Below, piece by piece: positions 1 through 64,000 of a stretch of 64,000 nucleotides of DNA. The translations under genes and the position numbers were made by a program. The notes under the pieces were generated by a model, which saw nothing but the letters and a program-made list of their open reading frames with translations, was not told the DNA's origin and did not search any database. This DNA comes from Neoarius graeffei (lineage: Eukaryota > Chordata > Actinopteri > Siluriformes > Ariidae). Position 1 is the stretch's first letter; each line of letters opens with the position of its first letter. The stretch spans positions 67,838,871 to 67,902,870 of the forward strand of contig NC_083579.1 in the NCBI RefSeq assembly GCF_027579695.1, in the 5' to 3' direction.

Positions 1-444
1 TACATTTTCTGTCAACGCATGGTTGTGTTATTGCAACAACGCTTACAAAACCTAACGCCGTTACCAAAGACAGAAATGTGAATTCACAAAATGAACGCAT
101 GCCGTGCCATCATGGTGGTTTAACGTTAAGCTAGCTAGTCAGTGAAACTCCACCTGACGTGCTAGCAAACTCTTTTCAAACTCAAAATCATATTGGGTAG
201 CTAACGCTCCTAGAAAAGAAAGTTTTCTCCATTCTGTGTATTTGACAAGATTATGCTAAACATATTTCTGAAAGGACTTCAGATAAGTTAATGTTATTCA
301 TGTTAGCGTAACTCTGCTTTTACATGCTAACTCGCTATGTGTTAACGTTAGCCGTGGACAAGGCTACGGCAACTTGGCGGGCAAATCCATAGAAAGTCAT
401 TTGACTAACCAGACTGCATAGCTGTTGCAACATTATCGCTAGCT

Positions 445-678
445 CTAAAAGCACAGACAACTTCGTTGCAAGCTTTCTCTTGGAATAAAACGTTTACATC
501 CCTCAATATGCTTCCGCAGGTCGGACGGCGAGTTTTTGTAGGATGTGATGTGGTTCGTTTTAGGTAAACAAAGCAAACATTTAAAACAAAACGTATCTTT
601 AATCCTTTTCGGAAAACTGAAACATGGATTCATGGCCCATGGGGGCGTGCATTCTCCAGAAGAACCGCCTCCTTCCAT
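445..678 (-). pseudogene. BED-type zinc-finger exon of hAT transposase (fragment)
   Basis: The minus-strand frame contains FKCLLC, then SDLRKHIEGC. This fits the BED finger pattern of C-x2-C followed by H-x3-C. BED fingers sit at the N-terminus of hAT transposases and ZBED genes. The frame stops soon after the finger, and no DDE or dimerisation domain is visible in the remaining 444 bases. It is best read as a leftover 5' coding exon of the Tol2-like element around it. Confidence 0.5.
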
Positions 679-1000
679 TCTGCCATCAACTGATCGTGTT
701 CAAATAACGCTGCTGAGAAATCATTGAACTTGATTTTATCCAGTCTATGGACGTGACGTGACCCTAGTGATTACTGATCGGCTGTCTCAGTATCACCTGT
801 GAAAAAACCAATCACGTTTTAGAAAAGAAAAAAAACATGCGCTTTCAAAGCCGCTTCATAGTAACGAGGACCTTGATAGAAATGTAGTGGAGTGAAAAGT
901 ACGATATTTGCCTTTTAAACGTAGTGAAGTTAAAGTAATGAGTTTCCAAAAAAATGTAAAATATTCAAGTAAGGTACAGATACTCAAAAAGTGTACTTAA

Positions 1001-1618
1001 AGGGGAACAGAGGGCAATATATAGAGTAAATATAACAATAAAACACACATTAACGAACCTTATTCAAGACTTACAAAAGTTTTTTGTTCTAAGGTTGGAA
1101 AGTTATAGTGTTTTGAAAGTAGCTCGAGCAAACTATTTCCGCAGTGATATTAATTTTATCCAATCAGAATGCACGTTCATTTTCTCTGCGTAACACTCAT
1201 GACGTATGTATGTGCCCAGTTGTGTTGGCTCACTGAGGTTGGGAATAGCACGTGTGAATCGGAAAGTAGGATGAATTGTAAGTGATCGGCTACACAAACT
1301 GGTTCAAACTGGTACCGTTCTAAGCCATAGCCTGCTTGCAGTGTGTCTTGCGGGATCTCTTCGTATGATTCGACAGAGCTGTCGCTTTCACTTGATGCAC
1401 CCGACGCCATGATTACACGCTTCTCTCCTAGTGCAGTGAATAAGGCTGACGTCACGGTCTTTTAAAAATGGCGACTCTTGTGCCGTTTAGCGTACCGACT
1501 ATTATATTTACAATTACCAAGATATTTCGTTGTTTTCTAGTATGTAAATTTGATCGAATACTTAAGAATACGTTACTTTGTTACATCAGCAACTGTATAT
1601 ATTATATTTGGTGCCCCT
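1001..1618. mobile_element. TTAA-target DNA transposon derivative, copy A
   Basis: The element is flanked by TTAA at 997-1000 and 1619-1622. Its termini are AGGGGAAC and, inverted, AGGGGCAC, and the inner parts pair again as AATATATA. TTAA duplication is typical of piggyBac and Kolobok superfamilies. It lies inside the Tol2-like hAT remnant. No complete transposase is present, so it is non-autonomous. Confidence 0.65.
1294..1410 (-). pseudogene. Transposon-borne coding exon (serine/acid-rich N-terminus)
   Basis: From the ATG at 1410 the minus frame reads MASGASSESDSSVES and then LERYQFEPV, followed by a GT donor (GTAGCC). Acidic-serine N-termini followed by a 'YxFEP' motif occur in fish and cnidarian transposon-associated proteins with a P2X7-like zinc domain. 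That family assignment is recalled, not tested. The downstream zinc domain is absent here. It is probably the 5' exon of the autonomous parent of copy A, retained in the deletion derivative. Confidence 0.35.
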
Positions 1619-1660
1619 TTAAGTAAATGTACTTCGTTACTGTCCACCTCTGGTTACATT

Positions 1661-2870
1661 ATATGTTCTGTGATTTCTGCAAGACAAGTTACTCCCTTAC
1701 ATTCTAGCAGCTATAAACAATCGTTCCCTCAGCAGCCTCTCTTAATTTCTCTCTCTCTCAGTTCATAAAACAAAAATCACAGCTCGTCATGTTACCAAGA
1801 AACCACAAAGTCCTCTATCGTGAAGACTTTGCTGTGATGGAAACCCTTACTGAGCTTCACAAAGCTGTGACACCGGAGCCTCCGTCCATAAATGTTAAAC
1901 AAACATTGAACAGAAAGCTTTACCGTATCAATGATTATACTTTTCTTTTTGTCAAATGCGCGTTTGCCTGCGACTAAGCCGAAACGATAACGTATTCGAA
2001 CGAGCACATTAATATAAACACTTTCAGATTCAAGAATTCATCAGCGCTTTGGTATAATGCTGATTATAAAGTGCATGAAGGCTGATTATAAAGAGCATTA
2101 CAGTTGATTATAAAGAGCATTAATGCTGATTATAAATTATTGCCAAAGGGCAATTGCTTGGTCGTAGAGATTGTGATCAGCACACATACCTTCACGTATC
2201 AATAAGCACTGCGTCAGTCGAGACCATATTACTCTCCACAAGTGCCTCATTACGGTGCCACATACTGCTTGTGTATTGAGTTTTATTACCTTGTGTGCTG
2301 TATTTTATGATCAGTTCCAAACGTACCGCACTCATGCTAGCGGACTAAAACAACTGAATCTGTCCGACATCATGGCTCCGTTGTATCAGTGATTGGTGTA
2401 CGTCATTAAGAGGGTCTGAAAATAAGTCTGGTTGATAAATTTGAGGGATTCGTCTTAACGTCGTTCCGGTTAAACTCTTCGACGTTATACACCATTTACA
2501 GCGCCATAGGGCAGCAAGTCCTGTTTCAGAAAGAGTTAATAGCATAATATCTTAAAAAGCCTGACAATCTGCATGATTAATTGTTGGGTTTTGTTGACGT
2601 TTTACAAAACTTCAACGTATTTTTGACACAAGGCAGATTCTACCGTAACTGGATCCATTAACCACTTGCCCACAAAATAAGAAATTTTTCTTGTCCTTTT
2701 TTCAGTGAGGTAATATTTTCAAGATTGAAAATATGGTATTTGGTCTTCTAAAACAGCACATGTCATTTAAAAATACACTGAGTATATCAATAAAATATTT
2801 TTAAAGAAAAAAGTTCTATTTCTTTGACATGTCTGACAGACATAACTCCCATTTTAAAAATCCCTTTCAT
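1661..2870. other. Intergenic, no gene seen
   Basis: There is no convincing coding exon here. Positions 1789-1910 resemble 36020-36130 plus 36520-36540: both have 'TATCGTGAAGACTTT'-like text and end in 'CCATAAATGTTAAA'. They are therefore two copies of an unnamed dispersed repeat. Confidence 0.4.
2058..2148. repeat. Short tandem repeat, unit about GCTGATTATAAAGAGCATTA
   Basis: Four imperfect head-to-tail copies of GCTGATTATAAAG followed by AGCATTA or a variant can be read directly. Confidence 0.8.
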
Positions 2871-3730
2871 TATCCCTGTTGCTATCGTCAGTGAATTTCT
2901 GTCAGATGACCTGACGATAGACTCAGCCATTATGGATCTTTGGTAGTTATCGTGTGGAAGCAGGCTTTATCATTTTTGGGTGTCAACAGATACCGTAGCG
3001 TTGAAATAGATTAACAGCGAAAAAACTATTTCGTTCACGAGAGAAGCCCACGGTTATTTTTAAAAAATGCTTTCGTCAGTCTGTCAGTCAAATGCACCTG
3101 ACGATAGCAAAATTCAAGCCCTCACCACGCACATGTTGACTGACGCAAAGAGGAAATTCTACTGCGCATGATTTTTGTGACCGCAGACATTTACTTCCGG
3201 GCAAGACTTGGAGTTCTGACAGCTAGATTTCATCAAATAAATCAAGGTAAGATTTTCTGTCAGCTATCCTGACGATAGAAATTTTTGACGATAGAAACAT
3301 TGAGAATATATTTGTGCATTCATATTTAAATTTTTCTGGAGGAAAACTATCGTAAGTTGAGATAAATCAGAGCCACTTGCGACCCTTTCAGCCGACAGGC
3401 CATTTCAATGTGTTATTTCCCCACGAAAGTGACACAGTCGTGTCTATCGTCACTGTTCTGACAATTATTGTTGATATTTCAATTTTGAAAATAAATTTTC
3501 TCTTTTTTATTTCAATATTTTATTTTATTATTTGGTTCTAGTGATGAGGTATTTTAATATTATTACTAAATTTGTCAGATTAATAATGTAAGAAACGGTT
3601 TTGTTGCTATTGTCATCTAGAGTGTCTGTCAGAATATGATGGTCGACGTTAGTTTGTCTGTCAGATTTTGATGGTAGAAACCGATGTGTTTCTATTGTCA
3701 TTTAGCATGTCTGTCATGTCAGGCTTTTAT
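2870..3730. repeat. Cluster of CTATCGTCAG / CTGACGATAG motifs
   Basis: The 10-mer CTGACGATAG, its reverse complement, or a close variant recurs at about 2883, 2911, 3101, 3269, 3288 (core), 3348 (variant) and 3442. CTGTCAG words are interspersed. Arrays of short motifs in both orientations resemble the subterminal transposase-binding repeats of DNA transposons, but I could not define termini or a target duplication. Confidence 0.5.
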
Positions 3731-3889
3731 TAATTAGTTACCAGGACTACTGTCCTAAAATTTACTGTGAATGTCCAAGACCCCAAATGCTACTAGAAAA
3801 ACTTAATAGAATGATCAAAATAATCACTTCAGCAATTTAAGGAGATGGGACTTAACTGGCCTCTGTTATGGTAGAATCTGCCACAAGTT

Positions 3890-4269
3890 CTCATCTCATC
3901 TCATTATCTGTAGCCGCTTTATCCTGTTCTACAGGGTCGCAGGCAAGCTGGAGCCTATCCCAGCTGACTACGGGCGAAAGGCGGGGTACACCCTGGACAA
4001 GTCGCCAGGTCATCACAGGGCTGACACATAGACACAGACAACCATTCACACTCACATTCACACCTACGGTCAATTTAGAGTCACCAGTTAACCTAACCTG
4101 CATGTCTTTGGACTGTGGGGGAAACCGGAACACCCGGAGGAAACCCACGCGGACACGGGGAGAACATGCAAACTCCGCACAGAAAGGCCCTCGCCGGCCA
4201 CGGGGCTCGAACCCAGGACCTTCTTGCTGTGAGGCGACAGCGCTAACCACTACACCACCGTGCCGCCCC
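3890..4269 (-). mobile_element. tRNA-derived SINE, (GAGAT)n-tail family
   Basis: This is a full-length copy on the minus strand. The tRNA-like head near 4269 has an A box (GTGGTGTAGTGGTTAGCGCT) and a GGTTCGAGCC B box. The tail at the left is GAGATGAGA repeats. It is bounded by a perfect 12-bp target-site duplication, CTGCCACAAGTT, at 3878-3889 and 4270-4281. This is the most abundant repeat in the window. Confidence 0.93.
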
Positions 4270-4281
4270 CTGCCACAAGTT

Positions 4282-5404
4282 AATTAGAACAAATGGTGTT
4301 TCTCTTTTTAGCTACAGGTCATTAGTTATTCTCAGTCATAAAGTCTGGCCAGCAGTGCACTGTACGTATATTATTGATGTATGCAAAATAAAGCCTGATG
4401 TCCTACACTGAGGATATTATTGTACTGTAACACTGATCAACTCAGGGTTTGACAGTTTAGATAAAATGTACAGCGTTTTTAGCGTTTACACTGTGTTCTG
4501 TCGTATGTGTCTTGTGCGCATGATTTATAAATCCGAAGTGTTGCGTTATTAATTATTTCAGTGTGAAACCAGATATTGAAATGTATGATTACAATGTTGG
4601 ATGAAGTCTGCATGGACACCTCTTTTTGAACCATTGATATTTGTACATAGTACAGACAGATAGACAAACATAGTACCTCCCTTCCCCCCAGACAGTACAT
4701 GTTGTGAAATGCTTTTGCTTTCTTCTACATTAATTTTACTACAATGTAGAATAAAACTGCTTTTTCTGTGGCACAGCTGAAAGATTGTCATGTGTGTGTA
4801 TACTTGCAAATGTGCTTGTTTTTATGGAATCGTACAGTCATCCTTTCCATTCGTAACTGCATCACAAATTTGCAAGTACTTTTCTCATTCTGCATTAATT
4901 ATTTCATTAAAAACTACAAATTGTTCCCACAATTCTTTCAGCATTTTTGAGCCTCCACTTACGTAACCACCTCTGAATGTCCGACCTAGTAGATGCCTGC
5001 AGTCAGGGAGAAAACAAGCCAGCTTTTCCAACCAGGGAAAGACTTAAATCCAAAGAGGCCTGATGATGAATGTGTAGAGTCATGATGTCCTGATCAACTT
5101 CCTGATGCTACAGAGTTATACCGTGTTGCTGGGATCCATGTCCTGCGTCATTACCTGGTAATGTTACCCACGAAGGATTGCTAGGTGAATACAGAGAGTT
5201 CTATAGCTGTCTAATAGAAACCAGTAAATACCACTAGGAGTACAAACCATCTGCTCTGTTCACGTAATCCTCCAAGATCTACGTAGCGATGGAAGTCCTG
5301 TGCCTTTCTGTCTGTTGACGTAGAACAACGTATTGGTGAAAATAAACACATTCAAGTTACTCTCGTTAAGTTGTTTGGGAGGAAGTTTCTGGTTTTGGAG
5401 AAGA
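4282..5404. other. Intergenic, nothing recognised
   Basis: The sequence is AT-rich and apparently single-copy. The open frames are short and lack recognisable domains or splice context. Confidence 0.4.
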
Positions 5405-5921
5405 GTTATTCCATGAAATCGAGTCGTACGCGAGCTGATAGCCGACTCGGCCCTACGCGCCTCGTCGGCCATCAGCCATGTACGACGAGATTGAGTGGAA
5501 TAACTGTTTTATTCTATCCACAGTCACTGGATTTTGAGAAACAGAGAATTTTTATTTTTTGCAAATTCGATAAACCAGGACTTTATACAAAACGTCCGAC
5601 AAAATCATTTCTGCTTAGAATGTAGACAAGCCGGCGAAATGACAGGAGCAGTTTGTGAAAAATGCAACGGTGATCATTCTTGAAAATTTTTTAAAAAGAT
5701 ACGTTCTTCCCATCAAATACTTTTCATTTCATATTTTCTTGCTTCTTTTTGTATTTTTTGGGGTTTTGTTTTCGAGTAGTTTTTATTTCGTCCTCGGTTG
5801 GTTCAGCAACACGCTCCGCCATTTTGTTTTTTCTCTACTCACGGCATATGAGCTGATATCCTAGTAGTAGAGTAGCCAATGAGAGCGCACGATTGCTCAT
5901 ATCCAGTGAATGTGGATATAA
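5405..5921. mobile_element. Foldback element, copy 1
   Basis: It starts GTTATTCCATGAAATCGAG and has an inner palindrome ending in GAGTGGAATAAC at about 5507. The text TTCTATCCACAGTCACTGGA at about 5513 pairs with TCCAGTGAATGTGGATA at the right end. A second copy lies at 16687-17187 in tgfb3 intron 2. It is non-coding. Confidence 0.65.
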
Positions 5922-6918
5922 TAATAATAATAAATACAGCATTCAGTGTGTTATATTTATTTGAAAGTATTATATTATGTGCATTACCGTTGCAGAAACA
6001 ATTCAGATTCAGTCTATTTGTCCAAGACTAATTTTAATTAAAAAATGTTTTTCCAAGGGTAATAGCAATTAAAAAACAAATAAAAAATGTACAGTTTGTG
6101 ATCTGGTTTCATGTCGTGTCATACAATACTTTACATTACACTGTCTGCTGTATGTAGGCCTATTGAACAAACCTAAAAAGTCTGATAGGTAACAGAGGTA
6201 AGTACCCAAAACAAAACATTTTCTCACAAACATTTCTTTCCAGCATGTATCTTTACTAATATTATTCATGACATGTCTTGTATTTGTCAGTCTGTCTTGT
6301 AGACAAACAGTGTGGGGAAACTGTGAAGACCACAGTCCGATGTTCAGCAAGGACAAATCCTGTGCATCAAGGCTTTATACTATAAACAAAAATCTGACAG
6401 TCGCCTGAGGGTCAGCCAGGCAATGCGCTTGTTAATTCTTAAGTCTGTTTTGATATATCCAGTAGGGATTATCAGTTTTCCTTTGTGTCCTGACCACAGC
6501 TGCTAAGACATTCTGGATAAAGCAGCTTCTGAATTAGTCACTAAGTGAGTGCTGCCAGTTTAATATAATTCAGCTGCTTCAGAAATGCCCAAGATATTTA
6601 TACGGTGGCACAGACAGTTCAAAATGTAAAAGCAACAGGTATAGTTGAGAGGGGGGGAAAAAGGAGGGGGGGGGGATGTTGGGGTCAGCCCAAATGGTCT
6701 ACGTGGAAGTCCAAGGGTTAGCATTTGATGGCAAAGCCAACTTGGAACAAAACTCATTACAGGAAATGTAGTGCTTCAAAATGTCATGCTCCAGGGCCTG
6801 AAAGTGGAGTAGAAGGAAGCATGGAGGTATTTTTTAGTCCAGTTCTGGCCCCTCTAACCCTCCCTTTTCTTGCCAAGGTGGTAAGACCTCTGAAGGGCTG
6901 CCACTGGTGCTGAAGCTC

Positions 6919-28974
<22,056 letters not shown>

Positions 28975-29268
28975 GATTCTCACTTGTCAAAAAAAAAATA
29001 TATATATATATTTTTAAAAAAAAAGTCGAGGAGAGTTTCCAGTTCCAGTTCAATTTAAAGATTATCTAACCTATAGCTGGTGATTTAATTAAATACACTT
29101 AAAATAGAGAAGGAAAAAAATAACCACACACACACAACTAAAGCAACAGGTATGAAGGTAAATTCCAGACGGTCGTAAGAGTCGGTTGATGTTCAGATTC
29201 CCCATGAGATCCCATCTTGTGATCTTAAACTGAGTCGCCAGGAACTGCGCTCCCAACACGCATCCCAA

Positions 29269-29367
29269 TCAAATTCCACAGCACACCAACAGCTGGATCA
29301 TTGCGACATTAAGCACTGAGTTTGGAGAGTCTTGTGAACATATTCCCTTCAGGTTGCTGTTGGTCAT
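29269..29367 (-). CDS. Upstream open reading frame in tgfb3 leader
   Basis: The ATG at 29367 opens a 32-codon frame (MTNSNLKGICSQD...) with its stop at 29269-29271, about 295 nt before the tgfb3 start. It lies inside the predicted 5' leader, given the TATA box at 29477. Mammalian TGFB3 mRNA has a long leader with several inhibitory upstream ORFs, so a similar brake is plausible. Conservation has not been tested. Confidence 0.5.
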   Translation of the reverse strand: MTNSNLKGICSQDSPNSVLNVAMIQLLVCCGI

Positions 29368-29382
29368 GGGCTGCGTTCTTCT

Positions 29383-29384
<2 letters not shown>

Positions 29385-29417
<33 letters not shown>
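29385..29417. repeat. (CT)n microsatellite in tgfb3 5' leader
   Basis: About 33 bp of CT (GA on the sense strand). It falls between the predicted transcription start near 29446 and the upstream ORF. Confidence 0.9.
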
Positions 29418-29418
<1 letters not shown>

Positions 29419-29470
29419 CTTCTTGTCTCCGGCGTTTCGGACCCCGCGGACCTTCAGCTGCTTTCACTGC

Positions 29471-29496
29471 CTTTATACAGACAAACTTGTGACGTG
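29471..29496 (-). promoter_or_regulatory. tgfb3 core promoter: TATA box and CRE-like site
   Basis: On the minus strand CACGTCA (29496-29490) precedes TATAAAG (29477-29471). Mammalian TGFB3 promoters are TATA-driven with a nearby CRE, so the arrangement fits. The transcription start is predicted about 25-30 bases downstream, near 29446, giving a leader of roughly 470 nt if unspliced. Confidence 0.65.
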
Positions 29497-29965
29497 TAGG
29501 AGAGGAGGGACAAACCCCAGCGCCTTCTGGAGAGGGGTTCGCTTCCCACTGCTCACTGATTATCAGCTCTTATCACTTCAGCAATTAAGTAGAAGAATGG
29601 TGCCTGGAATTGCACTGAAACCTGAAACATCATAATGTCCACCAGAAAGAAGAAGAAATATATATCTCTCTCTCTCTCTCTCTCACACTCACACACGCAC
29701 ACACACACCTTTTTTTTTTTTTTTACATTTTAACATCCATGAGCTCCCTCTAGTGGATTTTCTCAGAACAGGCACACACCGGACAGCCTTTTTTTTTTTT
29801 TTTTGGTCAAGGTTTATTTATTCATTTTTAAAGCACAAATACACTACCGTTCAAAAGTTTGGGGTCACCCAGACAATTTTGTGTGTTTTCCATGAAAAGT
29901 CACACTTTTATTTACCACCATATGTTGTAAAATGAATAGAAAATATAGTCAAGACATTTTTCTGG

Positions 29966-30322
29966 CGGCAGCACGGTGGTGTAGTGGTTAGCGCTGGCGC
30001 CTCACAGCAAGAAGGTCCTGGGTTTGGGGCCGGCGAGGGCCTTTCTGTGTGGAGTTTGCATGTTCTCCCCGTGTCCGCGTGGGTTTCCTCCGGGTGCTCC
30101 GGTTTCCCCCACAGTCCAAAGACATGCAGGTTAGGTTAACTGGTGACTCTAAATTGACCGTAGGTGTGAATGGTTGTCTGTGTCTATGTGTCAGCCCTGT
30201 GATGACCTGGCGACTTGTCCAGGGTGTACCCCGCCTTTCGCCCGTGGTCGGCTGGAATGGGCTCCAGCTTGCCTGCGACCCTGTAGAGGGATGAAGCGGC
30301 TGGAGATAATGAGATGAGATGA
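29966..30322 (+). mobile_element. tRNA-derived SINE, (GAGAT)n-tail family
   Basis: Plus-strand copy with target duplication GACATTTTTCTGG at 29953-29965 and 30323-30335. Short internal deletions have occurred. Confidence 0.92.
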
Positions 30323-30788
30323 GACATTTTTCTGGCCATTTTGAGCATTTAATCGAGCCCACAAATGTGATGCTCCAGAAACTCAATCTGCTCAAAGGAA
30401 GGTCAGTTTTATAGCTTCTCTAAAGAGCTAAACTGTTTTCAGCTGTGCTAACATGATTGTACAAGGGTTTTCTAATCATCCATTAGCCTTCTGAGGCAAT
30501 GAGCAAACACATTGTACCATTAGAACACTGGAGTGAGAGTTGCTGGAAATGGGCCTCTATACACCTATGGAGATATTGCACCAAAAACCAGACATTTGCA
30601 GCTAGAATAGTCATTTACCACATTAGCAATGTATTGACCCATCCCACGTGACGTCACGACAAATGCGGCTGCCATTTTGGACATGAACTGCCAGTAGTCT
30701 ACCACAGCCAACAACGAGGAACGACAGCGAAGCATTGAAAGGAATATAGCCATCAAAGAAAGTTTTTACTTTCAGCAAGACTTCCATC

Positions 30789-30968
30789 ATGCCATTATAT
30801 TGTTGTGCACCTGGATGTAGTAACCATCAACACACAAGGCAAGATTTATCATTTTATCGGATCCCGACAGATGCTGACCGACGGAGAAGATGGATAGCGG
30901 CCATTAACAGGAAAGATTGGCAGCCCTCGGCATACCAACGCTTGTGTAGTGACCACTTTGTTGGAGGG
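30789..30968 (+). pseudogene. THAP zinc-finger exon of ISL2EU-like element
   Basis: The frame opens MPLYCCAPGCSN, continues with SFYRIPTD and RRRRWIAAINRKDW, and closes LCSDHFVGG. This is the C2CH pattern of THAP domains: C-x3-C, a conserved Trp, then C-x2-H. THAP fingers bind transposon ends. The donor after FVGG is GGAAGA here, whereas copy 2 (near 51145) has GTAAGA, so this copy has lost its splice donor. Confidence 0.75.
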
Positions 30969-31394
30969 AAGACGAATAAAATTAGCCAGAAAAGGCATTA
31001 CATTGCTGTTAACATTTTGTGGCGGCGAGTGTGTAACCAAATAGGTTAAAATAACCCATTGTAACCTCTTTGTTCTGATGTAACTGTACTCTCATAGTGC
31101 TCACCGATCCACGAGTGTAACGTTTTAACAGTCATCCAAATGACTGAACGTAACATTGCTACAGTAACATACTAGCTACTATGTTGTTGACATTAGCTAG
31201 TGCTAACAGCAAGCTGCTAGTACACTGCTACAACACAGACACCGACCCTAATAATACAGTTCTTGGTCATTGCCCGGTAACAGCAAATTTATAACGGGCC
31301 ATGTTTCAACAGACTAAGAAGTTATTTCAATGACATTTAATAACATTTTGTTTATCCTGAGGACCGACATTAAATGAAAATGTGAACAAACCTT

Positions 31395-31817
31395 AGCTGT
31401 AATAAGATGGCGACCACCGGCTCCAGGGACGACCCGCTGATGTAGGCATGTGACCCAGCCTGACACAAAATATTTGTAGGCATCCAAACTCTTATACGCT
31501 TTCAGATCAATACCTGTGTATGGCGATGGGTTTTTAACGACATAGGTATACAGATCATGTGGGCCGAAGTCAGGTAAAGACGAGGGCTTCGTGTACTTCC
31601 GTACGTCAGTGAACAATCCTGGTGGAAGCAGGTAAACGTCGTTCTCTAATCCTGCTAACCTCAATTTTTGCAAATACCTCTCCCTCTGCTCACCCTGTAA
31701 ATGCCCTACGTCGCTGGATAGTGAAGGTGTTTTCTGCATCTCGCTCCTTTTTCTTTTATGTTTTTCATTTGTCGTCTTCCTCGCATTCAAACCGATTCGA
31801 ACCGAAGTCCACTTCAT
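31395..31817 (-). pseudogene. 5' exon of YqaJ-family-like transposon protein
   Basis: The minus frame reads KHKRKRSEMQKTP, YLQKLRLAGLENDVYLLPP, PDFGPHDLYTYVV, then LKAYKSLDAYKYFVSGWV. The 'AYKSLDAYKYFVSGWV' motif is familiar from N-terminal regions of fish transposon proteins that go on to SWIM and YqaJ-nuclease domains; that recognition is from memory. Those domains are absent here. The same exon, broken, is in copy 2 at 52600-52901. Confidence 0.5.
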
Positions 31818-32359
31818 GTCCAAAATGGTGGTCGCGTTTACGAAGGTCACATGAGTGGGAAGGGTCAATAGAGTGTATTTCTGATTAGTTTAAAGTGATC
31901 TTCATTGAAAAGAACAGTGCTTTTCTTTCAAAAATAAGGACATTTCAAAGTGACCCCAAACTTTTGAACGGTAGTGTATAAAATTTTACAGTACAAACAT
32001 TTGTATGAAAGTCAAAAAGCACAAACTTCCACCACCCCCTCCCGCCCACCCACCCAACCAACCATTCCCATCCCTTCACAAAACAGGCATACAAATCACA
32101 AGCGAGGACATATAAAACATTAACAGTAAGGGAGAACAAAGCAAACACAAGACAAATAAACTGTAAATAAATAAAAAAAAATAGGGGACATTGGTGGCCA
32201 GATCCTTGGTGGTTGTTTGCATAACAATCACAGTTATGGTGTATTTGTGATAACATCATAACAAGAGAGTAATAGAGGCCCTAAAGTGAAAAATAGGAAG
32301 ACTTTACAGTACCATTGAGGAGATTAGATACATATCCTAAGTAGGAGGCTGGTATAGAA

Positions 32360-32745
32360 GGAGAACAGTTAAAAGTTGGTGGGTTGGAAAGTAGTCTTAA
32401 ACGTACTAGATCATGGAAGTGTTTGCAAGTCAGTAAAGTATTCTATAAAAGGACCCCAGTGCTTGAAGAATCTACTTGTCTCCCCACATAGAGTGAATTT
32501 GATTTTCTCTAATTTTAAGAAAAACATAAGGTCTTTCAACCAGCCAGATACAGTAGAAGAAGGGGCTGTGGTGATTTCCAGTTAAGTAGAATTCTACGCC
32601 TAGCCAGTAGGGTGGCAAAGGCCACAACATTTGCATGGGTCTTGCTGAGGACATGTGGGCTGGGTGAAACACCAAATATGGCTACAAGAGGGCATGGTTC
32701 CAGAGTGATTAGGACAGCCTTTTTTAAAGAAGAAGAAACCGGCAC
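32360..32745 (-). pseudogene. L1-type ORF2 C-terminal fragment
   Basis: The minus-strand translation reads PLVAIFGVSPSP, then NVVAFATLLARRRILLNWK and, after a frameshift, GWLKDLMFFLKLEKIKFTL. This matches the conserved end of fish L1-clade reverse transcriptase polyproteins. It is 5'-truncated and frameshifted. Confidence 0.65.
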
Positions 32746-33075
32746 GAAGCAAGAAGGTTCTGGGTTCGAACCCAGCGGCCGGCGAGGGCCTTTCTGTGTG
32801 GAGTTTGCATGTTCTCCCCATGTCTGCGTGGGTTTCCTCCACAGTCCAAAGACATGCAGTTACAGTAGGTTAACGTGGGGCGGCCTTGGGCTGAGGTGCC
32901 CTTCAGCAAGGTGCCTAACCCCTGACTGCTCCCCGGGTGCTCTGGTGTGGCTGCCCACTGCTCTGAGTGTGTGTGCGTGTGTTCACTGCTTCAGATGGGT
33001 TAAATGCAGAGGATGAATTTCACTGTGCTTGAAGTGTGCATGTGACAAATAAAGGTTTCTTCTTCTTCTTCTTCT
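32745..33075 (+). mobile_element. Chimeric SINE with (TTC)n tail
   Basis: The first part (GTTCGAACCCAGCGGCCGGC to about 32870) is the head of the abundant SINE. The second part (GAGGTGCCCTTCAGCAAGGTGCC onward) is the body of the second tRNA-SINE family and ends AATAAAGGTTTC(TTC)n. It is either a true chimeric family or one SINE inserted in another. Confidence 0.55.
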
Positions 33076-33077
33076 AT

Positions 33078-35430
33078 ATGTTGAACCCGAGACCGAGATC
33101 CTGACCTCTTCTGCTCCTCAGACCTGCCTGATCCGTCCTGATGCCCTACGTCTGGCTGGAGTCTCATCACGTCACTCCTGTAAAGGACGGCCCCCATATG
33201 GACAGTCGAAAGTTGCGCTTGGAAGACAGTCAAAAATTGCGCTTTTGCACTCAAGTTTCCATCAATGAACAGTTTATAACATCAACATAACAGATCATAA
33301 TTTAGGTGTATAACTATTTCTTCTATTAGAAAATTAATAGAAAACACCCACAATTCACTCCGTCTGTCCCTCTGAGTTACATGTCGAACCCGAGACCGAG
33401 ATCCTGACTTCTTTTGCTCCTTGGACCTGCCTGATCCATCCTGACGCCCTACGTCTGGCTGGAGTCTCATCACGTTGCTCCTGTAAAGGACGGCCCCCAT
33501 ATGGACAGTCGAAGGTCGCGCTTGGAAGATGGTCTGGATGCTTAGAGTAATGCATTTACTGTACAGTATGTCTGAGGACTTCAGTTGTCATGAACACTTT
33601 TGCCCTCAAGTTTCCATCAATGAACAGTTTATAACTTCAACATAACAGACCATAATTTAGGTGTATAACTATTTCTTCTATTAGAAAATTAATAGAAAAC
33701 ACCCACAATTCACTCCGTCTATCCCTCTGAGTTACATGTCGAACCCGAGACCGAGATCCTGACTTCTTTTGCTCCTTGGACCTGCCTGATCCATCCTGAC
33801 GCCCTACGTCTGGCTGGAGTCTCATCACGTCGCTCCTGTAAGGATGGCCCCCATATGGACAGTCGAAAGTCACGCTTGGAAGATGCTCTGGACGCTTAGA
33901 GTAATACATTTACTGTACAGTATGTCTGAGGACTTCAGTCGTCATGAACACTTTTGCCCTCAAGTTTCCATCAATGAACAGTTTATAACTTCAACATAAC
34001 AGATCATAATTTAGGTGTATAACTATTTCTTCTATTAGAAAATTAATAGAACCCCCCCACACACACACACACTTCACTCCGTCTGTCCCTCTGAGTTACA
34101 TGTTGAACCCGAGATTGAGATCCTGACCTCTTCTGCTCCTCAGACCTGCCTGATCCGTCCTGACGCCCTACGTCTGGCTGGAGTCTCATCACGTCGCTCC
34201 TGTAAAGGACGGCCCCCATATGGACAGTCGAAGGTCGCGCTTGGAAGATGGTCTGGATGCTTAGAGTAATGCATTTACTGTACAGTATGTCTGAGGACTT
34301 CAGTTGTCATGAACACTTTTGCCCTCAAGTTTCCATCAATGAACAGTTTATAACATCAACATAACAGACCATAATTTAGGTGTATAACTATTTCTTCTAT
34401 TAGAAAATTAATAGAAAACACCCACAATTCACTCCGTCTGTCCCTCTGAGTTACATGTTGAACCCGAGACCGAGATCCTGACCTCTTCTGCTCCTCGGAC
34501 CTGCCTGATCCGTCCTGACGCCCTACGTCTGGCTGGAGTCTCATCACGTCGCTCCTGTAAAGGACGGCCCCCATATGGACAGTCAAAAGTTGCACTTGGA
34601 AGATGCTCTGTACGCTTAGAGTAATACATTTACTGTATTTCTGAGGACTTCAGTTGTCATGAACACACTTGCACTCAAGTTTCCATCAATGAACGGTTTA
34701 TAACTTCAACATAACAGGCCATAATTTAGGTGTATAACTATTTCTTCTATTAGAAAATTAATAGACCCCCTCCCTCCCCCCTCCCCAATTCACTCTGCCT
34801 ATCCCTCTGAGTTACATGTCGAACCCGAGACCGAGATCCTGACCTCTTCTGCTCCTCGGACCTGCCTGATCCGTCCTGATGCCCTACGTCTGGCTGGAGT
34901 CTCATCACGTCGCTCCTGTAAAGGATGGCCCCCATATGGACAGTCAAAAGTTGCGCTTGGAAGACGCTCTGGATGCTTAGAGTAACACATTTACTGTACA
35001 GTATGTCTGAGGACTTCAGTCGTCATGAACACTTTTGCCCTCAAGTTTCCATCAATGAACAGTTTATAACTTCAACATAACAGACCATAATTTAGGTGTA
35101 TAACTATTTCTTCTATTAGAAAATTAATAGAAAACACCCACAATTCACTCCATCTGTCCCTCTGAGTTACATGTTGAGACCGAGATCTTGACCTCTTCTG
35201 CTCCTCGGACCTGCCTGATCCGTCCTGACGCCCTACGTCTGGCTGGAGTCTCATCACGTCGCTCCTGTAAAGGACAGCCCCCATATGGACAGTCAAAAGT
35301 TGCACTTGGAAGATGCTCTGTACGCTTAGAGTAATACATTTACCGTATTTGAGGACTTCAGTCGTCATGAACACTTTTGCACTCAAGTTTCCATCAATGA
35401 ACGGTTTATAACTTCAACAAAACAGACTTC
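33078..35430. repeat. Tandem array, about seven units of ~360 bp
   Basis: The motif GACCTGCCTGATCC(G/A)TCCTGA recurs near 33120, 33426, 33780, 34145, 34500, 34860 and 35210. Spacing is about 305, then 355-365. Each full unit also has CAAGTTTCCATCAATGAACA and TTTCTTCTATTAGAAAATTA. The array joins directly to the dispersed-repeat tail at 35431. Minus-strand frames across it are repeat artefacts. Confidence 0.92.
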
Positions 35431-35745
35431 ATGTTAAAACTATAATGAATTTCCTGGTTACACAGTTATACTTTGTGACTATAGGACACTGTTATAGAAG
35501 CGAGTTATTTATAATCATGCTGTCTGTTATCACCCAAATGAGGATGGGTTCCCTTTTGAGTCTGGTTCCTCTCGAGGTTTCTTCCTCATGTCGTCTGAGG
35601 GAGTTTTTCCTTGCCACCGTCGCCACAGGCTTGCTCACTGGGGATAGATTAAGGATAATTAGTTCACGTTTAAAGTCTTTCATTTTAATTGTCATTTTGC
35701 GACAATGTCTATTGTTAAAAGCGCTATACAAATAAACTTGACTTA
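35431..35745. repeat. Dispersed-repeat 3' region (retroposon-like)
   Basis: It contains TTCCTCTCGAGGTTTCTTCC, GAGTTTTTCCTTGCCACCG and AAAGCGCTATACAAATAAAC, text common to many fish retroposon 3' ends. The array to its left looks like amplification of the region just upstream of this tail. Confidence 0.6.
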
Positions 35746-36139
35746 ATTCCTTACAGCGATGAGGCTTCCCATCCAGGGTGTATTTCTGCATTTGTGCCCA
35801 GTGATGCCCAGGATTGACCCTGACCGAAAATATGATGGGATGTAGCCGACTGTTGTCAGAAGATAATCAACAACATGGCTGATTGTTTTCCAATAACATT
35901 AATTCCTGAAATTTTATTCCTCTTTTACAACACCAATCTACTATTTCTATAAATGGGTGTTTCCACAGCCTCTCTCTCTCTTTTTTGTCATAAAGTTAAG
36001 ACCAAAAAAAAAAAGGCATCGTGTCATGTTACAGAGAAAGTGAAATATGTAATGTCTTTTATTATGAAGACTTTCCTGTAGTGGAGAACAGTTTTATGTC
36101 TAATTATAATAAAGCGCTGACATCAGACACTCCTTCCAT

Positions 36140-36511
36140 CCATCCATTATCTGTAGCCGCTTTATCCTGTTCTACAGGGTCGCAGGCAAGCTGGAGCCTA
36201 TCCCAGCTGACTACGGGCGAAAGGCGGGGTACACCCTGGACAAGTCGCTAGGTCATCGCAGGGCTGACACATAGACACAGACAACCATTCACACTCACAT
36301 TCACACCTATGGTCAATTTAGAGTCACCAGTTAACCTAACCTGCATGTCTTTGGACTGTGGGGGAAACCGGAGCACCTGGAGGAAACCCACGAGGACATG
36401 GGGAGAACATGCAAACTCCACACAGAAAGGCCCTCGCCGGCTGCTGGGCTCGAACCCAGAACCTTCTTGCTGTGAGGCGACAGTGCTAACCACTACACTG
36501 CCGTGCTGCCC
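36140..36511 (-). mobile_element. tRNA-derived SINE, (GGAT)n-tail subfamily
   Basis: Minus-strand copy whose tail reads CCATCCATCC on the plus strand rather than CTCATCTCAT. The target duplication is CACTCCTTCCAT at 36128-36139 and CACTCCGTCCAT at 36512-36523 (one mismatch). Confidence 0.88.
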
Positions 36512-36559
36512 CACTCCGTCCATAAATGTTAAATAAACATCTCATCATTCCTTCATTCA

Positions 36560-36890
36560 TTCATCTTCAATAACTGCTTTATCCTGGTCAGGGTCTCGGT
36601 GTATCTGAATCCTCACTGGATATAAGACGACTTCATCCTGGATAAGAAACCAGTCCATCTCAGGGCAACATTCTCACACATTTCGTGTCACCAATCCTGC
36701 TTAAAATTTTAACCTGTTCGTTTTTGGAGAGTGGGAGGAAAATGGAGAACCCAGAGGAAACCCATGCAAACACTGCAAGATCATGCAGAGAAACTCCACA
36801 CAGACAATAACCTGACCTCAGGATTGAACTGGGGATTCTGGGGCTGTGAGATAGCAACACTACCTTCTGTGCCTTTATGTACACATAAAT
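36560..36890 (-). mobile_element. Degraded SINE-like element
   Basis: On the minus strand the text recalls the abundant SINE body (CATGGGTTTCCTCTGGGTTC) and ends at AATAACTGCTTTATCCTGGTCAGG. It is diverged and boundaries are unclear. Confidence 0.5.
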
Positions 36891-38129
36891 AAACATCCCC
36901 TCACAGAATACTTCACCATATCAATGATAGCTGTTATTTAGAGCTGTGTCTATCAAATGGGTCTCTGAATGCCTTCGGCTTCATGTCTGAGCAATCCCAT
37001 TCAACTGTTCATTCATGTGATATCGATAACGAACAACCTTTTATGCAAAGGTCCTTACATTCTCTCGCTGGAATGAACTAAATGGCGTCAGGTTTCTGCG
37101 GAAGGCTGCAAATCAACATTTCTATATATGGTGAGGTCCAAGACGTTTAAATCAACATTACTGGCAATATTCTAGCAAACAATAAAAGATCCCAGATTGC
37201 TGGCACTCAACCAAGTATCCATTGACTAACAAAAATAAACTCCATCGGATGCCAAAAACTTAAATTAGCTCTCAGTGAATAGTTTTACCACAAGGACACG
37301 GACTTTACATGCTTTTACATGTCACGTCCTCCCTAAAATATTCAAACAATCTTATCAAACATTGCTGGCTGTATTACACTTTCCCTCCATAGATTGTGGA
37401 TTTCTGGTTGTTGACAACATGGATGTAAAAAAAAAAAAAACAGTGTGATCACTGACGATCTCTTGTTAATCCCATCACCTTATACACTCACTGGCCACTT
37501 TATTAGGCACACCCATCCATCTGCTGTTTTATGCAGTCCTCTAATCAGCCAATCCCTCGACAGCAGCACAATGCATCAAATCATACTAGACTGGTACCAA
37601 AATCCAGAATTGTGACACCCAAAGGCATTTTTGAGACAAAGTCGGCAAACAGTCTTATTTTGTCAATTTGGGTGTGCCGAATTCAAATCTGCAATATGCC
37701 GAGCTCTATCTGACCTCTGTTGACCTCTAGAGGTCATTGAACTTTGGGCCTGTAAACGTCTCAGCTGAACCCAGTTTCTCAGCTTTCTAAGGAATGAAAT
37801 GTACTAAAATGATTAATGAAGTTAGCAAATGGCCTTGTTTGTTAAATGTTTGGGTGCTGAATTCATTTTTCATTTGTAAAACGACATATGACCTCTGATA
37901 ACCTCAAGGTCATTAAACTTGGCCTATAGGCCTATGCATTTAACGGCATTTTTAAACTGACTTTACTCCCCCAAAAAGAATATGAACAGACAAAAAACAA
38001 ATAGAAAGGAACAAATACAACATTAAATGCCAGTCCATGTACATGTGACTTACTTTTCACAATGAGAATGCCGAGGCGATCACCTTACATAACATTGCAT
38101 TACATTTAGCGGTTATTGTTTATACAAAG

Positions 38130-38508
38130 GCGGCACGGTGGTGTAGTGGTTAGCGCTGTCGCCTCACAGCAAGAAGGTCCTGGGTTCGAACCCCGGGTCC
38201 GGCGAGGGCCTTTCTGTGTGGAGTTTGCATGTTCTCCCCGTGTCCGCGTGGGTTTCCTCCGGGTGCTCCGGTTTCCCCCACAGTCCAAAGACATGCAGGT
38301 TAGGTTAACTGGTGACTCTAAATTGACCGTAGGTGTGAATGTGAGTGTGAATGGTTGTCTGTGTCTATGTGTCAGCCCTGTGATGACCTGGCGACTTGTC
38401 CAGGGTGTACCCCGCCTTTCGCCCGTAGTCAGCTGGGATAGGCTCCAGCTTGCCTGCGACCCTGTAGAAGGATAAAGCGGCTAGAGATAATGTGATGTGA
38501 TGTGTGAT
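38130..38508 (+). mobile_element. tRNA-derived SINE inside foldback left arm
   Basis: Full-length plus-strand copy with a 12-bp target duplication, GTTTATACAAAG, at 38118-38129 and 38509-38520. Its tail is a TGTGATG variant. Confidence 0.93.
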
Positions 38509-38600
38509 GTTTATACAAAGCTACTGAAAAAAGGACAGATTCAGCAGCATACAAAATGTGGGGGCATACAGGGTATACAGGTTAATCAGGGTTAGTATAT

Positions 38601-38912
38601 CTCATCTCATCTCATTATCTCTAGCTGCTTTATCCTTCTACAGGGTCGCAGGCAAGCTGGAGCCTATCCCAGCTGACTACGGGCGAAAGGCGGGGTGCAC
38701 CCTGGACAAGTCGCCAGGTCATCACAGGGCTGACACATAGACACAGACAACCATTCATACTCACATTCACACCTACGGTCAATTTAGAGTCACCAGTTAA
38801 CCTAACCTGCATGTCTTTGGACTGTGGGGGAAACCGGAGCACCCGGAGGAAACCCACGCGGACACGGAGAGAACATGCAAACTCCGCACAGAAAGGCCCT
38901 CGCCGTGCTGCC
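38601..38912 (-). mobile_element. tRNA-derived SINE with deleted promoter region
   Basis: Minus-strand copy with target duplication GGGTTAGTATAT at 38589-38600 and 38913-38924. The tRNA-like head is internally deleted, joining CCTCGCC directly to GTGCTGCC, so the B box is lost. Confidence 0.9.
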
Positions 38913-40099
38913 GGGTTAGTATATATGAGAGTTTTTTTCTTTGTTGTTTGTTTTTTGTAAAGGCTTTACCCCGTTTAAAACAAAACAAACAACAAAGAAA
39001 AAAACTCTCATATATACTAACCCTGATTAACCTGTATACCCTGTATGCCCCCACATGGACTGGCATTTAATGTTGTATTTGTTCCTTTCTATTTGTTTTT
39101 TGTCTGTTCATATTCTTTTTGGGGGAGTAATGTCAGTTTAAAAATGCCGTTAAATGCATAGGCCTATAGGCCAAGTTTAATGACCTTGAGGTTATCAGAG
39201 GTCATATGTCGTTTTACAAATGAAAAATGAATTCAGCACCCAAACATTTAACAAACAAGGCCATTTGCTAACTTCATTCATCATTTTAGTACGTCATTCC
39301 TTAGAAAGCTGAGAAACTGGGTTCAGCTGAGACATTTACAGGCCCAAAGTTCAATGACCTCTAGAGGTCAACAGAGGTCAGATAGAGCTCGGCATATTGC
39401 AGATTTGAATTCGGCACACCCAAATTGACAAAATAAGACTGTTTGCCGACTTTGGCTACGTTCACACTGCAGGCTGAAGTGACTCAAATCCGATCTTTTC
39501 GCCCATATGTGACCTGTATCCGATCTTTAAAAATGCCTTTAACTCCTTAAATAAGCACTTTTTTTGAATTTTGGTACTAGTCTATACAGATAAAAATGAA
39601 GAGCTTCAGTTAATGTTCACAATGTTCAGACATCAGAATGGGAAAAATTATGATCTCAAAGTGTGACTATCTTTCACTGTGGCATGGGTGTTGGTTCGAG
39701 CCAGATGGACTGGTTTGAGTATTTCAGAAACCGCTGATCTGGGGTTTTCTACAGAAACTCTAGAGTTTACACAGAATGGTGCAACAAACATTGAATGATT
39801 GCGTGAATGACAGTTCTGTGGGTTTAAACAAACGCCTTGTTGATAAGAGAGCTCAGAGGAAAATGGCCAGGTTGGTTCGAGCTGCCAGGAAGGATATAGT
39901 AACTCATAGCAACTCTTTACAACCGTGGTGAGCAGAAAAGCATCTCAGCATGCAACAGCAGGAGACCACATTGGGTTCCACTCCTGCCAGCCAAGAACGT
40001 GCCTCTTAGAATCAAGACCAAGTTCCTGTTAAAGTGGCTGGTGAGTGTACATTGTCTTTAACTGTTATAAACAATACTAAGGAAGACATGAAAGGAAAT

Positions 40100-40400
40100 G
40101 ACTGCGAGTTGGTCTAGTGGTTAGCGTGTCTGTCTCTCTACCAGGAGATTGTGAGTTCTACTCGTGGTTGGGTCATACCAAAGACCATCATAAAAATGGT
40201 ACCTACAGTACTACTGTCTGACAAGGCACGCTGCAATACAGATGCGAGTGGGGAAGTCAAACTCTCGCGGTTACTAGAGGACTAGCCCCCCACTGTAACC
40301 CTAGCTGTATAGGTGAGAGGCCAAGGGCTATCGAAACGGATATTGGCGCTGCACCCATACGCCTTAAAGAACTGGTTAGTACTGGGACAAGAGACTGCTT
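40100..40400 (+). mobile_element. tRNA-derived SINE (third family)
   Basis: The head GAGTTGGTCTAGTGGTTAGCG is an A-box match and GTGAGTTCTACTC lies at the B-box position. A unique body follows. It is not a functional tRNA gene, because the 3' half cannot form the cloverleaf. Confidence 0.6.
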
Positions 40401-40556
40401 GGAAAGACCAGGTTCTGTCATGAGAGGGACTTTGACACGAAAGGAAAAAGCTCAAGTTGGTACTACAATTAAACAGATTTTCTGTTTGCCTTAAATTTTG
40501 CCAGTCAGCCAAAATGTGTCTTGGATCGAAACTTTGTTGAGCAAAGTTTGCAAATG

Positions 40557-41048
40557 GTATTCATTCATTCATTCACTATGTTGTTTATCCATTGCGAGGG
40601 TACACCCTGGACGACCTGCTAGTCTATCATGGGGTTAACACAGACAGACAGCTAGCCATTCACACTCACATTCATACCTACAGGCAATTTAGAGTAGCCA
40701 GTTGACCTAATCCACATCCATCCATCCATCCATCCATCCATCCATCCATCCATCCATCCATTATCTGTAGCTGCTTATCCTGTTCTACAGGGTCGCATGC
40801 AAGCTGGAGTCTATCCCAGCTGACTATGGGTGAGAGGCAGGGTACACCCTGGACAAGTCACCAGATCATCGCAGGGCTACCTAATCCACATGTATTTGGA
40901 CTATGGGAGGAAACTGGAGCACCTGGAGAAAACCCATGCAAGCACACGAAGAACATGTAAACTCCATGTCCCGGTCAACCGGCAGGTTCGGATCCAAAAC
41001 CTGCTTGCTGTGAGGTGACAGTTTAACCAATGCACCACCGAGCCTCCC
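40557..41048 (-). mobile_element. Two overlapping degraded SINE copies with (CATC)n
   Basis: Partial minus-strand copies at about 40590-40715 and 40760-41048 are separated by a (CATC)n run at 40717-40760. Both show the reversed SINE body (GGGTACACCCTGGACAAG-like text) with many substitutions. Confidence 0.75.
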
Positions 41049-41449
41049 ACAGGGTATTTTATATAATCCCATATATAAAATTTGATTATGGAGTTAAAAA
41101 CACAAAGGTGGATGTGATGATGATCACATCTGGTGTACTAGTCAGGAGTAACAGAACTGATGCTGACTCTCTAAGCTCAGCATCCGTGTGTGAATGTGTG
41201 ATAGTTGAGTCCATAGCTGCCACAACCCTGCAAGAAAGTTCTGTTCCCCTTTCTCATACCAGTTTCAGCCCAAGAAGGCCTTAATAATAAGCTGATAAAG
41301 TCAGTCAGGTGTGTTAAATGAAGCTGAATGCTAAACTCTGCAGTTTTGCTCTCCAGTCCTGGAATCTGACCCCCCTGACACATCACATGGATGCTGAGGT
41401 CACTAACTGATGCTCACCAGACATTATTGTCATTTTATTTAAATATTCA

Positions 41450-41922
41450 ATCCATAGACTAGACACCTCAGTGTTCACTTCTCAGAGGACTTGACATGGG
41501 GAGTGAACACCAGAGAGGTGGTGAAGAAAGCCCAGCAGAGACTCTTCTTCCTGCGATCCTTGAGGAAAACTGGGCTCTCGCAGAAGCTCCTCATCAACTT
41601 CTACCAGTGCACCATACAAAGTGTTCTGAGCTATGGATGCATAGTGTGGTTCTCCAGCTGCACCTCAGAGGAGAGGAAAGATTTGCAGCGGATCATCAGG
41701 ACTGCATCTAAAATCATCGGTACCCCTCTCCAATCCCTGGAACAGATCTACTCTGCCAGGCTGAGAAACAGAGCCACAAAGATTAGGACTGACTGCACTC
41801 ACCCCGGACAATGTCATTTTGACACCCTTCCCTCTGGCAGGCTTAGGGTCATAAAGTCACAAACAGCAAGACACCAAAATAGCTTCTTCCCCAAGGCTGT
41901 AAAAGCTCTGCTGGAGGCCTGA
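41450..41922 (+). pseudogene. CR1/L2-type LINE reverse-transcriptase C-terminus
   Basis: The frame reads KKAQQRLFFLRSLRKTGL, INFYQCTIQSVLSYGCIVW, LQRIIRTASKIIG and DTLPSGRLRVIKSQT, ending at a natural stop at 41922. This matches the C-terminal portion of fish CR1/L2-clade LINE polyproteins. It is 5'-truncated, and a (TA)n tract follows at 42042-42076. Confidence 0.75.
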
Positions 41923-42041
41923 TCCGGACTTGGACTCACACTCCGCACCTTACTGTGTTTGGCTACATTAAATAATTACATACTACAATTTATACTGCTG
42001 CTTATATGTCATTATGCTGCTTTTAAAAGGTTATATATACC

Positions 42042-42078
<37 letters not shown>

Positions 42079-42083
<5 letters not shown>

Positions 42084-42370
42084 CAAAAAGGACCCTTATG
42101 AAAGAAAAAACAGGTATCCGAGTACCCTCGCCTGGACCACGGATACCGGGGCCCCACGCTGGAGCCAGGCCTGGGGCAGGGGCTCGTCGGTGAACGCCTG
42201 GCGGTCAGGCCCATATCCGTGAGGCCTGGCCAGGCCCAGCCCGAATGAGCAACACAGAACCACTCTGCTGTGGACCCACCACCCACAGGAGGTGTCGTAA
42301 GGGTCTGGTGCACTGTGAATCGAGTGGCAGCCAAAGGCGGAGGCCCTGGCGTACTGATCCCCAGCTGACA
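42079..42370. repeat. GC-rich dispersed repeat fragment, family unassigned
   Basis: The text ACGGATACCGGGGCCCCACG and GCCTGGCCAGGCCCAGCCCG has the look of a non-LTR element fragment. It is strikingly GC-rich against its surroundings. Confidence 0.4.
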
Positions 42371-42420
42371 AAACTTATATATATAATTTTTAAATTTTTT
42401 TTAATTTATTTATTGATATG

Positions 42421-42797
42421 GGGCGGCACGGTGGTGTAGTAGTTAGCGCTGTCGCCTCACAGCAAGAAGGTCTGGGTTCGAGCCCCGTGGCCGGCGAGGG
42501 CCTTTCTGTGCGGAGTTTGCATGTTCTCCCCGTGTCCGCGTGGGTTTCCTCCGGGTACTCCGGTTTCCCCCACAGTCCAGAGACATGCAGGTTAGGTTAA
42601 CTGGTGACTCTAAATTGAGCGTAGGTGTGAATGTGAGTGTGAATGGTTGTCTGTGTCTATGTGTCAGCCCTGTGATGACCTGGCGACTTGTCCAGGGTGT
42701 ACCCCGCCTTTCGCCCGTAGTCAGCTGGGATAGGCTCCAGCTTGCCTGCGACCCTGTAGAAGGATAAAGCGGCTAGAGATAATGAGATGAGATGAGA
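42421..42797 (+). mobile_element. tRNA-derived SINE, (GAGAT)n-tail family
   Basis: Full-length plus-strand copy with target duplication TTTATTGATATG at 42409-42420 and 42798-42809, about 360 bp upstream of the ift43 X-box. Confidence 0.93.
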
Positions 42798-43153
42798 TTT
42801 ATTGATATGCTGCTGTGATCTGAGCCCTCAAACAGTGTTTCGTTGCATAGTAATGTGCACTGACAATAATCAATCAATCAATCAATCAATAGACATTATT
42901 ATGACAGTATTTTAATACTATTACTGACATATCATCCATTTATCATTTCCTGTGGAATAGTTGCATTTTTAACAGGATGTAGTTATTATTAAAAAAGACA
43001 ACAACAACAACAAATACTATTTTAAAAAATTATTATATAGCTATAAAACATAAAAGAAGCTTCGAGACCTTTGGTCAGGAAATATATGATGCCTGATTTA
43101 TTTTAATAATTTTAAATTGGAATTAAAATTCTCAGCCTTAAATGCTCAATTTT

Positions 43154-43167
43154 GTTACCTTGGAGAC
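43154..43167 (+). promoter_or_regulatory. RFX X-box motif, ift43 promoter
   Basis: GTTACCTTGGAGAC fits the X-box consensus RYYNYY-N(1-3)-RRNRAC exactly, with a 2-base spacer. It lies 130 bp before the ift43 ATG. X-boxes bind RFX factors and mark ciliary gene promoters. Confidence 0.7.
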
Positions 43168-43296
43168 GGTTGCTGCGCGACGCTTCCTCATCTCCAGGAA
43201 GTAAAACTCCAGGGAGGAGGAGCTACGGGAATCTTCTCCAGAAGCTGGACCAAAAAAAGAAATAATAATAATAATATATATATATTTTTTTTAAAA

Positions 43297-43350
43297 ATGG
43301 ACGAGTCATGGCAAATAAGTGATAGTGGATTCAACGGCTTTCCAAAAAGT
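43297..43350 (+). CDS. ift43: ift43 coding exon 1 (intraflagellar transport 43)
   Basis: The ATG in AAAAATGG context opens MDESWQISDSGFNGFPKS (18 residues), then the donor GTAAGT in phase 0. IFT43 is a small subunit of the IFT-A complex, which drives retrograde transport in cilia. The assignment rests on exon 2, on the X-boxes and on adjacency to tgfb3, as in human. The exon is too short to identify by itself. Confidence 0.65.
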
Positions 43351-43617
43351 GTAAGTTACGTTCGTTTTTACATAATTATGGTGGAATGAATCCATATAAG
43401 GAAGGTTTTGCTAGTTTTGTTTGTATCAGTTAGCAAAGATGTTTAGCGAGCTTACGGAGAAGCGAAGGCTAATTGTGAAGGCTAGGTTAGCTCACTGGCT
43501 CTTGCTAGTTAGTAAACGTTTGTGGTTTAACAGCAAACAGTGTTCTATATTATATGTTGGGGTTTTAAATGCAACAAGCTAACTCGCTAATACTTATAGC
43601 TTGAACTGAAGCGTCTG

Positions 43618-43631
43618 GTTGCCTTAGCAAC
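43618..43631 (+). promoter_or_regulatory. RFX X-box motif, ift43 intron 1
   Basis: GTTGCCTTAGCAAC is a nearly palindromic X-box (GTTGCC, 2-base spacer, AGCAAC), 268 bp downstream of exon 1. Confidence 0.7.
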
Positions 43632-43692
43632 AGAAAATGGTCGCTGGCAAAGAGACCGGAAATGCTCCTCTATTCCAGACGTTTAGCATCAT

Positions 43693-44074
43693 CTCATCTC
43701 ATCTCATCTCATTATCTCTAGCCGCTTTATCCTTCTACAGGGTCGCAGGCAAGCTGGAGCCTATCCCAGCTGACTACGGGCGAAAGGCGGGGTACACCCT
43801 GGACAAGTCGCCAGGTCATCACAGGGCTGACACATAGACACAGACAACCATTCACACTCACATTCACACCTACGGTCAATTTAGAGTCACCAGTTAACCT
43901 AACCTGCATGTCTTTGGACTGTGGGGGAAACCGGAGCACCCGGAGGAAACCCACGCGGACACGGGGAGAACATGCAAACTCCACACAGAAGGGCCCTCGC
44001 CGGCCCCGGGGCTCGAACCCAGAACCTTCTTGCTGTGAGGCGACAGCGCTAACCACTACACCACCGTGCCGCCC
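43693..44074 (-). mobile_element. tRNA-derived SINE in ift43 intron 1
   Basis: Full-length minus-strand copy with a 12-bp target duplication, GTTTAGCATCAT, at 43681-43692 and 44075-44086. It starts about 60 bp after the intronic X-box. Confidence 0.93.
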
Positions 44075-44142
44075 GTTTAGCATCATATTTCGGTGAATTA
44101 AAAAGACTTGATTTAAGCCTGCGATCCTGATTTTATCAACAG

Positions 44143-44250
44143 ACCGCAAAAAGTGGCAGAAGGGCTCGCCAGGCTGTTGATCAGGCTTCTACAGAAGAGT
44201 CTCGAGCCGGCAGGAAGTCGTCCTCCTCTGGCATGGCAGCACCTGGAGAG
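44143..44250 (+). CDS. ift43: ift43 coding exon 2
   Basis: The acceptor is ATCAACAG and the donor GTGAGT. The exon is 108 bp, phase 0 to phase 0, and encodes TAKSGRRARQAVDQ and GRKSSSSG. The 'K(S/M)GRRA-Q' segment corresponds to the N-terminal region of vertebrate IFT43. No further exon was convincingly found. A possible exon 3 at 44299-44382 (ending TRTKEEEEE before GTACAG) is open in the right phase but has a weak acceptor. The conserved C-terminal part is probably beyond the window. Confidence 0.7.
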
Positions 44251-44576
44251 GTGAGTCCAGTGTCTCTATCAGTCCACATCCGTCTGATAGCCATCTTACA
44301 CTTACATTACAGTCATCATTACAATATCTAATCATACCGGTGTGTCTGCTCCTGTAACTCGCACCAAGGAGGAGGAAGAGGAGGTACAGTAACACGCATG
44401 GCTTTGCTTCTACCGATTAGTTGTGGACTTTATTCTGTAATTTTATACCATGTACTAATATCCGTTGGTCTTTAATGAATTAAAAGGGCTTACATGCCAA
44501 CATCGGATACCCAAAAGTTACTTGGTATAAAGTTACAGTACTTGTGTTGTAAGCCAGGAGATCTCAAACTCTGTAC

Positions 44577-44952
44577 AGTACTTCCATCCATCCATTATCT
44601 GTAGCCGCTTTATCCTGTCCTACAGGGTCGCAGGCAAGCTGGAGCCTATCCCAGCTGACTACGGGCGAAAGGCGGGGTACACCCTGGACAAGTCGCCAGG
44701 TCATCACAGGGCTGACACATAGACACAGACAACCATTCACACTCACATTCACACCTACGCTCAATTTAGAGCCACCAGTTAACCTAACCTGCATGTCTTT
44801 GGACTGTGGGGGAAACCGGAGCACCCAGAGGAAACCCACACGGAGAACACAGGGAGAACATGCAAACTCCGCACAGAAAGGCCCTCGCCTTCGCAAGAAA
44901 GGCCTTCTTGCTGTGAGGCAACAATGCTAACCACTACACCACCGTCCCACCC
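44577..44952 (-). mobile_element. tRNA-derived SINE, (GGAT)n-tail subfamily
   Basis: Minus-strand copy with a CCATCCATCC tail and damage in the head region near 44885-44915. The flanks AGTACTTC and AGTACCTC suggest a short degraded target duplication. Confidence 0.8.
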
Positions 44953-45069
44953 TAGTACCTCTTTAAATGGAAAATAAAAATCCTTAGAATCCATCAGTAC
45001 AGATTAAATAAACTGTTGGAAAAACAAAACATTACAAACATTATTTCAACCTATACAATATTATTATGC

Positions 45070-45560
45070 ATATTTATTGGCACAGGAGACATTTGTGATA
45101 GGAAAGTCCCAGCAAACGTAAGATGTATAAGACAGTAGTGAGACCAGCTGTGATGTACGGATTGGAGACCGTACCCTTAACGAAGAGACAGGAGGCAGAG
45201 TTGGAGGTGGCGGAGTTGAGGAGGTTTGCGATGGGAGTGACGAGGCTGGACAGGATAAGGAACGAGCACATCAGAGGGACAGCACATGTGGAGAGCTTGG
45301 GAATTAAGCTAAGAGAGATGAGACGGAGATGGTACAGGCACATCCTGAGAAGAGATGCAGAGCATGTTGGAAGGAGAATTTTGAGGATGGAGCTGCCAGA
45401 CACACGAAAACGAGGAAGGTCAAAGAGGAGATACATGGATGTGGTGAGAGAGGACATGAAAGTGGCAGGTGTGGTAGAGAAGGATGCGGAAGACAGGGAG
45501 CAATGGAGACGAAAGATCTGCTGTGGCAAACCCTAATTGGGAGCAGCCAGAAGAAGAAGA
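45070..45560 (+). pseudogene. RTE-like LINE reverse-transcriptase C-terminus
   Basis: The frame reads MYKTVVRPAVMYGLET, RQEAELEVAELRR, GVTRLDRIRNEHIRGTAHV and RRRYMDVVREDM-like text, ending CCGKP. This is the conserved end of RTE-type fish LINE proteins. It is followed by a (GAA)n tail. The clade call is from motif memory. Confidence 0.65.
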
Positions 45561-45908
45561 AGATTGGCACCGGAGAGTTGTTTTCATTCATTCATTCATT
45601 CATTCATTTTTAATTTCTGTATGTTCCACCCAATACATTATTCATTAAAACTGTCACTAGAAGCCTATTGACATCATTTATAGGAATAACAACTATGATA
45701 ATATAATTGTGGATTGTAATTTCCACCACTGTAACAAAATCAGAAAATTGCAGACCCCCTGGCTGTGCTTTACAGACCCTACTTTAAGAACCATGACTTT
45801 AGGCTATATAACTTTTAAGTTTTTAGTTCACGTTTATTTACAACCCCAATTCCATAAATTTGGGACATTGTGTAAAACATAAATAAAAAACAGAAGATGA
45901 CAATTTGC

Positions 45909-46265
45909 GGTGGCACGGTGGTGTAGTGGTTAGTGCTGTCGCCTCACAGCAAGAAGGTCCGGGTTCGAGCCCCGTGGCCGGCGAGGGCCTTTCTGTGCGG
46001 AGTTTGCATGTTCTCCCCGTGTCCGCGTGGGTTTCCTCCGGTTTCCCCCACAGTCCAAAGACATGCAGGTTAGGTTAACTGGTGACTCTAAATTGACCGT
46101 AGGTGTGAATGTGAGTGTGAATGGTTGTGTCTCTATGTGTCAGCCCTGCGATGACCTGGTGACTTGTCCAGGGTGTACCCCACCTTTCGCCCGTAGTCAG
46201 CTGGGATAGGCTCCAGCTTGCCCGCGACCCTGTAAAGGATAAGCGGTTACAGATAATGGATGGAT
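45909..46265 (+). mobile_element. tRNA-derived SINE, (GGAT)n-tail subfamily
   Basis: Plus-strand copy with tail GGATGGATG. The target duplication is GACAATTTGC at 45899-45908 and GACTATTTGC at 46266-46275. It sits inside the Tc1-like element. Confidence 0.9.
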
Positions 46266-46585
46266 GACTATTTGCAGATCATCACAAAGACAGCATATTA
46301 AATGTTGAAACTGAGAAATTTTATTGTTTTTTGAAAAAAATATGCTCATTTTGAATTTGATGTCAGCAACACGTTTCAAAAAAGTTGGGAGAGGGGCATG
46401 TTTACCACTGTGTCACATCACCTCTACTTTGAACAATACTCTAAACGTTCGGGAACTGAGGAGACTGATTGCTGTAGTTTTGAAAGAGAAATGTTGGCCC
46501 ATTGTTGCCTGATATACAATTTCAGTTGCTCAACAGTTCAGGGTCTCCTTTGTCGTATTTTGCGCTTCATAATGCACCAAATGTT

Positions 46586-47230
46586 TTAAATGGGAGGCAG
46601 GTCTGGACTGCAGGCAGGCCAGTTTAGCACTCGGACTCTTTTACTACAGAGCCATGCAGTTTCAATATGCGCAGAAAGCGGTTTGGCATTGTCTTGCTGA
46701 AAGAAGGAAGACCTTCCCTGAAAAAGATTTTGTCTGGATGGCAGCATATTGCTGTGAAACGTGTATTTATCATTCAGCATTAATGACGCCTTCCCAGATG
46801 TACAAGCTACCCATGTCATGTGCACTAATGCACCCTCATACCATCACAGATGCTGGCTTTTGAACTGTGCACTGATAACAAGCCGGATGGTCCCTCTCCT
46901 CTTTAGCCTGGAGGACGTGGTGTCCGTGATTCCTAAAAAGAATTTCTACTTTTGATTCGTCAGACCTCGGGATTTTCTACTTCGCCTCAGTCCATCGCCA
47001 ATTTTCTACTTCGCCTCAGTCCATCGTAAAAGAGCTCGGGCCCAGAGAAGGTGGCGATGTTTCTGGATATTGTTTATATCTGGTTTTAACTTGCATTTGT
47101 GGATGCAGTAATGAACTGTTTTCACAGACGATGGTTTTCTGAAGTGTTCCTGAGCCCATACAGTGATTTCCACTACAGACACTTGTCTGCTTTTAACGCA
47201 GTGTCTCTTGAGGGCCTGAAGATCAGGCAT
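46586..47230 (-). pseudogene. Broken Tc1-like transposase
   Basis: Minus-strand fragments show an N-terminal helix-turn-helix region (VVEITVWAQEHFRKPSSVKTV) near 47150 and, after frameshifts, the catalytic text FFQQDNAKPLSAH and NWPACSPDLPPI near 46600-46700. Stops and shifts separate the pieces, so it is inactive. Confidence 0.75.
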
Positions 47231-47766
47231 CCAATGTCAGTTTTCAGCCTTGTCTCTCACATACAGAGATTTCTCCAGATTCTCTGAATCTTTTAATGAT
47301 ATTATGGACCATAGATGATGTGATCTCCAAATTCTTTGCAGTTTTACATTGCGGAACGTTATTCTTAAATTGTTGCACTGTTTGCCCACGCAGTCTTTCA
47401 CAGAGCGGTGAACCCCTCCCTATCTTTACTTCTGAGAGACTCCGCCTCTCTGGGATGCTCTTTTAATACCCAATCAGGTTACTGACCTGTTGCCAATTAA
47501 CCTAATTAGTTTTTTTTCCTCGCGTTACACAACTTTTTCAGTCTTTCATTGCCCCGTCCCAACATTTTTGAAACGTTGCTGACATCAAATTAAAAATGAA
47601 CATATATTTTGCAAAAAACAATAAAATTTCTCGGTTTCAACATTTGATACGTTGTCTTTGTACTATTTTCAGTGGAATATAGGGTTTCCACGATTTGCAA
47701 ATCGTCATATTCTGTTTTATATTTACGTTTTACACAGTGTCCCAAATTTATGGAATTGGGATTGTA

Positions 47767-49650
47767 CACAGCGTGAACATGTGTATATATTTTGAGCTCA
47801 CCATAGGAGCATTGTAAACCAAGTATTATTTGGATTGTGGATCATGATAATCATATGAGTGTATCATCACAACAGTGCTGGGGGTTTTTAAGCACCATGT
47901 GCACCTATTGGCCACTTTATTAGACACGCCTTAGTACTACTGCTACTCGTAATGCATTATACATATAGTGCCTGTAAATTTAAAGCAGCTCAATTTATAC
48001 AGTACAGTGAAAGAGTAGAGATTATTTTTCTGTGCACAATTTGTGTTAATCATCCTCTCGCCCAGCAATGCCACGATACCTGATACACTTGTACCACAGC
48101 AACACACACTAACATGTCAGTGTTACAGCCGAGAATGATTCACCACCCAAATAAAATCTGCGTAGTGCTAGTTTTATGGTGTTTGTTTGATGTTCGATGG
48201 TGTTTGTACAAAATTTGTTAGCCCGCGTCTAGCCAGACCATCAATGGAAAAATATATCGATTGGTGGTCTAGGTACAGCTGGACGAACAAAATTTGTATA
48301 AAAACAGATGTGCTAGGAGGTAAACATGATCAAAGGGCTAATGAGTGTAAATACCAGGTAGGTATATATCTGATTGACAAAATTGAGTGCATACGATAAC
48401 ATTGCAAAAGAATTTAATTCCTGCATTATGTCACATTTAATGATGTTGCAGAGATTAACACAGATCTGATTCCGACAAAGATCTTTCCTCCTGCTGTGTG
48501 CTTTTTGTACTGTTAATCTGCAGTCATTTATCTTCATAGCTCCAGTGTAGCAGTCTTGCATCAACACAATGGCATCTACAGTATGGAGGTTTTGGTTTGT
48601 CCTCGGTAGTAATGAGAGCTCTACATGGACTGGCTTTTCTCCACTAAAAATTCCAGCAATGTTTTTTCCCCCCTTCTATAAACTTCCTAAATTAGACTAA
48701 CTTTCCTGATACAAAAACATGATTCTCGTGCCCTCTATGACCTTCCATCTAGATTAAATACATTTTTGGGGTCTTGTGTGACCGGGCCAGTTGTGGGTCA
48801 GTTTTAAACGCTGCTGTTCTAAAAATATATTTGCATCAAATATGTTCCATTTTTGACTTCCATGAAGTATTTTGGCAAGACAGGCAATAGTGGCGCTACA
48901 GTCCATTCTCACATTAATCTATGGATAGCACATTATTGAGAGCGAGCTCATGTTCATGCGAGGCTATTTGTCATTTTGAAAAGCTCTGGAAATGCTTGTT
49001 ACAGTATGACAGTAAAAATCTCATTCTGAAGTGTTGTGTTAACTGCTCATCTGACACGCATTACAGGAAACCGATACGCTTTCATTTTAACCAGTAATTT
49101 AGTCCAGATGTGCTTGTTTTATTGGCACCTCTATTTTTTTTGTTTGCTCCCGTGCATTAGTGTAACATAAACTAAACAGAAATCAAATCAAAACCCACAT
49201 TTCCACTTTCTGTGCACTTTATCTATAACCACAATCAACAATGACGTCATGACCGTGCAGTCTGGAATTGCACTACAAAGATATTATGCTTATTGGAGGA
49301 TGGTATGGTGGAGCAGCAGGTAGCATTGCCATCTCACAGCGCCAGGGTCTTTGGTTGGATCCTGAGCTCAGGTTACTGTCTGGGCGCCAATAGATGTTCT
49401 ACTGGTGTGTGTGTGTGTGTGTTTCCTCTGGGTACTCCGGTTTCATTCCACCTTCGAAAAACATGCTGGTAGGTGGACTGGCTACAGTTAAGTGCCCCAA
49501 GATTGAGATGGACTAACATCCCGTCCAGAGTTCCTGGATAGGCTCGAGATCCATCACAACCCTGACCAGGATATAGCGCTTACTAAAAATAAATGAATGA
49601 AATACTCATGGGGAAACAAACCAAAACCATGTATCTGGAGTTAATTCACC
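47767..49650. other. Possible ift43 intron or flank, no exon recognised
   Basis: Mostly unique sequence. A degraded SINE relative (GGTATGGTGGAGCAGCAGG onward) lies at about 49300-49595. Around 47905 the text TATTGGCCACTTTATTAGAC resembles Tc1-like termini. Confidence 0.4.
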
Positions 49651-51159
49651 ATCTCATGCAGGCTTGTAGTACTTGAGTCCAGGACTCAGACTAGAGTCTG
49701 ATTCGTGCCCTAATTTTAAGGACTCGTGACTTGACTTGGACTTGAACACTGATGACTCGGACTTGTGCATTAACTGCATTCGGACTCGTAAATTGGAGAT
49801 GAGGACTCAGATTTTTTCTTTATTTTTCTGTAACATGCCATAATAATTTGGCATAAAATATTTATATCTACATTCATTTTGTGCAAGAGAATGCACACTG
49901 ACCTGTTCATACGTCATGTTCAGGAACAAACTAACGTTAATGGCGCTAAAATGCCTGGAGAGAACGCCCCTAGGATTGTCCACTTTGCTTATACAGACTT
50001 CTCGTGCAGTGGGGAAAAAAATGCACTGCTACAGTTAGGTCCATAAATATTTGGACAGAGGCAACATTTGTCTAATTTTGGTTCTGTACATTACCACAAT
50101 GAATTTTGAACAAAACAATTCAGATGCAGTTGAAGTGCAGACTTTCAGCTTTAATTCAGTTGGTTGAACAAAATGATTGCATAAACATGTGAGGAACTAA
50201 AGCATTTTTTAAACACAATCCCTTCATTTCAGGGGCTCAAAAGTAATTGGACAAATTAAATAATTGTAAATAAAATGTGGGTGGTAGAAATGGGCAACTG
50301 GACTTGCTTGAAGATTCTTGAAAACGTTTCACCTCTCGTCCAAAAGGCTTCCTCAGTTCTGTCTGACTAATAGGGAGTATCAGATATTTATCCTCTCCTG
50401 GATCAGAATCAGAATTCTGATGACCAGCTCATCTAAGGTGTCACTGAGGCATCATGTTGGTGTGGGTCACTGGAGGCTGGGTGTGAACAGCGAGTCATTA
50501 GGGTGATCAAAGGATTGTCCGTTAGGGTGATCAATGGCAATCTGACTCTCTGTCCTCCTGTGAGTCACTGAAAACAGCTGGGTCCTGGCGTACACCCAGC
50601 CGTCTGGGAAGAGTGTCCAATACCGCCTTGTAGATGGTTGACAAATGATGTCTTAGACCCCCACCTCTGTTCAGTGATGGCTGTTCCAGGTTGACAAAAA
50701 TGGCTTCTTTAACTCCTCGCTCATACCAACGATCCTCTCTGGCTAAAATGCGTACATTACAATCCTGAAATGAGTGTCCTTTGTTGTTAAGATGAATGTA
50801 GACAGCCGAGTCCTGGCCTGAGGAGCTGGCTCTCCTGTGTTGGGCCAAGCGCCTGTATGGACCCTTTTCACGTGACGTCACGACAAACGCGGCTGCCATT
50901 TTGGACGTGTACTACCAGTAGTTTACCACAGCCAACATTGAGGAACGGCAGCAAAGAAAGTTTTTACTTTCAGCAAGACTTCCATCATGCCACTATATTG
51001 TTGTGCACCTGGATGTAGTAACCATCAACAAACAAGGCAAGGTTTATCATTTTATCGGATCCCGACGGAGAAGATGGATAGCGGCCATTAACAGATTGGC
51101 AGCCCTCGGCATACCAACGCTTGTGTAGTGACCACTTTGTTGGAGGTAAGACGAATAAA

Positions 51160-51967
51160 GGCCCAATCCCAATTCTAATTTCTACCCCTCCCCCTCCCCC
51201 TTCCCCTCCGCCTTCCCCTTGGCCCTTCCCCTTGAAACTGAGCTACAAGGGATAGGGCTTGAAATTCAACCCTTACGTATTGGGATAGCCCTTCAACGAT
51301 CGCATACGTCATCGCGTACCTCCGTCAGCGTTTACGTTAGCAAAACGCGACCAAATGCGTCATTGGCTGCGACCAGCCGCTACAGTCAGAGCCAGAAATC
51401 TCTGCTGGCAGGGTGTGATTTGTTAACTAACACCACTGAATGGGATATCTTTGGCGCTTCGTGCACCACATCCGACAGAATGAGGTGTCAGAACACTCAT
51501 GTAAACAATAAAAGCGAGAATAACAGAACAAAACGTATGCAGTAAAGCAACCGAAAACAATACTCACTCCCAAAGCTTTTTAGCAGCAGCTTGGATTTCA
51601 GAAATCGCTGCTCATTCTCAGCTCGAAAGCGAATCAAGCGGCGTGTTTCCTCTGGATAACAACTTAAAACATGTAAATAATGGAGAAAATACATTTATGA
51701 CAATCTTTCGCCGCGGGAACCGCCATCTTTCTGAAATCCGCATGAAATCTCGCTGAAATCCGCATGGCATTGTGGGAAATCACTCAAACCCCTTCGTTCG
51801 GAGTCAGCTCCAGGAAAATCTCCGTTTGGAGGGGTACAGAAGCCCTCCCCCTTCCCCTACCCCTCCGCGTTAACTGGGATTGGGATACCCCTACCCCTTC
51901 ACGTGAACGCGCAAAATGGAGGGGAAGGGCCAAGGGGTTGGTCCAAGGGGTGAAATGGGATTCGGCC
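51160..51967. mobile_element. PIF/Harbinger-like element, innermost level
   Basis: The ends GGCCCAATCCCAATTC and, inverted, GGCCGAATCCCATTTC are flanked by AAA at 51157-51159 and 51968-51970. ISL2EU-like copy 1 shows the uninterrupted site as GAATAAAATTAG. A 3-bp duplication and a Myb/SANT-like exon suggest PIF/Harbinger. Confidence 0.65.
51568..51651 (-). pseudogene. Myb/SANT-like exon in Harbinger-like element
   Basis: Bounded by the acceptor TTATCCAG and the donor GTGAGT, the minus-strand exon reads ETRRLIRFRAENEQRFLKSK. This resembles the Myb/SANT DNA-binding partner protein of Harbinger transposons. Neighbouring exons were not located. Confidence 0.45.
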
Positions 51968-52266
51968 AAAATTAGCCAGAAAAGGCATTACATTGCTGTT
52001 AACATTCTGTGGCGGCGAGTGTGTAACCAAATAGGCTAAAATAACCCATTGTAACCTCTTTGTTCTTCTGTAGTAGCTATTGTTGACTAGCTAATGTCAA
52101 CAACATAGTAGCTGGTATGTTACTGTAGCAATGTTTACGTTCAGTCATTTGGATGACTGTTAAAACCTTTCAGTCTCAAGTTTTTCCTTTACTGTATTTA
52201 CTAGTTTACTGTAATTATGATCCAGCCGCTATTTACACCGGATCCAGTGTAAATAGCTGCCGGAGC

Positions 52267-52595
52267 CAACGTCCGAGGTTCCGGAACGCGCTCCGGCTTG
52301 CTCTCCCTCAAATTAAGCAGTGCACGCCGGCTTGCTCTCCCTCAAATTAAGCAGTGCACGCCGGCTTGCTCCCGGAGTGCTCCGGCCGAGGTTCCCCTCA
52401 AATTAAGCAGCGCGCGCCGGCTTGCTCCCGGAGTGCTCCGGCCGAGGTTCCGGAGCACACTCCGTCCGAGGTTGCCCTCAAATTAAGCAGCGCGCTCCGG
52501 GTTGCTCTGGAGCAAGCCAGAGCGCGCTCCGTAACCTCGGCCGGAGCACTCCTGGAGCAAGCCGGAGCGCGCTCCAGAACCTCGGACGTTGGCGT
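52267..52595. repeat. GC-rich foldback minisatellite
   Basis: The ends CCAACGTCCGAGGTTCCGGA and its near-inverse (AACCTCGGACGTTGG) bracket several copies of CCTCAAATTAAGCAG(C/T)GC and GCCGGCTTGCTC. It is both tandemly repeated and palindromic, and is absent from ISL2EU-like copy 1. Confidence 0.8.
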
Positions 52596-52599
52596 GTAT

Positions 52600-52901
52600 G
52601 TGTATGGCGATGGGTTTTTAACGACATAGGTATACAGATCATGTGGGCCGAAGTCAGGTAAAGACGAGCGCTTCGTGTACTTCCGTACGTCAGTGAACAA
52701 TCCTGGTGGAAGCAGGTAAACGTCGTTCTCTAAGCCTGCTAACCTCAATTTTTGCAAATACCTCTCCCTCTGCTCGCCCTGTAAATGCCCTACGTCGCTG
52801 GATAGTGAAGGTGTTTTCTGCATCTCGCTCCTTTTTCTTTTATGTTTTTCATTTGTCGCCTTCCTCGCATTCAAACTGATTCGAGCCGAAGTCCGCTACA
52901 T
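52600..52901 (-). pseudogene. YqaJ-family-like 5' exon, broken copy
   Basis: It matches the exon at 31395-31817 (LQKLRLAGLENDVYLLPP, PDFGPHDLYTYVV). Here the ATG at 52901 is followed immediately by TAG, and the 3' part is replaced by the GC-rich foldback. Confidence 0.55.
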
Positions 52902-54407
52902 GTCCAAAATGGCGGTCGCGTTTACGAAGGTCACGTGACTGAAAAGGGTCTATAGCGGTTGTTTGGTCTCACCAATATACGAATCTGTGCAATTCTCACT
53001 GCACTGAATTGCATACACTACGTTGTCCTGTTTGTGTCTGGGTATTCTGTCCTTAGGGTGGACCAGTTTCTGCTTCAGGGTGTTGCTGGGTCTGAAATGT
53101 ACCGGAATGTTGTGTTTGTAGAAGATTCTCCTGAGTTTCTCAGATAGACCAGAAATGTAGGGAATGACAATGTTCTTGCGTTTGTTCCTGTTATCATCCT
53201 TGTCAGTTATGTTCCTTTTTATGCTCTTTAGGAAAGCCCAGTTGGGATAACCGCAATTCTGAAGTGCTTCCTTGATATGATTCTGCTCCTTCTCTTTTCC
53301 CTCTAATGTTGTAGGAATGTTCTGAGCCCTGTGTTGCAAGGTCCTAATGACCCCCAATTTATGTTCCAGTGGGTGGTGAGAGTCGAAAAGTCTGTGTGTG
53401 TGGGTTTCCGGTAGACCTCGATACTAAGGCTTCTGTCTTGTCTAATGTGTACATCACAATCCAAGAAGGCTAGATTATTCCCACTGACATCCTCCCGAGT
53501 GAAGTTGATGTTGCTATCCACTGCATTGATGTGTTTCGAGAAAGCTTCCACCTCCTGGATTTTGATTTTAACCCAGGTATCATCCACGTATCTAAACCAA
53601 TGGCTGGGAGCAACTCCTGCAAAAGTGGTCAAAGCTATATGTTCCACTTCCTCCATGTATAAATTGGCCACAATAGGGGACAGTGGTGATCCCATGGCTC
53701 ATCCATGCTTCTGTCTGTAGAAACTTTCATTAAACTGGAAATAAGTGGTAGTCAGGCAGAGGTCAAGCAGGGTGCAAATCTGATCCGTGGTGAGTTTCGT
53801 TCTATCCAGTAAGGAGCTATCCTGAAGGAGTCGTTTTCTTACAGATTCGACTGCTTCTGTGGTGGGAATGCAGATAAACAGAGAAGTGACATCGTAGGAA
53901 ACCATGGTTTCATATGAATCTAGTTTGAGGTCTGCAACTTTAGAAGCAAATTCTTGGGAATTTTTGACATGATGTGGTGTATTCCCAACCAGAGGAGCCA
54001 AGATGGTGGCTAAGTGTTTAGCAATGTTATATGTGACCGAGTTTATACTGCTGATAATAGGTCTGAGAGGAGCTCCTTCTTTGTGAATCTTGGGGAGTCC
54101 GTATATGAGAGGCACGGCTTCCCCAGGGTACAATCTGTAGTAAAGAGATCGGTTGATGGCTTGGTCCTTTTCTAGTTGTTGCAAACAGCTAACAACTTTC
54201 CTTTTGTAACCACTTGTGGGGTCCCTCCTCAATGTTTCATAAGTGGTTGTATCACTGAGGAGACTGGTCATCCTGGAGTGGTAGTCCGCTGTATTTAGCA
54301 CCACTGTGCATCTCCCTTTGTCAGCAGGAAGGATGGTGATGTTCCGGTCTCGTTGAAGCACTGTAAGAGCCCTCGTTTCTTGGCTGGTGAGGTTGGAGGG
54401 GGGTGCT

Positions 54408-56856
54408 GGTGCGGGAGTATGAGAAGTGTTCCAGAAAACTGGCAGACTACAGAAACCACCTGTGTTTTAACCTGAGATGCCGACAATCCAACATTATCTC
54501 CACTAGCCTACGCCTATTTTCAACGGTTAAAGGACACAGAGCTGAGATAATCCTGCAGAAAGCCCAGAAGCAGCTTCTCAATGAGAGAGTGAGACAAGTA
54601 CATTTCACCATCGATGCTCTCCAGAACAAGACTAAACTGAGGTTTGAGGAGTTGACAGCCCTTCTTCCCAGTGAAGTTTTGGAACGAGTCTCTGATCTCA
54701 CTGAGAAGGCACAGCTTTCACAACACACCAAAGGTAAGGAACGACAGATGCGCAAATTTCAAAAATTGCTGTCTAAAACCACCTCCTCTGACAAGACAGA
54801 AGGGCTGTCTTGGAGGAAGAAATCTGACTAGGCTACACCACCAGACATAGAAGAGAAATGGGTGAAGAACTTATCCGACAGGGTACTCACCCAACCAGAG
54901 AGAGATGTCTTATCCAAGGGTCTTAACTTTGCAGTTTCACCTGAGCAGATACCGGTAGTAGAACTCATCACAGCCACAGAGACAGCCATCAGGAACAACA
55001 ACCTGACCAACACGGAGTCAGAACAACTTAGACTGAAGATATCAGCTGCTCTATCCAGTGCTAAAGCACCCCCCTCCAACCTCACCAGCCAAGAAACGAG
55101 GGCTCTTACAGTGCTTCAACGAGACTGGAACATCACCATCCTTCCTGCTGACAAAGGGAGATGCACAGTGGTTCTAAATACAGCAGACTACCACTCCAGG
55201 ATGACCAGTCTCCTCAGTGATACAACCACTTATGAAACATTGAGGAGGGACCCCACAAGTGGTTACAAAAGGAAAGTTGTTAGCTGTTTGCAACAACTAG
55301 AAAAGGACCAAGCCATCAACCGATCTCTTTACTACAAATTGTACCCTGGGGAAGCCGTGCCTCTCATATACGGACTCCCCAAGATTCACAAAGAAGGAGC
55401 TCCTCTCAGACCTATTATCAGCAGTATAAACTCGGTCACATATAACATTGCTAAACACTTAGCCACCATCTTGGCTCCTCTGGTTGGGAATACACCATAT
55501 CATGTCAAAAATTCCCAAGAATTTGCTTCTAAAGTTGCAGACCTCAAACTAGATTCAGATGAAACCATGGTTTCCTACGATGTCACTTCTCTGTTCACCT
55601 GCATTCCCACCACAGAAGCAGTCGAATCTGTAAGAAAACGACTCCTTCAGGATAGCTCCTTACTGGATAGAACGAAACTCACCATGGATCAGATTTGCAC
55701 CCTGTTTGACCTCTGCCTGACTACCACTTATTTCCAGTTTAATGAAAGTTTCTACAGACAGAAGCATGGATGCGCCATGGGATCACCACTGTCCCCTATT
55801 GTGGCCAATTTATACATGGAGGAAGTGGAACATATAGCTTTGACCACTTTTGCAGGAGTTGCTCCCAGCCATTGGTTTAGATACGTGGATGATACCTGGG
55901 TTAAAATCAAAATCCAGGAGGTGGAAGCTTTCTCGAAACACATCAATGCAGTGGATAGCAACATCAACTTCACTCGGGAGGATGTCAGTGGGAATAATCT
56001 AGCCTTCTTGGATTGTGATGTACACATTAGACAAGACAGAAGCCTTAGTATCGAGGTCTACCGGAAACCCACACACACAGACCAGTACCTACTTTTCGAC
56101 TCTCACCACCCACTGGAACATAAATTGGGGGTCATTAGGACCTTGCAACACAGGGCTCAGAACATTCCTACAACATTAGAGGGAAAAGAGAAGGAGCAGA
56201 ATCATATCAAGGAAGCACTTCAGAATTGCGGTTATCCCAACTGGGCTTTCCTAAAGAGCATAAAAAGGAACATAACTGACAAGGATGATAACAGGAACAA
56301 ACGCAAGAACATTGTCATTCCCTACATTTCTGGTCTATCTGAGAAACTCAGGAGAATCTTCTACAAACACAACATTCCGGTACATTTCAGACCCAGCAAC
56401 ACCCTGAAGCAGAAACTGGTCCACCCTAAGGACAGAATACCCAGACACAAACAGGACAACGTAGTGTATGCAATTCAGTGCAGTGAGAATTGCACGGATT
56501 CGTATATTGGTGAGACCAAACAACCGCTATACAGGCGCTTGGCCCAACACAGGAGAGCCAGCTCCTCAGGCCAGGCCTCGGCTGTCTACATTCATCTTAA
56601 CAACAAAGGACACTCATTTCAGGATTGTAATGTACGCATTTTAGCCAGAGAGGATCGTTGGTATGAGCGAGGAGTTAAAGAAGCCATTTTTGTCAACCTG
56701 GAACAGCCATCACTGAACAGAGGTGGGGGTCTAAGACATCATTTGTCAACCATCTACAAGGCGGTATTGGACACTCTTCCCAGACGGCTGGGTGTACGCC
56801 AGGACCCAGCTGTTTTCAGTGACTCACAGGAGGACAGAGAGTCAGATTGCCATTGA
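54408..56856 (+). pseudogene. Penelope-like reverse transcriptase / GIY-YIG polyprotein, one stop
   Basis: One plus-strand frame of about 816 codons is broken only by TAG at 54829-54831; the 3' part is open for 665 codons from 54862. Its 5' end has no ATG and appears truncated at the inverted junction. In order: a coiled, basic N-terminal region; reverse-transcriptase motifs PADKGRCTVV, YGLPKIHKEGAPLRPIIS, SYDVTSLFTCIP (motif A), CAMGSPLSPIVANLY (motif B) and RYVDDTW (motif C, about 55879); then a linker; then the GIY-YIG endonuclease with VYAIQCSE and SYIGETKQPLYRRL (about 56465-56540), HSFQD and a catalytic-type Glu in VKEAIFVNLEQP. Penelope-like elements nick DNA with the GIY-YIG domain and prime reverse transcription there. 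Only one disabling change is visible, so the copy is young. Confidence 0.92.
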
Positions 56857-57149
56857 TCACCCTAACGGACAATCCTTTGATCACCCTAATGACTCGCCGT
56901 TCACACCCAGCCTCCAGTGACCCACACCAACATGATGCCTCAGTGACACCTTAGATGAGCTGGTCATCAGAATTCTGATTCTGATCCAGGAGAGGATAAA
57001 TATCTGATACTCCCTATTAGTCAGACAGAACTGAGGAAACCTTTTGGACGAGAGGTGAAACGTTTTCAAGAATCTTCAAGCAAGTCCAGTTGCCCATTTC
57101 TACCACCCACAGTTTACTATGACCTGGATGATTGAGAATCTTCACAGAC
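56857..57149 (+). other. Penelope-like element 3' untranslated end
   Basis: It runs from the stop to ATGACCTGGATGATTGAGAA and the target duplication. The last ~43 bases, from about 57107, are missing from the inverted arm, which begins at 50278 with TGGGTGGTAGAAATGGG. Confidence 0.8.
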
Positions 57150-57171
57150 TTGTAAATAAAATGTTCATTTC

Positions 57172-58387
<1,216 letters not shown>

Positions 58388-58685
58388 ACCTCAAATCAAC
58401 TCCAGGCCTTTTATCTGCTTAATTGAAAATGACATAATGAAGGAATTGCCCACACCTGCCCATGAAATAGCCTTTGAGTCAATTGTCCAATTACTTTTGG
58501 TCCCTTTAAAAACAGGGTGGCACATGTTGAGGAGCTGAAACTCCTAAACCCTTCATCCAATTTTAATGTGGATACCCTCAAATGAAAGCTGAAAGTCTGG
58601 ACTTTATGTCCATGTCCATTATATAACTATAACTTGAATATGTTTCAGTAAACAGGTAAAAAAAGAAAAATTGTGTCAGTGTCCA

Positions 58686-58790
58686 CATATATATGGACCA
58701 AACTGTATGTGTTCCATATGTAAAAGAACTATTGAGGAGACAACGGGGATGACCTCGAATTTCAATCGTCATTTGGTAAGACTCCACCCA
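58686..58790 (+). pseudogene. BED zinc-finger remnant of the outer hAT element
   Basis: The plus frame reads MCSICKRTIEETTG then TSNFNRHLVRLHPEK, giving C-x2-C ... H-x4-H as in BED fingers. The Tc1-like insertion ends just before it (58705). Confidence 0.6.
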
Positions 58791-59366
58791 GAGAAGGAAG
58801 TGACACACTATGTTCATTGCTCTGTTAATAGCGGGGCGTGCTTACTGACTGATAAACTAGCTAGTGTTAACCCTCTCTCATGTTCGTTGCCCTGTTGATA
58901 GCGGGGCTTGTGTTGGACTCGACTCGGCTCAGAATAGATGAAAGATACATCTCATGGATGTGCTGGTATGCATCATCAGCGATGTAACCTGGAGTCATCG
59001 GGTGTTTCGGGTCATTCAACGTCATACACCATCTCCCAGGCAACCCAGCCATGGTTGATCAGACCCCAGCTTGCGTCCCAGCAGTATTCGTCCACGTATC
59101 CACACTCTTAATCTAAAGCCACCTTGTTACTTTCTCTGCGGCTTCTGCTGCATTCTTCATGGCTTTCTTCTTTGCTTGCCCTGTGATGCCCAGCATGTGA
59201 TGCCAATCGTCATTTGGCAAGAGTCCACCCAGAGAAGGAAGTGACACACTATGTTCATTGCTTTGTTGATAGTGGGGCTTGCTTGCTGACTGATAGACTA
59301 ACGAGTGTTAACCCTCTTTCATGTTCATTGCCCTGTTGATAGTGGGGCTTGTGTTGGACTTGACTC
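58767..59366. repeat. Internal duplication in hAT element
   Basis: The block at 58767-58927 (ATCGTCATTTGGTAAGACTC to TGTTGGACTCGACTCG) recurs in the same orientation at about 59206-59366. In between is unrelated text with AGTCATCGGGTGTTTCGGG. Confidence 0.8.
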
Positions 59367-59470
59367 GAAATTTTCATTAATGACTTGGACTCTACTCAGA
59401 CTTGAACACTGGGAACTCTAGACTGGACTCGGACTCGAGGTTTTGTGACGACTACAACCCTGGTCTCATG

Positions 59471-60652
59471 TACTGTTTTTTAATTTATGCTATGACACAG
59501 CAATTAAAGCTAAAAGGAAATAATATTGTAAATTAGCTGAATATGTAGCTTCTGGAGGTACAGCCAATGATGCTAGGTTAATGTTTAGCCCTCGCAGCAT
59601 TCTTTATACATTCGTGACATTAGAAGCCACTGATCTTCAGCAGCCTTGCATGCCTCACATTCGGTCTTGAGTGGTGGTTTCTTAAATCACTCCACCACTG
59701 GCAGAGCTGCAAAACTTTTCAATGCCTGCGAATTTCCCAAAAGTATTGTGGTAAATTTAGGGCATTAGCTATGGCTATATCCCAGGAAGCAAAACAAGAT
59801 CGTGTGAAATCATCTCATCAGCAGTACTGTAAAATGATTTTATTGTTTATATATAAACCATTTATAAGTCAAGGATTGCACCAATTACCAGCGTCGTTGA
59901 ATGCCAGCCTAAATAAAACACATTACGTAGCTTGGGTATTATATAATTAAAGTAACTTTAGGGCTATAAATTAATTTTCTCAGTGGAAAGTCTTTGGGAA
60001 GCCTGGAGACATTGATAAACAGACTGTTGTCATTGTTTCAGCTGACCTTATTCTTCCCACAATCCTCTTTTTCCCATATGCCATGAAATTACTCGTTCCA
60101 TTTTAATAGGACGACACACTGCTTTTGTTCTTCCTTTTCTGTCTCTATATGTGGCTGTCCAGTTTCACATAGCTGTGGTGAACAAGCTCAGTAATGGCAG
60201 ATTATTTATTTCATGTTAAGCTAAAGACATTCCTTCAGGACGTTTGCCGACCCAATTTGGTAATGTGAAATGCTGTGGGTTTTTCAGACCCATTTGTTGC
60301 CCACCCACTCTCACTGCACTATTCCATCATTCAAAAGTTGCTCTGTTTTTTTCTCTTTTTTTTTCTTCCCTGTTTGACGTCTGTGATCTTAATCCAATTG
60401 ACTATTTTCAGAATCAAAGAATGAGAGAGCAAAAGGCTGTTTTTCCTGGAGTTATGTTGGTTCATTCCTATCATTCAGCATTCTCAGCAGTCCTGTGTGC
60501 AGTTCCCACACACTCCCATTCTTTCGACTGCTCATTCTCCCGCTTTGGCCCTTAACCCCAGACAGGAATGGATCTGTTGTCACCGGAAACCCAATACACA
60601 CATGTACAGTAGAACTGATTAGAGTATCAGGGAGCTTGAGTCATACAACCTG
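59471..60652. other. Apparently unique sequence, no gene seen
   Basis: No coding exon or repeat recognised. Possibly ift43 intron. Confidence 0.4.
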
Positions 60653-60656
60653 TTAA

Positions 60657-61296
60657 AGTGCCATTCCACCATTGGATGTATTCTTTGGCATAAAATACAA
60701 TATATTTTATGACAACATGACTAGATAGAGAAATCTTTTAGCTTCAAAATGATATATCAAACATAATTTTTTGACAACGACAAGTATATTAATTTTGCGA
60801 CCAAAGTCACCTACCCTTTTAATTTCCGCACGGTAGTGAAACAAGATATCATCGGCAGGTTCCCCTTCTTGTGTACCACGTCACGTGTGACGTGGCACAG
60901 ATTATCAGCAATGGCGGATAGAACGCGATTTCCACTTGTCGATTGCTGTGCCGATATTCACCATCGACCGTCTCCTTTGGGCATCACTTGCTATTTTCCT
61001 TCGCTTTTTTTCCAAAGCTGACAATCGCGTTCTATCCGCCATTGCTGATAATCTGTGCCACGTCACACGTGACGTGGTACACAAGAAGGGGAACCTGCCG
61101 ATGACATCACGTTTCACTACCGCGCGGAAATTAAAAGGGTAGGTGACTTTGGTCGCAAAATTAATATACTTGTCGTTGTCAAAAAATTATGTTTGATATA
61201 CCATTTTGAAGCTAAAAGATTTCTCTGTCTAGTCATGTTGTCATAAAATATGTTGTATTTTATGCCAAAGAATACATCCAATGGTGGAATGGCACT
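60657..61296. mobile_element. TTAA-target foldback transposon, copy B
   Basis: Flanked by TTAA at 60653-60656 and 61297-61300. The two arms (60657 to about 60930, and about 61023-61296) are near-perfect inverted repeats of about 274 bp, starting AGTGCCATTCCACCATTGGA. The minus frame 61117-60905 spans the right arm and centre: MADRTRLSALEKKRRKIASD, then QRRRSMVNIGTAIDKWKS. Confidence 0.88.
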
Positions 61297-61542
61297 TTAA
61301 TGAACTCTTTTTTTTTTTTTATAAACATGTGCAAAATAATATCAGTAATAAACCTCGAACAAACTACACTGTCAGACGTAAATATTAAATTTTCCTTTTG
61401 TTATGAAGTGTTTTAAATAATATTAACTCAAGCAAGTAAGTTTTCACTTCACCAGATTTATTCTACCATGCTAATTTTCTTTATAGTGTGTTAATGCCTG
61501 ACTGAAGTTGTTTCATGGAAGCGTAAAACATTTTTATATATA

Positions 61543-62110
61543 CAGTCCTGTGCAAAAGTCTTAGGCACGTGTAAAGAAATGCTGTAGAGCAAAAATGGCT
61601 TAAAAATAACGAAATGAAATGTTTCAACATTTAAAAAATACCATAAACAGTAAGTCATAATAAATGAAACAAAGTCAATATTCGGTGTGAGACGACGCTT
61701 TGCTTTAAAAAAATTTGTAGTCTCCGGTCCAATGAGTGCAGTTTTATAAGGAAATGAGCTGTAGGTTTTACTGAGCATCTTACAGAACCAGCCACAGTGA
61801 CCCAGTTCTTCTGGACACTTTGACTGTCAGACTCGCTTCTTCATTCTGCGCCAAAACCCAGCAGCCTTCGTTATGTTTTCTTTTTTAATCTGAAAAGTGC
61901 TCTCTTATGTAATATGCTTCTCAGATACAAACTTTTTTTTTTTCCTGTAACATTTAATTTTGTGCTGGAAAATGAACGTTCGGAACTCTAAAATGTTTTT
62001 GTAATGTTGTGACTCGATAATGTAGAAGTCATAAAATAGAAATATATAACAAAGTTTGTATGAGGAAAAAAAAAACAAAACTAGGGTGCCTTAGATGTTT
62101 GCACAGGATG
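61543..62110. mobile_element. Tc1/mariner-type non-autonomous element
   Basis: The ends CAGTCCTGTGCAAAAGTCTT and, inverted, CATCCTGTGCAAACATCTAA are flanked by TA at 61541-61542 and 62111-62112. It is 568 bp with no transposase. Confidence 0.75.
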
Positions 62111-62273
62111 TATGTACGCTGCAACCCTGCTATATCGAACTCCTTGGGAGACGTCCAAATAGTTCGTTATACCAAAAAGTTTGTAATACTGAAATGAACC
62201 CACTTATCACACCAAACACCCACTGTTATGTAAAACAAGACCAACTGTGTTTAATTTATATTAAAGCTTAAAG

Positions 62274-62948
62274 GGGAACTGAAGTCATTTTTAAACTTGC
62301 TTTATTTCTTAATTAACGTGTTATTCAATTATGTTTTCAGTTTTAGTAACCTTATATCGTGACTCTTTTTGGCAACTAATAGCAATTAAATATTATACTT
62401 ATCGGCCTATTCGGTTTTTAGCTATGTTGAATTTAGTTAGTTTAGTCCATGGCAGGCGTCGCTTATCCGCGCGATCTTCACGAGACTTGTGCGAGACTTC
62501 GAAATGTGAAGCGTCAGACAGGTGTCAGTGCCACCATTTTGAAAACTGTTTTCCAGACGAAGTATTGCACAAAAACAAGTTTAAATGACTATTATTGCCT
62601 TCTTTTTTCAAACTTTCCTGATTGCTATCAAAAACAAACAAAACTTCCGGCTTGATTGCATCAGCACTCAAAAGAGGGCGCGCGCGTCTTTTGACAACAT
62701 TGGCAGATGTTGGTCACTTTGATTTCCGCTGTACGTTTTACTTCCGTCCTACAGTGTCTCGCACAGGTCTCAACGAATCTCGTTTACAGCCATTGCTTTG
62801 ACATATGGACTGATATATTACAGAGCATATTTCAAACACTCATAACTTGCTATAGCAGCGACAAAATAGCGATCAAAAATGCATTCCGAAATGTAATACA
62901 ATGAGAAATAGAATTTTGATAATAAAAAAATTTGCCTTCAGTTCTCCT
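62274..62948. mobile_element. TTAA-target DNA transposon derivative, copy C
   Basis: Flanked by TTAA at 62270-62273 and 62949-62952. The ends are AGGGGAACTGAAGTCA and, inverted, AGGAGAACTGAAGGCA. The interior has a short CpG-containing segment near 62450-62520, perhaps a promoter or exon remnant. Its first eight bases (AGGGGAAC) equal those of copy A. Confidence 0.75.
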
Positions 62949-62952
62949 TTAA

Positions 62953-64000
62953 TTCACTGACATATTTAGGAAATAAAGGAAATAAGTCACTCTCGCCGTT
63001 GTTTGCTTGCCTTATCTTATTTCTTTTGTTTTCTTTTCAGCCCGTCATATTGATTGCAGTTATGGATGAAGTCTCGGAGCTCTTTTTCTTTTTCTTTTTG
63101 CCTTGAACTGCTACTCACACCATTAGGGCTAATTACCATGCACCTGTTCTGTATTAGAGTGCAATCACAGCAGGCACTTATAAAGACTCTCACAACTCGC
63201 AGACTGTTACCAAGTTACCAAGCCTTTTGTAGCACTGTTGATATTCTGGTTTCCGACTCTATTTTGTCCTTTGTCGCCGCCTTTGTCTCCTGTCTGCACC
63301 TCGCTTGACCATTGTCTGTTTCTCGACTCCAATTTTTGATCACTGATTTGGATCCGTTTACCAGTGTATTTTTAAAGTGATTCCATCTGTCTACCGCCTG
63401 CATTTTCTGACAGATGGAGAGTATCTTATGTTTACGAATAGCCATGACAACAATGCTTGCAGAGTAAAGACTTGAGTAAAACTGCTTTTAGCTCATAAAA
63501 TAAAGTCCCTTTTAGGGATTTTTTAAAATTAGTGATTGCTGTTCTTGATAATTGTTAGTAATCGAAACATAAGCTAGACTAGTTAAGCTTTTGCTTTATG
63601 GCATTAACATTGTTAACTTGACTGCGGACTTGATTACTTATTGTTTGTCTCTGGGAGGAAGAGGAGCGCATGATTCACTGATAGGGTTTTTGTTTTGTTT
63701 TGCGTTTTTTTCTGACTCATTGTCATTAAAGGCGGGGGACACGAACTTGGTTCCTTATATGCGAAAGCTGACAATAAATCTAATTATTCATAAATCAGCT
63801 ACAAAAAATATAAGGGTGGTTCATAAATTATCTGACTTTTGCTTATGCTAATTTGTTATATTAGTAAGCACCAGGTTTGTGAAATATTTCCTGATGTCCT
63901 TGTCTGAAGGTCACATAACATTGCAGTGTTTGCTTTTATTATTTTTTCCTACAAACAGCTTACTGATCCAGCAAGCACGTCTTAGTATTGTTATAAACAA
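62953..64000. other. Apparently unique sequence to window end
   Basis: No exon, RNA gene or recognisable repeat was seen. The short frames lack domain signatures. Confidence 0.4.

Follow-up and report, generated by a model that had tools for sequence, protein, structure and literature searches.

Five nested transposable elements with readable boundaries at one locus of Neoarius graeffei

The locus and its elements

We analysed a window of 64,000 nucleotides, meaning the whole stretch of Neoarius graeffei DNA at positions 67,838,871 to 67,902,870 of contig NC_083579.1. Between positions 49651 and 59470 of this window, a hAT element contains a Tc1-like element, which contains a Penelope-like element (PLE), which contains an ISL2EU-type element, which contains a Harbinger-like element. 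Both boundaries could be read, exact to the base, at all five levels. The features are listed below from the outermost level inwards, with target-site duplications (TSDs) given separately.

49651..49658, no strand: left hAT TSD, ATCTCATG
49659..59462, plus strand: level 1, non-autonomous hAT element with a BED-finger remnant
59463..59470, no strand: right hAT TSD, GTCTCATG, matching the left TSD at 7 of 8 positions
58763..59367, plus strand: 164-bp direct duplication around a foreign piece
50030..50031, no strand: left Tc1 TSD, TA, read in the sequence
50032..58705, minus strand: level 2, Tc1-like element with a broken transposase and imperfect inverted ends
58706..58707, no strand: right Tc1 TSD, TA, read in the sequence
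58065..58220, plus strand: TTCT microsatellite continuing as (TC)n, inside the Tc1 transposase region
50264..50277, no strand: left PLE TSD, TTGTAAATAAAATG
50278..57149, two inverted arms: level 3, whole PLE, with a 14-bp TSD
50278..~54407, minus strand: left PLE arm, 5'-truncated, with the tailless end; interrupted by level 4
~54408..57149, plus strand: right PLE arm, with a reverse transcriptase ORF that has one in-frame stop (54829-54831)
57111..57149, plus strand: PLE "tail" of about 38-40 nt, at the right end only
57150..57163, no strand: right PLE TSD, an exact match to the left TSD
50857-50858 and 52952-52953: AT TSD flanking level 4
50859..52951, plus strand: level 4, ISL2EU-type element, 2093 bp including level 5
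56528..56531, plus strand: TATA of the right PLE arm, the empty site for level 4
30635..31867, plus strand: ISL2EU copy 1, the empty site for level 5, coding for a THAP domain
51157-51159 and 51968-51970: AAA TSD flanking level 5
51160..51967, plus strand: level 5, non-autonomous Harbinger-like element of 808 bp with a 3-bp TSD

The outermost element combines its 8-bp TSD with the short terminal inverted repeats (TIRs) of hAT elements (CAGGCTTGTAGT on the left and, as reverse complement, CAGGGTTGTAGT on the right, matching at 11 of 12 positions). The one part of it searched for domains, a 69-aa peptide read across the Tc1 site, matched zf-BED (PF02892, 3.9e-05) almost wholly to the right of that site. 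All five fetched hAT copies were continuous across the Tc1 insertion site. We read the element as a non-autonomous derivative, classed by its ends and finger only. The second element has the TA TSD, inverted ends and HTH plus DDE transposase of Tc1/mariner. Its inverted ends are imperfect, alignable over 223 bp with 147 identities and 71 mismatches, and its transposase lies in broken pieces (HTH_Tnp_Tc3_2, PF01498, 3.7e-22; DDE_3, PF13358, 6.7e-11). Exact occurrences of TTGTAAATAAAATG were found only at 50264 and 57150 on both strands of the whole window, and a single uninterrupted copy was present in all five Tc1 copies fetched from the 39 others among the matches listed.

The third element has a reverse transcriptase, and inverted ends with an optional tail and a short TSD, as PLEs do. 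It is a head-to-head inverted pair of arms that differ at 15 out of 2035 sites and by one 10-bp gap; the initial annotation had rightly named a right Penelope arm and had left the two-armed structure unstated. The PLE ORF matched RVT_1 (3.8e-10), which is a general rather than PLE-specific reverse transcriptase model, and NCBIfam reverse transcriptase models matched only below cutoff. Pfam gave no match to a GIY-YIG endonuclease on this ORF, in which what we take to be a GIY-YIG-like motif is visible. Rfam gave no hammerhead ribozyme, its sole match (E up to 1) being a MIR820 hairpin below the gathering score. We infer that a single integration event produced both arms from related RNA.

The ISL2EU group of PHIS has been described as having an AT TSD, a TIR starting with GG and the target A|AT|T (PMC4482050). 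A THAP-bearing DDE transposase and a YqaJ gene also characterise ISL2EU elements. The level 4 element is alike in its AT TSD and in its ends (5' GG, 3' AG), and a family member, ISL2EU copy 1, codes for a THAP domain (3.7e-16). The one ORF searched in the window copy gave no Pfam match, transposase domains included. By contrast, the target here is T|AT|A, in most cases preceded by C or G, and not A|AT|T, hence the label "ISL2EU-type". A TAT flank was present in 37 out of 39 copies, and TAT and ATA flanks accompanied all 19 solo copies readable at both ends (20 solos in all).

A transposase and a Myb-like gene characterise PIF/Harbinger. Being only 808 bp long, the Harbinger-like element is not expected to carry a transposase domain. 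It shares a 3-bp, AT-rich TSD with PIF/Harbinger, and this duplication was perfect in six out of seven copies (window included). The PIF/Harbinger target is TWA, whereas the level 5 family shows AAA (twice among those six) and ATA (once) besides TAA and TTA. Placement in the Spy group, described as lacking a TSD and sitting within AAATTT (PMC4482050), was rejected: the copies show 3-bp duplications. The superfamily names given in the initial annotation hold up overall, with reservations about the ISL2EU target and the Harbinger TSD variants.

The PLE tail and the PLE TATA site

Penelope/Poseidon PLEs have been described with a head-to-head inverted arrangement, short variable TSDs and a 30-40-nt tail at one end, and the tail is called optional in these accounts of Adineta vaga Penelope (PMC3846280) and Anolis PAc (PMC11167929). 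The window PLE has the same head-to-head arms, short TSD and one-end tail, but its inverted arm goes beyond a pLTR: it spans about 2 kb, most of it coding. Moreover, where the tail is optional there, exactly one end was tailed here in all 15 loci with both ends readable. Both PLE ends had been read in 13 out of 19 loci, each with one tailed end (13/13), and a common TSD word linked the two ends in 11 of these 13; L028 and L032 had none of at least seven bases. Three further end pairs agreed, two of them copies of one insertion, which brought the total to 15 loci.

At many loci, the TATA that received level 4 was occupied by ISL2EU-type elements, which had several kinds of termini and lay either way round. 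Counting exact patterns, we found 16 occupied and 299 empty PLE sites (about 5% occupied). Two out of 36 PLE copies chosen irrespective of the site were occupied, these copies being the best 40 of 2657 candidates minus the two window arms and the two arms of a locus on C13. A further 17 loci (L021-L037), chosen by junction query and so showing variety, not frequency, all had an insert at the same base, as judged for L023 from a single side of its left arm. Comparison of 18 non-empty left flanks revealed no similar pair at E 1e-5; for L024 and L031, the flank compared was the inner break. We infer that repeated use of this site comes from the target sequence, roughly (C/G)TATA(C/G). Nested LTR retrotransposons of plants have likewise been reported to nest non-randomly, favouring parts of their host elements, mostly 3' UTRs (PMC6911290); the case here shares this non-randomness, with the difference that a DNA transposon enters at one base of a PLE coding region. 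When one transposon group strikes a single retrotransposon base again and again, the result is a natural assay of target choice.

It is quite conceivable, and we give the idea considerable weight, that the frequent hits on the PLE site reflect nothing more than PLE abundance and a common TATA target, with no real hotspot. None of the 39 best ISL2EU copies (window's excluded) lay in the PLE site, which limits any hotspot claim; three copies of another repeat (L047, L049 and L116) also have ISL2EU at a site common to them; and a control within the element, 0/56 at another TATA versus 12/311, was not significant (Fisher p = 0.23). The exact-pattern counts of occupied and empty sites speak for a hotspot, however, as do five exact-end copies against about 0.32 expected under a crude target density derived solely from the window; the same crude density gives a P of about 0.0003 for the four copies that remain without the window's.

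Anolis PAc has been described as cutting and extending both strands, with two reverse transcriptase start sites that bracket the tail (PMC11167929). The one-tail habit and the repeated site use seem to be new instances of behaviour already known. Tentatively, we propose that a strict rule may hold, in which each PLE insertion joins two head-to-head reverse transcripts from different initiation sites flanking the tail, and the (C/G)TATA(C/G) site of the PLE is a standing landing place for ISL2EU-type elements. Two start sites that bracket the tail would leave exactly one tailed end. If the rule were true, priming of the two target strands would be coordinated instead of depending on a separate choice of start site for each, and genomic ends would make it possible to read how PLE integration completes its second strand, a step so far unsolved. 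These regular insertion habits, in the tail and at the ISL2EU site, matter more than the stack itself.

Had the PLE and the ISL2EU-type element moved as one composite, with ISL2EU already in the PLE RNA, level 4 would be older than level 3 here. The C13 locus at first made composite mobilisation seem likely: it is a distinct PLE insertion whose ISL2EU element occupies the base used in the window, with matching orientation, and lacks the Harbinger-like element. L023, which looks like a composite, has an ISL2EU end at the site in each of its arms, pointing the same way relative to the PLE, so composites probably do occur; and L024, L025 and L026 have one deletion derivative in one orientation in common. 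For the window, however, we consider joint movement improbable. Its right PLE arm is empty, and its two arms are closest to each other (3/581 differences versus 6-8/581 to the C13 arms). Its ISL2EU element is nearer to unlinked copies than to that of C13: the first 301 bp are identical to a copy on C8, and identity to the PLE-embedded C13 copy is 97.4% over 270 bp. No alignment column unites the left arms of the window and C13. In a tree of PLE arms (27 extracted; three with fewer than 330 aligned bases left out), the window's arms were sisters with support 0.875. On the other side, arms were sisters in only two of the six loci with both arms (window and L024), and gene conversion between arms could make them look related. 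Among eight judgeable loci, the second-arm site was empty in seven and occupied in one (L023); L030 had a second arm without an insert, but its flank has diverged. The use of one base by elements with several TIR types, inserted either way round, also argues against joint movement. It is well supported that the window ISL2EU element inserted on its own and was not carried in by the PLE.

Insertion order and relative age

Uninterrupted hosts for levels 2-5 occur in the window's own genome: five out of five fetched copies for hAT and again for Tc1, the 299 exact sites for the PLE, and two other copies (copy 1 and the C13 copy) for ISL2EU. The initial annotation had described five nested levels with readable boundaries, and re-reading all five boundary pairs bore this out, including the hAT duplication with its one mismatch and the TA (Tc1-like), 14-bp (PLE), AT (ISL2EU-like) and AAA (Harbinger-like) duplications. 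Its two empty sites were also as described, with an insert length of 0 in the right PLE arm and an uninterrupted ISL2EU copy 1. All five levels have boundaries and TSDs, and levels 2-5 have empty sites.

We are highly confident that this is a real nest, in which a single locus received five insertions in succession, the innermost last, along the following course. The hAT element inserted first, and the Tc1-like element entered its BED-finger region. The PLE then entered the Tc1 element as two head-to-head reverse transcripts, one tailed and one tailless. The minus-strand PLE arm was next cut, at a TATA within its downstream coding portion, by a very young ISL2EU-type element. The last to arrive was the Harbinger-like element, equally young, which entered ISL2EU. 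An assembly artefact in a repeat-rich region is extremely improbable: short reads cope poorly with inverted PLE arms that are 99% alike, but TSDs accompany each level, clean empty sites exist elsewhere, and the same PLE architecture recurs with its own TSD at other loci.

The best relatives were 86% identical for hAT, 97% for Tc1 and about 99% for the PLE, so that the ages do not contradict the nesting (86% < 97% < about 99%). The expectation in the initial annotation that ages fall from outside to inside holds for levels 1>2>3. Levels 3-5 cannot be ordered by divergence (0.37-0.65%, few events): the PLE stands at about 0.37% per arm (from the differences between arms), ISL2EU at 0.65% (4/611) and the Harbinger-like element at 0.37% (3/807), and the point estimates, from few events, put ISL2EU older than its PLE host. 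An order of activity of five superfamilies had also been read from the locus; the insertion order stands for this locus, whereas an activity order goes beyond one locus. Activity periods may overlap, because several terminal types of ISL2EU-type elements occur in other PLE copies.

Nested transposons are common and ordinary. This nest is unusually clean and was checked level by level, which makes it a good example for reading insertion order; a literature search on nesting order in fish returned nothing relevant.

The hAT element has a further feature, missing from the initial account of the stack. Two 164-bp units (58763-58926 and 59204-59367; 91% alike) enclose a 277-bp non-hAT piece (58927-59203). 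In the five fetched hAT copies this piece is absent and the 164-bp unit is single. Because the hAT TSD has one mismatch and the 164-bp copies are 9% apart, it is conceivable that halves of two hAT copies were joined here.

Architecture of the nested stack

Direct reading of the stack, which lies on contig C11 of the 2.34-Gb genome, returned exactly the outer coordinates of the initial annotation. The nest is true and clean, and of an ordinary kind.

Levels of the stack, outermost to innermost (TSD, target site duplication)
49659-59462, level 1, hAT; ends CAGGCTTGTAGT and reversed CAGGGTTGTAGT; TSD ATCTCATG versus GTCTCATG; read directly
50032-58705, level 2, Tc1-like; flanked by TA on both sides; inverted ends imperfect
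50278-57149, level 3, Penelope-like element (PLE); TSD TTGTAAATAAAATG
50859-52951, level 4, ISL2EU-type; TSD AT
51160-51967, level 5, Harbinger-like; TSD AAA

The inverted ends of the Tc1-like element aligned over 223 bp, with 147 identities and 71 mismatches, and its minus strand carries broken transposase pieces (HTH and DDE). All five proposed levels were recovered, but the stack comprises at least six units, because the hAT contains a 164-bp direct duplication (58763-59367) with a 277-bp foreign piece between its two copies, which are 91% alike. The 164-bp unit was single in five fetched hAT copies, and nearly all other hAT matches covered only the part from 59204 onward. A portion of the 277-bp piece was found at two other places (93-94%). 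Since the 164-bp copies are 9% apart, two hAT copies may have been joined to form this hAT.

Copies of the host element without its insert were found for levels 2-5. The Tc1 site was uninterrupted in 5 out of 5 fetched hAT copies, and a single, uninterrupted TTGTAAATAAAATG was present in 5 out of 5 fetched Tc1 copies. The two empty sites claimed within the window were both real: the right PLE arm lacks an ISL2EU-type insert at its TATA (56528-56531), and ISL2EU copy 1 (30635-31867) reads GAATAAAATTAG without the Harbinger-like insert, as does the ISL2EU copy on contig C13. The exact 22-mer of the level 4 empty site occurred 299 times genome-wide. Rejoining the hAT across the Tc1 site gave a BED finger (PF02892, 3.9e-05), the match beginning at the junction and lying almost entirely to its right. 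Within the ISL2EU-type element, a GC-rich palindromic segment (52265-52593) differs in copy 1 and is shorter in the C13 copy; it had a sub-threshold MIR820 match in Rfam.

One tailed end per PLE insertion at 15 loci

The PLE layer consists of two head-to-head arms, the left on the minus strand and the right on the plus strand, which showed 15 mismatches over 2035 aligned sites and one 10-bp gap. An RT ORF (RVT_1, 3.8e-10) with one in-frame stop at 54829-54831 lies in the right arm, and the tail of about 38-40 nt (57111-57149) is present at the right end only. Head-to-head arms with a tail at one end match the Penelope structure described in PMC3846280, where inverted pLTRs, one of them optionally tailed, are reported with head-to-head inversion as the most frequent form, and in PMC11167929, where a PLE is reported to cut both strands and extend them, with two RT start sites flanking the tail. 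According to PMC11167929, the strands showed no difference in start site in vitro.

Of 19 loci, 13 had both ends readable, and each of the 13 had one tailed and one tailless end; the tail was at the left end in 6 and at the right end in 7, and in 11 the two ends were linked by a common TSD word. Three further PLE pairs, chosen irrespective of ISL2EU, likewise had one tailed end each. Two of the three were copies of one insertion, giving 15 loci in total, and none of the 15 had two tailed or two tailless ends. We infer that the two PLE ends are primed in coordination. Trimming of one tail after the two ends pair would leave the same one-tail picture. With an independent random choice of start site at each end, one tailed end at every locus would be very unlikely (0.5 to the 13th, or 0.0001, for the first 13 loci).

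At L145-L148 (contig C1, about 103.47 and 103.69 Mb), one PLE insertion and its TSD recur in opposite orientation, as an inverted duplication within a PLE-rich cluster at 103.1-103.7 Mb. At L021, several PLE pieces lie adjacent, beside an ISL2EU insert.

ISL2EU-type elements at one PLE site

A query with the PLE/ISL2EU junction identified eight loci with the full junction, the others being partial, and in 17 out of 17 more fetched loci an insert interrupted the PLE at the base that ISL2EU occupies in the window. At C13:54586387, an independent PLE insertion, flanked by an 11-bp TSD of its own, carries ISL2EU at this base too, in the orientation seen in the window and without the Harbinger-like element; at L023, both arms are occupied by ISL2EU oriented alike relative to the PLE. 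Such loci favor joint movement of PLE and ISL2EU, which would break the claimed order of level 3 then level 4, but this explanation is unlikely for the window. In the PLE 3' part, arms within a locus were most alike (3/581 differences in the window and 5/584 at C13, versus 6-8/581 across loci), no alignment column united the left arms of the two loci, and the window arms were sisters (0.875) in a tree of 24 arms. In the same tree, the L024 arms were sisters (0.733), and those of C13, L021, L032 and L037 were not resolved as sisters. Inserts at the PLE base had GGACCC/AGACCC ends in both orientations, as well as AGACCCC, TGACCC and TGAGGTA ends. The second-arm site was empty at 7 of the 8 loci judged (window, C13, L021, L024, L032, L036 and L037) and occupied at L023. 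PLE-embedded ISL2EU copies were interspersed among unlinked ones, the window copy was 100% like that at L038 versus 97.4% like the C13 copy, and comparison of 18 left flanks revealed no similar pair. L023 (reverse complement, 1600-3420), where each arm has ISL2EU ends at this site in one and the same orientation to the PLE, is probably a composite copied with its passenger; more composites could exist among L024-L026, which have one derivative in common.

The 17 fetched loci were selected by the junction, and the following frequencies were counted independently of it. Exact occupied PLE sites numbered 12 with NGACCC (window included) and 4 with TGAGGTA, versus 299 empty; among PLE copies selected by the 3' half only, 2 out of 36 were occupied (from the best 40 of 2657 candidates). 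In the best 39 ISL2EU copies besides the window's (one read with a one-base shift), TAT preceded the insert in 37 and C or G preceded TAT in 34, with 0 out of 39 in the PLE site. The right PLE arm has seven TATA, of which only that of the ISL2EU target site is bordered at each end by C or G, and 73 uninterrupted coverings of the other six across 19 loci contained no ISL2EU match. A weak control at another PLE TATA gave 0 occupied and 56 empty, versus 12 and 299 (Fisher p = 0.23). With 2241 exact-end copies and a target density based on 30 sites in the window alone, the crude expectation for the PLE site is 0.32, versus 5 exact-end hits; leaving out the window's own hit gives 4 (P about 0.0003). 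The site thus reads as a favored ISL2EU target of uncertain strength.

In another repeat, ISL2EU was present at one common site in three copies (L047, L049 and L116); window position 30557 is the empty form of this site, in a copy of this repeat around 30300-31950 that also embeds copy 1 and whose end looks Tc1-like. The target here is T|AT|A, unlike the A|AT|T given for ISL2EU in PMC4482050. Among the titles and abstract openings listed, from a collection missing most subscription papers, none dealt with ISL2EU insertion into PLEs. Both regularities, the ISL2EU target in PLEs and the one-tail rule, deserve a genome-wide count.

Divergence of the layers and other repeats

The best relative of the hAT right end was 86% identical over 259 bp, the closest relative of Tc1 97% (95-97% for the best 39 others), and the best PLE relatives 98-99% (among the best 40 of 2657 candidates). 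Judged by these identities, level 1 is older than level 2, and level 2 older than level 3. The first 301 bp of the window ISL2EU were identical to a copy on contig C8, and 4/611 sites differed from the majority of solo copies; the Harbinger-like element differed at 3/807 sites from the majority of six copies, and copies of it were 99.3-99.5% alike. The predicted fall in age from outside to inside therefore holds for levels 1-3 only: levels 3-5, all below 1%, are beyond the resolution of divergence, and nesting supplies their order. Taken literally, the few events counted would make ISL2EU (0.65%) look older than PLE, whose arms stand at 0.37% each.

Other repeats in the window
33242-35427, tandem array; 355-bp unit, 6.2 copies, 91% match
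60653-61300, inverted repeat; 278 bp, 97.5% alike
11451-12240, tandem repeat; 390-bp unit, two copies, 96% match

The stretch 11451-12240 is one of many in the window that are matched by part of the C13 locus.
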